A stretch of 64,000 nt of DNA, taken from positions 248,001 through 312,000 of the forward strand of contig CAKZLE010000020.1 of NCBI GenBank assembly GCA_937125225.1, written 5' to 3'. The stretch is from an uncultured Spirochaetia bacterium (lineage in GTDB: Bacteria; Spirochaetota; Spirochaetia; CAKZLE01). Every line of letters begins with the position of its first letter. Positions within the stretch are counted from its first letter, which is position 1. Both the position numbers and the translations under genes were made by a program. The notes below the pieces were generated by a model. It saw only the letters and a program-made list of their open reading frames with translations. It had not been told where the DNA came from and did no database searches. Below, one piece after another: positions 1 to 64,000 of this stretch.

Positions 1-1131
1 GTCACTACGAGTGTCCTAGATAGTGAGAGTTTTATAAACTCCTATACCCCGATAGCAGATGCTGCTAGGATCCTTTTGGGAAGGGGCGGTTATATCATCA
101 TCACCATCGCATCGATCCTAGCCTTCTTCACTACTGCCAATGCCGGGATCATGGCGGCTTCACGGTATCCATTAGCTTTGAGTAGAGATTCCCTCATTCC
201 AGAAGGGATCAGCAGAATGCATCCAAGGCTACAGACACCTATCGTTTCTATAGTCATCACAGGGGTCCTTATCTACTGTTCTCTTCTTCTGCCTTTGGAG
301 ATGCTGGTAAAATCAGCTTCTACTGTTATTCTCACATCCTATGTACTCACCAATGTATCTGTCATCATTCTTCGAGAGAGTAGGTTATCAAATTATCGAC
401 CAAGTTTTTCAACACCCCTCTATCCCTTCATACAACTGTTCAGTATCGCGATATTCTCCTATTTCATCATAGATCTTGGGAAGGAGTCGATAGAGATCAG
501 TCTCGCATTCGTTTTTCTCTGTTTCTGTTTCTATCTTCTCTATGGAAGAAGACGGAGTACTGGAGAGTATGCTCTTCTTCATGTTCTCAAGAGGATAACT
601 GATAAGAGATTGACAGATGATCTCCTCGAACAGGAGCTCAGAGAGATCATCATCCATCGAGATGAGATCGAACAGGATGATTTTGATGAGTTGGTAAAGC
701 ATGCACTTGTTCTTGATGTCGAAGAGAAAATCTCATTTGAGAGACTCTTGGATCAGCTTGAGGAGAGACTATCAGAAATAACAGGGCTGAGAGGAGAAGA
801 GGTCAAAAAACGGTTTATCGAGCGCCAGAATGAATCTAATACGGCTATTACACAATTCCTTGCAGTCCCTCATATCATCCTTGATGATGGAGAGATGGTA
901 TTGATCCTAGTAAGAGCAAAAAAAGGTATTCACTTCACTGATGATCAGGACTCGGTAAGATCTGTCTTCCTGTTTGGTGGACCGATTGAACAGAGAGGTC
1001 TTCATTTGAAGGTGCTATCCTCCATTGCATTGACAGCAGGACAGGCGGGGTTTGAAGAGATGTGGTTGAATGCCTCAGGTGCAGAGGACCTGAAGAACAT
1101 CTTCATACTCAGTTCCAGGATGAGATCCTGA
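1..1131 (+). CDS. APC-family amino-acid permease with C-terminal PTS EIIA-like domain (5' end outside window)
   Basis: The frame is open from base 1, so the true start lies upstream. The first part (to about base 540) is the second half of an APC-superfamily permease: it has the NAGIMAASR-type segment followed by several hydrophobic membrane spans. After a charged linker rich in Glu/Asp/Arg (about 540-830) comes a segment resembling a type-2 EIIA domain, with a conserved-looking AVPH motif whose histidine codon is at 871-873. In EIIA proteins that histidine is phosphorylated. The likely role is inner-membrane amino-acid uptake regulated by the cytoplasmic tail. Substrate is unknown. The permease call is firm; the EIIA call rests on the motif and the pattern around it. 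It ends about 65 bases before the tRNA-Gly. Confidence 0.8.
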   Translation, partial: VTTSVLDSESFINSYTPIADAARILLGRGGYIIITIASILAFFTTANAGIMAASRYPLALSRDSLIPEGISRMHPRLQTPIVSIVITGVLIYCSLLLPLEMLVKSASTVILTSYVLTNVSVIILRESRLSNYRPSFSTPLYPFIQLFSIAIFSYFIIDLGKESIEISLAFVFLCFCFYLLYGRRRSTGEYALLHVLKRITDKRLTDDLLEQELREIIIHRDEIEQDDFDELVKHALVLDVEEKISFERLLDQLEERLSEITGLRGEEVKKRFIERQNESNTAITQFLAVPHIILDDGEMVLILVRAKKGIHFTDDQDSVRSVFLFGGPIEQRGLHLKVLSSIALTAGQAGFEEMWLNASGAEDLKNIFILSSRMRS

Positions 1132-1148
1132 TTGTTTTATTATTAGAG

Positions 1149-1176
1149 TTGCAATTCCTCAGGGAATTCGTATAAT
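1149..1176 (+). promoter_or_regulatory. Promoter of tRNA-Gly
   Basis: A TTGCAA -35 box (1149-1154) and a perfect TATAAT -10 box (1171-1176) are separated by 16 bases. The predicted transcription start is near 1183, about 15 bases before the mature tRNA 5' end. Confidence 0.7.
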
Positions 1177-1197
1177 ATTAACAGGTATTAAATCAAT

Positions 1198-1268
1198 GCG
1201 CCCATGGTATAGTGGTATTACGACAGCTTCCCAAGCTGTAAAGGCGAGTCCGATTCTCGTTGGGCGCT
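1198..1268 (+). tRNA. tRNA-Gly (anticodon CCC)
   Basis: The acceptor stem GCGCCCA/TGGGCGC pairs over 7 bases, and the anticodon stem ACAGC/GCTGT encloses the loop TTCCCAA, giving anticodon CCC. The T stem GCGAG/CTCGT is complete, but its loop reads TCCGATT, so the base at position 55 is C rather than the usual T (pseudouridine site). No CCA is encoded. The gene sits directly upstream of the CRISPR-Cas locus. Confidence 0.9.
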
Positions 1269-1363
1269 GATATCTTCTATGAGTAAATGATGTTTCGTTT
1301 AACACTTTGATGTAGTTTTTTGGGTAAAAGCTTAATTCTGCAACTGTAACAACCTCTTTATTA

Positions 1364-1395
1364 TTAATAGGTTCTGATATTCAGATATCTATTAA
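1364..1395. promoter_or_regulatory. Nested inverted repeat upstream of cas3
   Basis: The outer arms TTAATAG (1364-1370) and CTATTAA (1389-1395) are exact reverse complements. Inside them the inner arms TCTGA (1373-1377) and TCAGA (1381-1385) pair across a TAT loop. The element ends 32 bases before the cas3 ATG. It could be an operator dyad for a regulator of the cas operon or a 5'-UTR hairpin. No regulator gene lies next to it, so the role is inferred from position only. Confidence 0.5.
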
Positions 1396-1427
1396 CAATA
1401 GTATTTAAAGAGTTGTGAAGGTTGTAC

Positions 1428-4157
1428 ATGTATCAGAGATTTTATAACTATTGGGCTAAAGCGAAAGATTCTCATTCTTATCATCTTTTGATATATCATT
1501 GTCTTGACGTTTCAGCTGTCGGTAATGTATATCTAGAGAAACATCCCGCATTATTACAGCGAATTTGTTCAAATATTGATTGTACTAAACAACAATTCAT
1601 AGCTTGGTATTGTTATGCTTTGGCAATTCACGATATTGGTAAATATGCTGCTTCCTTTCAAAATATCATTCCAGACCTTAGAACTTCACTCATAGGTGAA
1701 TCGCGTAAAACATATAATATCCGACATGACGTTCTAGGCTGGTGGTTGTGGAATACTAAATTCAAACCAATATTGATGGATACGATAGGTGATAAGACAA
1801 CGAACCATCGGAATCTTTTGGTATTTATTAAACCTTTTATGCAAATAGCGATGGGGCATCATGGAAGACCTGTAGATAAAAAAGAAAAATGTGATTATGA
1901 GTTTTTACCTGTAGATATCGATGCTGCATTAACTTGGAACAATGAATGTCAGAAGTTCTTCTCAATTTATGATTATATTCCTATATCTCTTTATAACATG
2001 GAGAAAAGTGAAAGAAAAGCATTTGAAAAAGTTTTCAATGATACCATATGGGCATTAGCTGGCTTAACGACGCTATGTGATTGGATTGGATCTCAAGAAC
2101 AGTTCTTTCCCTATATTTCAGAAAATATAACAATTAAACAGTATTGGGAAGAGTCTATCGAGAAAGCAAAGAAAGCCATTGAAAGTACAGGGCTTAGCTC
2201 AACTACGCCAAAGAACTCGTTTTCAGTACAGAGTCTTTTCCCCGGATTCTTAAACTACACACCATTACAACAGGAATGTATTTCTCTTGATCTACCTCAC
2301 TCTCCACAGTGTTGGATACTTGAAGATATTCCCGGATCTGGAAAAACTGAGGCTGCTCTGATGCTGGCAGGACGGATCATGAGCCTGGGGTTAGCAGATG
2401 GACTCTATATTGGTCTCCCCACTATGGCAACATCTAATGCCATGTACTATAGAATGAAAACGATTTATAGAAAGTTTTTTACATCAGATTCTAAACCATC
2501 CTTGATTCTTGCACATAGTAAGAGATTTCAGATTGAAGAATTTTCTCAAACAGTCTTATCTTTTGACGATTTTAATCTTGATGATCAGATTGGTAGCGAA
2601 CAATCTCTGTGTACTCAATGGTTGGCAGATTCTTCCAAGAAAGCCCTCTTAGCAGATATTGGAATCGGAACTGTTGATCAAGTCCTTATGTCAATATTAC
2701 CTATTCGTCATCAATCTTTAAGAGTAATAGGCCTACAGCGGAAAGTCTTGATCGTTGATGAGGTACATGCCTATGATGAATATATGCTTACTTTACTCAA
2801 ACAGTTGATCTTATTACATGGATTATCTGGTGGTTCAGTAATACTACTATCAGCTACCCTTTCTCAGAAGATCAAAGCAGATCTATTATCAGTTTATTAT
2901 GAATCTAGGATGCGAGAATATCAGGAGATAGAGATAGAAGACTCGTCCTATCCCTTGATTAGTGGCTTTAGTATAGATTCAGATAGTACCTATTGCCTGG
3001 AAAAACCCGTTGCTCCGATTAAGTCATTGTGTCGAACGATACCAATAAGATTTCATGAAGAAATTGAAACAGTCTATGCGACCATTCAAAGAAGGCAAAA
3101 AGAAGGCTCTTGTATTTGCTGGATTAGAAATACTGTTGAAGATGTTATAGATGCGTACAAAAATTTAATATGTCTAAATATTATTCCTGAAGAAAAGATA
3201 TTTGTTTTTCATAGCCGATTTATTATGTTCGATAGGCAATTGATAGAAGATAAAGTCTTATCAGTCTTCGGAAAGAGTTCAACAAGTGAACATAGACAAG
3301 GTATGATCCTCATTGCGACTCAGGTCGTTGAACAAAGTCTAGATCTAGACTTTGACGTTCTCATAACTGATTTAGCACCTGTAGACCTAATTATTCAGAG
3401 ATTAGGGCGTCTCCATCGTCATATACGTGATCCTTTTGGGAATAGGGGAAGGGGGCTCCTTATTGATGAGAGACACCCCCCTTTACTACATATCCATTCA
3501 CCCGAGTTAGATAATAAACCAAAGAAAGATTGGTTCAGTAAAAAATTTCCTAAGGCCTCATATGTATATCAAGATACCGTTAATCTTTGGAGAACTCACC
3601 AGCTGCTTTATCATTTCGGAGAGATTAAGATACCAGAGATGTATAGGGTTCTTATTGAAGGTGTCTATGGAAAGGATAGGGTTCCTACTCCAGTTGGTCT
3701 GGAAAATATTGAAATTAAGACTTCAGGAACCAATGCAATGCAACGTTCTATAGGAGACTTTAATATGCTCAATATTCATGAGGGGTTCTCGTGTGCGAGT
3801 AGTCCAAATTGGGCAGAAGAAGAACAGATACCTTCTAGGTTGGGCCTAAACCAACAAAGATTATTCTTTGGGAAGATCAGTAATGATAAAATAATACCTC
3901 TCTATGGTGATGAATATGAATGGTCCCTTTTCAATGTTCAAGTACGACAAGGACTTTTCACAGAACCGATATTAGATTCTTGCCAAAAGCTAATGATAGA
4001 TGAAGTGACTAGAATGAATAAGTATATGAAAGAGAATGATAAATTTATTCTGTTTTCCAAAGAGAGGGATGGTTGGTTATCTACATATGAGAATACCGAA
4101 GGGGGAAAGATCAATATTTACTATGACCAAGAACTTGGATTCATAATTCAAAAATAG
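1428..4157 (+). CDS. cas3: CRISPR-associated helicase-nuclease Cas3 (type I-E, HD plus helicase)
   Basis: This is the effector nuclease-helicase recruited by Cascade to unwind and degrade target DNA. The N-terminal HD nuclease domain shows His24, the HD pair at 68-69 followed by IGK, and GHHGRP at about 143-148. The superfamily-2 helicase core follows: Walker A GSGKT at about 303-307, DEVH at 444-447, an SAT motif III, and the QRLGRLHRH motif VI at about 657-665. Length is 909 aa, normal for a single-chain type I-E Cas3. I chose ATG 1428 over an upstream in-frame TTG (1422) because GAAGG at about 1417-1421 is correctly spaced for ATG. It is the first gene of the cas operon, with 14 bases to the likely cas8e start. 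Confidence 0.95.
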   Translation: MYQRFYNYWAKAKDSHSYHLLIYHCLDVSAVGNVYLEKHPALLQRICSNIDCTKQQFIAWYCYALAIHDIGKYAASFQNIIPDLRTSLIGESRKTYNIRHDVLGWWLWNTKFKPILMDTIGDKTTNHRNLLVFIKPFMQIAMGHHGRPVDKKEKCDYEFLPVDIDAALTWNNECQKFFSIYDYIPISLYNMEKSERKAFEKVFNDTIWALAGLTTLCDWIGSQEQFFPYISENITIKQYWEESIEKAKKAIESTGLSSTTPKNSFSVQSLFPGFLNYTPLQQECISLDLPHSPQCWILEDIPGSGKTEAALMLAGRIMSLGLADGLYIGLPTMATSNAMYYRMKTIYRKFFTSDSKPSLILAHSKRFQIEEFSQTVLSFDDFNLDDQIGSEQSLCTQWLADSSKKALLADIGIGTVDQVLMSILPIRHQSLRVIGLQRKVLIVDEVHAYDEYMLTLLKQLILLHGLSGGSVILLSATLSQKIKADLLSVYYESRMREYQEIEIEDSSYPLISGFSIDSDSTYCLEKPVAPIKSLCRTIPIRFHEEIETVYATIQRRQKEGSCICWIRNTVEDVIDAYKNLICLNIIPEEKIFVFHSRFIMFDRQLIEDKVLSVFGKSSTSEHRQGMILIATQVVEQSLDLDFDVLITDLAPVDLIIQRLGRLHRHIRDPFGNRGRGLLIDERHPPLLHIHSPELDNKPKKDWFSKKFPKASYVYQDTVNLWRTHQLLYHFGEIKIPEMYRVLIEGVYGKDRVPTPVGLENIEIKTSGTNAMQRSIGDFNMLNIHEGFSCASSPNWAEEEQIPSRLGLNQQRLFFGKISNDKIIPLYGDEYEWSLFNVQVRQGLFTEPILDSCQKLMIDEVTRMNKYMKENDKFILFSKERDGWLSTYENTEGGKINIYYDQELGFIIQK

Positions 4158-4171
4158 GAGTGTGTTCCGAA

Positions 4172-5752
4172 ATGAATTTATTATTAGATAAATGGCTTCC
4201 AGTTGTGAGGCAAGATGGATTAGAGGATACTATTGCTTTCTATGAGATTACTGATGATTTTAAGAATCCAGTAGTAGATATAAAAGCACCTAGACCTGAT
4301 TTTACTAGTGCAATCTATCAACTTCTTATTGGAGTTCTTCAAGTCATGATAGAGCCAAAGGATAATGAAGAATGGGAAGAATTATGGAAAGCCCCTCCCA
4401 ATGTAAAAGAGATCTATGAAAAGTTATTACCATATGAATCATGTTTTATTATTAACAACCCCGAAGGGCCTGCTTTTATGCAGGATTATGACTGGAAAGC
4501 GATGCAAAGCGCTAAAGAAGTTCAGGTCTCGAATCTGTTGATTAATGCTCCAGGTGAAAATGCTTATAAAGAGAATAGGGATCATTTCATAAAACGAGGG
4601 TTTATGAAGACTCTTCAACCCTATTGGGCTGCTATCGCCTTATATACCCTACAATCTTTTTCTCCTTCTGGTGGGCAGGGTATTCGAGTAGGCTTGAGAG
4701 GTGGTGGTCCTTTGACGGTGATTGCTTTACCTCAGGAGTATGATATCCGTTCATCTCTATGGAAGAAGTTATGGTTGAATGTACTCAGTAGGGAATCCTT
4801 TCGAACTCTCATAAACGGAGATCATACTAAATCAGAACTTTCAGATATCTTTCCTTGGATGGCTGAAACGAGAACAAGTAAGAATGATGAATTAACGACA
4901 CCTATGGATGTTAATCCAAAACAAATGTATTTTGGGATGCCTAGAAGAGTGAGGCTCCAATTTGAAGTAAGTACGTGTCCCTGTGATCTTACAAGTACCA
5001 CCTCTCCCTACTCGGTAAGGAACTATCGATCAGTCAATAAAGGGGTTAATTATGGAGGGCCTTGGAGACACGCGTTAAGCTCCTATGTGAAGGATTCAAA
5101 GAATCCAGAGAATCCCCCAAACCCGAAGAAAGGAAGCCCTGAGGGGATTTCATATCGATACTGGCCCGATATTTCTATCAGTTCAGAACCCTATATTATA
5201 CCAGCAAATATCAAAGATTTAGAAAATGAAGAGAAGGAAAAAGCTTTAGTATCTGAGAGTCTAGAGGCTGTTATGTGGGTCTGTGGCTATGATATGGATA
5301 ATGCCAAAACAAGGAACTGGTATGATAAGACCATTCCTACCTTCATTTTACCTCCAGCTCAGCAGATACGCATTCTGGATTACTCTATTCAAATGATTAG
5401 TGGGGCAGAACTTATGAGCAGGGTTTTAAAGAAAGCAATAAAGAATAGTTGGTATAAAGAAAAAGCAACAGTTCGGGGAAACCTCGGGGTCTTTGGAAAC
5501 GAATTTTGGGAGGCGACAGAAGATTTCTTTTATGGGTGTCTTCGTGAACTTGTTATTGATTTTGATGCTTATCCTGCCATTTTTGAAAAATGGCAAAAGG
5601 TACTTATCCATACTGCAGAGGAAATCTTCGAGAGGGTTGTACTTTCAGCACCATTAGATGGAAGCAATATGAAGCGAGTTATTGGAGCGAGAAAAGTGCT
5701 TCAAAACGGAATATGGAAGTTAAAGAAAAGTTATAAAAATTTGATTGTATAA
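4172..5752 (+). CDS. cas8e: Cascade large subunit Cas8e (Cse1/CasA)
   Basis: Large subunit of the type I-E surveillance complex, which recognises the PAM and recruits Cas3. Identification rests on the start region (NLLLDKWLPV), typical of the Cse1 family, on the GGGPLT and WPDI segments, on length (526 aa), and on position directly after cas3. ATG 4172 is preferred to the in-frame GTG at 4160, because the AGGAG at 4156-4160 overlaps that GTG and lies about 11 bases before the ATG. The next gene starts 9 bases after its stop. Base composition is AT-rich, as in the rest of the cas operon. Confidence 0.92.
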   Translation: MNLLLDKWLPVVRQDGLEDTIAFYEITDDFKNPVVDIKAPRPDFTSAIYQLLIGVLQVMIEPKDNEEWEELWKAPPNVKEIYEKLLPYESCFIINNPEGPAFMQDYDWKAMQSAKEVQVSNLLINAPGENAYKENRDHFIKRGFMKTLQPYWAAIALYTLQSFSPSGGQGIRVGLRGGGPLTVIALPQEYDIRSSLWKKLWLNVLSRESFRTLINGDHTKSELSDIFPWMAETRTSKNDELTTPMDVNPKQMYFGMPRRVRLQFEVSTCPCDLTSTTSPYSVRNYRSVNKGVNYGGPWRHALSSYVKDSKNPENPPNPKKGSPEGISYRYWPDISISSEPYIIPANIKDLENEEKEKALVSESLEAVMWVCGYDMDNAKTRNWYDKTIPTFILPPAQQIRILDYSIQMISGAELMSRVLKKAIKNSWYKEKATVRGNLGVFGNEFWEATEDFFYGCLRELVIDFDAYPAIFEKWQKVLIHTAEEIFERVVLSAPLDGSNMKRVIGARKVLQNGIWKLKKSYKNLIV

Positions 5753-5761
5753 GGAGTGATC

Positions 5762-6301
5762 ATGGCAATAAAAGAACCGTATCGGGCTATATATAATAAT
5801 CTATATAGTGAAAATAGCAGGCAGGCTATCTTGATCTGGTGGAAAGAATTAGAAGCCAGAAAAGGTGAAAGATCTGAATTGAGAAGAGCAGATTCTCCCA
5901 TAGCTGCTGCAATGTGCAAAGCTACATATAGATTGCAGAATGTCTTACCCTACTGGAACCATGAACCGGAAATCCTTGCCATCGTAGCTGGAATCCTCTC
6001 AACTGTAACAAGCTCATTAAGTACAATAGAGTCGTTTCCTATGCAGATGGCTAGTAAAAATGGTGAAAAACCCTGTGTGAGTGAATCGAGATTTCAAAAG
6101 ATAATAAAAAGTCATGATTTACCTGAACTATACCTTCAGACAAGAAGAGCGGTAAAATTAATTGAGGGACCTATAAATATACTTTCTTTAGCAGATGGGA
6201 TTATCTCTTTTTCTGAAATCATTCTGGGTAAGGAGATTCCTAGTAGTAAAAAATCAGTTACATATCAATGGGCGAATGACTATTACTCAAAATTATTATA
6301 A
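5762..6301 (+). CDS. cse2: Cascade small subunit Cse2 (CasB, Cas11e)
   Basis: Small all-helical subunit; two copies form the inner belly of type I-E Cascade and stabilise the R-loop. The protein is 179 aa, rich in charged and helical residues, with the family-typical RRADSP and WNHEPE segments. It lies in the fixed Cse1-Cse2-Cas7 order. ATG 5762 follows AAGGAG (5751-5756) by 5 bases; an in-frame GTG at 5756 overlaps that ribosome site and is unlikely. Assignment relies partly on gene order because the family is divergent. Confidence 0.88.
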   Translation: MAIKEPYRAIYNNLYSENSRQAILIWWKELEARKGERSELRRADSPIAAAMCKATYRLQNVLPYWNHEPEILAIVAGILSTVTSSLSTIESFPMQMASKNGEKPCVSESRFQKIIKSHDLPELYLQTRRAVKLIEGPINILSLADGIISFSEIILGKEIPSSKKSVTYQWANDYYSKLL

Positions 6302-6320
6302 ACAAATAAGGAGCTTTCAC

Positions 6321-7352
6321 ATGTCTAAATTTATTCAATTACATCTATTAACATCTTATCCACCATCAAACCCCAATAGGGATGACCTAGGGCGTCCAAA
6401 GACGGCCCGAATGGGTGGGGTAGACCGATTGAGGATTTCCTCTCAAAGCCTGAAACGAGCTTGGAGAACTTCTGATGTCTGTATGGATAAACTAACAGGG
6501 AATACTGGAATTCGTACAAAACATATCGGTGATGAAGTCTATAAAAGATTGGTTACTGGTGAGATTAATGAAAAAAAAGCAATGAAATGGGCTGGAGTTA
6601 TAGCTTCTCAATTTGGAAAACTAAAAAAGGACAGTGTTGAGATTGAACAACTAGTTCATGTGAGTAAAGAAGAACTCGAACTAGTCTATGCATTGGTAGA
6701 TAAGCTTATTGTGGAGAATAGAGACCCTGAAAATAATGAACTGAAATTCTTGCGAAATAAAGTAAATTCTGTAGATATTGCTCTATTTGGTAGAATGTTA
6801 GCATCTTCACCAGAGAAGAATATTGAGGCTGCAGCTCAAGTTGCTCATGCAATATCAGTTAACCAAATTGTAATTGAAGATGATTATTTTACTGCAGTAG
6901 ATGATCTCAATAGTAAAGAAAATGCAGGAGCAAGTCATATCTCAGAGGCCGGGTTTAGTTCAGGAGTTTTCTATATTTATATCTGTATAAATAAGACACT
7001 TCTTATTGAGAACCTCAATGGCAATATCGATTTGGCAAATGCTGCGATACAAGCATATATTGAAGCTGCATTGACAGTCGCACCCTCTGGAAAACAGAAC
7101 AGCTATGCCAACAGGGTAAGAGCCTCCTATTCTTTAGTTGAAATCGGCAACCAACAACCTAGATCCTTATCAGTTGCTTTCCTGGATCCTGTGACTGAGA
7201 AAAACCAACTTGAAGCATCGATTAATAGGATTGCTACCCAAAAAGAAAATATGGATCGGGTATATGGACCCTGCTCTGAGGCTGATTACTCCTTTAATGT
7301 TTGTACAGGAACAGGAAGTATGGCAGATCTATTAGCTTTTAGCTGTAAGTGA
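6321..7352 (+). CDS. cas7e: Cascade backbone subunit Cas7e (Cse4/CasC)
   Basis: Backbone RAMP protein that polymerises along the crRNA spacer (six copies in E. coli Cascade). The N-terminus HLLTSYPPSNPNRDD and the RISSQSLKRAWR segment are characteristic of the CasC/Cse4 family. Length is 343 aa, as usual. The frame is open upstream to 6195, but AAGGAG at 6308-6313 places the start at ATG 6321. The gene follows cse2 by 19 bases, and its stop overlaps the region that serves as ribosome site for cas5e. Confidence 0.94.
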   Translation: MSKFIQLHLLTSYPPSNPNRDDLGRPKTARMGGVDRLRISSQSLKRAWRTSDVCMDKLTGNTGIRTKHIGDEVYKRLVTGEINEKKAMKWAGVIASQFGKLKKDSVEIEQLVHVSKEELELVYALVDKLIVENRDPENNELKFLRNKVNSVDIALFGRMLASSPEKNIEAAAQVAHAISVNQIVIEDDYFTAVDDLNSKENAGASHISEAGFSSGVFYIYICINKTLLIENLNGNIDLANAAIQAYIEAALTVAPSGKQNSYANRVRASYSLVEIGNQQPRSLSVAFLDPVTEKNQLEASINRIATQKENMDRVYGPCSEADYSFNVCTGTGSMADLLAFSCK

Positions 7353-7359
7353 GGATCAA

Positions 7360-8112
7360 GTGAAATTTCTATTATTTAGATTATATGCTCCCCTGTCTTC
7401 ATGGGGAGAGATTGCAGCGGGAGGAGAAAGATGTTCTTCAGATCATCCCTCCCGTTCTGCAATCATCGGACTAATTAGTGCAGCCATGGGTATAAGACGG
7501 GATGATAAAAGACGTTTGTCTCAATTAGATGAATATTTAGGAGTGGGGATTAAAATGTTATCATCTGGGGATGTGTTGCATGACTACCACACCATTGAAG
7601 TTCCAGTCTCTTCTAAGAATACCGTATATCATACTCGGAAATCTGAATTGTCAGATAAGAAGAGTTTGAAAACAATATTATCAAATAGAGAGTATCGTTC
7701 TGATGCCTTATCCATTATTGCAATCTGGGGTAAAGCTGATAGTAGATTGTCTTTAGATGAAATAAAAGAAAGTTTACTTACTCCTAAATTCCATCTCTAC
7801 CTCGGGAGGAAGTCATGTCCTTTGGCGTTACCTATGTCTCCTATCATCTTAGAAGAAGATTCCCTTCTAAAGGCTTTTTCAATGGTGGATTTCAATGAGA
7901 TATTTATGGCGAAACATAAGCAAAAAGATGATGACGATCAAAGATTTTTACGATTGGACAGTTCTAAGATTAGTTATTATTGGGAAGAGACTACTATTGC
8001 TGGAATGCATCCCGATTTTAAAATAAAACGATTTGATGCTGTCTTAGATCGTTCGAAATGGTTATTCACTACAAGAGATGAATTTAAAGCCTTAGGACGT
8101 AAGGAGCAATAG
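7360..8112 (+). CDS. cas5e: Cascade subunit Cas5e (CasD)
   Basis: RAMP-fold subunit that caps the Cas7 backbone and holds the 8-nt 5' handle of the crRNA. The start KFLLFRLYAPLSSWGE and the DHPSRSAIIGLISAAMGI segment are hallmarks of Cas5e. Length is 250 aa. It starts with GTG at 7360, just after a GAGG element that overlaps the cas7e stop, which suggests translational coupling. The gap to cas6e is one base. Confidence 0.93.
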   Translation: MKFLLFRLYAPLSSWGEIAAGGERCSSDHPSRSAIIGLISAAMGIRRDDKRRLSQLDEYLGVGIKMLSSGDVLHDYHTIEVPVSSKNTVYHTRKSELSDKKSLKTILSNREYRSDALSIIAIWGKADSRLSLDEIKESLLTPKFHLYLGRKSCPLALPMSPIILEEDSLLKAFSMVDFNEIFMAKHKQKDDDDQRFLRLDSSKISYYWEETTIAGMHPDFKIKRFDAVLDRSKWLFTTRDEFKALGRKEQ

Positions 8113-8113
8113 T

Positions 8114-8815
8114 ATGTTTATAAGTAAAATTGGATTTAACGATTCAGGAGAAGCAAAGAATGAATTGTTGAATTGGGTAAAGATGCATAATCAAAGTGAA
8201 TATAGTGAACATCAACTACTATGGGAGAGTTTTCCCAACAGAGGGGATGAGGAACGATCCTTCATTTATCGAAAAGAAAGAGGGGGACACTCTTCTTTTC
8301 CTTTTTTCTATTTAGTCTCTGAGATTGCACCTATTAGTGATAGGAATTTCTTACAAGTATTAGGTATTAAAGAATATGATCCTCAGATTGTTGAAGGAGA
8401 ACTGTTATCATTCTCAGTACGTATCAATGCTACGATATCAAAGAAAGTGCCTGGAAAAAAGAATTCAGTGAGACATACGATCTGGCAAGATGCTAGAGCT
8501 GAGGGATTAAAAAATGGATTAGAGGATGAGAACTTAGCAGAATTTATAGATTTAACTACCAAAGAGTGGTTAGTTTCTAGAGCAGAAAGAAACGGATTTA
8601 GTATTAGTTGTGATGATTTTATTGTTGAAGGATATGAAAAAATTACTTTTACGAAAAAGAAAAACCAGAAAGAGATTTCTTTTGGTGTAGTAGACTATAC
8701 AGGAACCTTACGAGTTACGAACCCCTTAAGATTTAAAGAGCTCTTATTCAAAGGTATAGGACGATCCAAAGCATTTGGTTGTGGATTGATGTTAGTAAAA
8801 CGAGTGCAGAGTTAA
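8114..8815 (+). CDS. cas6e: crRNA endoribonuclease Cas6e (Cse3/CasE)
   Basis: Metal-independent ribonuclease that cuts the repeat hairpin at its 3' base and stays bound to the crRNA. A histidine at residue 33 (in EHQLLWE) sits where the catalytic His of Cas6e is expected. The C-terminal Gly-rich GIGRSKAFGCGLM stretch is the RNA-binding glycine loop of the family. Length is 233 aa. AAGGAG about 8 bases upstream supports ATG 8114. It should process the adjacent repeat, whose stem is CCCCAC/GTGGGG. Confidence 0.93.
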   Translation: MFISKIGFNDSGEAKNELLNWVKMHNQSEYSEHQLLWESFPNRGDEERSFIYRKERGGHSSFPFFYLVSEIAPISDRNFLQVLGIKEYDPQIVEGELLSFSVRINATISKKVPGKKNSVRHTIWQDARAEGLKNGLEDENLAEFIDLTTKEWLVSRAERNGFSISCDDFIVEGYEKITFTKKKNQKEISFGVVDYTGTLRVTNPLRFKELLFKGIGRSKAFGCGLMLVKRVQS

Positions 8816-8818
8816 CTC

Positions 8819-9992
<1,174 letters not shown>

Positions 9993-10093
9993 ATACATAA
10001 CAGTTTTTTGAAAAGAAAGAGAAGGATCACTAATAATTGGTAGATTTTTATAATTTTTATAAAAACATATATAATATATATTTATTTGTTAGT
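9993..10093 (+). promoter_or_regulatory. CRISPR leader
   Basis: A 101-base, strongly AT-rich segment lies between the cas2 stop and the first repeat. It contains a TATAAT at 10070-10075 that could start pre-crRNA transcription close to the array; no good -35 is visible. It is assigned as leader because it lies next to cas1-cas2 and because repeats are perfect at this end and decayed at the far end. I saw no clear IHF consensus. Confidence 0.75.
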
Positions 10094-12685
10094 ATATTCC
10101 CCACGGATGTGGGGATCAACCGAACATCTTACCCTTATAGGTCGGATCGTCTGGATATTCCCCACGGATGTGGGGATCAACCGGCCACCGTGGCAGCGCT
10201 CAAGACCGACGACCCATATTCCCCACGGATGTGGGGATCAACCGTACGAAGAGGGGCGGGAGATCGAGAACATACGATATTCCCCACGGATGTGGGGATC
10301 AACCGTCTATGACTGGGGCGATGACATTCCATTCTAGATATTCCCCACGGATGTGGGGATCAACCGTAGAATTTAAGAGGGGTGATATTGTTAGTTATAT
10401 ATTCCCCACGGATGTGGGGATCAACCGTTCCGAGATTTGAGAGACCTGACTCTCTATTGATATTCCCCACGGATGTGGGGATCAACCGTGGCGAGACACA
10501 CAACATTAGATGTGATAACAAATATTCCCCACGGATGTGGGGATCAACCGGCTGTAATGATTACAGTTGTTAGTCATGTATTATATTCCCCACGGATGTG
10601 GGGATCAACCGTATACATCGACTTGCCTAGAATCCATCCCTGAATATTCCCCACGGATGTAGGGATCAACCGAACAGGAGGTTCTCAGTGTAGGGTTTGT
10701 AGGTATATTCCCCACGGATGTGGGGATCAACCGTCTCGTAATTGCCACTACCTGAGTGATATGTTATATTCCCCACGGATGTGGGGATCAACCGGTTTGG
10801 GTAGTAGGTAACATAGACCTGTTTAGATATTCCCCACGGATGTGGGGATCAACCGTGAACACCATACGGAGTTGCTAGTTTCCGACAATATTCCCCACGG
10901 ATGTGGGGATCAACCGTTCCTATCGAGTTTTCCGACAGCCTGGGCAACATATTCCCCACGGATGTGGGGATCAACCGCATTAGGGATTGATACTTTTTTC
11001 AACTTCTTTATATTCCCCACGGATGTGGGGATCAACCGCTTGGTAAGTGGGATATAAACTGTTATGAAAAATATTCCCCACGGATGTGGGGATCAACCAC
11101 TCCTCGACAAGAACGGTAAGAGATGGTTTGAATATTCCCCACGGATGTGGGGATCAACCGAATCTTCTCGTAGTACTCATCACTACTGGGTTATATTCCC
11201 CACGGATGTGGGGATCAACCGTGATGAAACGAACGTTGCAGGAATGGGCTGATATATTCCCCACGGATGTGGGGATCAACCGGTGGACATAGCTTGTGGG
11301 TCGAGGAGGACGGAATATTCCCCACGGATGTGGGGATCAACCGAACGACAGACACACCCAATAGAATGAGTGGTAATATTCCCCACGGATGTGGGGATCA
11401 ACCGGCTGCATGATCCTGACACTGTACGTTGTACGGATATGCCCCACGGATGTGGGGATCAACCGTGGTGTGGTAAAACCGAATCTTGTATTGATCAATA
11501 TTCCCCACGGATGTGGGGATCAACCGACGGTGGAGAAAGAGCACTATCCCTCCTCGCCATATTCCCCACGGATGTGGGGATCAACCGAGGTGGGGCGAGT
11601 CATTAAATGGGTTAAGCGTATATTCCCCACGGATGTGGGGATCAACCGACATCCCGAGCCATACCTGTAAGATATGCGACATATTCCCCACGGATGTGGG
11701 GATCAACCGATAGTTCTAAAAAATCGTCTCCTCTATCAGGTATATTCCCCACGGATGTGGGGATCAACCGAAATCAAAGATATCGTACAATTGTGTAGGG
11801 ATATATTCCCCACGGATGTGGGGATCAACCGTCATCATCACTAGATACGTCTGCTGTTCCTGAATATTCCCCACGGATGTGGGGATCAACCGCTTATTAT
11901 CATGGTCAATATATGCATACGATTATATTCCCCACGGATGTGGGGATCAACCGGTTTGCATATACATAGCCCCCACACCAAGGAAATATTCCCCACGGAT
12001 GTGGGGATCAACCGGAGACAAAGACAATGACTAAGACAATCAAATCATATTCCCCACGGATGTGGGGATCAACCGAATATCAGTGATACTATGGAATACA
12101 TTATTACATATTCCCCACGGATGTGGGGATCAACCGGATTATTTTCTCCTCCAGCTTTCGCCCTTCAAATATTCCCCACGGATGTGGGGATCAACCGTAT
12201 CAAGGTATCAGAGTACGAGTATAGTACCTATATTCCCCACGGATGTGGGGATCAACCGGGTGATGTGTTGGTGAGGAACAAGAATATAAAATATTCCCCA
12301 CGGATGTGGGGATCAACCGAGTGGTTCTAAGACGAGGGTTCAATTCCCTCCATATTCCCCACGGATGTGGGGATCAACCGGGTTATTGAGTATAAACCTG
12401 AAAAAGGATGCTATATTCCCCACGGATGTGGGGATCAACCGACTTTAACGAGAAGCTCCTCTGGGTCATTCTTATATTCCCCACGGATGTGGGGATCAAC
12501 CGCTGTGAATGTGTTGTTTACCGTATACTCGTCTATATTCCCCACGGATGTGGGGATCAACCGGGTGAATTCATGGCAAGAAATTATGAGAATAAATATT
12601 CCCCACGGATGTGGGGATCAACCGCTCGTAAGGAGAGTTCGGCTCCCTTTCGTTGCATTTTCCTCACAGGTGTGGGGATTAACAT
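10094..12685 (+). CRISPR. Type I-E CRISPR array, 42 good repeats plus one decayed terminal repeat, 42 spacers
   Basis: The 29-bp repeat starts ATATTCCCCACGG and ends ATGTGGGGATCAACCG. It folds as CCCCAC (repeat positions 6-11) with GTGGGG (16-21), and Cas6e cleavage would leave the 8-nt handle ATCAACCG. The period is 61 bases with 32-bp spacers; the spacer at 10489-10521 is 33 bp. Repeats run from 10094 to 12624. A final degenerate copy at 12657-12685 matches 22 of 29 positions and marks the leader-distal end. Single variants are at 10644 (G18 to A), 11071 (G29 to A) and 11437 (T5 to G). I saw no duplicated spacers. Short ORFs across this stretch, repeating a PTDVGINR-like motif, are artefacts of the repeats. 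Confidence 0.98.
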
Positions 12686-12810
12686 TTTTACCCTTAAATA
12701 CTTCATTATTGGCCATCTCATCCTTGAGTATGATTGCATAACAAGTGTTAACAGGTTATTAATTGATTAAGAACGATACGTAAAAAGCAAAGAAATCATG
12801 GAGTAGGTCA

Positions 12811-13011
12811 ATGTTGAATCAAAAAATCAAACAATATCATAAAGCATTTCCTGACGCTCCTATTCTGATCTTCGGTCTTGGTAGTTCCTACATACCGGAG
12901 GAGGTCAAGATCCGTCTTATTGACAAGGCTCTGCGTCTGAGATGCCCGATATGCAATTTTGATCTTTTAAGTGAGGAGAGGTTCGAAGAATTCGAGCTTA
13001 GTAACTCATAG
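12811..13011 (+). CDS. Small hypothetical protein with single CPIC motif
   Basis: A 66-residue ORF lies between the array and the serine dehydratase. GGAG at 12800-12803 is 7 bases before ATG 12811. The sequence is charged and probably globular, without signal peptide or membrane span. It contains one Cys-Pro-x-Cys pair (RCPICNF) near residues 44-48, followed by an acidic C-terminus. One CxxC pair could form half of a zinc site in a dimer. I do not recognise the family. There is no sign that it belongs to the CRISPR system other than position. Confidence 0.55.
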   Translation: MLNQKIKQYHKAFPDAPILIFGLGSSYIPEEVKIRLIDKALRLRCPICNFDLLSEERFEEFELSNS

Positions 13012-13069
13012 AACTGCACTCATGGGGATTTCTCTTTTCAAATCTTACCTATAGTTATAGTATTGTCTC

Positions 13070-14263
13070 ATGGAATCAATCAAAGATATCTACAGAATCG
13101 GTTATGGTCCCTCTAGTAGTCACACGATGGGGCCAAGAAAGGCTATGGAATTATTCACCCTGAAGCATGGGAGAGCCAGGTCTCTGAGAGTTACCCTCTA
13201 TGGAGCCCTCGCTGCTACCGGACGGGGCCATAGGACAGATGTTGCCCTTATCGAGGAGGCCGCAAGATCCCACCTTGATTGTGAGGTTCTCTGGGAGCCT
13301 GAGACTATATTGGAGAGACACCCTAACGCTCTGATGATCGAAGCACTAGAGGAGAATGGGAAGATCTTCTGTGCTGAGAAATACTACAGTGTGGGAGGAG
13401 GTAAGATCGTACATGAAGATGAGTCCGTATCTGAGGATCATATCTATCCCCATACGAATCTAAAAGATATCCTGCAGTGGTGTCTAGAGAATGGGCGACC
13501 TCTCTGGGAGTATACTGTACTCCACGAATCAGATGATCTCATGGAATACCTCAAAGAGGTATGGGAGGTGATGAAAGCCTCAATAAGATCAGGTCTCGAT
13601 CATGAGGGGGTACTACCCGGAGGGTTGAACCTGACAAGAAAAGCTGCCGGTTATTTTGCCAAGGCGATGCATCTGAGCGGACCAATCGGGAAACGATCTA
13701 GAGTCTATGCCTATGCATTAGCAGTATCTGAGGAGAATGCAAGTGGGGGGCGAATCGTCACTGCTCCAACCTGCGGTTCCTGCGGGGTCGTACCTGCAGT
13801 CCTGATGTATCAGAAAGAGGTCTATAAGATAACAGAGAACAGGATATTAAGAGCCCTCGCAACCTCAGGGCTCATCGGGGCACTCGTTAAAGAGAATGCG
13901 TCTATCTCAGGTGCAGAAGTAGGGTGTCAGGGGGAGATCGGGACAGCCTGTGCCATGGCCTCCGGTGCGAGTACCCAATTGATGGGAGGGACGAACTACC
14001 AGATTGAATATGCTGCAGAGATGGGACTAGAACACCATCTTGGCCTCACCTGTGATCCTATAGGTGGTCTCGTACAGATTCCCTGTATCGAACGAAATGC
14101 TCTTGCATCAGCTCGAGCTTTAAACCATATGAACTACAGTCTCCTCTCCGATGGTAGACATCGGATCTCCTTTGATGAGGTGGTTTCAGTCATGAATGAG
14201 ACCGGAAAAGCACTTCCATCATTGTATCGTGAGACCTCTGGTGGAGGATTGGCGAAACTATGA
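13070..14263 (+). CDS. sdaA: L-serine dehydratase (iron-sulfur dependent, single chain)
   Basis: Converts L-serine to pyruvate and ammonia in the cytoplasm. The N-terminal part has the GPSSSHTMGPRKAM signature of the beta domain. The C-terminal part carries the [4Fe-4S]-ligand cysteines in APTCGSCG, EVGCQGEIG and the LTCDPIGG/IPCIERN region. At 397 aa it is slightly short but has both domains in one chain. There is no Shine-Dalgarno before ATG 13070. Two overlapping TATAGT -10-like boxes end at 13055 and 13061, so the message may be leaderless. It overlaps the next gene by 4 bases (ATGA), implying coupled translation with the alpha-galactosidase. Confidence 0.93.
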   Translation: MESIKDIYRIGYGPSSSHTMGPRKAMELFTLKHGRARSLRVTLYGALAATGRGHRTDVALIEEAARSHLDCEVLWEPETILERHPNALMIEALEENGKIFCAEKYYSVGGGKIVHEDESVSEDHIYPHTNLKDILQWCLENGRPLWEYTVLHESDDLMEYLKEVWEVMKASIRSGLDHEGVLPGGLNLTRKAAGYFAKAMHLSGPIGKRSRVYAYALAVSEENASGGRIVTAPTCGSCGVVPAVLMYQKEVYKITENRILRALATSGLIGALVKENASISGAEVGCQGEIGTACAMASGASTQLMGGTNYQIEYAAEMGLEHHLGLTCDPIGGLVQIPCIERNALASARALNHMNYSLLSDGRHRISFDEVVSVMNETGKALPSLYRETSGGGLAKL

Positions 14264-16401
14264 TCATCCTAGATACTCATAAAGACATTCTCCATCTGCA
14301 GACAGAACATATATCCCTGATCTATCGTATCGTTTCTGGAAAGGCTTTAGTGCAGCTCTATTTCGGAGGGCGTATCACCGCCTATGCACCCGAATTAGCC
14401 TACGAATCAGAAGAACTCTATACAACTTTTGGTAGTGGAAACAGAAGACGAGCAGCTTTGCAGGTACTAGAACTAGGTAGCGGAGATTCACTAGGATTAC
14501 GACTGACTTTTAAGGATTGTGAAATCCTCGATGGTTCCATAGTCCATATCACTCAGGTCGATGAACCCTCAGGTGTAGAGGTGGTTCACCATATACGTTT
14601 ATTACCCGATGAGGATATCATCGAGATGAGTAGTAGTGTGAAGAACAGTTCGGATAGAGAACTCCTTCTCACTCGAGCTACTGCAGCGGTCTTGCAGGTT
14701 GATTGGAAGACTATGACAAAGAGTTCCTTCTCTGGAAGCTGGGCACAGGAGATGTGCCTTGATGAACAGCTATTAGCAGCAGGGATCCATATTACTGGAG
14801 AGAATTGCGGGGTAAGGACTACTCGATACAGGAACTCTTCGATGATCTTCTCTAAAGGTGATCATGCAGCCTCTGAGGACTCAGGAACCTGTCTGGGATT
14901 GAGTTATGACTGGTCAGGGAACTGGGCAGTTGTCTCTGACATTGATAGGACCGGTGTATCGAGGATTCTCATAGGTGAGCATCCCGAGACAGCCTATAGA
15001 GTCCTTTTACCCCAAGAGGGTTGGCACTCCCCTGTGATGAGAGCCACCTATAGTGAGACGGGAATGGGGACTATGACCCGCAGATTCCATCATTGGGCAC
15101 GAAATGCAGGTATTCGTGATGGGTTGTGGCAGAGACCGGTAGTATTGAACAGCTGGGAAGCTGCCTATTTCGACTTTGACCAAGAGAGAATCATAGATAT
15201 GATAGAGGGTGCTGCTGATCTTGGTGTCGAACTCTTCGTCCTTGATGATGGTTGGTTCGGTGAGAGGTTCCCCCGTGATGATGATTCAAGAGGGCTTGGT
15301 GATTGGGTAGTGAATCGCAAGAAGCTCCCTGATGGACTTGAGAGACTCATCGAGACCTGCAGAAACCGTGGTATAGCCTTTGGTCTTTGGATCGAACCGG
15401 AGATGGTCAACCCTGAAAGTGAACTATTTAGGGAGCACCCAGACTGGATCATCTGTGATCGGGTGGAGACTGCGATTCAGGAGCGCCATCAGTATATCCT
15501 GGATCTGTCAAAAGTTAAGGTGAGGGATTGGATCATCAAGACCCTCGATGACCTACTGAACTCTGTTGATGGGATCTCCTATATCAAGTGGGACTGTAAT
15601 AGACAGGTACATGATCACTCAGGCTCCTTCTCTTTGTATGATGATTATGTGAAGAACTATTATGAGATCCTCAAGTTCCTTCAGAGAACCCATCCCCAGT
15701 TGATGATCCAGAACTGTGCCTCCGGTGGTGGCAGGGTCGATTATGGAGCACTTTCTTTGACACATGAATTCTGGGCTAGTGATAACACCGATGCGATCCA
15801 GAGGATCTTCATCCAATGGGGGAGTAGTTATTTCTTCCCTCCTGCCTATACTGCGGCACATATATCTTCAGAGAAGAATCATATCACAGGAAGGACGATA
15901 CCCTTGAAATTCCGTTGTGATGTGGCCTTTAGCTGTAGATTGGGTCTAGAGCTCTCATTAGAGAGTGTCACCAAGAGTACAAAAGATTTCCTTTCGAAGG
16001 TCATCTCCTCCTATAAGAGTGTGAGACATATCATAGAGAGGGGAGACTTGTATCGTTTGAGATCTCCCTATAGAGGTGACTATGCCTCTATCCTCTATAT
16101 CAGCGAAACGGGTGAGCAGGCTCTTCTGTTCATCTGGCAGCTTACCTATCAGTTCGGTAGACGACATGAGCCTCTCATGCTGAACGGACTGGATAAGAAC
16201 AACCAATATAGCTTCACTGAGTTGAATAAGGTACCGGCAGACCTTCATATGATGAACCCATCACTCAAGGTCTCCTTAGATGGAGAAGAACTCTCAGGGG
16301 AGCAATGTATGAGTATTGGGCTACCCATGAACTTCTCTCATGAATTTGAGAGTCATGTGTACCTGCTTACAAAGAAAACAGCTGATTCTCTCGGTTTTTA
16401 A
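14260..16401 (+). CDS. Alpha-galactosidase, glycoside hydrolase family 36
   Basis: A cytoplasmic enzyme with no signal peptide that should release terminal alpha-galactose from melibiose/raffinose-type sugars. The GH36 catalytic region is intact: LDDGWFGERF, the WIEPEMVNP segment, the nucleophile Asp445 in YIKWDCNR, and the acid/base Asp508 in WASDNTDA. Length is 713 aa, normal for bacterial GH36 with an N-terminal beta-sandwich. It starts inside the stop of the serine dehydratase gene, and a hairpin follows its stop. No sugar transporter lies next to it. Confidence 0.93.
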   Translation: MIILDTHKDILHLQTEHISLIYRIVSGKALVQLYFGGRITAYAPELAYESEELYTTFGSGNRRRAALQVLELGSGDSLGLRLTFKDCEILDGSIVHITQVDEPSGVEVVHHIRLLPDEDIIEMSSSVKNSSDRELLLTRATAAVLQVDWKTMTKSSFSGSWAQEMCLDEQLLAAGIHITGENCGVRTTRYRNSSMIFSKGDHAASEDSGTCLGLSYDWSGNWAVVSDIDRTGVSRILIGEHPETAYRVLLPQEGWHSPVMRATYSETGMGTMTRRFHHWARNAGIRDGLWQRPVVLNSWEAAYFDFDQERIIDMIEGAADLGVELFVLDDGWFGERFPRDDDSRGLGDWVVNRKKLPDGLERLIETCRNRGIAFGLWIEPEMVNPESELFREHPDWIICDRVETAIQERHQYILDLSKVKVRDWIIKTLDDLLNSVDGISYIKWDCNRQVHDHSGSFSLYDDYVKNYYEILKFLQRTHPQLMIQNCASGGGRVDYGALSLTHEFWASDNTDAIQRIFIQWGSSYFFPPAYTAAHISSEKNHITGRTIPLKFRCDVAFSCRLGLELSLESVTKSTKDFLSKVISSYKSVRHIIERGDLYRLRSPYRGDYASILYISETGEQALLFIWQLTYQFGRRHEPLMLNGLDKNNQYSFTELNKVPADLHMMNPSLKVSLDGEELSGEQCMSIGLPMNFSHEFESHVYLLTKKTADSLGF

Positions 16402-16410
16402 CCTTTTTGG

Positions 16411-16440
16411 AGGGGGCGACCATAAATGCCCCCTTGACTT
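16411..16440 (+). terminator. Probable terminator after alpha-galactosidase
   Basis: The 7-bp stem AGGGGGC (16411-16417) / GCCCCCT (16428-16434) has a 10-base loop and is followed by a short, imperfect T run (TGACTTTT). It lies 9 bases after the stop. The stem is strong but the T tract weak. Confidence 0.55.
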
Positions 16441-16559
16441 TTCAATTCATTGATAGTTACAAATAGAGGCATCACGGTTGAATAAATATAGGACTTACCA
16501 CTATATTGAACAATATCGCATAAAGAATTCGGCATTTCTGAACGGATCAAGGGAGCATC

Positions 16560-19109
16560 ATGGCACATAAAGTACTGGTTATTGTTGAGTCACCGACTAA
16601 AGCAAAGACCATAAAGAAATTCTTACCCTCCGGGTATGTAGTCGAGGCAAGTGTAGGTCATATCAGAGACCTCCCTCAGACTGCTACAGAGATACCTAAG
16701 TCATATAAAGATAAAGAATGGTCCCGGCTTGGGATCAATGTTCAAGAGGAGTTCGCTCCTCTATATGTCACACCGAAAGGTAAGGGCAAGGTCATCAGGG
16801 AATTGAAGGCAAAACTCAAAGGGGTCGATGAACTACTTCTCGCGACTGATGAGGACCGAGAAGGTGAGAGTATCTCCTGGCACCTGGTCAATGTCTTGAA
16901 ACCTAAGGTCCCATATAAGAGAATGGTCTTCCATGAAATAACGAAGAAGGCTATCCATCACGCACTGGAGACCGGACGTGAGATAGATATGGATCTTGTA
17001 AATGCTCAGGAGACACGAAGGATCCTTGATCGACTCTTCGGTTATACCATCTCTCCTCTATTATGGAAGAAGATAGCCTTCGGACTCTCTGCAGGAAGAG
17101 TGCAGTCACCGGGACTGCGATTGATCGTAGAGAGGGAGCGAGAGCGTATACTCTTCTCTTCTTCTGAGTATTGGGACCTGAAGGGGACGCTCAATGTTCC
17201 GGGCGATGAACACAACTTTGATGCTAAATTGGATAGTATCGGTGGTAAACGAGTCGCAGGTAGTAAGGACTTTCACTCGAAGACCGGTGCCTATATCGGT
17301 AAGAACTCCATAGTGATGGATAGGGACGGTGCACAGGCTCTTGTCGCTCGTCTAGAGGGTAAACCTTGGGAAGTGGCAAGCATAACAGAGAAGGAGAACA
17401 CCTCTCGACCTGCACCTCCGTTCATTACCTCTACGCTACAACAAGAGGCAAATAGAAAATTGAAGATGTCTGCACGGGAGACTATGCGGGCAGCTCAGAG
17501 ATTATATGAGAATGGTCTGATCACCTACATGAGAACAGACTCCACCACCTTGAGTACTGATGGTATCGCATCAGCTCGGGCTGCGATCAGCAGACTCTAT
17601 GGAGATAAGTATCTCGCAAAGAGTCCAAGACAGTATACGAAGAAGAGCAAGGGAGCTCAGGAGGCCCATGAGGCTATAAGACCTTCTGGTGATGTCTTCA
17701 AGACTCCTGAAGAGGCCGGTCTATCCGGTCGAGAACTCTCCCTATATAAGCTGATCTGGAAGAGGACTCTGGCCTCTCAGATGGCAGAGGCGAAGAAAGC
17801 TTCGACAAAGGCTGTCTTCACTGTCGAGGATGCACAATTCTCAGCGACCGGAACAAGGATCATCTTTCCCGGGTTCATCAGAGCCTATGTTGAAGGTAGT
17901 GATGACCCTGAGGTTCGATTGGCAAACTCTGAGAGTTATCTCCCGGAATTGGCCGAGGGTGCTAAACTGACCCCCACAAGACTCGATCCTATCAGCCATC
18001 AGACGAAGGCTCCTGCCCGTTTCACTGATGCCTCGTTAGTAAAAGAGCTTGAGAAGTTAGGGATCGGAAGACCATCGACCTATGCATCGATCATCAATAC
18101 CCTCAATGAACGTGGATATATTAGGAAACAGGGCACTATCATCACCCCTACCTTTATCGGTTTTGGAGTGATACAGCTGCTTGAGAAGAACTTCATCGAT
18201 CTCATCGATTATAGTTTCACTTCAGATATGGAGAATACCCTCGACAGTATAGCTCTTGGAGAGGTTGAGCGACTCACCTATCTTCAGGACTTCTATCTTG
18301 GAAAGAAGGGGTTGCAGGCAACAGTAGAAGATAGAGCATCTCTTATCAAGCCTGATGAGGCAAGGACGATCTCCCTGCCTCAGATCAAGGCAGTAGAAGG
18401 GGTGAAGATCGGCAAATATGGACCCTATATCCTCTGTAAGGCAGAAGATTGTGGTGAAGAGATCCATGCCTCTCTTCCAGAAGATGTAGCTCCCGCTGAT
18501 CTCACTGATGAAGAGATCCAGAGACTGATCACTATACAGAAAGAGGGACCTGAACCTATTGGTGAGGACCCAAAGACGGGGTTACCCGTCTATCTCCTCA
18601 GTGGACGTTATGGACCCTACTTCCAGCTTGGTGAGAAGAGTGATGAGAATCCAAAACCAAAACGGGCAAGCATTCCAAAAGGGGAGACTAGTGACAGTCT
18701 GAGTATGGAGACCATCTCCCTATTGATCCATCTTCCCCGGATCCTGGGTGACCACCCCGATTCCGGTAAAGAGGTCATTGCTAATAATGGTAGATTCGGA
18801 CCGTATGTAGGTCATGATGGAGAATTCCGCTCACTTAAGGCTACTGACAATCTCTATACCGTCACCCTTGAGAGAGCCCTCTCTATCCTTGCTGAACCGA
18901 AAGTCGGACGAGGGAAGGGAACGGTTCTTAAGAGTTTTGGAAAAGACAAGAAGGGTGTAGAGATCTCGATATACTCAGGGCGATATGGAGCCTATATCAA
19001 GTATGGCAAGAAGAATATCGGGCTACCTAAAGAGTACAAAGAGAATAATGGCTATGAATCCCTAGATATGGCTAAAATCGAAGAGATCATCAAGAATTCA
19101 GGAAAATAA
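16560..19109 (+). CDS. topA: DNA topoisomerase I
   Basis: Relaxes negatively supercoiled DNA. The N-terminal Toprim domain shows VIVESPTKAKTIKKFL and the acidic TDEDREGE. The nicking tyrosine is Tyr323 in LITYMRTDST. The C-terminal third carries a series of GRYGPYF/GRFGPYV/GRYGAYIKYG repeats, the topoisomerase C-terminal repeat domain. I see no four-cysteine zinc fingers of the E. coli type. Length is 849 aa. ATG 16560 follows AGGGAGCATC. It stands alone, with 158 bases upstream and a convergent neighbour downstream. Confidence 0.96.
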   Translation: MAHKVLVIVESPTKAKTIKKFLPSGYVVEASVGHIRDLPQTATEIPKSYKDKEWSRLGINVQEEFAPLYVTPKGKGKVIRELKAKLKGVDELLLATDEDREGESISWHLVNVLKPKVPYKRMVFHEITKKAIHHALETGREIDMDLVNAQETRRILDRLFGYTISPLLWKKIAFGLSAGRVQSPGLRLIVERERERILFSSSEYWDLKGTLNVPGDEHNFDAKLDSIGGKRVAGSKDFHSKTGAYIGKNSIVMDRDGAQALVARLEGKPWEVASITEKENTSRPAPPFITSTLQQEANRKLKMSARETMRAAQRLYENGLITYMRTDSTTLSTDGIASARAAISRLYGDKYLAKSPRQYTKKSKGAQEAHEAIRPSGDVFKTPEEAGLSGRELSLYKLIWKRTLASQMAEAKKASTKAVFTVEDAQFSATGTRIIFPGFIRAYVEGSDDPEVRLANSESYLPELAEGAKLTPTRLDPISHQTKAPARFTDASLVKELEKLGIGRPSTYASIINTLNERGYIRKQGTIITPTFIGFGVIQLLEKNFIDLIDYSFTSDMENTLDSIALGEVERLTYLQDFYLGKKGLQATVEDRASLIKPDEARTISLPQIKAVEGVKIGKYGPYILCKAEDCGEEIHASLPEDVAPADLTDEEIQRLITIQKEGPEPIGEDPKTGLPVYLLSGRYGPYFQLGEKSDENPKPKRASIPKGETSDSLSMETISLLIHLPRILGDHPDSGKEVIANNGRFGPYVGHDGEFRSLKATDNLYTVTLERALSILAEPKVGRGKGTVLKSFGKDKKGVEISIYSGRYGAYIKYGKKNIGLPKEYKENNGYESLDMAKIEEIIKNSGK

Positions 19110-19174
19110 AGAACTGATATAATGTATGACTTGATAGATATGTTGATATAGATCATACCATATGGTTTACATAA

Positions 19175-19217
19175 AGAGCCGTGACATCTGAGTGTGTTTC
19201 ACCATGTCTAGGGCTCT
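19175..19217. terminator. Hairpin between convergent topA and glf
   Basis: AGAGCC (19175-19180) pairs with GGCTCT (19212-19217), and inside it GACAT (19183-19187) pairs with ATGTC (19204-19208). It sits in the 118-base gap between two convergent genes and could stop transcription from both sides. Only the minus-strand side has a few Ts after the stem, so this is a moderate call. Confidence 0.4.
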
Positions 19218-19227
19218 ATATATCTAT

Positions 19228-20337
19228 CTAGACACAATCTATTGATGCTATCTTATTTAGTGCAGCTTCAATAACTTGATCCATATTGTAATAGGTATAT
19301 TCTGCAAGTCTACCTATAAAGAGGAACTTCCCCTCTTTTTCAAGGTTTTCTACAAGTTCCATATACTTTTTCCTCATCTCTGTATTTTTCTCATCAGGGA
19401 CAATATAGTATGGCTCTCCTGTAGCTTTGGGGAATTCAAAACATAACGTTGTTTTATCTGATTTCTCGCCACTGAGTTTTTTGAATTCGGTTATCCTCGT
19501 CCAGTCATAGTCATTTGGGTAGTTCACGACTGCAGCTTGCTGGTATTCCTTAGTATCTAGAGTCTTGAATTCGAGCCTTAGGGACCGATATTCTAACTTC
19601 CCGAATTGGTAATCAAAGAATGCATCGAGTTCTCCTGTATAGATTGTCATACTTGGAGAAAAAGAATCTTTGACTTTGAAATAGTCTGTATTCAACATGA
19701 TTGAGATATTCTCATGGTTTAGCATTTCACCAACCATGCTGGTATATCCCTTAGAAGGTATACCTTGATACTGATCTGCAAAATACCTATCATCACGATT
19801 CGTTCTGACTGGGATTCGTTTTGCTAATTCTGCAGAAAGCTCTGAAGGGTCACGTTCCCATTGTTTCTTCGTGTAGTTCTCGAAGAATGTTGTGTACAGA
19901 GTCTCTCCGACTTGAGCTACGACTGCATCTCGAAAATTCTTTGGTGGCTCATTGAACGTAGATATCTCTACTTCATGTTTAAGAAATTCTTCGACTTCGT
20001 TGATTGTAAGTTCGACTCCAAATAATTGTGAGATGGTATCTCTATTAATGGGGAAGGGTAATAGTTGGCCATTGGCATAACTGAGTACCCTGTGTTGAAA
20101 ATAGATAAAGTCTGCATACTGTTTTACCCAGTTCCAGATTTCCTTATTCTTAGTATGAAAGATGTGAGGACCATAAGTATGGGTCGTAATACCAGCGTCA
20201 TTCTTATAATCATGACAGTGGCCAGCAATGTGGTCACTTCGCTCGATAACCATGACCTTATGACCTTTCTCAGCTAGAGTTCTTGCAGAGACTGCCCCTG
20301 CCAAACCTGCTCCAACTATTATATATTTGTAATTCAT
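19228..20337 (-). CDS. glf: UDP-galactopyranose mutase
   Basis: A flavoenzyme that interconverts UDP-galactopyranose and UDP-galactofuranose, the donor for galactofuranose-containing glycans. The N-terminus has the FAD-binding VGAGLAGAVSARTLAEKG motif, then HIAGHCHD and the GPHIFHT segment characteristic of Glf. Length is 369 aa. It is the second gene of a minus-strand pair: the glycosyltransferase stop lies 18 bases before its start. The pair suggests synthesis of a galactofuranose-containing lipid or surface polysaccharide. Confidence 0.95.
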   Translation of the reverse strand: MNYKYIIVGAGLAGAVSARTLAEKGHKVMVIERSDHIAGHCHDYKNDAGITTHTYGPHIFHTKNKEIWNWVKQYADFIYFQHRVLSYANGQLLPFPINRDTISQLFGVELTINEVEEFLKHEVEISTFNEPPKNFRDAVVAQVGETLYTTFFENYTKKQWERDPSELSAELAKRIPVRTNRDDRYFADQYQGIPSKGYTSMVGEMLNHENISIMLNTDYFKVKDSFSPSMTIYTGELDAFFDYQFGKLEYRSLRLEFKTLDTKEYQQAAVVNYPNDYDWTRITEFKKLSGEKSDKTTLCFEFPKATGEPYYIVPDEKNTEMRKKYMELVENLEKEGKFLFIGRLAEYTYYNMDQVIEAALNKIASIDCV

Positions 20338-20355
20338 TGCATTACCTCTTAATAT

Positions 20356-21519
20356 TTAATTAAAATCACGAATAATCTTAAGGTACCTATCATATACACT
20401 ATCTACAACTTTTTCCCATGGGAGGTAAATCGTCTGAAGCGCACCTTTTCCAGCTTTGATACGGGCCTCCGGATGATCGATCGCATACATGATCTTCTTT
20501 GCAAAAGAGGAAGAGGAATTCTCGATAAGAAATCCATTCTTCCCATCTTCAACACCTTTCGCTGTAGAAGCCTCTTTGATAAGCACTGTAGGGACGCTGA
20601 AGGCCGCAGCTTCCCGCATGACAAGAGAGGCCGTATCGTACAAAGATGGAAACATGAACATATCTGCGATCGCATAATAAGACTTAAGAATTTCTCTGTC
20701 CTTTATAATACCTTTGAAAAAGACCTTTTTCTCTAGATGGTAATCAGAGACCATTCTCTTCATTTCATTTATTTCTGGTCCTGTACCAATAAAGAATGCT
20801 TTAAAGGTATGATTAGCATCTGATATCTCTTTTAGACCATCGATCATGAGCTTCACATTCTTTTCCCATCGATGCTGACCGACAAAAAGAAGCACGAAAT
20901 CATCTTTCGTGGTATCAGTGTTCTTATACCCTATCTGTTGTAGATTCGATAGTTCCGAAGGTGTTGGAGCAATCAGGTCTGTACCATTAATGCTTACCTC
21001 AATTTTCCCCTTGAAACCATAGGATCTAAGAACATCAATAGTGGGTTCGTTCGGTACCCATACCATATCAGTCTGATTATAGAACTTCATGATATGATTA
21101 ACAGCAAAATCTGCTAGTGCATTGGTTTTGAAGGCTCTTTTAAAATCTTCTCTGTATTTTGAATGAAAAGTTGTGATAAGTGGGATATGCTTCTTCTTTT
21201 TTATATGAAGTGCGATCTTTCCACTAACAAAGGGGCAGTGTGTGTGTATGATATCAAATGGAATACTATCAATGGTCTTATAAAAACCCTTAGTTGAAGG
21301 TAGTCCATATCGATAGGGTGCATTCCCTGGGATGGGAATTGTTGGAAATCGTTTGATGAAATCTTCAGTATCTTTAAAACCTGGAACGTGAGGTCCGATA
21401 CAATAACCGGTCCCATACTTCTCATTTAACCAGAAGGCGTAGTTTCTTGCAACGAGACCTACACCATCCATAATTGGATATAATGAATCATTCAGTTGGC
21501 CTGTGACTATATTTTTCAT
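20356..21519 (-). CDS. Glycosyltransferase family 4 (group 1)
   Basis: A 387-aa GT-B fold enzyme. The N-terminal domain begins with a DGVGLVARNYAF-type acceptor loop and FDIIHTHCPF. The C-terminal nucleotide-sugar domain has LLFVGQHRWEKN, and the EASTAKG / PSLYDTASLVMREAAA region with the retaining-enzyme Glu. The family includes diacylglycerol glucosyltransferases and polysaccharide enzymes; acceptor and donor cannot be read from the sequence. It is co-directional with glf 18 bases downstream. A TATACT box lies about 24 bases upstream of the ATG on the minus strand. Confidence 0.85.
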   Translation of the reverse strand: MKNIVTGQLNDSLYPIMDGVGLVARNYAFWLNEKYGTGYCIGPHVPGFKDTEDFIKRFPTIPIPGNAPYRYGLPSTKGFYKTIDSIPFDIIHTHCPFVSGKIALHIKKKKHIPLITTFHSKYREDFKRAFKTNALADFAVNHIMKFYNQTDMVWVPNEPTIDVLRSYGFKGKIEVSINGTDLIAPTPSELSNLQQIGYKNTDTTKDDFVLLFVGQHRWEKNVKLMIDGLKEISDANHTFKAFFIGTGPEINEMKRMVSDYHLEKKVFFKGIIKDREILKSYYAIADMFMFPSLYDTASLVMREAAAFSVPTVLIKEASTAKGVEDGKNGFLIENSSSSFAKKIMYAIDHPEARIKAGKGALQTIYLPWEKVVDSVYDRYLKIIRDFN

Positions 21520-21642
21520 AAGTTACTCATTTCTCTTTTATTAGTATACCTCATTAATATACTGAACCCTATACTATGGTTCTTTTCCGATTGTGTCACT
21601 AGAGGAACATCTGATTATGAATGAATAACTAAGATCTCTCTC

Positions 21643-22287
21643 CTATGATTCTTCCTCTTTTTTGTATACCAGATAGGAATAAAGATAGATTCCAAAGATA
21701 AGAATTATCAACGAGATCGAGAGTATCCAGAATGAAGCCGTACTTGGAAGGAATAACGTGATGAGTGTGATGAATCCGCAGATGACAAAACCTCTACCCC
21801 CAAATCTTGAAGTCCTCCTCCACACCTCTTCGTTCTCTAGTGTCCATGGAGTACGGATACCATAGGTATAGTTCTGTTTAGCCTGAGGCAGATAGTTGCC
21901 AATGATGATGAACAGGATACCGATAGTAGATTTGATCAGATATTCGACCTTCAGGAGAGTCCCAAGGGCTGCCGCGATGGCATACCAGTGGAAGGCTAGG
22001 ATGAATAGTACTACGAAGATTACCGTTATATTGTAGGCTTTCTGATGCTGTTTGAAGTTCTCAGACTTGGGGTCGAGCGAAGGAATCACCGTAAGAAGCC
22101 AGACAAAGAGTGCCGGAAGCAGTGCCGTGAGTATAACGAAATAACGAGGTTTATAGGAGTCGATCTCTCCAGAAATATTCCAGTGAGAGGGAATCTGGTC
22201 TGGAAGTCTCGAATATAGGATCAGTGTGATCACGAGAGAGACTGCTATGGGAATGAAGAGAAGGTAGAGTCTTTTGAGCTGTTTCAT
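21643..22287 (-). CDS. SdpI-like immunity/signalling membrane protein (DUF1648-SdpI)
   Basis: A small integral membrane protein of 214 aa with about six hydrophobic spans. It carries the RLPDQIPSHWNISGEID motif of DUF1648 and the GNYLPQAKQNYTYGIRTPWTL region of the SdpI domain. In Bacillus subtilis SdpI gives immunity to the SDP toxin and controls the SdpR repressor by sequestering it at the membrane. The frame extends upstream to 22317, but AGGAGGA places the start at ATG 22287. It overlaps the upstream ArsR-type gene by 4 bases. No sdpABC toxin genes are nearby. Confidence 0.85.
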   Translation of the reverse strand: MKQLKRLYLLFIPIAVSLVITLILYSRLPDQIPSHWNISGEIDSYKPRYFVILTALLPALFVWLLTVIPSLDPKSENFKQHQKAYNITVIFVVLFILAFHWYAIAAALGTLLKVEYLIKSTIGILFIIIGNYLPQAKQNYTYGIRTPWTLENEEVWRRTSRFGGRGFVICGFITLITLFLPSTASFWILSISLIILIFGIYLYSYLVYKKEEES

Positions 22288-22547
22288 GATTCCTCCTGCT
22301 GTAGAGCGATGATCCAATTCATGACATCTTGAAGTACCGTGGTATTGATGGTATAGATCACCTGCTGTCCTTTTTTCTGCCGTTGTACCAGCTCCGCCTC
22401 ATGAAGGATAGATAGGTGATGTGATATTGAGGGAGCTGTCATATTGAAATGTGAAGTAATCTCCCCCGCGCTCAGATCAGAGACTTTCAGTAGATTCAAC
22501 ATCGCTCTTCTATTTGGATCTGATAATGCCTTGAATACGTTCCCCAT
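22284..22547 (-). CDS. ArsR-family repressor, SdpR-like
   Basis: An 87-aa winged-helix regulator with the ArsR DNA-recognition helix (ITSHFNMTAPSISHHLSIL) and the KGQQVIYTINT wing. It lacks the metal-binding cysteine motif of metal sensors, which fits the SdpR branch. The frame continues upstream to a TTG at 22580, but AGAGGA four bases before ATG 22547 fixes the start. It forms an operon with the SdpI-like gene (4-base overlap). An AT-rich inverted repeat 23 bases upstream is a likely autoregulatory site. Confidence 0.85.
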   Translation of the reverse strand: MGNVFKALSDPNRRAMLNLLKVSDLSAGEITSHFNMTAPSISHHLSILHEAELVQRQKKGQQVIYTINTTVLQDVMNWIIALQQEES

Positions 22548-22569
22548 ACTATCCTCTATGAATATTAGA

Positions 22570-22591
22570 TAATTAGACAATAATCTAATTA
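22570..22591. promoter_or_regulatory. Putative operator of sdpRI-like operon
   Basis: A perfect inverted repeat, TAATTAG (22570-22576) / CTAATTA (22585-22591) with 8 bases between, lies directly upstream of the ArsR-type gene. ArsR repressors commonly bind such AT-rich dyads near their own promoter. Function is inferred from position. Confidence 0.5.
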
Positions 22592-22631
22592 TCGCAAGGA
22601 GTCAAGATGGACTGGTGAAAGAGGAGATACG

Positions 22632-23543
22632 TTATCTGGAGAAGAGCCTGTTCCCTTCGGAATCAATCTTGATATTCACACCAATCAAGGGAAAGAGGTA
22701 GAAGGCCCAGATCGAAGCCCCAGCATAACGGATGACTGTCGAGATCTCATGATCGGGAAGGAGGTATTTCCCCCCATACATGATGGCTACCGCACCGATG
22801 AGCCCTAAGAAGAATCTCAAGAGTTTCACGAGCCTTGATGCCTCCACAGAGTATCCCACCATCTTCTCTTCGAGATAGGAGCCTATGGTGAAGCCACCCA
22901 TGATAGAAAAGAGTTTGATGAGGCTGTGATACTGCTCGTTATGGATGGAATCTCCAGAAGCCAGAGGTACGAGGACTATGAGTACGAGACCACTTAGGCC
23001 AGCGGTGTAGAGATTCAACCGCTGTCTTTTTTGAGGGTCTTCTAGGATTTTCGGTAATAGCTGATACATGATGAGTGTGAACAGTAGTCCAAGGGTGAAA
23101 CCTCCGATCACGTCGATAGGCCAGTGGACACCAAGATAGAGTCGTGAGATGCCGACAATAAGAGACAGGATGATCGCAATGACCATGAAGGATCGTCGCT
23201 TCAGGGAGAGTGCTAGACTCGTATAAAAAGTCGTTGCACCCTGTGTATGACCGCTTGGGAAGGCATAACCCTCTGCGGTGGCAAGTCTCTTCCCTTCGAT
23301 TCCCTCAATCACTTGAAATGGGCGAGGAGAGTGGACGATCAGTTTCAGAATACCATTGAGGGCAGATGAGCTCATCAGTGTGTAGGTAAGGATATAGCCT
23401 CCCTTCTTGGAGACGTTCCAGATGATATAGGTGATCACTGCGATAAAGATCAACTGCTCCCCTGCAAAAGTGATCGCATTCATGATGATATCGAGAACAG
23501 GGGTTGAAAGATCCTGAAAGAACATAAGAATTGATTCTGACAT
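22632..23543 (-). CDS. PAP2-family membrane phosphatase
   Basis: A polytopic lipid phosphatase with the three PAP2 motifs in order: KLIVHSPRP, PSGHTQGA and SRLYLGVHWPIDVIGG. The catalytic histidines are in PSGH and HWP. It probably dephosphorylates phosphatidate, undecaprenyl pyrophosphate or a similar lipid at the outer face of the inner membrane. At 303 aa it is longer than a minimal PAP2, with additional C-terminal membrane spans. AGGAG about 9 bases upstream supports the start, and a TATACT box precedes it. Confidence 0.9.
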   Translation of the reverse strand: MSESILMFFQDLSTPVLDIIMNAITFAGEQLIFIAVITYIIWNVSKKGGYILTYTLMSSSALNGILKLIVHSPRPFQVIEGIEGKRLATAEGYAFPSGHTQGATTFYTSLALSLKRRSFMVIAIILSLIVGISRLYLGVHWPIDVIGGFTLGLLFTLIMYQLLPKILEDPQKRQRLNLYTAGLSGLVLIVLVPLASGDSIHNEQYHSLIKLFSIMGGFTIGSYLEEKMVGYSVEASRLVKLLRFFLGLIGAVAIMYGGKYLLPDHEISTVIRYAGASIWAFYLFPLIGVNIKIDSEGNRLFSR

Positions 23544-23613
23544 ATGAGCTACTCCTATCTACCAGTATAGAAGGGTAGTTTAAGGAAATCAATTTATTTG
23601 ATACGATAGGGCC

Positions 23614-24255
23614 ATGAATTGTATCATCTGTAAGAGTCCGGACATGAACCTGCACTTTGAAAGAGAATCCCAACGATTCTACAGGTGTCCTGTCTGTGGA
23701 TTCATCAGGAGAGACCCGCATAGTATGCTCGATGAAGAGCAGGAGCGAAATAGATATCTTCTCCATGAGAATACCCTCACCAATAAGGGTTATGTGGAGT
23801 ATCTGAATAGATTCATTGATCAACAGGTCCTCCCCAACTTGAGAGAATCAGATCCTAAGATCCTCGATTTTGGATCAGGTCCACTTCCCGTGTTGAGTGA
23901 TCTGTTAAAGGCGAGGGGTTATGATGTGAACTCCTATGATAAGTACTTCTCGACTGACGAAAGCTATAAAGAGGACCGCTATGATCTGATCCTCCTGTTG
24001 GAGGTCATCGAGCATGTCTTAGATCCCTACAGCGTCTTATCGGGACTCGTGGAGATCATGAAGCCGGGTGCGAAGATCATCCTACAGACCCTACTCGTAG
24101 ATGATAGAATAAATCAGGAATTCGGAACCTGGTGGTATAAAGAGGATATGACACATATCTCATTCTATACAAAAGAGTCATTTGAGATTCTGGCCCGCCA
24201 CTTGGGATTGACCGTAGGGGATTGTGGGAAAAACGTGATGATTTTTCTGAAATAG
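23614..24255 (+). CDS. Class I SAM-dependent methyltransferase with N-terminal zinc ribbon
   Basis: A 213-aa protein beginning with two Cys-x2-Cys pairs (CIICKS and CPVCGF), a probable zinc ribbon. The methyltransferase core follows: the glycine-rich ILDFGSGPLPVLSDLL motif I and the acidic LLLEVIEHVLDP segment. Such fusions often act on sugars, lipids or small molecules; no substrate can be assigned. There is no Shine-Dalgarno before ATG 23614. A TACGAT box ends 6 bases upstream, which may indicate a leaderless message. It is followed by tRNA-Asp. Confidence 0.83.
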   Translation: MNCIICKSPDMNLHFERESQRFYRCPVCGFIRRDPHSMLDEEQERNRYLLHENTLTNKGYVEYLNRFIDQQVLPNLRESDPKILDFGSGPLPVLSDLLKARGYDVNSYDKYFSTDESYKEDRYDLILLLEVIEHVLDPYSVLSGLVEIMKPGAKIILQTLLVDDRINQEFGTWWYKEDMTHISFYTKESFEILARHLGLTVGDCGKNVMIFLK

Positions 24256-24257
24256 GG

Positions 24258-24263
24258 TTGACA
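24258..24263 (+). promoter_or_regulatory. -35 box of tRNA-Asp promoter
   Basis: A consensus TTGACA lies 36 bases before the tRNA 5' end. The -10 box at the right distance (about 24281-24286, CAAATT) is poor, so only the -35 element is clear. Confidence 0.4.
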
Positions 24264-24298
24264 AAAAAGAGTAAATAAGGCAAATTCTATCAAGTCGT

Positions 24299-24372
24299 GG
24301 GGGCGTGGCGAAGCTGGTTATCGCGCCGGCCTGTCAAGCCGGAGATCGCGGGTTCAATCCCCGTCGCTCCCG
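24299..24372 (+). tRNA. tRNA-Asp (anticodon GTC)
   Basis: The acceptor stem GGGGGCG/CGCTCCC contains one G-T pair. The anticodon stem CCGGC/GCCGG encloses CTGTCAA, giving anticodon GTC. The T arm is GCGGG-TTCAATC-CCCGT, with a canonical loop. CCA is not encoded. A strong terminator follows within 5 bases. Confidence 0.95.
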
Positions 24373-24376
24373 ACAC

Positions 24377-24408
24377 AAAAACCATTCGAGAGATCGAATG
24401 GTTTTTTT
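24377..24408 (+). terminator. Rho-independent terminator of tRNA-Asp
   Basis: The perfect 10-bp stem AACCATTCGA (24380-24389) / TCGAATGGTT (24394-24403) has a GAGA tetraloop and is flanked by an A run before and seven Ts after. The flanking A run means it could also work for the opposite strand. Confidence 0.92.
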
Positions 24409-24462
24409 ACGTCCTGATCACTGATCAGGAGCCGTGGTTCCTACTTGTGTGGTTTTCAGCTA

Positions 24463-25806
24463 TTAGACGAGGACTTTCTTTGAGGTCTTTGAGACGATGA
24501 ATAGAGAGATGAGGCCGAATCCGATATAACTGATACCTATAGCAATGAATAGTCCTGTGACTCCCCAGATATTCGAGAGGAGATAGGCAAGAGGTATTGC
24601 TATCACCCCGATCTGAAAGAGATTCTGCAGGCTTACGAGCATTGGCTTATGATAGACATTGAGAATTGAGGTCCCATTCTGTCCTATGCTGTAGAGAGCA
24701 TAGCTGATTGGTACGATCGAGAGGTATAGCGCCGTTGTCCTCTGGATATCAGGGTCACTATTGAAGAGACTCGCAAGAGGGGCCCCAAAACCGTACAAGA
24801 GGGCCGCTGAAACCATACCGATGATGATCCCATAGATATTACACCACTTGATGCCTGTTTTGACTCTATCGATTCTTTTCGCTCCTAGATTCAAGCCTGT
24901 GAAGACTGCAGTAGTGACACCGAGAGAATTGATGATCGCGAAGACTACCCCCTCTAGTTTGGCTGCTACCCCATACCCTGCGACAGCCTCATAACCGTAT
25001 TTAGCAAGAATGGAGGTGAAGATCGCTGCACCGAAAGGAATGATCGCTTTGACTGCGGCATTGGGTATTCCAAGAAAGAGCAATCCTTTCCACTCCTTCA
25101 GAACCTGAGAGATCGTGAGGGTCTTGAAACTTATCAGATGTTCTCTACGAGTCTGAATGAGGATGGATACCACCGATGCGATCATTCGAGAAAAAACTGT
25201 AGCAATCGCAGCACCCCTTATTCCCATCTCAGGGAAAGGTCCTAACCCGAAGATCAGCAGAGGATCTAAAATCAAATTGATACAGGCGACGGTCAGCATG
25301 ACAAAGGAGGGGGTCTTGGTATCACCAAGCCCTCGAAGAATATTATCACCGATCATAGGAACCACGATGAAGATCGTCCCGATGTACCAGATACTCATAT
25401 AATCTAGGATATAGGGTAGCAGATCACTGCCAGCTCCTAGCATAGTGAAGAGCGGTTCCATCGTCAGATAACCGATGATTGAGACCGTCACTGCAATGAG
25501 AAGACCGAGTAGTAACGCTGAAGTCGCCAACCTCCGTTCCTCATCCCTGTCCTGATTACCGACTGCTTTTGCGAAGATCGACATCGTAGCGATCCCTATC
25601 CCCAGTGTGAAACTATTGATGACCATCACGACCGGAAAGGTGAAAGATATCGCTGCAAGCTCGATTGCCCCTAGGCGACCTACATAGAAGGTATCAACCA
25701 CATTGAAGACCATGAGACCGAGCATCCCGATGATCGATGGGAGCGTCAGGCGAATGAGTAGCCCTGGTATCTTATCTTCTATGATTCTTTTTCGTTTTTC
25801 CTGCAT
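24463..25806 (-). CDS. MATE-family multidrug/metabolite exporter
   Basis: A 447-aa integral membrane protein of the MOP superfamily with about twelve hydrophobic segments in two homologous halves (for example PSIIGMLGLMVFNVVDTFYVG near the start and GPFPEMGIRGAAIATV in the middle). It exports organic cations or other small molecules in exchange for Na+ or H+; the substrate is unknown. GGGAGAGAAT precedes the ATG. It lies 138 bases downstream of the phosphodiesterase gene on the same strand and may be partly co-transcribed. Confidence 0.92.
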   Translation of the reverse strand: MQEKRKRIIEDKIPGLLIRLTLPSIIGMLGLMVFNVVDTFYVGRLGAIELAAISFTFPVVMVINSFTLGIGIATMSIFAKAVGNQDRDEERRLATSALLLGLLIAVTVSIIGYLTMEPLFTMLGAGSDLLPYILDYMSIWYIGTIFIVVPMIGDNILRGLGDTKTPSFVMLTVACINLILDPLLIFGLGPFPEMGIRGAAIATVFSRMIASVVSILIQTRREHLISFKTLTISQVLKEWKGLLFLGIPNAAVKAIIPFGAAIFTSILAKYGYEAVAGYGVAAKLEGVVFAIINSLGVTTAVFTGLNLGAKRIDRVKTGIKWCNIYGIIIGMVSAALLYGFGAPLASLFNSDPDIQRTTALYLSIVPISYALYSIGQNGTSILNVYHKPMLVSLQNLFQIGVIAIPLAYLLSNIWGVTGLFIAIGISYIGFGLISLFIVSKTSKKVLV

Positions 25807-25944
25807 GGTGATTCTCTCCCTGTTCCTTGTAGGTCTGCTCCGGATAAAGGGAGCCCTGATGTGGTGTCTCCAATAGTAGCAGGATTCGGGAATAACGAAT
25901 ATGAGGAGTTTGAATTTTTTGTTGATTTTACCGAGTGATCTTCC

Positions 25945-26736
25945 TTAACTAGAGGCAACCTCAATGAGAAGTCTCGGATCATCAGTGAAGATACCGTCCA
26001 CCCCGAGATCAAGAAGTCTTTGCATCAGAGGAGCATCGTTAATCGTCCAGACCTGGATGAACATCCCAAGGTCATGGAAACGTTTGATGAATCCTGGTGT
26101 GATGACGGTTATCGGCCCCTGATTGACCGGAACCTGGAAGGCTATCCCTGGTATTCTTCTCGTATCTATCGGAAGATGGAGTTTCTGAGCGATTAGGAGC
26201 TTGAGTACCTCAGAAGTTGCCATACTCGTACCGATCTCAGGGGCCTTCTCTCGGACATATCGCAGATTGGAGGCATGGAAACTCGCACAAAGGACCCTGT
26301 CTTCAGCCTTGTGCCTTCTGATGATCGAAATGAACTGATCTGCGAGTCTTGTACCCTTCGTCTTGAGATCCACATTGAATCTCATATCAGGGAGTTTGAG
26401 CAGAGCCTCTTCGAAGGGGAGCATGGTGACGCCTTTTCCCCTGTAGGGATAGCTCTTTCCAGAATCCGGGGTGAAATGGTACCCGGCATCAAAGGAGAGC
26501 AGCTCTTCCATGGTATGGGCCTCTACGGTACCACTCCCATCGGTCTCTCTATCAAGCGTATCATCATGCCAGATGATGACCTTCTCATCTCTGGTGATAT
26601 GAACATCAGTCTCGATCACATCGACACCTAGAGCCTGGGCGCTGAGAAATGCAGGCAGGGTGTTCTCGGGAAATTTAGCAGAATCACCACGATGGGCGAG
26701 GATCTTTGGTATGGGTGAGAAGAAATTCTTGTTCAT
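25945..26736 (-). CDS. Glycerophosphodiester phosphodiesterase
   Basis: Hydrolyses glycerophosphodiesters to glycerol-3-phosphate and an alcohol. The N-terminal LAHRGDSAKFPENTLPAF and IETDVHITRDEKVIIWHDDTLDR segments contain the catalytic His pair and the metal-binding Glu/Asp residues. The C-terminal VDGIFTDDPRLL closes the TIM barrel. There is no signal peptide, so it is probably cytoplasmic. Length is 263 aa. The ATG lies only 7 bases after a TACAAT -10 box with no Shine-Dalgarno, suggesting a leaderless transcript. It is divergent from the TetR gene. Confidence 0.93.
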   Translation of the reverse strand: MNKNFFSPIPKILAHRGDSAKFPENTLPAFLSAQALGVDVIETDVHITRDEKVIIWHDDTLDRETDGSGTVEAHTMEELLSFDAGYHFTPDSGKSYPYRGKGVTMLPFEEALLKLPDMRFNVDLKTKGTRLADQFISIIRRHKAEDRVLCASFHASNLRYVREKAPEIGTSMATSEVLKLLIAQKLHLPIDTRRIPGIAFQVPVNQGPITVITPGFIKRFHDLGMFIQVWTINDAPLMQRLLDLGVDGIFTDDPRLLIEVASS

Positions 26737-26743
26737 ACTCTCA

Positions 26744-26771
26744 ATTGTACCCGAAAAGAGACTGCTGTCAA
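26744..26771 (-). promoter_or_regulatory. Promoter of glycerophosphodiesterase gene
   Basis: On the minus strand a consensus TTGACA (26771-26766) and TACAAT (26749-26744) are separated by 16 bases. Transcription should start at or within one base of the ATG. The -35 is only 10 bases from the -35 of the divergent TetR promoter. Confidence 0.75.
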
Positions 26772-26781
26772 ATAGTATCTC

Positions 26782-26813
26782 TTGACACTTATATACCGAT
26801 CGGTATATAAGTG
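26782..26813 (+). promoter_or_regulatory. TetR-type promoter with 28-bp perfect palindromic operator
   Basis: The -35 TTGACA is at 26782-26787 and a TATATA -10 at 26804-26809. Bases 26786-26813 form an uninterrupted perfect palindrome: CACTTATATACCGA followed by its exact reverse complement. It covers the spacer and -10 of the regulator promoter, so binding would block its transcription (autorepression), and it may affect the divergent phosphodiesterase promoter. Confidence 0.85.
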
Positions 26814-26816
26814 GTC

Positions 26817-27395
26817 ATGGAACAGACGAATAAGGTATTATTACAGAATACAGCAGCAAGACTCTTTTCTTCCAATGGGTATGATGCGGTGGGGATCCAA
26901 AAGATCGTCGATTGTGCCAAGGTGACAAAACCCACCCTGTACTACTATTTCAAGAGTAAACAGGGGTTGCTCGATGCGATCTTCTCAGATCACTTTGAGG
27001 GCTTATTGAAGGAACTGAAGACTGCATCGATAAGTTATGACGGTGATCTTATGGGGGCTTTGACGAGGATAGTGGACTCCTATGTACAGTATGGGATTGG
27101 TAAGAGTGACGAGACCTATCTGCAATTATCTATGACCTATCTCCCTGCATCTCATGCGGCCCATACGATCATCAGTGCCTACATGGAACGATTAGAGGAG
27201 TTCTTCACCGATTTCTTCCGGCAAGCAGTCCCGGTTCATGGGAATCTGAAAGATCATGAACAGATACTGTCTGTGACCCTCATAGGTATACTCAATAACT
27301 ATATGATACAACTCCTCAACGAAAAGTTATCCTATAGTGAGGTGGGGGTAGCGGCCCTTGTCAAACAGTATATGTATGGTATCTATGTATTATAG
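26817..27395 (+). CDS. TetR-family transcriptional regulator
   Basis: A 192-aa regulator. The N-terminal helix-turn-helix reads LFSSNGYDAVGIQKIVDCAKVTKPTLYYYFKS, the classic TetR pattern ending in the YYYF recognition helix. The C-terminal helical ligand domain is divergent and the ligand unknown. ATG 26817 is chosen over the in-frame GTG at 26811, which lies inside the operator. There is no Shine-Dalgarno, and the ATG lies 7 bases after the -10 box. The 28-bp palindrome immediately upstream is its likely binding site. Possible targets are itself and the divergent phosphodiesterase and MATE genes. Confidence 0.92.
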   Translation: MEQTNKVLLQNTAARLFSSNGYDAVGIQKIVDCAKVTKPTLYYYFKSKQGLLDAIFSDHFEGLLKELKTASISYDGDLMGALTRIVDSYVQYGIGKSDETYLQLSMTYLPASHAAHTIISAYMERLEEFFTDFFRQAVPVHGNLKDHEQILSVTLIGILNNYMIQLLNEKLSYSEVGVAALVKQYMYGIYVL

Positions 27396-27460
27396 GATCC
27401 TGATTATGAATGTTTATAAGAATTGAACTATACCAAATGATAGGAATATAAGGAGCGATC

Positions 27461-28807
27461 ATGAGTAAGAATTGGTTTGATGAGGCATGTATATATCATA
27501 GCTATCCATTGGGTATGCTGGGAGTAAAGGATATTGATAGATCCACTGAAGTGGTACCGGTGAACAGGATCGGAGAACTCAATGGGTGGATCCCCTATCT
27601 CAAGGAGCTTGGTATCGATACGCTCTTTCTCGGTCCTATATTCGAGTCAGAGTATCATGGGTATGATACGGTAGACTTTCATAAGATCGATGGTAGACTC
27701 GGAAGCTGGGAAGATATGGTAGCGGTATCAGGGATGTATGCTTCAAGTGGGATACGCCTGATCCTTGATGGGGTGTTCAATCATGTAGGGAAGCAGTTCT
27801 TCGCATTCCAGGATGTGCTCGAAAAGCGAGAGTCCTCAGTCTATAAGGACTGGTTCTTCATTGATTTCTCTAGCCCGACTGAATACGAACCGTTCACCTA
27901 TCAGTGTTGGGAGGGTCATCCTGAACTCGTGGAGTTGAATCTGAAGAATCCTGAAATCAAGGAGTATCTTTTCGGTGCGGTCAGAAGATGGCTCCATGAT
28001 TTTCATATCTCAGGGATCAGGCTCGATGTGGCCTATCATCTCGACCCTGATTTCATGAGGGAACTGCGAGTCGTGTGTCATGAGATCGATGAGGATCTCA
28101 TCCTCTTAGGTGAGGTCATCCATGGTGATTACCACAGCTTCCTTGCAGATGATATGCTCGATTCTGTTACCAACTATGAATGCTATAAGGGACTGTACTC
28201 CTCTCATAATGATCAGAACTGCTATGAGATCGCCTATGCCTTGAAGAGACAGTTCGCAAAGGGTGGGGTATATGAAGGCTCACATCTTTATAACTTCGTC
28301 GATAACCATGATGTGAACCGGGTAGCGAGTCTTCTCAAGGATCCGAGGTATCTGTATACCCTCTATATCCTGCTCATGACGATGCCGGGTGTCCCTTCAC
28401 TCTATTATGGGAGTGAACAGGGTCTTGAGGGGATGCGTAGTGAGTTCTCTGATGAACCGCTTCGCCCTCGTTTGAGATTGGGCTTCTCCAAGGATAGAGA
28501 TCTTCTTGAGCATATCAGGCGACTCAGAGAGATTCGATCAGAGACGAGTTCCCTAGTCTATGGGGACTATCGTGAGATAGCTCTGAACAATACCTACATG
28601 GGCTTCAGCAGAAGATGTGGGGAGGAAGAGACTCTCGTTCTGATCAATATCTCTGATGATCCGATCCACATTCAGGTGACCGATCTGATCGGTGAGGGCT
28701 TCTATGTGGATAGATTGAATCAGGACGAGAGGATCTATATCGAGAATGCGGTAACCTATATCGAGTTGAGACCTCATTGGGGAAGGGTCCTTACTCTGGT
28801 GAATTAG
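27461..28807 (+). CDS. Glycoside hydrolase family 13 (alpha-amylase superfamily)
   Basis: A cytoplasmic 448-aa alpha-glucan enzyme. The four GH13 regions are visible: LDGVFNHVG; GIRLDVAYHLD with nucleophile Asp189; LGEV with acid/base Glu218; and FVDNHD with the transition-state stabiliser Asp284. The protein is short for the superfamily and lacks carbohydrate-binding modules, so it may act on short maltodextrins or related glucosides; specificity cannot be assigned. AAGGAG precedes ATG 27461. It lies 65 bases after the TetR gene and could be part of the same transcript. Confidence 0.9.
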   Translation: MSKNWFDEACIYHSYPLGMLGVKDIDRSTEVVPVNRIGELNGWIPYLKELGIDTLFLGPIFESEYHGYDTVDFHKIDGRLGSWEDMVAVSGMYASSGIRLILDGVFNHVGKQFFAFQDVLEKRESSVYKDWFFIDFSSPTEYEPFTYQCWEGHPELVELNLKNPEIKEYLFGAVRRWLHDFHISGIRLDVAYHLDPDFMRELRVVCHEIDEDLILLGEVIHGDYHSFLADDMLDSVTNYECYKGLYSSHNDQNCYEIAYALKRQFAKGGVYEGSHLYNFVDNHDVNRVASLLKDPRYLYTLYILLMTMPGVPSLYYGSEQGLEGMRSEFSDEPLRPRLRLGFSKDRDLLEHIRRLREIRSETSSLVYGDYREIALNNTYMGFSRRCGEEETLVLINISDDPIHIQVTDLIGEGFYVDRLNQDERIYIENAVTYIELRPHWGRVLTLVN

Positions 28808-28808
28808 A

Positions 28809-28838
28809 TTGCTTTTTCGATTGATTCTTTAGTATGAT
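28809..28838 (+). promoter_or_regulatory. mnmA promoter
   Basis: TTGCTT (28809-28814) and TATGAT (28833-28838) are separated by 18 bases. The -10 ends 6 bases before the mnmA ATG, which would give a leaderless transcript. Confidence 0.5.
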
Positions 28839-28844
28839 AGAGAT

Positions 28845-29945
28845 ATGAGAAGTAACGAATGTGTAGTTGTTGGATTGAGTGGAGGGGTAGATTCCTCTGT
28901 CGCATTATATCTGTTAGGACAGCAGTATGAGCATCTTGTCGGGGCTAGCCATGACATCTGTGTGGATTCTCTGACCTGTAATGATGAGACACTCTCACGA
29001 GCGAAGAGGCTTGCTGACAGGTTCGGGATCCCCTACTACCGGTTTGATATGGTAGGTGAGTTCTCTGAGGCCGTGATAGCAGATTTTGCCGCTGAGTATC
29101 ATGAGGGAAGGACTCCGAATCCTTGTGTCCGGTGTAATGAACGGATCAGGTTCACTGAATTCTTCAGACGTTGTCGAGAGGCAGCAGTAGAGAAGGGGAT
29201 CGTCTCTGATATTTCAGAGGTCCTATTCGCTACCGGCCATTATGCAAGGATCGGCAATTTCGAAGGACATCTAGTCATAGAGCGGGGAGTCGATCACAAG
29301 AAGGACCAATCCTATATGCTCTATAGGATCCCTGCTGACTATCTTTCACACATCGTCTTCCCCCTAGGAGACCAGACTAAAGAGGAGATCGTAAAGATCG
29401 CTCTGAGGGAGGGCTTTCCTAGTTCGAGTGTTAAAGAGAGCCAGGACATCTGTTTTATCCCCGGTAGATATACTGATAAACTCATCGAGATATTCTCAGA
29501 AGAGGTGGTCACCAAGCCAGGACTCATTGTAGATGAATCAGGGACAGAGCTTGGGAACCATAGGGGTTATATGTTCTATACCATTGGCCAGCGACAGGGA
29601 CTCGGTCTCAGTGATGGACCCTGGTATGTGAAGAGCCTTGATGCTAAGAAGAATCGAGTGGTAGTCGGCCGTAAGGAGTCTCTTCTCGATGATCGGTTCA
29701 CTCTACGAGATGAGAACTGGTTCGTTCCGAGCGCCAGAGTAGAGGCTTTGGCAGCACAGGGATCTATTGCTGTGAAGATACGCTATAACTCCCCAGAACA
29801 ACCTTGCACCCTATCAACAGTTGATGGACATACCATCGTGAGGCTTTCTCAGGCGACCTCTGTCACACCTGGACAATCTGCAGTCTTCTATCTCGGGGAT
29901 CTTGTTCTAGGAGGTGGTATCATAGATACCCTCATCACTACTTGA
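28845..29945 (+). CDS. mnmA: tRNA-specific 2-thiouridylase MnmA
   Basis: Thiolates U34 of tRNAs for Lys, Glu and Gln. The PP-loop LSGGVDSSVA is at residues 11-20. The active-site cysteines are in NPCVRCN (Cys94 and Cys97) and SQDICFIPG. The usual MnmA sequence after the first strand is altered (GASHDICVDS here). Length is 366 aa. There is no Shine-Dalgarno before ATG 28845. Its 3' end overlaps the convergent serine acetyltransferase gene by 8 bases. Confidence 0.95.
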   Translation: MRSNECVVVGLSGGVDSSVALYLLGQQYEHLVGASHDICVDSLTCNDETLSRAKRLADRFGIPYYRFDMVGEFSEAVIADFAAEYHEGRTPNPCVRCNERIRFTEFFRRCREAAVEKGIVSDISEVLFATGHYARIGNFEGHLVIERGVDHKKDQSYMLYRIPADYLSHIVFPLGDQTKEEIVKIALREGFPSSSVKESQDICFIPGRYTDKLIEIFSEEVVTKPGLIVDESGTELGNHRGYMFYTIGQRQGLGLSDGPWYVKSLDAKKNRVVVGRKESLLDDRFTLRDENWFVPSARVEALAAQGSIAVKIRYNSPEQPCTLSTVDGHTIVRLSQATSVTPGQSAVFYLGDLVLGGGIIDTLITT

Positions 29946-30849
29946 ATCGTTTGAAATTGACTGGGCGATCCTCACTTGTGACGACCGTATGGGCCTCGAC
30001 TCCCTGCTTCAGCCAGACGTTTCCTCCGATCACTGCTCCCTTATCGATCACCACATCTCCAAGGATCGTAGCATGTGCATAGATCGTGACATCATCTCCT
30101 AGAGTAGGATGCCTTTTCTGTCCCCGTACGAGGTCTCCCCGTTCATCTTTTGCAAAGCTCAGAGCTCCAAGGGTCACTCCCTGATAGATCTTCACGTTCT
30201 TGCCGATGACTGTGGTCTCTCCGATGACGACCCCTGTCCCATGGTCGATGAAGAACCCTTCAGCGATCTCTGCACCAGGATGGATATCTATCCCGGTCTC
30301 AGTATGAGCGATCTCATTCATCATCCTCGGGATGAGCGGGACCTCAAGTTTGAAGAGTTCATGCGAGAGTCTGTGGATCGCTAGGGCCTTGAGCCCTGGA
30401 TAACAGACTACTATCTCCTCCTCAGAGGAGGCTGCAGGGTCTCCTGCATAGGCAGCTGCTACATCGATCTTGAGAATCTCTCTTAGCTTCGGTAACTGAC
30501 TCAACAGGGTGTCAACAGCTGAAGAGGACTTATCATCACATAGGGTATGGGAACAGGTCCTTTCATCACATTTATGTTTATAGGCCATGGTCACCTGTGT
30601 CGTGAGTTCACTACGAACGGTACTGAGCAGGTCTCCTATGACGAAGATGAGGTTATTACTCGTGACATCTCTTGTACCTGAGAATCCAGGGAAGAGGATC
30701 TCAAGAAGATCTTCAAGGATCTTTTTGATGGAATTGACACTAGGAAGTCTTCTTTCATCGATGAAGTTCGCTCCAGAAGAGGCTTCATACCCCTCAAGCA
30801 GATCATCGAGAAAACTAAAGGTATCTATGGTCTTCAATAAGCTTTTCAC
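29938..30849 (-). CDS. cysE: Serine O-acetyltransferase
   Basis: Makes O-acetylserine from serine and acetyl-CoA for cysteine synthesis. The C-terminal half is a left-handed hexapeptide beta helix beginning GIDIHPGAEIAEGFFIDHGTG, with the catalytic Asp-His pair (DHGTG) and VIGETTVIG. The N-terminal half is long, cysteine-containing (CDERTCSHTLC) and helical, making the protein 303 aa, longer than the enteric enzyme and closer to the EpsC type. It converges on mnmA with overlapping ends. Confidence 0.9.
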   Translation of the reverse strand: MKSLLKTIDTFSFLDDLLEGYEASSGANFIDERRLPSVNSIKKILEDLLEILFPGFSGTRDVTSNNLIFVIGDLLSTVRSELTTQVTMAYKHKCDERTCSHTLCDDKSSSAVDTLLSQLPKLREILKIDVAAAYAGDPAASSEEEIVVCYPGLKALAIHRLSHELFKLEVPLIPRMMNEIAHTETGIDIHPGAEIAEGFFIDHGTGVVIGETTVIGKNVKIYQGVTLGALSFAKDERGDLVRGQKRHPTLGDDVTIYAHATILGDVVIDKGAVIGGNVWLKQGVEAHTVVTSEDRPVNFKRFK

Positions 30850-30897
30850 AACATACTCCTCTATGAATCTATTCTAACATATTATCGAAAAGAGACT

Positions 30898-31626
30898 CTA
30901 TGTCTTGTGGAGCTTGAGAGCTGCCATTTTTCTGAACATCATCTCGATCCTTTCGGCCTCAATCTCTGAGAGGGCTGATCGGCCAAGGATGTCACGGAAG
31001 AATAGACGGACAGTCTCCTGTTCATTCTGCTTATAGAAATCAATCTTTTTGAAGGAGTCCGCGATCGTATGGGTCACCGTATCGAGTCTCTCCCTATCTA
31101 TAGGTAGATACCCCGTCCTAGGAACAAGGGTCCGGTGCAGGGTATAGGTGATCACCTGAACGGCCTGAGAGAGATTGAGACTAGGGAAGGCCGGTGAAGA
31201 GGGGATGTTGATCGCAAGGTCACAGCAGGAGAGTTCCTTATCGGTCAGCCCGTCTGCTTCACGTCCGAAGACGATCGAGATCAACCCTTCAGCCTCCGAC
31301 TCCTGGACCTTGGTCGCGAACTCTTCTGGGAACATAGAGAAATATTTCCTGAACTTCCCTCTTCTTCTCGTAGACCCAGCAGTCAGAATACTATCTTCGA
31401 GTGCAGTTGCCAGATCTGAGAACCTTCGGTGGTTCTCATAGAGGTCATACGCGTGAAGAGAGAGTGTCTTGATACGGTCGATATCATAGTCTGTTTCACT
31501 TACTATTGCGAGTCTTGAGATTCCCATCGTCTTCATCGCACGACAGACTGCACCAATGTTTGCAGCATCTTGAGTCTCAACTAGGACAATCTGGATCATA
31601 TCCAGTCGATTTAATAAACTTTTCAT
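30898..31626 (-). CDS. SpoU-class RNA 2'-O-methyltransferase, TrmJ-like
   Basis: A SPOUT-fold methyltransferase. IQIVLVETQDAANIGAVCRAMKTMG, SIVFGREADGLTDKEL and INIPSSPAFPSLNLSQAVQV are the three signature motifs of the TrmJ/TrmH branch. TrmJ methylates the ribose of tRNA position 32. The start is uncertain: the frame opens at TTG 31662, ATG 31626 gives 242 aa, and ATG 31599 begins right at the conserved domain. A minus-strand TATAAT at 31674-31669 would place transcription near 31662, so ATG 31626 is preferred. It is divergent from the AI-2E-family gene with almost no gap. Confidence 0.85.
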   Translation of the reverse strand: MKSLLNRLDMIQIVLVETQDAANIGAVCRAMKTMGISRLAIVSETDYDIDRIKTLSLHAYDLYENHRRFSDLATALEDSILTAGSTRRRGKFRKYFSMFPEEFATKVQESEAEGLISIVFGREADGLTDKELSCCDLAINIPSSPAFPSLNLSQAVQVITYTLHRTLVPRTGYLPIDRERLDTVTHTIADSFKKIDFYKQNEQETVRLFFRDILGRSALSEIEAERIEMMFRKMAALKLHKT

Positions 31627-31646
31627 ACCTGTATAGTTATCAGATA

Positions 31647-31675
31647 TTGCCTTGTTTTCCAAGGTGCATTATAGT
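31647..31675 (+). promoter_or_regulatory. Promoter of AI-2E-family transporter (leaderless type)
   Basis: TTGCCT (31647-31652) and TATAGT (31670-31675) have optimal 17-base spacing. The ATG at 31681 is only 5 bases after the -10 box, so the message should start at or just at the initiation codon. The minus-strand TrmJ promoter overlaps the same -10 region. Confidence 0.65.
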
Positions 31676-31680
31676 AAATT

Positions 31681-32829
31681 ATGGGACTATACGAAAGATC
31701 CGTCAAAACGTTGATCATCATCATCAGTGCGATCGCTATTGGCATAGTACTAAAATACGCAGCCTCTGTGACCTTGCCCCTCGTGATCTCGATCTTCTGC
31801 TTCTTCATACTCAACCCTTTTGTCAACAAGATGGAGAAGATACGGTTCCCCCGATGGCTTGCAATCTGTATAGCCATGGTAGCCCTCGTCCTCGTCTTCA
31901 TTCTTATGATCCTTTTCGTATCCTTTGCGATAAATACTCTGATAGTGGAACTACCGGTCTATGCAGCGAGGATATCGATGTTGATAGAGAGACTCGATGG
32001 CTCACTGACAGATCTTCTGAATCTTGAGACTGATATCAGTTTCATAGAGTCATTATCATTCAACTGGCAGGGGGTCGTCCTCAATGTGCTGACGAACTTC
32101 TCAGGTCAGGTCGTGAACGTCTTCTCCTATGCCTTCCTGGTGTTCATCTTCGTATTGTTCCTACTCCTTGAGAGGCAGTCACTCATACCAAAACTGAAAG
32201 TCGCTATCCCTAATCATGGTTGGGTCCGTATGGCAGTCATGTTCGAGAGGATCAATCGACAGATCTCAAAATACCTTACGGTGAAATCTTTGATAAGCAT
32301 CAGTACCGGTATCCTCTTCTATCTAGCCGCAGTGGCTACGAAACTCGATTTCGCCTTTATCATCGGAGTCCTTGCCTTCATCATGAACTTCATCCCGACT
32401 ATCGGTTCGATCATCGTCACGATCACCACGATCCTCTTGGCGATCATCCAATACTATCCCGACTATGCTTCGGTCCTCTATGTGGCAGTCCTGATGGGCT
32501 CGATCCAGATCGTTCTAGGGAATATACTGGATCCTAGAGTACAGGGGAATCAATTGAACTTAAGTCCCTTTGTCATTCTGGTCTCTCTAGCCCTCTGGGG
32601 TTATATCTGGGGTATAGCAGGTATGTTCCTGGCTGTTCCTATCACCTCTGCTCTCCAGATACTCTGTGCAAATGTCAAAGAACTCAAACCGATCGCAGTC
32701 CTTTTGAGTAGTGGTAAACAATACAGGAAACAGATCGAGCTTGCTGAACAGAAACGTAGAGAACGTTATGCTCGAGAACGTCTTGTGCGACAGAACAAAA
32801 GACATCCACAGCAGCCCTCTGAGAAGTGA
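31681..32829 (+). CDS. AI-2E family transporter (PerM/UPF0118)
   Basis: A 382-aa inner-membrane protein with seven or eight hydrophobic spans. It has the pattern of the AI-2 exporter/PerM family, including FIPTIGSIIVTI and the GNILDPRVQGNQLNLSPFVILVSL segment near the C-terminus. Members export autoinducer-2 or act as Na+/H+ antiporters or permeases; the substrate here is unknown. The C-terminus is a basic tail rich in Arg/Lys/Gln. There is no Shine-Dalgarno before the start. Confidence 0.9.
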   Translation: MGLYERSVKTLIIIISAIAIGIVLKYAASVTLPLVISIFCFFILNPFVNKMEKIRFPRWLAICIAMVALVLVFILMILFVSFAINTLIVELPVYAARISMLIERLDGSLTDLLNLETDISFIESLSFNWQGVVLNVLTNFSGQVVNVFSYAFLVFIFVLFLLLERQSLIPKLKVAIPNHGWVRMAVMFERINRQISKYLTVKSLISISTGILFYLAAVATKLDFAFIIGVLAFIMNFIPTIGSIIVTITTILLAIIQYYPDYASVLYVAVLMGSIQIVLGNILDPRVQGNQLNLSPFVILVSLALWGYIWGIAGMFLAVPITSALQILCANVKELKPIAVLLSSGKQYRKQIELAEQKRRERYARERLVRQNKRHPQQPSEK

Positions 32830-32971
32830 TCAAATACTGATTTCCGGTATACAGGGGTAGACAAAGGCCTCTTAGGATTATACTCTCTTCTTAGTATGAG
32901 AATTACCCATACAACACCTATAAACACAGATATGAGATTGATATCTCACTTTTCTATACAAGGGGAATCTG

Positions 32972-34021
32972 ATGGAACGAAAACGAATCTTAACAGGTGA
33001 CAGACCTACCGGTAAACTACACCTTGGACACTATCTTGGATCTTTACAGAATCGTGTCAGGCTACAGGAGGAGTATGAATGCTTCTTCATCATCGCAGAC
33101 CTCCATACATTGACGACAAAGCCTGGGAAGGAGAACATTGCTCAGATCGCAGGAAATGCACGACAGATGGTCCTTGATTATCTCTCCTGTGGGATCGATC
33201 CTGAGCAGGCGGTGATCTATCTTCAATCTGCAGTACCAGAGATCTATGAGATGAACCTCATCTTCGAGATGATGGTCTCGGTTCCAAGACTTCAGAGAGT
33301 TCCCAGTCTTAAGGATATGGCAAAATCGGCACACCTCAATGAGATGCCCTTCGGGCTGCTCGGTTATCCTGTGCTTCAGGCAGCCGATATACTCATGCCA
33401 AGGGCGAACCTTGTTCCAGTGGGTAAGGATAATGAATCACATGTAGAACTCACACGAGAGATTGCGAGGAAGTTCAACTATATGTATGGTGATGTGTTCC
33501 CGATCCCTGATGTTCTTGTCGGTGAGGTCGGTTCTCTTGTGGGTACAGATGGTAATGCGAAGATGTCAAAGTCCTTGAACAATTGCATCTATATCTCAGA
33601 CGATGCGAAAACGGTCAAGAAGAAGATCTTCGGTATGTATACCGATCCTAACCGTATCAGTGCTGATATTCCCGGGACTGTCGAAGGTAATCCTGTTTTT
33701 ATCTACCATGACGTATTCAATAAGAACTTAGCTGAGGTCGAAGATCTAAAGACACGATATCGTGAAGGCCGAGTAGGGGATGTCGAGGTAAAAGAGAAAC
33801 TCTATATTGCCGTCAATGAGATGCTCGAGCCGATCCGAGAACGAAGAGCCCTCTATGAGGATAAATCTGGTCTTGTGGATGAGGTCATCTTTGATGGTAC
33901 CATGAAAATGAGAGCAGAGGCTCGTGATACGATCAGGCAGATGAAGAAGGCTATGGGGCTTTCAGGCGTATGGAACTCCATCAGCAGAAAGGCTGAGAAG
34001 GTAAAGAAGAAGAGACAATAA
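32972..34021 (+). CDS. trpS: Tryptophanyl-tRNA synthetase
   Basis: Charges tRNA-Trp. The class I HIGH-type motif is in [12 protein letters not shown] near residue 14, and the KMSKS loop is intact ([10 protein letters not shown]). The [13 protein letters not shown] and [15 protein letters not shown] segments are typical. Length is 349 aa. AAGGGGA lies just upstream of ATG 32972. A small GAGAT/ATCTC hairpin lies in the leader, but no T-box is evident. The stop overlaps the next start (TAATG). Confidence 0.95.
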
Positions 34022-34911
34022 TGAACTCAGAGGCTCAACAGTCCGATCTATTACCGCCACCTTTCTCACTCTGCTGTGAGCAGGATCCTCAGGTCATCTC
34101 GACCTTTCAGAGGATCATCTATGACTATTATGAGGATCATGAGCGCTCCTTTCCGTGGAGGGAGAGCTGTGATCCCTATCATATCCTTCTTTCAGAGATG
34201 ATGCTTCAACAGACCCAGACCCATCGTGTCCTGCCGTTCTATGAGAAGTTCCTCTCAGCCTGGCCTACCTTCACCGATTTATCAAAGGCCTCTCTTACTG
34301 ATATCCTCTCCCGATGGAAGGGGCTTGGCTATAATAGAAGAGCTTTAGCCCTTAAGAAGATCTCAGAGGTATCTGTAGAAAAATATGGGGGGACGCTTCC
34401 CGACGATCAGAGGCTCCTTATGGAACTTCCTATGATCGGACCTGCCACTTCAGCTGCTATACTTGCCTTCGCCTATAGAAAGCCTTCTCTCTATCTTGAG
34501 ACGAATATACGAAGGGTCCTTCTCTATTTCTTCTTTGATGGGGTCGAGGGAGTCAAAGATAAACAACTGTATGAACTTCTCGAGAGAATCTTGGATCAGA
34601 AGGATCCGAAGAACTGGTATTATGCCTTCATGGACTATGGAGTCTTTCTTAAGAGTAAGGTACCGAATCCAAATCGGAGGAGTGCCCATTATACGAAGCA
34701 AGGTAAGTTCGAGAACTCGAATAGACAGATTCGAGGAGAACTGCTGACGATCTTCACACAACAGGGGGCAGTCACCCTAGAGACAATAGAGAACGCTCTC
34801 TCCTTTCCTGGTGAGAGGATCAAGTGCTGTATCGATGCACTAGAGCGAGAGGGGTTCATTACTGTCGATGATTCATTAGCTGAAACGGCTCCTATCTATC
34901 GGATCCGTTAG
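34021..34911 (+). CDS. MutY-like HhH-GPD DNA glycosylase lacking the Fe-S cluster
   Basis: A 296-aa base-excision repair glycosylase of the endonuclease III/MutY superfamily. The N-terminal FPWR, the catalytic Glu59 in LSEMMLQQTQ, GLGYNRRAL, and the helix-hairpin-helix LPMIGPATSAAIL match MutY. Two differences stand out. The catalytic Asp of the LDxNVxRV motif is Glu160 here (YLETNIRRV), and none of the four cluster cysteines follow; the segment reads PNPNRRSAHYTKQ instead. The MutY C-terminal 8-oxoG recognition domain also appears absent. It is probably a known cluster-less subfamily, with uncertain substrate. It is translationally coupled to trpS, and its 3' end overlaps the convergent transporter gene by 20 bases. 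Confidence 0.83.
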   Translation: MNSEAQQSDLLPPPFSLCCEQDPQVISTFQRIIYDYYEDHERSFPWRESCDPYHILLSEMMLQQTQTHRVLPFYEKFLSAWPTFTDLSKASLTDILSRWKGLGYNRRALALKKISEVSVEKYGGTLPDDQRLLMELPMIGPATSAAILAFAYRKPSLYLETNIRRVLLYFFFDGVEGVKDKQLYELLERILDQKDPKNWYYAFMDYGVFLKSKVPNPNRRSAHYTKQGKFENSNRQIRGELLTIFTQQGAVTLETIENALSFPGERIKCCIDALEREGFITVDDSLAETAPIYRIR

Positions 34912-35791
34912 CCTGAGCGATCCTGTCGATCCTAATATTCCAGTACATACCGAGTAGGATGAAGAGAATCCCTATGATCTGATTGAGGGGGACCTCTCCG
35001 TAACGGATAGCATCCAATATGATCGCAGCGATGATCTGACCTGAGAACTGGAGTAGGGTACTGTATACCGTCGGGATCTTGGGGATGATCCAATTACACA
35101 TGAATACTGCGATCACACCAAGAGAACCACCACCTATGACGATCAGGAGGGGGATCTCGGGGAGTGAGGAAAAACTTTCTTTCAAGGGGACTGAGAGAAG
35201 GATACAAAGGACAATACTGAGGATGATTGCGACCGTGAAGTTATTTCTCGTAGCCCGTAATAGCCCGATCTTAGATGCCAATCGTGCATTGATGATCATC
35301 TGAGTGATCGTGATTCCTCCACTGATGAAGGCGAGTACGATATAGAGGAGTTCAAAAGAACCCCTACTTGCCATGATGATGATCCCTGAGAGACTGATGA
35401 GGAACCCTATCAGTTTCTTTCGATCGAACTTATAGGTCTTCACTCCAAGGAACCCAGTCGTATCTGCGATGAATGCGGTGATCGATTGTCCTAGCACAAC
35501 TGTTGCAAGGGTCAGAGATGCCCCTATATTCTGAAAACAGAGGGTATTCATAAAGACAAGAGCCACTCCAAAGAGGCCTCCTACCCTGAGTAGGGGATGA
35601 GGTCTTTCTATGATCTTAGGTCTCAGAATGAGAATGATACTCGTAGCTAGGAGTCCTCCGACAAGATGAATGACCACTATGGAGAACATCAGCCCTGAGG
35701 CCTCTGCGAGTTCCTTGTTGAAGTTGATCATGATCGCGATCACACTACCGTTGAGTATCGCAAGAATCGGAAAGACATTACGCTTGTTCAT
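34892..35791 (-). CDS. DMT-superfamily transporter, YdcZ/DUF606-like
   Basis: A 299-aa membrane protein with ten hydrophobic segments in two similar halves. Both halves follow the DUF606 pattern (FPILAILNGSVIAIMINFNKEL near the N-terminus and FISGGITITQMIINARLA mid-protein), so it looks like an in-chain duplication of a five-span unit. Substrate is unknown. The gene converges on the MutY-like gene with overlapping ends and is divergent from the CPA2 antiporter. Confidence 0.82.
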   Translation of the reverse strand: MNKRNVFPILAILNGSVIAIMINFNKELAEASGLMFSIVVIHLVGGLLATSIILILRPKIIERPHPLLRVGGLFGVALVFMNTLCFQNIGASLTLATVVLGQSITAFIADTTGFLGVKTYKFDRKKLIGFLISLSGIIIMASRGSFELLYIVLAFISGGITITQMIINARLASKIGLLRATRNNFTVAIILSIVLCILLSVPLKESFSSLPEIPLLIVIGGGSLGVIAVFMCNWIIPKIPTVYSTLLQFSGQIIAAIILDAIRYGEVPLNQIIGILFILLGMYWNIRIDRIAQANGSDR

Positions 35792-35840
35792 ATACCCCGA
35801 TTATATCGGGTTAAGTAGGGAATGTCTGTAGTCGGTGTGA

Positions 35841-35869
35841 TTGAAATCTCTTTATATTATCTGTACAAT
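35841..35869 (+). promoter_or_regulatory. Promoter of CPA2 antiporter (leaderless type)
   Basis: TTGAAA (35841-35846) and TACAAT (35864-35869) are 17 bases apart. The ATG at 35875 follows 5 bases after the -10 box and there is no Shine-Dalgarno. Confidence 0.7.
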
Positions 35870-35874
35870 GCCCC

Positions 35875-37119
35875 ATGGACCTATTAACAACTGAATTGAT
35901 AGCATTGCGTGATGTAGTGAATGAGAGTGGCCTGTTTACCGTCGGTCTGTTACTCTTCTTCGGTTATATCATGGGAAAACTGGTAACAAAGATCAAGCTT
36001 CCGGAAATAACCGGATATATCTTCGCAGGACTCATCATGGGTGATGCGGTGACGGGGCTTGTTCATCACGAGATGGGTGAATCCTTGAAGTTCGTCACTG
36101 ATCTAGCCTTGGGGCTTATTGCCCTTACGATCGGTGGTGAGTTCTATTCTGCAAAACTCAAGAGTATGGGAAAGGAGATCGTCGTCATGACGATCTTCCA
36201 GGTAGGGCTTGCCTTTGTGGTGGTATCGGTGACGATGCTTCTCTTTGGTGTCGAACTACCTTTCGCCCTGCTGCTAGGTGCCATATCGACGGCTACAGCT
36301 CCGGCTGCCACGGTCGCGATCGTACAGAAGCTCAGAGCTCATGGGAAGTTCATCGATTATCTCTACGGACTTGTCGCATTGGATGATGCGGGGTGTGTAG
36401 CCATATTCGGTGTGGTCTTCGCACTTTCTGTTGGGATGCTCAATCCTGAGGCTCACGGTGCTGGACAACTGATTCTCCATGCATTCGAAGAGATCGGATT
36501 CTCTCTGCTTATCGGAGCCTTTGCCGGTTGGTCTATTCATATGATGACCCGAAAGAAGAATGGTACCAACGAGATCCTGCTGATCACCTTAGGGATCATC
36601 TTCATCGAGACCGCTTTGGCGATCATCCTGAATCTCTCCCCCCTTATGTCAAATATGGCAGCAGGGGCGTTGCTGATAAATGCATCACCGAGGAATCATC
36701 GTATCTTCAGATCGATCGAACCCTTGACTCCACCAATCTATGCACTGTTCTTCGTCATCGCTGGAACTGAACTCAACCCTCATGTACTCTTTGATAAGGA
36801 TATCCTCATTGTCGGTTTCGCTTTCATCATCGCTCGTGGTATCGCAAAGTACTCCGGTGTGAGATTAGGTGCGAAGCTTACCGGAATGACTGGATGTATA
36901 AAGACTCAGTTAGGTCTCTGCATGATCCCTCAAGCGGGGGTCGCGATAGGATTGGTCCTGCTGATCCAGGCCTCACCGATGATTGCAGGGTTATCACATC
37001 TGTATGCTGATATGATCGCTCAGATGGTGAATATCATCCTGCTCTCAGTATTCGTGAATGAATTGATCGGCCCCTCATTGGCAAGGCATGCGATCATGAA
37101 AGCAATGGAGGAAGACTAA
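35875..37119 (+). CDS. Cation:proton antiporter, CPA2 family
   Basis: A 414-aa inner-membrane exchanger with about twelve hydrophobic spans. It shows the KLPEITGYIFAGLIMG start, the ATAPAATVAIVQKL segment and ALDDAGCVAIF, whose Asp pair corresponds to the ion-binding DD/ND of the family. The protein lacks C-terminal RCK/TrkA domains, so regulation probably comes from the coupled EIIA-type protein. The stop overlaps the next ATG (TAATG), implying equimolar synthesis with that regulator. Confidence 0.9.
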   Translation: MDLLTTELIALRDVVNESGLFTVGLLLFFGYIMGKLVTKIKLPEITGYIFAGLIMGDAVTGLVHHEMGESLKFVTDLALGLIALTIGGEFYSAKLKSMGKEIVVMTIFQVGLAFVVVSVTMLLFGVELPFALLLGAISTATAPAATVAIVQKLRAHGKFIDYLYGLVALDDAGCVAIFGVVFALSVGMLNPEAHGAGQLILHAFEEIGFSLLIGAFAGWSIHMMTRKKNGTNEILLITLGIIFIETALAIILNLSPLMSNMAAGALLINASPRNHRIFRSIEPLTPPIYALFFVIAGTELNPHVLFDKDILIVGFAFIIARGIAKYSGVRLGAKLTGMTGCIKTQLGLCMIPQAGVAIGLVLLIQASPMIAGLSHLYADMIAQMVNIILLSVFVNELIGPSLARHAIMKAMEED

Positions 37120-37946
37120 TGGAACTATATAATATAATTGATAAGAACTGCTGCAGTGTGTCACTGAGCTCCAAGACAAAACAGGACGTGCTTCATGAAC
37201 TTGCTTCTCTCGCTGTACAGAATGAGAAACTCGGGGAGTTCGGAGTTGATGCGATCTACCAGGGATTGAAACAAAGGGAGTCAGATGGATCGACTGGCTT
37301 CGGTGATGGAGTGGCCCTCCCTCATATGAGACTCAAAGGACTCGATCAGTTCCTCGTTTTCATAGCGACCTCAAAACATGGGGTAGAGTTCGATAGTATC
37401 GATAAGAAGAAGGTCCATCTGATCTTCACGATCATCGGGCCTGCTGAACAGGTCAATGAACACGTTCAGATCCTTGCAAGTATCTCACGTGCTCTGACGA
37501 CTACACAGATCAAGAAGGAGCTGCTCTTAGCCAAGACTTCCGGAGTCCTCTATGAGACTTTTCTGAAATCGGTCGAACAGAGTATTGATGCCACAGCCCC
37601 AAGAAGGAAGATGAAACTCATGTATGTGGTACTATACCTCGAAGAGTTCCTCTACCATATTCTCGAGTATTTCATCCAGGAGGGGATTGATGGAGCGACC
37701 ATCATAGAATCCTCCGGTATGGGAGCCTATATATCTAATATACCGCTATTCGCGACCTTCATAGGATTCTTCAATGAGAGAAAGAATCAAAGTAAGACTA
37801 TCATGGCTCTAGTCCCTGAGGATAGAGAACAGGAGATCGTTGAAGGTATCGAGAAGATCACAGGGGATCTCGATAAGAAAGAGGGGGCTATGATCATTAC
37901 GACAGAGGTCTCACTCTATCGTGGATCCATGAAGATCATGGGGTGA
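37119..37946 (+). CDS. EIIA-type (PTS fructose/nitrogen family) regulator with C-terminal PII-like domain
   Basis: A 275-aa soluble protein of two parts. Residues 1 to about 150 form a type-2 EIIA domain with phospho-acceptor His69 in GDGVALPHMRL and the VHLIFTIIGP strand. Residues about 165-275 look like a nitrogen PII-type fold: KLMYVVLYLEEFLYHILEYF, then GIDGATIIESSGMGAY, and EKITGDLDKKEGAMIITTEV near the end. No EIIB, EIIC or sugar genes are nearby, so it is more likely a regulator of the coupled antiporter than a sugar-PTS component. The EIIA call is firm; the PII-like call is by pattern. Its 3' end overlaps the convergent ecfT gene by 11 bases. Confidence 0.83.
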   Translation: MELYNIIDKNCCSVSLSSKTKQDVLHELASLAVQNEKLGEFGVDAIYQGLKQRESDGSTGFGDGVALPHMRLKGLDQFLVFIATSKHGVEFDSIDKKKVHLIFTIIGPAEQVNEHVQILASISRALTTTQIKKELLLAKTSGVLYETFLKSVEQSIDATAPRRKMKLMYVVLYLEEFLYHILEYFIQEGIDGATIIESSGMGAYISNIPLFATFIGFFNERKNQSKTIMALVPEDREQEIVEGIEKITGDLDKKEGAMIITTEVSLYRGSMKIMG

Positions 37947-38658
37947 TCGAGACGAATAAGACGAAGATGATATAGATAGTAGAGATCAGTAGATACACCG
38001 TATCTCTGAATCTCCAGTCGAGTCTCCCATGCATGATACTGGGGGTGAAACATCTTGATTCCAGCGCATAGGAGATCTCTTCGGCTCTATCAAGAAGGAG
38101 GTCGAAAAGTTGTCTCCCGATTGAAACGAGACGTCTCAGAGGTTGTCTTCTGGCATCTTCATGTCGTGATCGCCTGGCTTCTTGTATCTCCTTTGAAGCA
38201 TCAAAGATCACAGGAAAGAAGCTGACAGTCAGATTGAGTTTTGCGGCAGTATTACTGGCGAACTCCTTCGAGAAGGGTTTGAGTATCCAATAGATAGCTA
38301 ATGACATCTCATTTGGTGAGGTCGTATCTGATAGGATGAGCCCCATCACCACGACTGAGAAGAACCTACCGGCTGCGGTGATCGCTGTGATAGGATTACC
38401 TGACCCCCACCAACGCATAAGAAATATCATTACTGAGAAACCCACAAAGAAGATGATCTCCTTCCTATAGGCCCTAACAGGCATTCGTGCAGTGATCAAG
38501 GCTAGTGCGAGATAGGGGAGCATCAGAAGGAATCCCGTTGTATTGAGATTCAGTAGCGAGAGGGTGAGTACGAAGAGGGTGAACATCTTACTCCTCGGAT
38601 CAAGGCTATGAGCTATAGTCTTTCGGTCATGATAGTGAAAGATCAGTCTTTCAGCCAT
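37936..38658 (-). CDS. bioN: ECF transporter transmembrane subunit EcfT (biotin, BioN-like)
   Basis: Scaffold subunit of an energy-coupling-factor importer, 240 aa. The N-terminal LDPRSKMFTLF motif and the coupling-helix motif EARRSRHEDARR are diagnostic of EcfT/CbiQ. It lies after the ATPase and the biotin-binding BioY in a minus-strand operon, overlapping the ATPase gene by 16 bases. The single-ATPase, dedicated arrangement fits a BioMNY group I system. Confidence 0.9.
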   Translation of the reverse strand: MAERLIFHYHDRKTIAHSLDPRSKMFTLFVLTLSLLNLNTTGFLLMLPYLALALITARMPVRAYRKEIIFFVGFSVMIFLMRWWGSGNPITAITAAGRFFSVVVMGLILSDTTSPNEMSLAIYWILKPFSKEFASNTAAKLNLTVSFFPVIFDASKEIQEARRSRHEDARRQPLRRLVSIGRQLFDLLLDRAEEISYALESRCFTPSIMHGRLDWRFRDTVYLLISTIYIIFVLFVSITP

Positions 38659-39398
38659 GTCAACTCTCCGATGTTATCACTCGTTATACCCTTTGGGCTC
38701 CTCACTCCGCATTGTCCTGCATAGTTGAGGGCGTCCAATGGATTCCCATCTGCGATGACCGAACCTTTGTCGATGAGCACGAGTCGAGTCGCATGTGCGA
38801 GAACCTTATCAAGGTCATGAGTCACGAGAAGGATGGTATGCCCCTGTTCATTGAGATTCACTAGTTGTTCGAGAACCTGAACGACTCCAGGATAGTCTAG
38901 ATTGGAGAAGGGTTCATCGAGTGCGATGATAGAAGGAGACATCGCGGCCACTCCTGCGATGGTGAGACGACGCTTCTCGCCACCTGAGAGGGTCCTCGGT
39001 CTCTGAGATGCATGATCTTCAAGACCTGTTCTCTCAAGCGTCTGTCTTACCCTGATCTTCACCTCATCCGAATTCATCCCGATATTCTCAAGTCCAAAGG
39101 CTATATCATCTGTGACAGTCTGGCCAACGATCTGACTATCTGATTGCTGAAAGACCAATCCGAGCTCCCTTCGAGCTTCGAAGGGATTCTCTACAACTGA
39201 TATCCCATTGATATTGACTGTTCCTGCAGTCGGTTTGATCAGACCATTCAGTATGCGAAGGAGGACGGTCTTCCCTGATCCGTTCTTACCGGAGATGATG
39301 ACGAACTCTCCCTCGCTGATACGCATCGTGACATCCCGTAGAGCAGTAGTCCCATCAGGGAACCGGTAGGAGATTCCCAGTATCTCAAGTTGACTCAT
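38643..39398 (-). CDS. bioM: ECF transporter ATPase (biotin, BioM-like)
   Basis: ATP-binding subunit of the biotin importer, 251 aa. Walker A is GKNGSGKTVLL, the Q-loop is LVFQQSDSQIVG, the ABC signature LSGGEKRRLTIAGV, and Walker B IIALDEPFSNLD with the H-loop VTHDLDKV. All catalytic elements are intact. It starts one base after the bioY stop and overlaps bioN, so the three proteins are made together. Confidence 0.92.
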   Translation of the reverse strand: MSQLEILGISYRFPDGTTALRDVTMRISEGEFVIISGKNGSGKTVLLRILNGLIKPTAGTVNINGISVVENPFEARRELGLVFQQSDSQIVGQTVTDDIAFGLENIGMNSDEVKIRVRQTLERTGLEDHASQRPRTLSGGEKRRLTIAGVAAMSPSIIALDEPFSNLDYPGVVQVLEQLVNLNEQGHTILLVTHDLDKVLAHATRLVLIDKGSVIADGNPLDALNYAGQCGVRSPKGITSDNIGELTWLKD

Positions 39399-39399
39399 A

Positions 39400-39975
39400 T
39401 TATGATTCCTTATTCAAGAATGATGCCACACGTTTGAGAAACAGTCGTGCTAGTGTTATGGCGGCAACTGTTTTGATTGTATCACCTATGAGAAAAGGAA
39501 TCATCCCGACGGTGAAGGTTTTTGCCCAGGTGAACTCTAAAGTGACCTTTAGCCATGGTAGCCCGATAAGATAGATCGCTAGAGCGGCAAGAACCCCTCC
39601 AATGATCAGCAGCAACGTAGCAGAGGTCTTTGTTGTCTCATCGGTACTCTCATCGGGGATTCTTCTGGCAAGATCTGAGAAGATACCTGCGATGAATGTG
39701 GAGAGGAGTGCTCCAAATATGAAACCTCCAGTAGGACCTACTAGATGTGCAACACCTCCAGACCCTCCAGAGAAGACTGGTAGTCCGATAGCTCCTGCGA
39801 TCAGGTAGATGCCGACAGCACTCATCCCGATCTTTCTCCCTCCGATGAGGCCTGCAGCGATGATGAAGAAGGTCTGTAAGGTTATGGGTACAGGAGCCAT
39901 GGGGATAGCAAGATACGCTCCTGTAGCAATAAGGGCTGCAAATAAGGAGGTTAAGACGATCGACCGTATATTCAT
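39400..39975 (-). CDS. bioY: Biotin ECF transporter substrate-binding subunit BioY
   Basis: High-affinity biotin-binding membrane protein of 191 aa with six hydrophobic spans. It carries the family pattern AIPMAPVPITLQTFFIIAAGLIGGRKIG and LVGPTGGFIFGALLS. The frame extends upstream to 40056, but AGGAA 7 bases before ATG 39975 fixes the start. A good promoter lies 50-80 bases upstream on the minus strand. No biotin synthesis genes are in the window, which suggests scavenging. Confidence 0.93.
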   Translation of the reverse strand: MNIRSIVLTSLFAALIATGAYLAIPMAPVPITLQTFFIIAAGLIGGRKIGMSAVGIYLIAGAIGLPVFSGGSGGVAHLVGPTGGFIFGALLSTFIAGIFSDLARRIPDESTDETTKTSATLLLIIGGVLAALAIYLIGLPWLKVTLEFTWAKTFTVGMIPFLIGDTIKTVAAITLARLFLKRVASFLNKES

Positions 39976-40027
39976 AGTAGATTCCTTTGAAGTTATGTTT
40001 GATTGAAGTGTTGCGACTTCGAGCAGA

Positions 40028-40056
40028 AGTATAGTATGAAGCATGTTACTGGTCAA
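40028..40056 (-). promoter_or_regulatory. bioYMN promoter
   Basis: On the minus strand TTGACC (40056-40051) and TATACT (40033-40028) are separated by 17 bases. Near the predicted start lies a small inverted repeat, GAAGT (40005-40009) / ACTTC (40016-40020). I saw no classic BirA operator (TTGTAAACC-type). Confidence 0.65.
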
Positions 40057-40136
40057 ATAGTTCTCATAGAGTATTTACTGGTATTACTGCATTATTATGA
40101 TTATACTTAAGATATCTCGCAGGAAGGAGTACCTAT

Positions 40137-40553
40137 ATGAGTGCTAGTCTTATCTGGTTCATCGTAGGGATCGCTATGATGCTTCTCGAATTCGTCATTC
40201 CTGGGCTTATCGTCATCTTCTTCGGTGTCGGAGCCTGGGTAACCGCTTTATTAATGCTCATCCTTCCTCTGCCACTAGAGGCCCAGTTAGTTGTCTTTCT
40301 CATAGGTTCAGTCGCCTCTTTAGCCGTACTGCGGAGGTATCTGAAGAGAGACCGTAAGGGTGAAGATACCGTAACAGATAGCCTTGTAGGCCTGACTGGT
40401 GAGATAACGAAAGATATTACCAAAAAAAAGGCAGGGGCAATCTTTCTTAATGGAACTACCTGGAGAGCAGAGTCTGATGAGACCCTAGTAAAAGGGGAAA
40501 AGGCCCTTGTCACCGCTGAAGTTGGTCTCGTGTTGAGAGTGAAGAGAGTATGA
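40137..40553 (+). CDS. NfeD-family membrane protein
   Basis: A 138-aa short-form NfeD protein. It has two or three N-terminal membrane spans (LIWFIVGIAMMLLEFVIPGL and following) and a C-terminal OB-fold domain (GLTGEITKDI, then KGEKALVTAEVG). NfeD proteins work with SPFH/stomatin proteins in organising membrane microdomains and membrane-protein quality control. The partner gene follows 25 bases downstream. GGAAGGAG precedes the ATG. It is divergent from bioY. Confidence 0.9.
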   Translation: MSASLIWFIVGIAMMLLEFVIPGLIVIFFGVGAWVTALLMLILPLPLEAQLVVFLIGSVASLAVLRRYLKRDRKGEDTVTDSLVGLTGEITKDITKKKAGAIFLNGTTWRAESDETLVKGEKALVTAEVGLVLRVKRV

Positions 40554-40578
40554 TTTAAAAGATCTAAGGAGAAATAAC

Positions 40579-41484
40579 ATGTCAATTGCATTAATAGCTT
40601 TGATCATCTTACTGTTGGTCATCATCATCGTGAATATTAGGATCGTACCCCAGAAACAGGCATATATCGTCGAGAGACTGGGAAAATACCAGGCTTCTAT
40701 GACAGCAGGGCTACATGTCCTTATTCCTTTTGTTGATAGAGTCGCCTACAAACATACACTCAAAGAGGTCGCGATCGATGTAGAATCCCAGACCTGTATC
40801 ACTAGGGATAATGTTGCCGTAGAGGTTGATGGAATTCTTTATCTGAGAGTCTTTGATGCCAAGAGAGCCTCCTATGGGATAGAGAACTATATGTTTGCCT
40901 CATCTCAGATCGCACAGACTACCATGAGAAGTATCATCGGTAAACTCGAACTCGATAAGACCTTCGAAGAGCGTGATAATATCAATGCAGAGATCGTCGA
41001 GGCTGTAGATTTGGCTTCTGATCCCTGGGGCGTGAAGATCACCAGATATGAGATCAAGAACATTATGCCTCCCCAGAGTGTGAAAGAGGCAATGGAGAAG
41101 CAGATGAGAGCTGAACGTGAGAAACGAGCTGTCATCGCTGAATCTGAGGGACAGAAGCAGGCTAAGATCAATGTCTCTGAAGGTGAGAAAAGAGAGATAG
41201 AGCTCAAGAGTGAAGGGGAGAAGATCAAACGGATCAATGAGGCAGAAGGTCGAGCCCAGGAGATCCAGCGGATAGCAGAAGCTACAGGCTTAGGTCTTGG
41301 TATCATTGCTAAAGAGATCTCAAAAGAGGGTGGATCTGATGCGGTCAACCTCCGGATAGCAGAACAATATCTTCAGGAGTTCGGTAAGATCGCAAAAGAG
41401 ACGAACTCGATCGTGATCCCGACTAACCTTGCTGATATCGCAGGTATCGTAGCATCCCTGAAGAAGGTCTCAGAGGTTAAATAG
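40579..41484 (+). CDS. SPFH/band 7 membrane protein (stomatin/QmcA-like)
   Basis: A 301-aa protein with one N-terminal membrane span, followed by the SPFH domain (VPQKQAYIVERLGKYQ; HTLKEVAIDVESQ; GKLELDKTFEERDNIN). A long Glu/Lys/Arg-rich coiled coil (about residues 170-230) mediates oligomerisation. It pairs with the upstream NfeD in the classic two-gene operon. AAGGAG lies 8 bases before ATG 40579. Confidence 0.92.
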   Translation: MSIALIALIILLLVIIIVNIRIVPQKQAYIVERLGKYQASMTAGLHVLIPFVDRVAYKHTLKEVAIDVESQTCITRDNVAVEVDGILYLRVFDAKRASYGIENYMFASSQIAQTTMRSIIGKLELDKTFEERDNINAEIVEAVDLASDPWGVKITRYEIKNIMPPQSVKEAMEKQMRAEREKRAVIAESEGQKQAKINVSEGEKREIELKSEGEKIKRINEAEGRAQEIQRIAEATGLGLGIIAKEISKEGGSDAVNLRIAEQYLQEFGKIAKETNSIVIPTNLADIAGIVASLKKVSEVK

Positions 41485-41503
41485 TATCATCGGGCAAAAA
41501 GAG

Positions 41504-42694
41504 TCATACTACCTCTAATGCCCTTTCGATATCGGCTAGGATATCTTCGATATCTTCGATTCCGATAGACAATCTGATCATACTCTCGGTAAGACCGAAC
41601 TCCTTCAGATGTTCTGCATCATACCCTCGATGAGTCATTGCTGCAGGCATCTGTACGAGAGTCTCACAGTCTCCGAGACTGACGGCGATCTTTGCCATCG
41701 AGAAATTATCGATACAACGGATCGCTGCAGTCTTATCACCTGCAACCTCAAAACTGATGATCCCACCATATCCTCTCGTTTGACGTGAACACAGTTCATG
41801 GCCTAGATGATTGGGAAGGCCCGGATAATGTACCTTGGAGACTTTCGGATGATTCTCAAGAAAGAGTGCAGCCTTCATCGCATTACTACAGTGTTGCTGC
41901 ATCCTCAGATGTAGGGTCTTTAAGCCTCTGATCATGAGCCATGCATTGAAAGGACTCATGACCCCTCCAAGCTCACACATGTAACCGAACTTGATCGTTG
42001 TTGCGAGCTCCTCATCTTTTGTCGTCACGACTCCTCCGAGAGCGTCACCATGGCCACAGATATATTTCGTGGTACTGTGTAGGACCACATCAGCGCCAAG
42101 GGTGAGGGGATTCTGGAGGTAGGGAGAAGCGAAGGTATTATCAACTACAACCTTTGCACCATGTTCATGTGCGAGTCTTGAAATCAATGCTATGTCGATG
42201 ATCGCAAGATCGGGATTGACCGGGGTCTCAAAGTAGATGGCTGTTACCTGCTTCTCTGCGAGGATCTTCTTGACCGATTCGATCTCACGTAGATCTACCG
42301 TTTCCGAACCGATTCCCCACTTAGGGAGAAGCTGTGTCGCAAGGGTGAAGGAGGAGCCATAGAGTGTCTTATGGATCAGGATCGTATCTCCAGGGGATGC
42401 GAGTGCGAGCAAAGTAGAGGAGATAGCTGCCATACCTGATGCAAAGGCTATCGATGCAGAACCCTTCTCTAAGACACTCATCCTCTGCTCAAAGAGTCTT
42501 AGGGTCGGATTGTTCCCTCGTGTATAGACATAGTCATCACTCCCGAAGGACATGACCTCATCTGCATGTTCAATAGAATCAAAAGTAAAGGTCGAAGTCA
42601 TATAGATAGGGGGATTCAAGGCCTTTGAGGCATCCCCGCCTACCTTATCTCCTCCATGGATCAGGTTCGTTGCGATATGGTTACTATCTTTCAT
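41504..42694 (-). CDS. Cys/Met-metabolism PLP enzyme, methionine gamma-lyase-like
   Basis: A 396-aa PLP-dependent enzyme of the transsulfuration family. The PLP lysine is Lys210 in HSTTKYICGHGDALGG, and the phosphate/cofactor-binding YTRGNNPT and ASGMAA segments are intact. Overall it resembles methionine gamma-lyase. However, the Cys that helps define that enzyme (the LYGC motif) is Ser114 here (LYGSS), so cystathionine gamma-lyase, homocysteine lyase or a gamma-synthase remain possible. It follows the MTA/SAH deaminase gene in one operon (25-base gap), placing it in methionine/homocysteine metabolism. Confidence 0.88.
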   Translation of the reverse strand: MKDSNHIATNLIHGGDKVGGDASKALNPPIYMTSTFTFDSIEHADEVMSFGSDDYVYTRGNNPTLRLFEQRMSVLEKGSASIAFASGMAAISSTLLALASPGDTILIHKTLYGSSFTLATQLLPKWGIGSETVDLREIESVKKILAEKQVTAIYFETPVNPDLAIIDIALISRLAHEHGAKVVVDNTFASPYLQNPLTLGADVVLHSTTKYICGHGDALGGVVTTKDEELATTIKFGYMCELGGVMSPFNAWLMIRGLKTLHLRMQQHCSNAMKAALFLENHPKVSKVHYPGLPNHLGHELCSRQTRGYGGIISFEVAGDKTAAIRCIDNFSMAKIAVSLGDCETLVQMPAAMTHRGYDAEHLKEFGLTESMIRLSIGIEDIEDILADIERALEVV

Positions 42695-42719
42695 AGTCAG
42701 TTCATTCCTTCTGTTGATA

Positions 42720-44012
42720 TTATTGGTTCTTGGTCAGCCGTTCTGATACTCTTGCAGCATTCTTCAAGATATCTTCCTCATCTAGGGTCAATAGTGCTCT
42801 TTTCTGCATCACCATCTTTCCTTGGCAGAAGAGGGTGTCGACATCCGATGCCTGTGCTCCATAGACTACCGCTGAGATCGGATCATTCAGTGGCTGAAGG
42901 TGGGGCTTCATGGTATCGATCATCATGAGGTCAGCCTCTTTACCTGGTGCTAGTGATCCGGTGATCGTATCGAGTCCTAGAGCTTTTGCACCGTTTATCG
43001 TAGCCATCTGAAGAATCTCATGAGCTTTGAGCATCATAGGATCCCCATGTAGTCCCTTATGGATGAGTGATGCGATATGCATCTCTTCGAACATATTGAG
43101 ATTGTTGTTACTCGAGGCTCCATCTGTACCAAGCGCGGGGGCTAGACCCGCTGCGATGAACTTCTCGACAGGAGCAAACCCATTACCGAGTTTTAGATTA
43201 CTTGTAGGATTATGAACGACATGAACGTTGTTTCTCTTTGCCATGGTGATGTCCTCATCTGTGAGATAGACACCATGTGCAGCATAAAGAGGGACTTCAA
43301 GACAGCCTAATGACTCAAGGTAGGCTAGGGGTGTCATCCCATGGGCTTCCATGCAGTCTTTCTGCTCCTTGACGCTCTCAGATATATGAGTATGGATCCT
43401 GCAGCCCAATTCTTGTGCGAGGTCTGCGGTGATCTTTAAGGTATCAGCGGTACAGGTATATATTGCATGAGGGGCCATATCGATGGAGATCCTTCCATCT
43501 GCAGAGCCATTGAAGTCCTGATGGAGCTTATAGGTAACATCGAGTCTCTCTTCTGACGCTTTCTTGTCACCCATGAATGTAGCACAGATGTTACCTCTGA
43601 TTCCTGCTTGGGTGATGGCCTTGATGGTCTGTTCCTGGTGGAAATACATATCAGCGAAGCTTGTGATCCCACCTCTGATCTGTTCAGCGGCACCTAGCAT
43701 AGAGCCCCAGTAGATATCTTCAGTTGAGAGTTTGGCCTCTACCGGCCAGATCTTATCCTGTAACCAGGAGAAGAGATCCATATCATCTGCATAGCTTCTC
43801 AGTAGGGTCATGCTCAGGTGGTTATGGGTATTCACCAATCCCGGCATGACGATAAACCCTCTACCATCAATGATCGTATCCGGGATGAACTCTTCAGGAG
43901 TCTTTCCCACATGCGAGATGATCTTATCGGTAATACCGACATCACCGGTTAGGTGGAAATGAGTATCAGAGGTCATTGGAATGATGACTGCATTCTGTAT
44001 TAGTGTATTCAT
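42720..44012 (-). CDS. mtaD: 5'-methylthioadenosine/S-adenosylhomocysteine deaminase-type amidohydrolase
   Basis: A 430-aa amidohydrolase-superfamily enzyme. MPGLVNTHNHLSMTLLRS provides the first metal-binding histidines. GCRIHTHISES and APALGTDGASSNNNLNMFEE are typical of MtaD-type deaminases that convert SAH or MTA to the inosyl forms. The guanine/N-ethylammeline deaminase relatives are alternatives. It is the first gene of a two-gene operon with the methionine gamma-lyase-like enzyme, consistent with recycling the methyl cycle and degrading sulfur amino acids. Confidence 0.87.
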   Translation of the reverse strand: MNTLIQNAVIIPMTSDTHFHLTGDVGITDKIISHVGKTPEEFIPDTIIDGRGFIVMPGLVNTHNHLSMTLLRSYADDMDLFSWLQDKIWPVEAKLSTEDIYWGSMLGAAEQIRGGITSFADMYFHQEQTIKAITQAGIRGNICATFMGDKKASEERLDVTYKLHQDFNGSADGRISIDMAPHAIYTCTADTLKITADLAQELGCRIHTHISESVKEQKDCMEAHGMTPLAYLESLGCLEVPLYAAHGVYLTDEDITMAKRNNVHVVHNPTSNLKLGNGFAPVEKFIAAGLAPALGTDGASSNNNLNMFEEMHIASLIHKGLHGDPMMLKAHEILQMATINGAKALGLDTITGSLAPGKEADLMMIDTMKPHLQPLNDPISAVVYGAQASDVDTLFCQGKMVMQKRALLTLDEEDILKNAARVSERLTKNQ

Positions 44013-44154
44013 GTAGCTATGCTAACACTTGGTAGTGAGAGTGTAAAGCAATTGTGAACCGGCTAGATGTTCATAAGGTGTGGATTGATGAAAAGATTTT
44101 ACACATGACCAATACCGAGGGGAAGTTCATCTTGACTGAATTGGTATGGGTTCT

Positions 44155-44787
44155 TTAAAGGTTGAAAGAGTTTCCGGGTAATATCTTGATGGCTTTACTC
44201 GATTTTACATAATCACAAAAGTAATCGACGTCTTCACTCGTACCAATCCTGTCCCCCCACTGGTAGGGGATGACATACTTTGCCTTGATCAGATCACAGA
44301 CTTTTATAGCGAGTTTCGGGTTCATCGCATGGATACCGCTAACAGGAACAAGGATCAAGGTGATATCTGCTGGTAGTTCTTCCATCTCAGGAACAAGGTC
44401 GGTATCACCGGTAAAATAGATCAAAGAGCCATCCATTGAGATGATGAAACCAAGCCACATCTTCGATTTGGGGTGGAAGGGACTTTTGGGATTGTAGGCA
44501 GGTGTGCCGAGTATCTCGGTAGTCCCACCAGCTGCTCGGTCCCAAGGTCTGAAGGGATTCCCCCGTTTAAGCTCTTCTATGACGCTTCTTGGTCCGAAGA
44601 TGAGAGTCCTAGCATGTTCGATCCTCTCAATATCAAAGACTGAGAAGTGATCATAATGATTATGGCTAATGAGGATTATATCTGCATCATGTGGGGCCCC
44701 TTCAATTCTCCAAGGATCGATATAGATAGTCTTCGATCCTGTGATCTTAAAGGATGCATGTCCAAGCCAGGAAATCTTTGGATTCAT
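44155..44787 (-). CDS. Metallo-beta-lactamase-fold hydrolase (UPF0173/UlaG-like)
   Basis: A 210-aa cytoplasmic metallo-hydrolase. GHASFKI starts the fold, the metal motif is SHNHYDHF, and a later FTGDTDL supplies the Asp ligand. The family includes UlaG lactonases and many proteins of unknown substrate. The gene lies 25 bases downstream of the LmbE-like deacetylase gene on the same strand, which suggests a two-enzyme operon. Confidence 0.85.
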   Translation of the reverse strand: MNPKISWLGHASFKITGSKTIYIDPWRIEGAPHDADIILISHNHYDHFSVFDIERIEHARTLIFGPRSVIEELKRGNPFRPWDRAAGGTTEILGTPAYNPKSPFHPKSKMWLGFIISMDGSLIYFTGDTDLVPEMEELPADITLILVPVSGIHAMNPKLAIKVCDLIKAKYVIPYQWGDRIGTSEDVDYFCDYVKSSKAIKILPGNSFNL

Positions 44788-44812
44788 ACTTCTCCATTCT
44801 TACATCAACTTT

Positions 44813-45583
44813 TTAATATTCTCTCGCTTCCGGTATACAGTGCAACATGGTCTTTGGTAAGATTTTGATGCCTTCAACATAGGTCAAGCCATGAAAAAGT
44901 CCCATATACCTATTATGAAAAGTATCATACAACTTGAGGGATTTGAATCCTTTTTCATCAAATTGAGATGAATGTTGCCTAATAGCACGATATTTCTTCT
45001 CTCTGAATCGTTTACAGGAGCTAAAGAAGTTTGGTTTGTCCGTATAATACATCCCGACGAACAGCTCTGGCTTGTTCTCATATTCCTTCGAATCAGGAGT
45101 CCTAGCTATCTCTGAGTCATTCTTGAAGAAGTGAAATAATATGGAGGCAGCACCTGCCGCTCTCCCGGTCTTCAGGTGGTCGGGATGAACCTCATAGGTA
45201 AGAGTTGGGTCTGGATAGAGGATCATGTCAGGTTCAACAGTATTCATCACCTTCATGAGGTCTCGTCTCAGATCCTCCTCACTCCAATATCCTGCATCTG
45301 GGTATCCGAGCCAGATCAACTCCTCGACTCCCAATACTTCAGCCGACATCTCCTGTTCCTTTCTTCTGATACTGCACTCACTATTAGGTAGTGTTGCACC
45401 TTTTCCGATGTCATCAGTCACCGTGAGAATGGTGACCTTGACACCAGAGGAGATCAATTTAGCGATTGTTGCCCCCAAAGCGATATCAAGATCATCTGCA
45501 TGGGGTTGAATAGCTAGAACATGAGCTAATTCAGTGAGTTTCGGGATAGGGAAGTTACTTCGGAAGAATCGTTTTACAATCAT
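44813..45583 (-). CDS. PIG-L/LmbE-family N-deacetylase
   Basis: A 256-aa zinc deacetylase. The zinc-binding PHADD motif is in IQPHADDLDIALGATI, and the later EVHPDHLKTG supplies the third ligand. Family members deacetylate N-acetylglucosaminyl compounds such as GlcNAc-malate, GlcNAc-inositol or GlcNAc-phosphatidylinositol. Bacillithiol synthesis (BshB) is one possibility, but no bshA or bshC lies nearby. It is first in an operon with the metallo-hydrolase. A conspicuous inverted repeat lies about 32 bases upstream. Confidence 0.85.
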   Translation of the reverse strand: MIVKRFFRSNFPIPKLTELAHVLAIQPHADDLDIALGATIAKLISSGVKVTILTVTDDIGKGATLPNSECSIRRKEQEMSAEVLGVEELIWLGYPDAGYWSEEDLRRDLMKVMNTVEPDMILYPDPTLTYEVHPDHLKTGRAAGAASILFHFFKNDSEIARTPDSKEYENKPELFVGMYYTDKPNFFSSCKRFREKKYRAIRQHSSQFDEKGFKSLKLYDTFHNRYMGLFHGLTYVEGIKILPKTMLHCIPEAREY

Positions 45584-45910
45584 TATAAGTTCTCCTGACA
45601 GGGAAACGATCTATGATAAAAACACTCATATTTCTGAGTGACTTTATCCTATGATACCCTAATGGAGGTCTTCTGGCAATTGAAAAACTCTTTTTGATTC
45701 CTTAGGATTCAGGATTTTTGCCTGACATTTATAATCAGTTATGAAGGAAACACTCTATTATAGAGCAAATATCGTAATATTTTTGGTTATTTTCACAGTT
45801 TATAGTAACATTTCACGATATAGTTGGTTATACTATATATAAATAATATGTACTTAGAATTGTAGCTTTGAAATATTTAAAAAATACATTCTTTCTATTG
45901 GGAGGGAGAA
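45584..45910. other. 327-base AT-rich divergent intergenic region
   Basis: The region separates the minus-strand deacetylase operon from the plus-strand lipoprotein operon. It holds an inverted repeat (45615-45648), AT-rich runs around 45775-45850 with several TATAAT-like boxes, and a strong GGGAGGGAG ribosome site for the lipoprotein at about 45899-45907. I could not single out one promoter, and no small ORF or RNA gene is evident. Confidence 0.6.
45615..45648. repeat. Interrupted inverted repeat upstream of deacetylase operon
   Basis: GATAAA (45615-45620) pairs with TTTATC (45643-45648) and CACTCA (45623-45628) with TGAGTG (45635-45640). Only the two-base positions between the arms mismatch, giving 12 of 14 paired positions around a six-base loop. 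It may be an operator or a hairpin in the 5' UTR of the minus-strand message. Confidence 0.45.
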
Positions 45911-47917
45911 ATGAAAAAAAGTGCTTTTTTTATCCTATTACTTATAGGAATCTTTATGTTCACAAGTTGTGACATAAATATCTTCAGTAGGTTTGAAGAT
46001 ATACCGGTATTCACAGAAACAGAATTGGAGGACGCATTAGGTGATGTTCCAGTCTTGGATGATGGTACTTTAGATCTGGATACACCAGCTGATCCTGGAG
46101 ATCCAGCACCCTTTGAGATCATCGTCGAAGAGGATGACAGTGAAGGAGATCCTGAATCGATCGAAGTCCATGAGAGTCTCGTAGACTATGTGGGTCTTAT
46201 TGATGAGATGACCGATAACGATACCCTTGATGAATTTGAAGCCGGTGGTGGAGACCTTGATGTCGTCGCAGACAACTTGGAGATCATTATTGAAAGTGTT
46301 CTCGAGGAGTTGGGGCTTATCGATCCTGATGGTGGAATAAGCGATCCTGGTGAGAGGACTTTCGAAGAGATCGTAGACGAAGCTTTTGAAGATGATTTTC
46401 CTGATGGAGTTCCAGATGAAGATGTCGAACAACTTCGTGAGGTCCTTCAAGAGGCCGCTGCTGCATCAGTAGCAGTCCAATTGGCCGCAGATGATAATGC
46501 AGGTGCCCTTGTAGAGGATACTGCAGATATCGTATTGGGAATGTTAGGAGGTATGGATATCTTCGGAGACAGATCTAGAGGTTATACCGATAGAGTACTC
46601 GGCCTCTATGATGATGATCCCGCAGACATTGGAATCTATAATAATCTGGCAACAAGACTACAGATAGTATTAGAGGGTCATGATAAAGATGGTGATCCAC
46701 AGTCCTATGTATTATTCTATAAATTGGTAGATGATCCTGAAAATCCAGGAGAAATGATTCCAAATATCAAATTCCTCACATATGCAGATGTAGATGGAGA
46801 TACTAATCTACCTGTTGTCGCTACAGCTGACATTGATGGAAGATCATCTATCATCGACCTTACAGACTTCTATGATCCAACAGATGCTGATCTTGATTAT
46901 TATGTGATAGATCCGGGTGAAGCTGATGCCCTTCCGGGTGTCACCCTTGCAGAACTCTTGACCTTTGTTGATGCCAAGGTCGGAGAGGTGACCGATGGTA
47001 CTGGGACCAATCTTAATTGGATCCTGAGTACGGTATATGGGCAGTATGTCGAATACTTCCCTAGTCTCTTAGATGTCGATCTTGGTGGTGAGGGTGACAA
47101 CCCTGTTGAGGCTATCATAGACTCTTTTAGTGAGACGATCACCGTCGAGACCTTTGATTCTACTATTGCTACTTTTGATGAGATAGGAGATTCAGCAAGA
47201 GGTTTAGCTGCTACTGTATCTCTTGAAAGGAATGGGGAGGACTTTGAACTTACCGGCTTGACTGATACCTTCCTCACAGATGAGGGATATCTGAACAGTG
47301 ATGGTTTCAATTTTGCCCTTATGGGTATGATAGGACTTGGAATGGATTATACCTTCAAACTTGACTCATCAGATCCGATCGGGATCATACCATTGGCACC
47401 GATAGCTGAGATGATCAAAGCTGATGATGCTTTCAAGGTAGAGATGTTCGGTACTGCTCTACCCGCTCTGCCAACTCCTTCAGACCCACCAGAAGAAGGA
47501 GATCTCCCTGTGATCCCTGCTGATGAGTTTATGCGAATAACGATCAACTATGCTGCAGATATGCTTCCCTATGACTATGATGAAGATCTCGATGGAAATG
47601 GAGATGGAGATTTCCCACTTGGATTACAGGAAGAGGTCATCACGAGAGGGACCTACTATGATGATGAGGACTACGCACGAGTTGGTATAGCCTATCTGAA
47701 TCATGCTGGAATCCTGGAAGTACCATATTTCCAAGAAGGGACGACTACTCCAATAGTTGATGCACAAGATCTTCTCGTGAATCCGATTGCTGATATTGGA
47801 GTTGCTGAGAAACTTGTGGCTATGATGGGGTTAATAAACCCAGCTGATCCACTATTCTCAGAGATCGATGATTTCTTGGATGATTCTACAAATTTCGATC
47901 CAGAAACCTGGTTATAA
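45911..47917 (+). CDS. Large acidic lipoprotein, unknown function
   Basis: A 668-aa protein with a lipoprotein signal peptide: Lys-rich start, hydrophobic core, and FTSC lipobox ending at about residue 20. The mature chain is extremely rich in Asp and Glu, with Pro/Asp-rich stretches such as DTPADPGDPAPFE and DEDLDGNGDGDFP that resemble calcium-binding Asp loops. I do not recognise a family. A strong ribosome site precedes it. It is co-transcribed with the outer-membrane barrel gene 16 bases downstream, so the two may act together at the cell surface or in the periplasm. Confidence 0.82.
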   Translation: MKKSAFFILLLIGIFMFTSCDINIFSRFEDIPVFTETELEDALGDVPVLDDGTLDLDTPADPGDPAPFEIIVEEDDSEGDPESIEVHESLVDYVGLIDEMTDNDTLDEFEAGGGDLDVVADNLEIIIESVLEELGLIDPDGGISDPGERTFEEIVDEAFEDDFPDGVPDEDVEQLREVLQEAAAASVAVQLAADDNAGALVEDTADIVLGMLGGMDIFGDRSRGYTDRVLGLYDDDPADIGIYNNLATRLQIVLEGHDKDGDPQSYVLFYKLVDDPENPGEMIPNIKFLTYADVDGDTNLPVVATADIDGRSSIIDLTDFYDPTDADLDYYVIDPGEADALPGVTLAELLTFVDAKVGEVTDGTGTNLNWILSTVYGQYVEYFPSLLDVDLGGEGDNPVEAIIDSFSETITVETFDSTIATFDEIGDSARGLAATVSLERNGEDFELTGLTDTFLTDEGYLNSDGFNFALMGMIGLGMDYTFKLDSSDPIGIIPLAPIAEMIKADDAFKVEMFGTALPALPTPSDPPEEGDLPVIPADEFMRITINYAADMLPYDYDEDLDGNGDGDFPLGLQEEVITRGTYYDDEDYARVGIAYLNHAGILEVPYFQEGTTTPIVDAQDLLVNPIADIGVAEKLVAMMGLINPADPLFSEIDDFLDDSTNFDPETWL

Positions 47918-47933
47918 CAGGAGGAGGTGTATA

Positions 47934-49163
47934 ATGAAAACTAGAATATTTTTTATATTGATCTGTATCAGTCTGATACTTGGAAATGGATTCCTCTTTG
48001 CTGATGGAACAGCTGTGATCGATGATGATCCTGTATATCTTCTCTCACCTCAAGTAGAGGCGATGGGTGGTTCCTATGTCCCTATAGCAAGTGGTTATGA
48101 GGCGCTCTTCACGAACCCTGCGGGTCTATCGAGAAAAGGTGGACAGTTGACCTTCGCAGCCTTGAATGTGGGGCCATATTTTCTCCCAACACAGAATATG
48201 ATCGACCTAGCATTGGGTGTGATCAATGATGAGGATGTCTCAGAGTATACTGACGACCTGCTTTCATTGCTTGATGGACTTGATCTAGAAAGTGGTGTTG
48301 GAACGAATGTGAATGTAGGTTTTGGACTGGCTGCTTGGGGACTCGGACTTGGGTTCCTGACCGATATCGATATGCTCATCACCCAAGAGGGTTCAGCTAT
48401 CTCGATGTTTGTGGACCCTATAGTGACCTCATCTCTTGTAGCTGGAATCTCTCATGGTTTCAGGATGGGAGAAGGAAAACTCCATATTGGTGCTGATGCA
48501 CGAGGTATTGCTCGATTCCGACCGACTGAAAGACTCTCTGTGACCTCTGTGATTAACCTGCTAAATGATGATGGTGGTGATTTTGATCCTATGGATTATG
48601 AGTTTGCCATGAGTCTAGGCTATGGTTTTGATGCCGGTGCTATCATGGACTTCGGTAGTGGTTTTACTGTAGGTGCCACTGTGAACAATATCGGTGGTAC
48701 ACAGCTTGTCACTGCTAACCAGACGATGGCTGGGATCGAAACTGCATTCAATAATTCTGATGGTGATCCTGAAACTTTCTACGACTCACTTGTGGTAGAT
48801 ACGATCGGCGGGTACTCCTATGTTGTCCCTATGTCGATCACTGGTGGCTTCGGATATGATTCACCAGAGAAAGAAATAATGGATTTCAAGTTCTCTGCAG
48901 ATTATACTCATACTTTCTACAGTCAGGAAGAGAATCGAGAGAATGATTCTTTCTGGCAGAATGTTCATATGGGCGCAGAGATCAATCTGCTGAGGATCCT
49001 TAAGGTCCGTGGTGGAATCAATCAGGGTTACTTCACCTTTGGTGGAGGTGTCAACCTCATCGTCCTTGAACTCAATGCAGCATATTACAGCCGAGAGATG
49101 GGTAATTTTGCAGGACAGTCTCAAGGTCAGGCATTCGTAGTTGGAGCAAAAGTAAAACTATAG
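47934..49163 (+). CDS. Outer-membrane beta-barrel protein, FadL/UPF0164-like
   Basis: A 409-aa protein with a cleavable signal peptide (ending near GFLFA). It then has the EAMGGSYVPIASGYEALFTNPAGLSR segment characteristic of FadL/TraF-type barrels. The rest alternates glycine- and aromatic-rich strands and ends in KVKL, a barrel-like C-terminus. Similar proteins in treponemes are proposed transporters for hydrophobic substrates. The frame is open from 47868, but AGGAGGAGG before ATG 47934 fixes the start. It is second in an operon with the acidic lipoprotein, and a strong terminator follows. Confidence 0.82.
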   Translation: MKTRIFFILICISLILGNGFLFADGTAVIDDDPVYLLSPQVEAMGGSYVPIASGYEALFTNPAGLSRKGGQLTFAALNVGPYFLPTQNMIDLALGVINDEDVSEYTDDLLSLLDGLDLESGVGTNVNVGFGLAAWGLGLGFLTDIDMLITQEGSAISMFVDPIVTSSLVAGISHGFRMGEGKLHIGADARGIARFRPTERLSVTSVINLLNDDGGDFDPMDYEFAMSLGYGFDAGAIMDFGSGFTVGATVNNIGGTQLVTANQTMAGIETAFNNSDGDPETFYDSLVVDTIGGYSYVVPMSITGGFGYDSPEKEIMDFKFSADYTHTFYSQEENRENDSFWQNVHMGAEINLLRILKVRGGINQGYFTFGGGVNLIVLELNAAYYSREMGNFAGQSQGQAFVVGAKVKL

Positions 49164-49184
49164 GATGTTGATTCGCTCATGATA

Positions 49185-49209
49185 AAGACCGCCTTCGGGC
49201 GGTTTTTTT
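49185..49209 (+). terminator. Rho-independent terminator after lipoprotein-barrel operon
   Basis: The perfect stem ACCGCC (49188-49193) / GGCGGT (49198-49203) has the stable loop TTCG and is followed by seven Ts. Confidence 0.95.
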
Positions 49210-49217
49210 ATGCTCTC

Positions 49218-49245
49218 TTGCACAACCTCAGATTATCGATATACT
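49218..49245 (+). promoter_or_regulatory. Promoter of histidine phosphatase gene
   Basis: TTGCAC (49218-49223) and TATACT (49240-49245) are 16 bases apart. The ATG at 49253 follows 7 bases after the -10 box without a Shine-Dalgarno. Confidence 0.6.
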
Positions 49246-49252
49246 GAAGAAT

Positions 49253-49876
49253 ATGAAGATCTATATCATGAGACATGCACAGAGCGAAGCGAATAGGAGA
49301 GAGGTCCTCGCCTCTCAGCAGGATTATCCACTCTCAGAAGAGGGCGAGGCACAGGCTCTCCTGATCGCTAAACGTTTTAAGGCTTTTCTTGATGAGAGGG
49401 ACAAAACGATAGAGCATATTATTGCCTCTCCACTTTTACGTGCCCAACAGACAGCTCGACCTTTTGAAGAGGCCTTCGGTGTGAAGTTGGAAACCAACGA
49501 ACTCATCATAGAACAGCATCTTGGAAGATACTCAGGGATGAGTTATCTAGAGATCGAGGATGAGCCTGGATATATGCATGATCGAACGAAGCGGTGGGAT
49601 TGGATACCTGCTGGAGGTGGTGAATCCTATCGAATGCTGGCACAACGGATCGTTGGGTTCTTCAGTACCCTAGAGACTAATGATTGTCTCTGTGTGACAC
49701 ATGCAGTGACCATGAGGCTCATGCATGCAGTATTGACAGATACGCTACCTGACTATCCTGAATGGATCCCTGCTAATGGTGATATCTGGGAGATCGATCT
49801 TGAGAGGGTCGGTGTGGTCCATAGTATCACGACACACCATATGATCCCTGAACTCTTGACTGTCAGTAAAGCCTGA
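49253..49876 (+). CDS. Histidine phosphatase family protein (phosphoglycerate mutase-like)
   Basis: A 207-aa cytoplasmic phosphatase. The catalytic RHG-type motif reads MRHAQSEANRR (RHA), and the second histidine is in VTHAVTMRL; LLRAQQTARPF is the conserved arginine segment. It could be a cobalamin/alpha-ribazole phosphatase, phosphoglycerate mutase-like enzyme or broad phosphatase; the substrate is unknown. It is probably leaderless (see its promoter). Confidence 0.9.
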   Translation: MKIYIMRHAQSEANRREVLASQQDYPLSEEGEAQALLIAKRFKAFLDERDKTIEHIIASPLLRAQQTARPFEEAFGVKLETNELIIEQHLGRYSGMSYLEIEDEPGYMHDRTKRWDWIPAGGGESYRMLAQRIVGFFSTLETNDCLCVTHAVTMRLMHAVLTDTLPDYPEWIPANGDIWEIDLERVGVVHSITTHHMIPELLTVSKA

Positions 49877-49937
49877 GAGTCCTATTAAACCCAAAAGAAG
49901 ATTGCCTTTTTCTCTCTCTAAGCAGTACCTTTATGAT

Positions 49938-50855
49938 ATGAGGAAGATGCGGGTCACAATGTCAGTCCTATTTCTGTTATTCATCACATGCAATGTCAAT
50001 GGAGGGGGGTATATCTCTGTGTCACCGAGTATCAGAGCCTCCTTCAGTGGTGACCGACTAGAGATCGGAGGAGGTCTCAGTATCGAAGGAGGGATCCCGA
50101 CGAGTATCGGAGAGATCATCCCCTCTCTCGGTCTTTATGGAACCTACTATCATAACTATTCCGGCTTTGATATCACTGGTATCGAGTATAGGATCTCACC
50201 AATGATCACTTTTGATTCGATGATGTTCTCTGAATCTCTCGGTACGAATCTCTGGTATGGGAGGGGGGATATTGCACGCTTCAAGCAGAGGACAGGGATC
50301 AATGTATTCACCTTGAAATATCTGTTCGGTGATAGTGAGAGATTCTTACGGATCATCTATGAGAATGATGGGGTCCCCTTTACCTATCTGTTCTTGAGTG
50401 ATACCGAGGACCGGTATCGAACGGCCTCCCTCTATGTGTCTTTTCTTGATATTAAAGAGGATGAATCTATCTCCTTCGGGATGAGATTATTCACGGGGAA
50501 CAGGTTGAAATCTGAAGAGACAGATGAAGAGCCACCCGCATTGGATTCTTTCGGGTATGAATACCCCTTTGGCTTCGTACATGAGGTAGGGGAACCCTAC
50601 CGGGGGTCACTACTATATGTTGATTATCGAGAGGGTCCCCTGAGGTTGCGTGCAGGTATAGATGATGATCGTTATCGACATCTCATACAGAACTGGATAG
50701 CTCATGGGATCTTGAGTTCCACCGATAAGGCAGGCTTCCGTATCTATGATGACAGTGCGAAGCTGTTATTCTCCCCAGCAGTTGAATTCACCAACTCCTA
50801 TACCCTCTTCGGTGAGGATCGATACCCACTCCCATTTCTCTATACGAGTTATTAA
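49938..50855 (+). CDS. Putative exported beta-barrel protein, unknown function
   Basis: A protein of about 305 aa with an N-terminal hydrophobic signal sequence (MSVLFLLFITCNVNGG region). It then has alternating glycine-rich and aromatic segments (GGGLSIEGG, LGLYGTYYHNYSGF, LGTNLWYGRG) typical of an outer-membrane barrel. I recognise no family. The start is unclear: ATG at 49938, 49947 and 49956 are all possible, and the frame opens at 49902. Its 3' end overlaps the convergent ABC ATPase gene by 4 bases. Confidence 0.6.
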   Translation: MRKMRVTMSVLFLLFITCNVNGGGYISVSPSIRASFSGDRLEIGGGLSIEGGIPTSIGEIIPSLGLYGTYYHNYSGFDITGIEYRISPMITFDSMMFSESLGTNLWYGRGDIARFKQRTGINVFTLKYLFGDSERFLRIIYENDGVPFTYLFLSDTEDRYRTASLYVSFLDIKEDESISFGMRLFTGNRLKSEETDEEPPALDSFGYEYPFGFVHEVGEPYRGSLLYVDYREGPLRLRAGIDDDRYRHLIQNWIAHGILSSTDKAGFRIYDDSAKLLFSPAVEFTNSYTLFGEDRYPLPFLYTSY

Positions 50856-51622
50856 CACCAGGCTTTGAACCATCCATCATGCTGGTCTACATAGATCTCT
50901 GTCTCATAGACCTCCGATAGGAGTTCTTTTGTGAGTAGTTCCTCTTTCTTACCGGAAGCGAAGACCTTACCCTCTTTCATAATGATCACGTGCTCGATCT
51001 CTGGTATGATCTCTGCCAGGTCATGGGTGACTAGTATGATGTTCTTCCCACCTCTTGCAATCGTTCTGATTCGCTCTTTGAATTGTCTCTGAGTCTTTAG
51101 GTCAAGATTCGAGACAGGTTCATCAAGAATGAGCGTTGCGGGCTCATGAACTAGAGCTCTAGCTATAAGAACCCGTCTTGCCTCTCCTGAGGAGAGTCTG
51201 TTCATCTGACGATCCCATAAGTGATCGACACCCATGAACTCCATGAGTTCCAGGCTCTTCTCGATCATAGGTTGGGTCACTTGGTGATTGAAGGTGATGC
51301 CTATACTGCTGAAGAAACCCGATAGTACGATATCAGAGGCGGAGTAGGTAGAGTTACAGAGATCTGTGAGTCTATCAGAGACGATACCCAACTTCTTACG
51401 GAGTTGGAACACGTTCCAACGCGTCTTACCGAAGATAGTCATTTCGAGATCTTCACGATAGATCGGATGCATCTCTTTTGTGATGACCTGGACTAGAGTC
51501 GATTTACCGGCACCGTTTGGCCCGATGATAGCGATATGCATCCCCTGTTCTATATCGAGAGACAGGTCATCTAGGATATCCTTCCCCTGTCTTCGTACCG
51601 TAATATGCTTTAGGTGTATCAT
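50852..51622 (-). CDS. ABC transporter ATP-binding protein (ModF-like)
   Basis: A 256-aa ATPase with Walker A GPNGAGKSTLV, signature LSSGEARRVLIARAL, Walker B TLILDEPVSNLD and VTHDLAEI. Where most ABC proteins have the Q-loop glutamine it reads LGIVSDRLTD, as in the ModF/YlmA-type group. No permease or binding-protein gene lies alongside, so it may serve a permease encoded elsewhere or act as a soluble ATPase. It is the last gene in a minus-strand series after the Msr gene (18-base gap). Confidence 0.87.
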   Translation of the reverse strand: MIHLKHITVRRQGKDILDDLSLDIEQGMHIAIIGPNGAGKSTLVQVITKEMHPIYREDLEMTIFGKTRWNVFQLRKKLGIVSDRLTDLCNSTYSASDIVLSGFFSSIGITFNHQVTQPMIEKSLELMEFMGVDHLWDRQMNRLSSGEARRVLIARALVHEPATLILDEPVSNLDLKTQRQFKERIRTIARGGKNIILVTHDLAEIIPEIEHVIIMKEGKVFASGKKEELLTKELLSEVYETEIYVDQHDGWFKAWC

Positions 51623-51640
51623 AGGGGAGAGTATACTGGA

Positions 51641-52477
51641 TCAAAATCGCTTTGTATAGAAATGGCAATAGGGTGAGGAGTTCTTTTTCTCATAATAGTG
51701 CTGGTGATATGGCTCTGCAGGCCAGAATATCCCAGCAGGGAGAAGCTTTGTCGCCGCCAGTATCTTCTTCCTCTTCAGATAGGCGATAAGCTGTTCTGCA
51801 GTCTCCTTCTCCCTCTTGTTATGATAGAAGATCGCAGAGAGATATTGAGATCCGATATCAGGTCCCTGACCGTCTTTCTGTGATGGATCATGTGTTTCGA
51901 AAAAGAGTCTTGCTAGTGTCTCGAAGTCTGTGTGTTCAGGATCATAGAGGACTTCGATAGCTTCAAGATGACCGGTACTCCCCGTACAGACCTCCTCATA
52001 AGTTGGTTCTGAGGTTGATCCTCCTGTATAGCCCACGGTGGTGAGCAGGACCCCGGCTGCTTTGTCCATATGGTACTGGGTTCCCCAGAAACAACCGGAG
52101 GCGAATATGGCTTGTCTTGTCTTGTGGAACTTCATCGAAAGGGAGTTCACACAATGTCTCGTATTCTTATCGGTCAACTGTTCTCCAGTGAAAACATGAC
52201 CAAGATGACCTTCACAACTACTACAGAGGATCTCCGTCCGGTAGCCATCTACATCAGTCTCTCTTTTTACCGCTCCAGGGATCTCTGCATCGAAGCTCGG
52301 CCACCCACAATCAGAGGAGAACTTGTCCTCTGAACGGTATAACGGACTACCGCACTTTCTACAGGTATATATTCCCTGATCGAAATGGTTCCAATACTCA
52401 CCTGAATAGGGAGCCTCTGTACCTTTTCTCTCTAGGATGTATCTCTCTTTATCATTTAATGGTCTTTTGGGTTTCAT
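51641..52477 (-). CDS. msrBA: Bifunctional methionine sulfoxide reductase MsrB-MsrA
   Basis: A 278-aa fusion in the order MsrB then MsrA. The MsrB domain (1 to about 120) has zinc ligands Cys39/Cys42 and Cys85/Cys88 and catalytic Cys109 in RHCVNSLSM. The MsrA domain begins at about 121 with catalytic Cys129 in ASGCFWGTQ. Together they repair both sulfoxide diastereomers of methionine. There is no signal peptide, so it is cytoplasmic. The MsrB-first order is known but is less usual than MsrA-first. Confidence 0.95.
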   Translation of the reverse strand: MKPKRPLNDKERYILERKGTEAPYSGEYWNHFDQGIYTCRKCGSPLYRSEDKFSSDCGWPSFDAEIPGAVKRETDVDGYRTEILCSSCEGHLGHVFTGEQLTDKNTRHCVNSLSMKFHKTRQAIFASGCFWGTQYHMDKAAGVLLTTVGYTGGSTSEPTYEEVCTGSTGHLEAIEVLYDPEHTDFETLARLFFETHDPSQKDGQGPDIGSQYLSAIFYHNKREKETAEQLIAYLKRKKILAATKLLPAGIFWPAEPYHQHYYEKKNSSPYCHFYTKRF

Positions 52478-52537
52478 ATCATTATCCCCTCATAGGATAA
52501 ATATAGGTATAAGCTGAGTAAAAGGAAACCTATTTCA

Positions 52538-53485
52538 TCAGGTGACAGGGAATAGATAACTGCTAAGAGCGATGACGATCGTAAGGGCAAAAAGACTCAT
52601 GATCGTACTGAGCATGACGATCTGTGAAGCCAATTTTGGGGAGTTGTCGGATTCAACGGCTACAAGGGCCGTATTCACTGCTGTAGGCATGGTAGAAGAG
52701 ATGAGGAGTACCTGAGCGATCACGTTTGAGAAGTTGAATAGTTTGATCAATCCGAAGGCGATAATCGGACCTACTACGAGTCTGAGGAATACCGCTACGA
52801 AGACCTTTATCCCCTCTATCTTCCATTCTGTCTTGGCTAACTGGACACCGAAAGTCATAAGGGCAAGCCCGATCATCATATCCTTCATGTAGAGCAATGA
52901 TGGCCAGAAGAACATCGTCTGAAGATCTATGGGGATCGCTTTGAATATCAAAACAGAGATCCCGGCATATATCGCAGGCATCTTGAAGATACTCTTGAGA
53001 GAGTCCTTCCAATGTACAGAGCCATTTCCTCTACGGGCTATATAGAAGCCTAGGGTCTGAGCGCCGATACTCTGGATCAATAAGACAGAGATCTGTATGG
53101 TGATCGCCTGCTCGAAGAGTACCGATGAAGCGAAGACCAAGGTGATGATCGGTAGCCCCATATTCCCTGAATTGAGAAATATCACCGCATTGACGAGGAC
53201 ACTCGATTCGGATCGTGATAATGAAAGGAGACGAGCGAAGATGAGGGCCACTATCCAAGAGACTGCCATGAAGAGCAATATGAAGAAGATGACATAGAGC
53301 ATAGAGAAGGGTATATCTACGGAATAGAGGTTCGCAAAGATGAAACAGGGGGTGACTCCATAGAAGTTGATCTTTGTCAGACTCGTTATATGGAGATCGA
53401 ATTTTTTCTCTATAGAGAATCCTACTGCCATGATGATGAAGACGGGGATGATGTTATGGGTGAGAATATGTAGGATCGTTGACAA
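52538..53485 (-). CDS. AEC-family (auxin efflux carrier-like) transporter
   Basis: A 315-aa membrane protein with about ten spans in two inverted halves. It has the NSGNMGLPI segment at the middle crossover and the STMPTAVNTALVA near the second, typical of AEC carriers, which move dicarboxylates or amino acids. It starts with TTG (53485): GGGGAAG lies about 5 bases upstream on the minus strand and no ATG precedes the first membrane span. Confidence 0.85.
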   Translation of the reverse strand: MSTILHILTHNIIPVFIIMAVGFSIEKKFDLHITSLTKINFYGVTPCFIFANLYSVDIPFSMLYVIFFILLFMAVSWIVALIFARLLSLSRSESSVLVNAVIFLNSGNMGLPIITLVFASSVLFEQAITIQISVLLIQSIGAQTLGFYIARRGNGSVHWKDSLKSIFKMPAIYAGISVLIFKAIPIDLQTMFFWPSLLYMKDMMIGLALMTFGVQLAKTEWKIEGIKVFVAVFLRLVVGPIIAFGLIKLFNFSNVIAQVLLISSTMPTAVNTALVAVESDNSPKLASQIVMLSTIMSLFALTIVIALSSYLFPVT

Positions 53486-53561
53486 TGAGAACTTCCCCGC
53501 TTTTTTTATGATTCATCTACAATCTATAGAGTTTTATGCTCTTTTACAAGCTTGGAGAGCT

Positions 53562-54305
53562 CTAGGAGGTGAATATCTTCCGATCGTTAATAAGATCCTG
53601 GATATCATCATAAATGACATCTGCGGTTTTTGAGAGGCGCTTCACGTCCCTTGATCCGGTAAGTACCCCGATCTTGTAGCCTGCTCTACCACGTTTTGCA
53701 TAGGTCATATCAACCGGAGCATCTCCAACCATGATCACCTCCTCAGGGGAGAGGGAGAATCTCTTACAGAAGGCCTCGAATGATTGGGGATGAGGCTTCT
53801 TCTTGAAATGATCATCATAGGTTGAGATCATATCGATGTGGTTTGATATATTGAAATGTTCGAGACAGATCTGAGTACTCTCAAGATTGTCACTCGTGAC
53901 TATCCCTATGATATAACCTGCCTCTTTGAGTTTACTGAAAAGTGGGATGAGCGACTGCTCATCAGTCTCCTTTATCAATGACTCTTTGATTAGATTCTTC
54001 GATTCATAAAAACCATCTTTGAGACCTTTGACGAGTAATCGGTAGGAGAGTCTGTTTCTCTTACTGAAGATAAAGAGATTGAACAGCATATATGGGCCAT
54101 TATGTTTGAAGATCAATCCATCAGGATTGATCCCATCTGTACCGATCCCAAGGAGTTCGAGGATCGCATGCTTAAGCCTCTTATCCTGAGTTCTTCCCTG
54201 TGATTCGAGGAGGAATTCAATATTCTCACGAAATACAGGGGCCCAGACGGTGTAATAGTCAAAGAGGGTCCCATCTTTATCAAAAATAACAGCTTTATAA
54301 CTCAT
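53562..54305 (-). CDS. HAD-superfamily phosphatase (phosphoglycolate phosphatase-like)
   Basis: A 247-aa hydrolase. Motif I FDKDGTLFDYY carries the nucleophile and acid Asp, motif II is IGIVTSDN, and motif IV MVGDAPVDMTYAKRG. The helical cap lies between residues about 15 and 110. It resembles Gph and related sugar-phosphate or nucleotide phosphatases; the substrate is unassigned. It lies 76 bases upstream of the AEC transporter on the same strand. Confidence 0.88.
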   Translation of the reverse strand: MSYKAVIFDKDGTLFDYYTVWAPVFRENIEFLLESQGRTQDKRLKHAILELLGIGTDGINPDGLIFKHNGPYMLFNLFIFSKRNRLSYRLLVKGLKDGFYESKNLIKESLIKETDEQSLIPLFSKLKEAGYIIGIVTSDNLESTQICLEHFNISNHIDMISTYDDHFKKKPHPQSFEAFCKRFSLSPEEVIMVGDAPVDMTYAKRGRAGYKIGVLTGSRDVKRLSKTADVIYDDIQDLINDRKIFTS

Positions 54306-54464
54306 GGTTAGCTACTGTACCATAATTGACCTGTTACTGCCATAAATAATGATATGCATATGGTTAAAAAGTTCCATAATTGGTATATGGTCAAAGAGCG
54401 AGTGAAGGTGTTAAAAGATTGGGTTTACCCGTTAAAACTTCTCAATAGCTCTTTTAAGAGTAGC

Positions 54465-54498
54465 CTTAAACGAGATGGCTTAAACGAGATGTTAAACG
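54465..54498. repeat. 14-bp tandem repeat upstream of plsC-like gene
   Basis: CTTAAACGAGATGG (54465-54478) is followed directly by CTTAAACGAGATGT (54479-54492) and a partial third copy TTAAACG (54492-54498). It is located 64 bases before the acyltransferase start in a 256-base intergenic region. It could be a set of regulator half-sites or slipped-strand repeats. Confidence 0.5.
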
Positions 54499-54561
54499 TT
54501 TATTGCTAATTTTCTAGTAACAGGGTACTATTCTATTATCAATAGGATAGGATTATTACTT

Positions 54562-55779
54562 ATGAATGAATTGAAGCCACAAGAAGATCGAGATGTCCGT
54601 GTATCGATGGGATTTGTCAATATTGTGAAGAATATGTATAAGATCCCTATGAGACCCATGTACAACCTGCATACATTGAATGCTCAGAAGAGTTTCGATC
54701 TGGAACCTCCCTATATAGTCTTAGCAAATCACGTAAATACCTTTGATCCGATTCTTATATCCCTCATGCATAAACAGCATATACATTGGGTAGCAGCTGA
54801 TACCCTATTCAGGAATAGATTTCTCCGGTATGCGATGAGGAAACTGATCGGGTCTATCTCTAAATCAAAGTCTCGGTCAGACTACTATACGATCAAGCAG
54901 ATCACAGAGAGCATAAAGAAGGGATGGATCGTCGGGATGTTTCCTGAAGGACAAAGGACCTGGGACGGGAGAAGTCTGCCGCTATTCTTTGCTACAGCAA
55001 AACTCGTCAGGATGCTGAAGGTACCTGTTGTCATCTGTACCCTTAAAGGTGGATACCATACACTTCCTAGATGGGCGAGCAAACGCCGAAGGGGAAAACT
55101 CACCATAGAGTACCAGGATCCGATCATGCCTGAGGAATTCGCAAAGATGAAGGTCAGTGAGATAGATGCAATGCTCACAGATCGTATCTCCTATGATGCC
55201 TATGAGTTCCAAAGAGAGAACAAGATTCTCTTCAAGAGTGATGCTCGTGCAGAATTTGTGGAGCATGTCCTCTATATCTGTCCTGAATGTGGGAAGATGG
55301 CTACCCTCAGGTCTTTGGGGAACGATGTCAGTTGTACCTCTTGTGGATACACAGCGACCATGGATATCTATGGCTTCTTCGAATATGAAGAGGGTGAAGA
55401 GGGGTATGAGACTGTAGCTGATTGGAATAGCTGGCAACAGAAGAAGCTAGAAGAGCGAGTGTCTCAAGGGTTCTGGAAAGATGAGGAGTTCATCTTTCCC
55501 GGAGATCAGGTCAAGGTCTTTGAAGGGTATCGTGAGAAGAGGATGAAGGTCCGCGGTTCTGCGGAGATCAATATGACCATCAAGGGGTTACAGATGACTC
55601 AAAAGGGAGAGATCACATTCTTTCCCTTCTCTGAGATCGAATCGTTAGCAGTAGCTATGCAACGAAACCTTGAGTTCTATCACAATAACATAATGTATCG
55701 ATTCAAATTCCCTGCGCCGAGAAGTTCTGCATTCAAATACCTTGCGGTATATGAGGCTATCTCAAACAGTACACTATAA
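54562..55779 (+). CDS. 1-acyl-glycerol-3-phosphate acyltransferase-like protein with zinc ribbon
   Basis: A 405-aa protein. The N-terminal part is a PlsC-type acyltransferase with the catalytic NHVNTFD (NHx4D) and the glycerophosphate-binding FPEGQRTWDG. After it comes a zinc ribbon, Cys240/Cys243 and Cys258/Cys261, and a C-terminal beta-rich region ending near FPAPRSSAFKYL. The single-domain PlsC enzymes of model bacteria are about 240 aa, so the extra 165 residues are unusual. It likely acts in phospholipid synthesis at the membrane. It leads an operon with a symporter and a DNA glycosylase. Confidence 0.85.
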   Translation: MNELKPQEDRDVRVSMGFVNIVKNMYKIPMRPMYNLHTLNAQKSFDLEPPYIVLANHVNTFDPILISLMHKQHIHWVAADTLFRNRFLRYAMRKLIGSISKSKSRSDYYTIKQITESIKKGWIVGMFPEGQRTWDGRSLPLFFATAKLVRMLKVPVVICTLKGGYHTLPRWASKRRRGKLTIEYQDPIMPEEFAKMKVSEIDAMLTDRISYDAYEFQRENKILFKSDARAEFVEHVLYICPECGKMATLRSLGNDVSCTSCGYTATMDIYGFFEYEEGEEGYETVADWNSWQQKKLEERVSQGFWKDEEFIFPGDQVKVFEGYREKRMKVRGSAEINMTIKGLQMTQKGEITFFPFSEIESLAVAMQRNLEFYHNNIMYRFKFPAPRSSAFKYLAVYEAISNSTL

Positions 55780-55803
55780 GCACTACACTACTTGGAGGAA
55801 CCT

Positions 55804-57234
55804 ATGAATTACGACTGGACCACATTCATACATCTCGGCATCTTATCAGCAGCACTCCTGCTAGGATCTTATATCAGATCTAAAGTGAAATTCTTTCAGA
55901 AATATCTGATACCCAATGCATTGACAGCAGGTTTCATCCTGCTGATCTTCTATAATTTCATCGCTCCCAGATTCGCATTAGAGACCGTGACTCTTGGTGT
56001 ACTCGTCTATCATCTACTCAACCTGTCTTTCATAGCGATGACCTTGCGAAAGTCTCCAAAGGCATCTCAAGCGATGAGGAAGAGGATATTTCCGACAGCG
56101 ATCGGGGTTCTCTCCCAGTACGCCATTCAGTGTGTAGTAGGTCTTCTCGTGACTATCCTGCTGATCAATACCGTGATGCCTGACCTTTTTCCTGCAATCG
56201 GTTTCTGTCTACCTCTTGGCTTCGTTCTAGGACCTGGACAGGCCTTTACCATCGGTTCGGGTTGGGAAGCTCTTGGCTTTGAGGGTGCCGGTTCAGTAGG
56301 CTTGACCTTTGCAGCAATCGGCTTTCTCTGGGGTTGTTTTGGAGGGATTTTCCTCATCAATCTTGGTCTCAAAAGAAAATGGATCTCCGAAGAGGAGGTT
56401 CAGAAGATCAGGAACAAGGATACGAGTAATGGCATCTTCAGACGTGGTGTCAAACGACCGACTGCGGGGTATATGTCAACTGAACCTGAAGCGATTGATT
56501 CTATGACCTTCAATGCTGCTTTTGTCTTCGCTGTCTATCTTCTCTCCTATGGACTTCTTCATCTGATCACCTTCCTTCTCTCCTTTATCGGTCCTCTGGG
56601 TACTGAACTGGCTACGAATCTGTGGGGGATAAACTTTATCTTCTCAGCTCTGACAGCTCTGCTTGTGAAGGCTTTACTCAATAAGACAAAACTCCAGTAT
56701 GTCATTGATAACGGGACTATGACTCGTATCTCCGGTATATCGATAGATATCATGGTAACCGCATCTATCGCTGCCATCTCCTTGGTAGTAGTAGCACATT
56801 ACTGGTTACCTATTCTAATCCTCACCTCTTTTGGTGGACTCACAGCCTATTTCACTCTTCCTTGGATCTGTTCAAGAATGTTCGTAGACCATCAGTTCCA
56901 TAGATCTCTCATCATCTTCGGTGCCTCAACAGGGACGATGCCTACTGGTCTTGCGCTTCTTCGGGTCATCGACCCGGAGTTCGAGACTCCTGTAGCTTCT
57001 GATTATATGTATTCGAGTGGTTTGACATTTCTCTTCGCGATACCACTGATCCTAAGTATCAATCTCCCTGCCTATAGTGTAACAGGGAATAATCCATCAC
57101 TCATGTGGTTGGCAGTCCTGATCAGTCTGGGGTATCTAGTCTTTGTTGTCATTGCCTTCTTCGTGATCTCACGAAAAAGAGGGATCGCACAACCAGGTAA
57201 ACGATGGTATCGAAATGGGATGGAAGGAGAATAG
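55804..57234 (+). CDS. Sodium/glutamate symporter-like transporter (GltS family)
   Basis: A 476-aa polytopic membrane protein with two similar halves. It contains LPLGFVLGPGQAFTIG and, in the second half, FGASTGTMPTGLALLRVIDP, paired re-entrant-loop motifs like those of GltS-type Na+:glutamate symporters. The hydrophilic middle loop (about 200-240) is basic. GGAGG lies 5 bases before ATG 55804, so an in-frame start at 55792 is rejected. It lies 24 bases after the acyltransferase and 6 bases before the glycosylase. Confidence 0.82.
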   Translation: MNYDWTTFIHLGILSAALLLGSYIRSKVKFFQKYLIPNALTAGFILLIFYNFIAPRFALETVTLGVLVYHLLNLSFIAMTLRKSPKASQAMRKRIFPTAIGVLSQYAIQCVVGLLVTILLINTVMPDLFPAIGFCLPLGFVLGPGQAFTIGSGWEALGFEGAGSVGLTFAAIGFLWGCFGGIFLINLGLKRKWISEEEVQKIRNKDTSNGIFRRGVKRPTAGYMSTEPEAIDSMTFNAAFVFAVYLLSYGLLHLITFLLSFIGPLGTELATNLWGINFIFSALTALLVKALLNKTKLQYVIDNGTMTRISGISIDIMVTASIAAISLVVVAHYWLPILILTSFGGLTAYFTLPWICSRMFVDHQFHRSLIIFGASTGTMPTGLALLRVIDPEFETPVASDYMYSSGLTFLFAIPLILSINLPAYSVTGNNPSLMWLAVLISLGYLVFVVIAFFVISRKRGIAQPGKRWYRNGMEGE

Positions 57235-57240
57235 AGAGCG

Positions 57241-57978
57241 ATGACTGATCAACTGATAGAACTGACACACCAGCTTTCTCATGATGTAGACAGCTTGACC
57301 TTCAGTCGTGATGATATTACGGTCTATAATCCCCTCGATTATGCATGGGAACCTCATAAGAGATTCCTGCAACGATATGGTTCATCTAAGAAGCGTATCA
57401 TCTTCCTAGGAATGAATCCCGGTCCCTGGGGGATGGCTCAGACGGGGGTTCCCTTTGGAGAGGTCAAAGCGGTGAAGGAGTGGCTCAAGATCGAGGAACC
57501 GGTCGGAAGACCTAAGGTCGAACACCCGAAACGTCCGATCTTGGGATTCTCCACAACTCGGTCAGAGGTGAGTGGAAGAAGGCTTTGGGGACTCATGATG
57601 GAACGGTTTCCCGATCCAGATGATTTCTTTTGCGACCATTTTGTCCTCAACTACTGTCCGCTCGTCTTCATGGAGCCAAGCGGGAAGAACCTCACTCCCG
57701 ATAAACTTCCTAAAGAGGATCGAGATAAGATCGAAGAGGTCTGTGATGTCTATATTATGAAGGTTTTGGAGATCCTCTCTCCTGAGATACTTGTGGGTGT
57801 TGGAAAATATGCCCAGAAGAAATTCGAGACGCTTATAAAACGAATGGATTTTGGTGATTCCGACCGACCAAGGGTCACCTGGGTGCTTCACCCGAGTCCT
57901 GCTAGTCCCATGGCAAACAGAGGGTGGGCAGAAGCAGCGGTAAAACAGCTCGTAGAGAGAGAGGTATGGGACAAATAG
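57241..57978 (+). CDS. SMUG-type uracil-DNA glycosylase
   Basis: A 245-aa enzyme. Motif 1 reads GMNPGPWGMAQTGVPFGE (residues 57-74), which is close to the SMUG1 signature. Motif 2 is HPSPASPMANRGW near residue 218, with the base-flipping loop. Because motif 1 has Asn rather than the UNG-type Asp, it belongs to the SMUG branch, which removes uracil and oxidised pyrimidines. GAGAG overlaps the upstream stop region. It is the third gene of the acyltransferase operon; the association with lipid and transport genes is probably incidental. Confidence 0.93.
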   Translation: MTDQLIELTHQLSHDVDSLTFSRDDITVYNPLDYAWEPHKRFLQRYGSSKKRIIFLGMNPGPWGMAQTGVPFGEVKAVKEWLKIEEPVGRPKVEHPKRPILGFSTTRSEVSGRRLWGLMMERFPDPDDFFCDHFVLNYCPLVFMEPSGKNLTPDKLPKEDRDKIEEVCDVYIMKVLEILSPEILVGVGKYAQKKFETLIKRMDFGDSDRPRVTWVLHPSPASPMANRGWAEAAVKQLVEREVWDK

Positions 57979-58091
57979 TCTTAACGGCTTTGTAACTATT
58001 TCTCTGAGATCAGGTTTCCAAGAATAGAGGGAGACAGGGTAACACCTGTTTGTATCGTATGTATCATATAAAACTCAAATAAAAAACTCTG

Positions 58092-58120
58092 TTTTAAACA
58101 TGATTCTAGTATGGTATAAT
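58092..58120 (+). promoter_or_regulatory. Promoter of lipoprotein gene (extended -10)
   Basis: A perfect TATAAT (58115-58120) is preceded by TGG (extended -10), with a weak TTTTAA (58092-58097) at 17 bases. The predicted start leaves a short leader with AGAGGGAGAG before the ATG. Confidence 0.65.
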
Positions 58121-58149
58121 TGAAAAAAGTCATTTAGAGGGAGAGAATT

Positions 58150-59193
58150 ATGAAAAGAATTGCCTTTGTTAGCCTTATGCTCATGACCTTGATCGTCATG
58201 ACATTTACCAGTTGTGCAACGACTGTCGGCTTTGATGTATTAAAACCAGCAGAAGTGAATATGTCTGATTACAGGACTTTAGCAGTATTTGATTACGAGC
58301 CTTACGAAATATCTGATGAGGTGTTCGCGGGTAAGATGATCATCGACCTCCTCTTTGGTGACAGTGTAAAGACTACCGGCTACCGACTGGGTCTAGATGA
58401 AGATATCGCAGATTATATGACAGAGCGGACCATCAGGACTTTGAATAATACGAACTATTTCACCGTTGTCTCTCAGGAACAGTTCGCGCCCTACCGTAAT
58501 TCTACAGCTGTAGCGCTTCTTTCTAATCGTGTCATGTATGATAGTCTAGGCATCGAAGCAGCTGTCATGGGTACCATCGAAGACATGGATTATAATGAGA
58601 GGGTAGAGGAACGAGAGGTCAATGTATGGAACTCCGTGACTGAGACCTATGATGTCTTTCTTGAGAACTATTATGTTCAAGAGGTCGAACTCGGTGTGAG
58701 TTATACCGTCGTGGACCTGAAAAGAGGTATTATCCTTGCTACTAAATATATGTCTGGAAATGAGTATAGAGATACTCTGATCGAAAACGAGAATACATTC
58801 GAAGCTCCACTTCTCGAGCCACTGTATCAGAGGATCGCTCGAGGTTTCGAATCAACTATCAGTAGACAACTAGCTCCCTATTATGTTCGAGAATATCGAT
58901 CACTGAAGGATGATAAGACAAAAGATCCTAGATCTGAGATTGCTGAAGAATATATCAAGAACTCACAGTATGATCAGGCCCTCGATATCTATCTTGACCT
59001 TTGGTACAGTAGCAGGAATATGGCTGCCGGATTCAATGCTGCGATAATCTTCGAAGTGCTTGGACAGTTTGATTCAGCTATCGGGATCATGGAAGAGGTC
59101 CATGGACAGACACATAATCCTGATGCCTATACAGAGCTGCTGAGACTGCAGAAGGTAAAAGATGAATATACTAAGGCTGCTTCTCAGTATTAG
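58150..59193 (+). CDS. Lipoprotein with C-terminal TPR-like region, unknown function
   Basis: A 347-aa protein whose N-terminus has a Lys/Arg start, a hydrophobic core and an FTSC lipobox (Cys at about 22). The mature start LKPAEVNMSDYRTLAVFDY and the later AVMGTIEDMDY and VDLKRGIILATKYMSG segments resemble proteins of the CsgG/LpoB-like or DUF6340-like type that sit in the cell envelope. The last 80 residues (QYDQALDIYLDLWYSSRNMAAGFNA) look like tetratricopeptide helices. GGGAGAG precedes the ATG. It is a single-gene unit with its own promoter and terminator. Confidence 0.78.
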   Translation: MKRIAFVSLMLMTLIVMTFTSCATTVGFDVLKPAEVNMSDYRTLAVFDYEPYEISDEVFAGKMIIDLLFGDSVKTTGYRLGLDEDIADYMTERTIRTLNNTNYFTVVSQEQFAPYRNSTAVALLSNRVMYDSLGIEAAVMGTIEDMDYNERVEEREVNVWNSVTETYDVFLENYYVQEVELGVSYTVVDLKRGIILATKYMSGNEYRDTLIENENTFEAPLLEPLYQRIARGFESTISRQLAPYYVREYRSLKDDKTKDPRSEIAEEYIKNSQYDQALDIYLDLWYSSRNMAAGFNAAIIFEVLGQFDSAIGIMEEVHGQTHNPDAYTELLRLQKVKDEYTKAASQY

Positions 59194-59218
59194 TTAACTA
59201 TCAGCTATGGTGAACGAG

Positions 59219-59264
59219 ACCTCTTTTGGAGATTGGGAAAATTTCTAAAAGAGGTTTTTCTTTT
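59219..59264 (+). terminator. Rho-independent terminator after lipoprotein gene
   Basis: The stem ACCTCTTTT (59219-59227) / AAAAGAGGT (59247-59255), with a 19-base partly paired loop, is followed by TTTTCTTTTT. Confidence 0.85.
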
Positions 59265-59396
59265 TACATCATCATTTTTGCTTTCAGTGTGGAAAAGATG
59301 AATAAGACTTGCACCAGATTGCGGTATACCTAAAAAGATACCATTAAATCTATTTATTATAATAATCTATTCAAGATTTCTGGAAAGTACCGATAC

Positions 59397-59426
59397 TTGA
59401 CCAAAGCCTATATTTTCGCATAATAT
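59397..59426 (+). promoter_or_regulatory. gltB promoter
   Basis: TTGACC (59397-59402) with TAATAT (59421-59426) at 18 bases, or CATAAT (59419-59424) at 16 bases. The leader to the ATG is about 60 bases and AT-rich. Confidence 0.6.
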
Positions 59427-59427
59427 A

Positions 59428-59458
59428 CATAAAAACTTTTTATATATGCATAAAAACT
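59428..59458. repeat. Direct repeats in gltB leader
   Basis: CATAAAAACT occurs at 59428-59437 and again at 59449-59458, exactly 21 bases apart (two helical turns). The copies lie just downstream of the predicted gltB -10, a position where a bound regulator would block transcription. Confidence 0.45.
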
Positions 59459-59491
59459 GTATAAATATACAATTGTATTTAAGGGGAATAT

Positions 59492-62400
59492 ATGCAACAA
59501 ATCAATTATGGGAAACAATTTGCGGAAAACCGCAATGCATCCGGAAGGCAAAAGGCCTATGGATTATACGATCCATCCTTCGAACATGATAGCTGCGGAG
59601 TCGGATTTATTGCCCATCTAGATGGTGAACCTCGTCATTCTATCGTTCAAGAGGGAATTCAGGTTCTGATGAACCTTCAACATCGTGGAGCGGTAGGTGG
59701 AGACTCTCTAACCGGTGATGGTGCTGGTATCATGCTGCAGATCCCAGATGCATTCATGCGAAGAGAGATCAAGGATTTCATACTTCCAGAGGCAGGATCA
59801 TACGCAGTGGGAATGACCTTTCTCCCAACCGAGGAGTCAGCAGCAACTACCTGTAGTCAGATCATTGAAGAGGTCATAGCAGAGAATACCTTCAGGCTTT
59901 TGGGATGGAGAGATGTTCCGACAGATGATTCATGTCTCGGTGAACTTGCTCTTTCCACACAACCTCAAGTCAAACAGTTCTTCATAACTATGATAGAAGA
60001 GGACTCAGAGAGCTTTCAACGACGACTCTATGTCCTTCGTCGAAGAATAGAGAAGGCTTTAGAGACAGTGACAGAGTTTGATATCAGTCAATGCTATGTC
60101 TGTTCACTCTCCCATAGTCTGATCGTATATAAGGGGCTGTTGACCGGAGTGCAGGTACCAGAGTATTATCCTGACCTCTCGGATGACTACTTCACTAGCC
60201 CCTTCTCGATAGTCCATTCTAGATTCAGTACGAATACTCTTCCTGAATGGAGATTGGCACAACCTTTTAGATATCTCGCCCATAATGGAGAGATCAATAC
60301 CGTAAAAGGTAATATCAACAGACAGAGAGCTCGTGAGGGCTTCATGTCGTCAAAGGTCATTGGAGAGGATATCGAGACCATCACTCCTATTATCGATGAG
60401 ACCGGATCAGACTCAGCGATCTTCGATAATGTATTAGAGCTCTTCACCATGGCAGGAAGATCCATTCCTCATGTCATGATGATGATGATCCCTGAAGCCT
60501 ATTCTTCTGAAATCCAGATGAGTGCAGATAAACGTGCATTCTATGAGTACCATACGACAATCATGGAACCTTGGGATGGACCAGCTGCAGTGGTGTTCAC
60601 CGACGGACGTTATATCGGAGCTACCCTCGATCGAAACGGTCTGAGACCTGCACGATATACCATCACCAAAGAGGGACTGATCGTACTAGCCTCAGAGACC
60701 GGAGTTGTCGACCTACCTGCAGAATCAATCAGATCGAAGGGGCGCCTTCAACCGGGAAAGATGTTCCTCGTTGACTTGAAGCAGCATTGTATCATCCCTG
60801 ATAACGTCATAAAGGCAAAACTCTCAAGACAGTATCCCTATAGAAGATGGGTAAAAGATAGGAAGATAGAGCTCAGAGGACTATTCATGCCCTCTGGAGT
60901 AGCCAAGATGGATAAGGCAGAACTCCTACAGAAACAGCTTCTGTTCGGTTATACCGATGAGGATCTGAAGACTCTCATGACCCCGATGGCAAAGCAGGGG
61001 CAGGAGGCAATCGGTTCCATGGGTAATGATACAGGATTGTCTGTGCTCTCAAATAGTTCCGACCTCCTCTTCTCTTACTTCAAACAGATGTTCGCACAGG
61101 TGACGAACCCTCCTATCGATCCTTTGAGAGAACAACTTGTCATGTCCCTCGAGAGTTATATCGAGAATGAGAGTAATCCTCTAGATGTCGAGGAGACACA
61201 GTTCAGAGCGCTGAAACTCGGGCACCCTGTCTTGAGTACTCGAGATATGATGAGACTCCGAAACAACAACCATGAGGACCTCAAGACTGCTGATCTCGAT
61301 ATCGTCTTCGAACCTGATGAGACGGGTGAGAATCTTAAAGCTGCTCTTGATGGCATCTTCAAAAAATCCGAGGAACTTGCAGAAGCGGGGATATCCCTAC
61401 TCATCCTGACCGATAAGAATGCGGGGAACGGTAAGGCACCGATTCCCTCACTTCTTGCGGTATCAGGACTGCACCAGCATATGATCAAGAGGGGACTTCG
61501 AGGTAAGGTCGGTATCATCATCGAGACCGGTGAGGCTCGAGAGGTATTCCATTATGCCTTGTTCATCGCTTTCGGCTGTGATGCTTTCTGTCCCTATATC
61601 GCATTCTCCACAGTGAGGGATCTTGCTGAGAGTGGAAAACTCGGGAAGTTATCACCTGAGCTTGCCTCTGACAACTATGTCAACGCAATCAAGAAGGGGC
61701 TACTCAAGACCTTCAGTCGAATGGGTATATCGACCCTCCATAGTTTCTTCAATACGCAGATTTTCGAGGCTGTCGGTCTGAATAATGATGTGATCGATAC
61801 CTATTTTACCGGGACTGTCTCACGAATCGGTGGTATCGGACTTGCTGAGATCAGTAAAGAGGCTGCACAGAGATTGGAGAAGAGTGATCCGAGTAATGGT
61901 ATCAAACCTAGACTCAGAGAGGCCGGAGGTGCTTATCGTTATCGAAGAAACAGTATAAAACATTATTGGTCTCCTGAGGCCATCTATAAACTACAACATG
62001 CGACTAAGACCAACGACTACTCTGTGTTTAAAGAGTTCAGTGCTCTTATGGACTCCTATTATCAGGAGAACGGAGAACTTCGTGGTCTGATAAAGTTCAA
62101 AGAGACCACTCCCATTCCGTTAGAGGAGGTCGAACCTGTAGAGGCAATCACAAGACGATTCGTATCTGCAGCGATGTCGATCGGATCTATCAGTCGGGAG
62201 GCTCATGAGACTGTAGCAATCGCTATGAATCGTATCGGAGCGAAGAGTAACAGTGGAGAGGGTGGTGAAGACCCCGCAAGATCAAAGACTCTTGCAAACG
62301 GTGATTCGAAACGTTCAAGGATAAAACAGATCGCCTCCGGACGATTCGGGGTGACGACTGAGTATCTGATGAGCGCAGATGAACTGCAGATCAAGATGGC

Positions 62401-64000
62401 ACAGGGGGCAAAACCTGGAGAAGGTGGACAACTTCCCGGTGCGAAGGTCTCAGATTATATCGCAAAGATCAGACATACGACTCCGGGAGTGACGTTGATC
62501 TCACCTCCTCCTCACCACGATATCTATTCGATCGAAGACCTTGCTCAGCTGATCAAGGATCTGAAGACAGTGAATAGTGGTGCTGAGATATCAGTCAAAC
62601 TGGTATCAGAGGCTGGTGTAGGTACCATCGCTTCAGGTGTAGCAAAGGCAAAGGCTGATAGGGTCCTCATATCGGGACAGAACGGTGGTACTGGAGCCTC
62701 CCCATTGACTGCTATAAAGCATGCCGGGTTACCTTGGGAGTTGGGACTCGCAGAGACTCAACAATCACTGATACTCAATAATTTGAGGGGACAGATCATC
62801 GTCCAGGTGGATGGACACCTCAAAACTGGTAAGGACCTTGCTATCGCAGCCCTGCTTGGGGCTGAGGAATTTGGGTTCGGTACCTCTCTACTCATAACCC
62901 TCGGATGTGTGATGATGAGAAAATGTCATCTTAATACCTGTCCTGTGGGCGTTGCTACACAGAACCCCGAACTGAGAAAACGGTTCATGGGTAAAGCTGA
63001 CTATGCTGAAGCCTTTCTGCGTTTCGTCGCTACAGAGCTTCGAGAATATATGGCTCAATTAGGATTCAGGACTCTTGAAGAGATGGTCGGTAGGGTAGAC
63101 CTGCTTGATTTTCAGCCTGCTATCCATAAATGGAAGGCGAACCATGTGAATCTCGAAAAGATCCTGAATGCTGAACATCTAGAGAGAGAACCTGACCTCC
63201 ATTTTACTCGGAAGATCATTGAGAACGAACCTACAGATCTCGATCTGGCTATCGAGAAGGAATTGAAGGGCTTCTGGAAGGACCCAACACCGATGACCCT
63301 AGATTTTCCGATCAGGAACATCCATAGAACCGTCGGGTCTGCGATCAGTGGGAAGCTGGTTCAGCAGTTCGGCGCAGAAGGTCTCCCTGATGATTCGTTG
63401 ACCATCAATCTGAAAGGTACTGCAGGACAGAGCTTTGGTGCATTCCTTGCTCCTGGTATCACACTGAACCTCAAAGGTGATGTGAATGACTATATGGGGA
63501 AGGGACTCAGTGGAGGAAAGATCATACTCACCCCGACTGAAGGTTCCCGATTCAAACCAGAGAGGAATATCATCAGTGGAAACGTAGTTCTCTACGGTGC
63601 GACCGGTGGAGAGGTCTATATCAATGGAAAGGTTGGTGAGAGGTTCGCCGTCAGGAACAGTGGTGCCATTGCAGTCGTAGAGGGTATAGGTGACCATGGC
63701 TGTGAATATATGACAGGTGGTACGGTCGTTGTCCTAGGTTCTACCGGTAAGAACTTTGCTGCAGGAATGAGTGGTGGTATCGCATATGTCTACGACCCCT
63801 CTGAGCTCTTTGATACAAGATGTAATCTTGACATGGTAGAACTTGAAGGAGTCTGGAGTAAAGAGGATAAACATATTCTCAAGACTTTGATTCAGAAACA
63901 CTACGATCTGACAGAGAGTAGAACAGCTCAAATGATCATCGAGAACTGGGAGGCTCAGCTTCCACTGTTCGTGAAGGTCATCCCGGTAGATTATCGAAAG
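59492..64000 (+). CDS. gltB: Glutamate synthase large subunit (3' end just outside window)
   Basis: Makes two glutamates from glutamine and 2-oxoglutarate. ATG 59492 follows AAGGGGA by 4 bases. A 34-residue propeptide precedes the N-terminal nucleophile Cys35 (HDSCGVGF) of the class II amidotransferase domain. The central and FMN domains follow, with ISGQNGGTGASP near residue 1060 and the [3Fe-4S] cysteines Cys1139, Cys1145 and Cys1150 in GCVMMRKCHLNTCPVGVA. The C-terminal GXGXG beta-helix ends in VIPVDYRK. I read 1503 codons without a stop to the window edge; typical length is about 1500-1530, so only a few residues are missing. A gltD small subunit could follow outside the window. Confidence 0.95.
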   Translation, partial: MQQINYGKQFAENRNASGRQKAYGLYDPSFEHDSCGVGFIAHLDGEPRHSIVQEGIQVLMNLQHRGAVGGDSLTGDGAGIMLQIPDAFMRREIKDFILPEAGSYAVGMTFLPTEESAATTCSQIIEEVIAENTFRLLGWRDVPTDDSCLGELALSTQPQVKQFFITMIEEDSESFQRRLYVLRRRIEKALETVTEFDISQCYVCSLSHSLIVYKGLLTGVQVPEYYPDLSDDYFTSPFSIVHSRFSTNTLPEWRLAQPFRYLAHNGEINTVKGNINRQRAREGFMSSKVIGEDIETITPIIDETGSDSAIFDNVLELFTMAGRSIPHVMMMMIPEAYSSEIQMSADKRAFYEYHTTIMEPWDGPAAVVFTDGRYIGATLDRNGLRPARYTITKEGLIVLASETGVVDLPAESIRSKGRLQPGKMFLVDLKQHCIIPDNVIKAKLSRQYPYRRWVKDRKIELRGLFMPSGVAKMDKAELLQKQLLFGYTDEDLKTLMTPMAKQGQEAIGSMGNDTGLSVLSNSSDLLFSYFKQMFAQVTNPPIDPLREQLVMSLESYIENESNPLDVEETQFRALKLGHPVLSTRDMMRLRNNNHEDLKTADLDIVFEPDETGENLKAALDGIFKKSEELAEAGISLLILTDKNAGNGKAPIPSLLAVSGLHQHMIKRGLRGKVGIIIETGEAREVFHYALFIAFGCDAFCPYIAFSTVRDLAESGKLGKLSPELASDNYVNAIKKGLLKTFSRMGISTLHSFFNTQIFEAVGLNNDVIDTYFTGTVSRIGGIGLAEISKEAAQRLEKSDPSNGIKPRLREAGGAYRYRRNSIKHYWSPEAIYKLQHATKTNDYSVFKEFSALMDSYYQENGELRGLIKFKETTPIPLEEVEPVEAITRRFVSAAMSIGSISREAHETVAIAMNRIGAKSNSGEGGEDPARSKTLANGDSKRSRIKQIASGRFGVTTEYLMSADELQIKMAQGAKPGEGGQLPGAKVSDYIAKIRHTTPGVTLISPPPHHDIYSIEDLAQLIKDLKTVNSGAEISVKLVSEAGVGTIASGVAKAKADRVLISGQNGGTGASPLTAIKHAGLPWELGLAETQQSLILNNLRGQIIVQVDGHLKTGKDLAIAALLGAEEFGFGTSLLITLGCVMMRKCHLNTCPVGVATQNPELRKRFMGKADYAEAFLRFVATELREYMAQLGFRTLEEMVGRVDLLDFQPAIHKWKANHVNLEKILNAEHLEREPDLHFTRKIIENEPTDLDLAIEKELKGFWKDPTPMTLDFPIRNIHRTVGSAISGKLVQQFGAEGLPDDSLTINLKGTAGQSFGAFLAPGITLNLKGDVNDYMGKGLSGGKIILTPTEGSRFKPERNIISGNVVLYGATGGEVYINGKVGERFAVRNSGAIAVVEGIGDHGCEYMTGGTVVVLGSTGKNFAAGMSGGIAYVYDPSELFDTRCNLDMVELEGVWSKEDKHILKTLIQKHYDLTESRTAQMIIENWEAQLPLFVKVIPVDYRK

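Follow-up and report, generated by a model that had tools for sequence, protein, structure and literature searches.

Little is known of how bacteria link cation:proton exchange to their carbon and energy state; one worked example is the PtsN-YcgO pair of E. coli. There the unphosphorylated form of the EIIA-Ntr-type protein PtsN binds and inhibits YcgO, so that phosphorylation state is proposed to gate an antiporter (PMC11808508). PtsN acts in trans as a protein of its own and has no PII part, and YcgO is a K+/H+ antiporter of the CPA1 family with a C-terminal PtsN-binding region. In our literature search, which reached few of the subscription papers, this was the only case of an EIIA or PII-like protein described with an antiporter. 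A ptsN copy inside an ion-transport operon is found in the KdpD/ptsN2 operons of alphaproteobacteria, but in that case a sensor kinase of K+ import is targeted, not a cation:proton antiporter, and there is no PII part (PMC13104625). Regulators of the PII fold are genetically linked to membrane transporters in the SbtB-SbtA and GlnK-AmtB systems; their PII proteins have no EIIA domain and the transporters are not antiporters, and PII-regulated transporters known so far work as trimers (PMC10710835). PstA/DarA (PF06153) is a lone PII-fold protein without the ATP-phosphate-binding loops.

The locus described here lies in a 64,000-nucleotide stretch from an uncultured Spirochaetia bacterium (the window), and consists of a cation:proton antiporter gene followed by a gene for a protein that joins an EIIA domain to a PII-like domain. 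In contrast to PtsN-YcgO, the EIIA domain is encoded in cis and fused to a PII-like domain, and the antiporter is a NapA-like CPA2 protein without the YcgO-type C-terminal region. Precedents exist for the parts and for every single pairing, but the combined and recurrent EIIA and PII-like module is apparently undescribed in the literature covered by the search. Our preferred reading, to which we give a probability of roughly 0.7, is that the antiporter and a dedicated dual-input EIIA-PII regulator form one unit controlling antiport. The features of the locus are as follows.

35875..37119, forward strand: CPA2/NapA-type cation:proton antiporter, 414 aa (PF00999 E=1.2e-33, NapA alignment, motif survey)
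37107..37121, forward strand: GGAGG Shine-Dalgarno-like site and TAATG stop/start overlap (read from the sequence)
37119..37946, forward strand: EIIA-PII fusion protein, 275 aa (open reading frame, Pfam, AlphaFold2, Foldseek)
37134..37565, forward strand: EIIA-Ntr-type domain, residues 6-149 (PF00359 E=7.4e-27; Foldseek 1a6j)
37323..37325, forward strand: His69 codon (CAT), predicted phospho-acceptor position (invariant in A1 and every EIIA examined)
37611..37907, forward strand: PII-like domain with modelled ferredoxin fold, residues 165-263 (AlphaFold2, Foldseek PstA 4wk1, alignments)

The antiporter and the two-gene unit

The sole Pfam match of the 414 aa protein is PF00999, and it carries no RCK/TrkA_N domain of its own, as the first-pass annotation had noted. 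It aligns with NapA (5bz2/4bwz) at E of about 1e-9 with the DD and Lys in register, D170-D171 and K325 corresponding to the NapA signature, and the unwound-helix motif ATAP is found at residues 140-143. In a motif survey of 53 antiporters its pattern reads ATAP..L..DD..K, that is, it has the DD, the lysine in TM10 and the lack of a Glu at motif position 5 by which CPA2 proteins are recognised. Its score against the TIGR00932 CPA2 model is 59.6 bits, below the cut-off of 238.3. The CPA2 identity proposed at first pass thus holds by motif and NapA similarity and not by the TIGR00932 model. According to the published rule for CPA2 proteins, in which the combination of DD and Lys points to electrogenic exchange and a non-polar residue at the fourth position to a preference for Na+ (PMC6181914), the protein is probably an Na+-selective, electrogenic cation:proton exchanger.

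The TAATG tie between the two genes reported earlier is confirmed by the reading frames (35875-37119 and 37119-37946), as the antiporter stop codon TAA (37117-37119) and the following ATG (37119-37121) have one base in common. A GGAGG at 37107-37111 lies inside the 3' end of the antiporter gene, 7 nt 5' of the second ATG, and therefore translational coupling of the two genes is probable; a one-base overlap or a gap of less than 10 bases is also present in most orthologues. The two-gene unit stands alone, being preceded by a divergent gene (34892-35791, reverse strand), which by eye we take to be EamA-like, and followed by a convergent gene (37936-38658, reverse strand), presumably EcfT-like by eye, which overlaps the EIIA-PII stop codon. 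Promoter-like matches near the operon did not exceed chance expectation. Terminator-like matches were all located inside the antiporter gene and none is claimed.

Conservation of the gene pair

Loci with the order found in the window, antiporter (CPA) and then EIIA-PII, are here called class A. In the 60 genomes of the same taxonomic class the antiporter gene lies immediately 5' of the EIIA-PII gene at every close orthologue (L002-L010), mostly with the same one-base overlap, and overall the antiporter is adjacent in all 21 class A loci that could be read through unbroken. Since every one of these keeps the antiporter, the pairing is not a chance adjacency. For the genome scan the profile was built from a six-row subset, the alignment of 19 PII-like domains being too diverse. 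At E<=1e-6 the PII-like domain was present in 33 of 393 genomes of the phylum, eight of which, from six families, carry class A, with the antiporter adjoining the gene in all of these bar one broken copy. Class A is found by named records in several Spirochaetes bins, one WOR-3 bin and one Planctomycetaceae bin, the last two of which may reflect contamination of the metagenome-assembled genomes. One class A locus (L011/L136; G046 C7) has broken frames, either by decay or by assembly errors.

The EIIA domain and the PTS of the host

Residues 6-149 of the 275 aa protein match PF00359 (PTS_EIIA_2) with 94.5 bits (E=7.4e-27), above the cut-off of 27, and Foldseek matched the first half of the protein in the PDB to EIIA-Ntr 1a6j (E=2.8e-12, TM 0.92 by target). 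The active-site histidine, His69 in this protein, is invariant across A1 and all EIIAs examined, in agreement with the domain and residue first proposed. The protein scores below the cut-off of the PtsN equivalog model TIGR01419 (88.7 bits against 138.7).

The host genome encodes two EI, three HPr, an HPr kinase, a diadenylate cyclase (DAC) and a separate canonical GlnB. With EI, HPr and HPr kinase available, phosphorylation of His69 by the host PTS is possible; given in addition the DAC and the separate GlnB, both inputs are conceivable and the EIIA-PII protein is, judging by gene content, not the nitrogen PII of the cell. Three of the four PF00999 genes of this genome are paired with EIIA (the window, a paralogous operon at L031 and an EIIA-CPA at L032) and the one at L173 is unpaired. 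The paralogous operon (C20:132000-142000; L031:3425-6168) is of class B, described below, and its antiporter keeps the DD and has no TM10 lysine. EIIA matches in the host number nine, four of them in antiporter loci and two each forming the C-terminal domain of an amino-acid permease. One of these permeases (PF13520) is in the window itself at positions 1-1131 (the gene starts upstream; L183:64-1893), with the histidine of its EIIA domain kept, and the second is located at L181.

Also in the window, positions 1422-9730 and about 10062-12300 hold a CRISPR-Cas locus, of type I-E by its Cse1, whose cas genes include those for Cas3 and Cse1, with an array of more than 40 repeats at 61-nt spacing.

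The PII-like domain and its candidate ligands

The C-terminal half falls below the cut-off of every PII family model. Its match to PF00543 (P-II) at residues 178-248 is weak, with E=0.052 and 14.3 bits for the whole protein, or 16.6 bits for the domain alone, against a cut-off of 25. An AlphaFold2 model built on an alignment of 26 homologues (pLDDT 81.8) predicts for this half the elements b165-172, a175-187, b193-199, b224-233, a234-248 and b257-263, which is the b-a-b-b-a-b order of PII, and the T-loop region is modelled with moderate confidence (pLDDT about 53-74). Foldseek matched it in the PDB to PstA (4wk1; modest E=1.6e-4, TM 0.80 by target). The ferredoxin-like PII fold anticipated in the first-pass annotation is thus borne out at the level of a predicted structure, of PII/PstA type. 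The Borrelia protein BB0017, a PII-like match met in published work, belongs to YitT/DUF2179 and has no relation to the system.

In an alignment with the host GlnB, and unlike SbtB and GlnK, the domain is missing the canonical ATP/2-oxoglutarate residues (T-loop Tyr51, B-loop TGxxGDGKI and C-loop Arg). As the Walker-A-like B-loop and the C-loop Arg hold the ATP phosphates, ATP sensing in the GlnB manner is unlikely. The T-loop is replaced by a similarly long segment bearing a conserved PLFAxFxxF (about residues 200-223). What is best conserved, in class A and in class C (see below), are a G-A-T and a G-M-G at the adenine pocket. The former matches the adenine-packing Gly-Ala-Thr of Listeria monocytogenes PstA, in which Gly26-Ala27 pack against the adenine and Thr28 is also used (PMC4475381). 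Since this pocket is kept while the triphosphate loops are lost, an adenine mono- or cyclic nucleotide would fit better than ATP.

A special case of the preferred reading, and compatible with it, is that the domain is a c-di-AMP receptor, so that the antiporter would read the PTS state together with a potassium or osmotic second messenger. PstA being the closest solved fold, the shared GAT motif, the diadenylate cyclase of the host and the weak CdAMP_rec match of one A4 member (E=0.0035) all point this way, but the window domain itself has no CdAMP_rec (PF06153) match up to E 0.1, the GGFL of the PstA T-loop is replaced by GMGA, the T-loop and B-loop lengths differ, the long PstA B-loop not being conserved, and the Foldseek E value is modest. 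We regard this narrower version as possible but tentative.

Slightly less probable, and in our opinion doubtful, is that only the EIIA half signals while the PII-like half is a trimerising or docking scaffold which binds no ligand. The loss of the canonical residues would fit such a role, as would the class B PII half, which retains even less of the pocket motif; against it, the GAT and GMG lining the adenine pocket are the very part under strongest conservation in classes A and C, and PstA, which lacks the same elements, binds c-di-AMP (PMC4475381).

Other classes and other transporters

Related proteins occur in further arrangements, and the system is wider than the first-pass annotation saw. 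Class B has an HTH_17-EIIA protein resembling a transcription factor, then EIIA-PII and CPA, and class D combines EIIA-PII with another CPA clade; the antiporter is adjacent in 10 of 11 class B and in all four class D loci, one of the latter (L020) having a CBS protein in between in the order CPA-CBS-EIIA-PII. In class C the two domains are separate genes, PII-like (about 115 aa) and EIIA (about 152 aa), followed by the Mrp antiporter genes MnhE-F-G-B-C-D. Here MnhE is named by Pfam and the other subunits less firmly, by eye from the order and sequence of L039 and then as search queries. Class C records include Sphaerochaeta, Breznakiella homolactica (L061), Gracilinema, Treponema, Alkalispirochaeta (A. 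alkalica, L092), Aerophobetes, Chitinispirillum and Omnitrophota.

Single cases include a PII-EIIA reading frame of reverse domain order heading an Mrp operon (L086:353-1147), EIIA and PII-like genes before a ClC chloride channel/antiporter gene (L108:3612-5683) and an EIIA-PII-CPA locus in a Gemmatimonadota bin (L104), while in Bacillota bins a PII-like gene adjoins a CPA gene. In L029:1480-3432 CPA and EIIA are in one reading frame of more than 650 aa; several other EIIA frames of 700-775 aa in same-class genomes may resemble this fusion. At L063:10757-12342, 3' of an Mrp operon missing its EIIA gene, an antiporter-like protein ends in an EIIA domain, as if the EIIA had moved.

Counted as distinct domains in a family gathered by searching with these same domains, and so not a random survey, the PII-like domain was fused with a CPA antiporter nearby in 35 cases, standalone with Mrp in 60, standalone with CPA in 6, fused with no CPA in view in 1 and in a PII-EIIA fusion with Mrp in 1, with no such context seen in 27, several of which are at contig ends. 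Standalone PII-like proteins of Ruminococcus (L112-L119, L122, L123, L127) have no transporter nearby; their neighbours include what we take by eye to be NusA-like and LytR-like proteins.

In the EIIA tree the fusions of classes A and B group together with support (100/97), with the D fusions and the Mrp-linked EIIAs elsewhere, and the PII tree likewise splits D from A and B, its deep forks being uncertain as it has few columns. The trees indicate that the fusion arose at least twice. Proton antiporters are the partners in each of these at least two fusions and in the separate pairing of Mrp operons, which argues for a functional coupling.

It is unlikely, more so than the scaffold role, that EIIA-PII is a general PTS/PII output on other targets (kinases, transcription, c-di-AMP or nitrogen enzymes) sharing the operon for common expression only, since, even with E. 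coli PtsN having several targets (TrkA, KdpD, YcgO; PMC13104625), class B operons encoding a transcription-factor-like HTH-EIIA and some PII-like relatives lying away from antiporters, co-expression alone is strained by the association with two CPA2 subfamilies, another CPA clade, Mrp and ClC, by at least two independent fusions and by EIIA and CPA in one chain.

Proposed mechanism

In the preferred reading of a dedicated dual-input regulator, whose function, ligand and direction of control we infer, EI and HPr of the host would phosphorylate His69 in response to PEP and carbon state. The PII-like part would form trimers with a ligand-binding cleft between the subunits, and the small molecule bound there would most likely be an adenine nucleotide of the mono- or cyclic kind (AMP, cAMP or c-di-AMP). 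In one of its states the regulator would use the hydrophobic segment replacing the T-loop to dock on the antiporter; by analogy with PtsN-YcgO (PMC11808508) this is most likely the state with unphosphorylated EIIA. Docking would shut the antiporter, stopping proton influx and cation efflux when the energy or carbon state demands.

The main structural objection is one of symmetry. NapA-type antiporters are dimers, so that a simple plug by a PII trimer would be mismatched in symmetry. The absence from the window antiporter of the region by which YcgO contacts PtsN also speaks against the reading, as do standalone PII-like relatives, in Ruminococcus and others, with no antiporter nearby. The dual-sensing antiporter suggested by the first-pass annotation is supported by the modelled PII-type fold and by the wide conservation of the pair.

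For the family as a whole we see about an even chance that EIIA and the PII-like domain make up a dual-input module that can be transferred between proton-coupled ion transporters to control them, built at least twice by fusion and at least once as a gene pair. It would act on CPA2 and another CPA clade, on Mrp and possibly on ClC, and through it the Na+/H+ balance of spirochaetes and some other bacteria would depend jointly on PTS phosphorylation and on a second messenger of adenine type. The PII-like family would add a PII subfamily recognised by no curated model. A cis-encoded dual-input regulator recurring with unrelated antiporter families would, if true, make the link between cation:proton exchange and carbon or energy state directly testable, and would raise the question of how dimeric or multi-subunit antiporters are controlled by what is presumed to be a trimer. 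That this host puts most of its EIIA domains on transporters other than sugar permeases would be explained as well. The pairing of EIIA-PII with an antiporter looks like an undescribed tie of ion balance to energy state.
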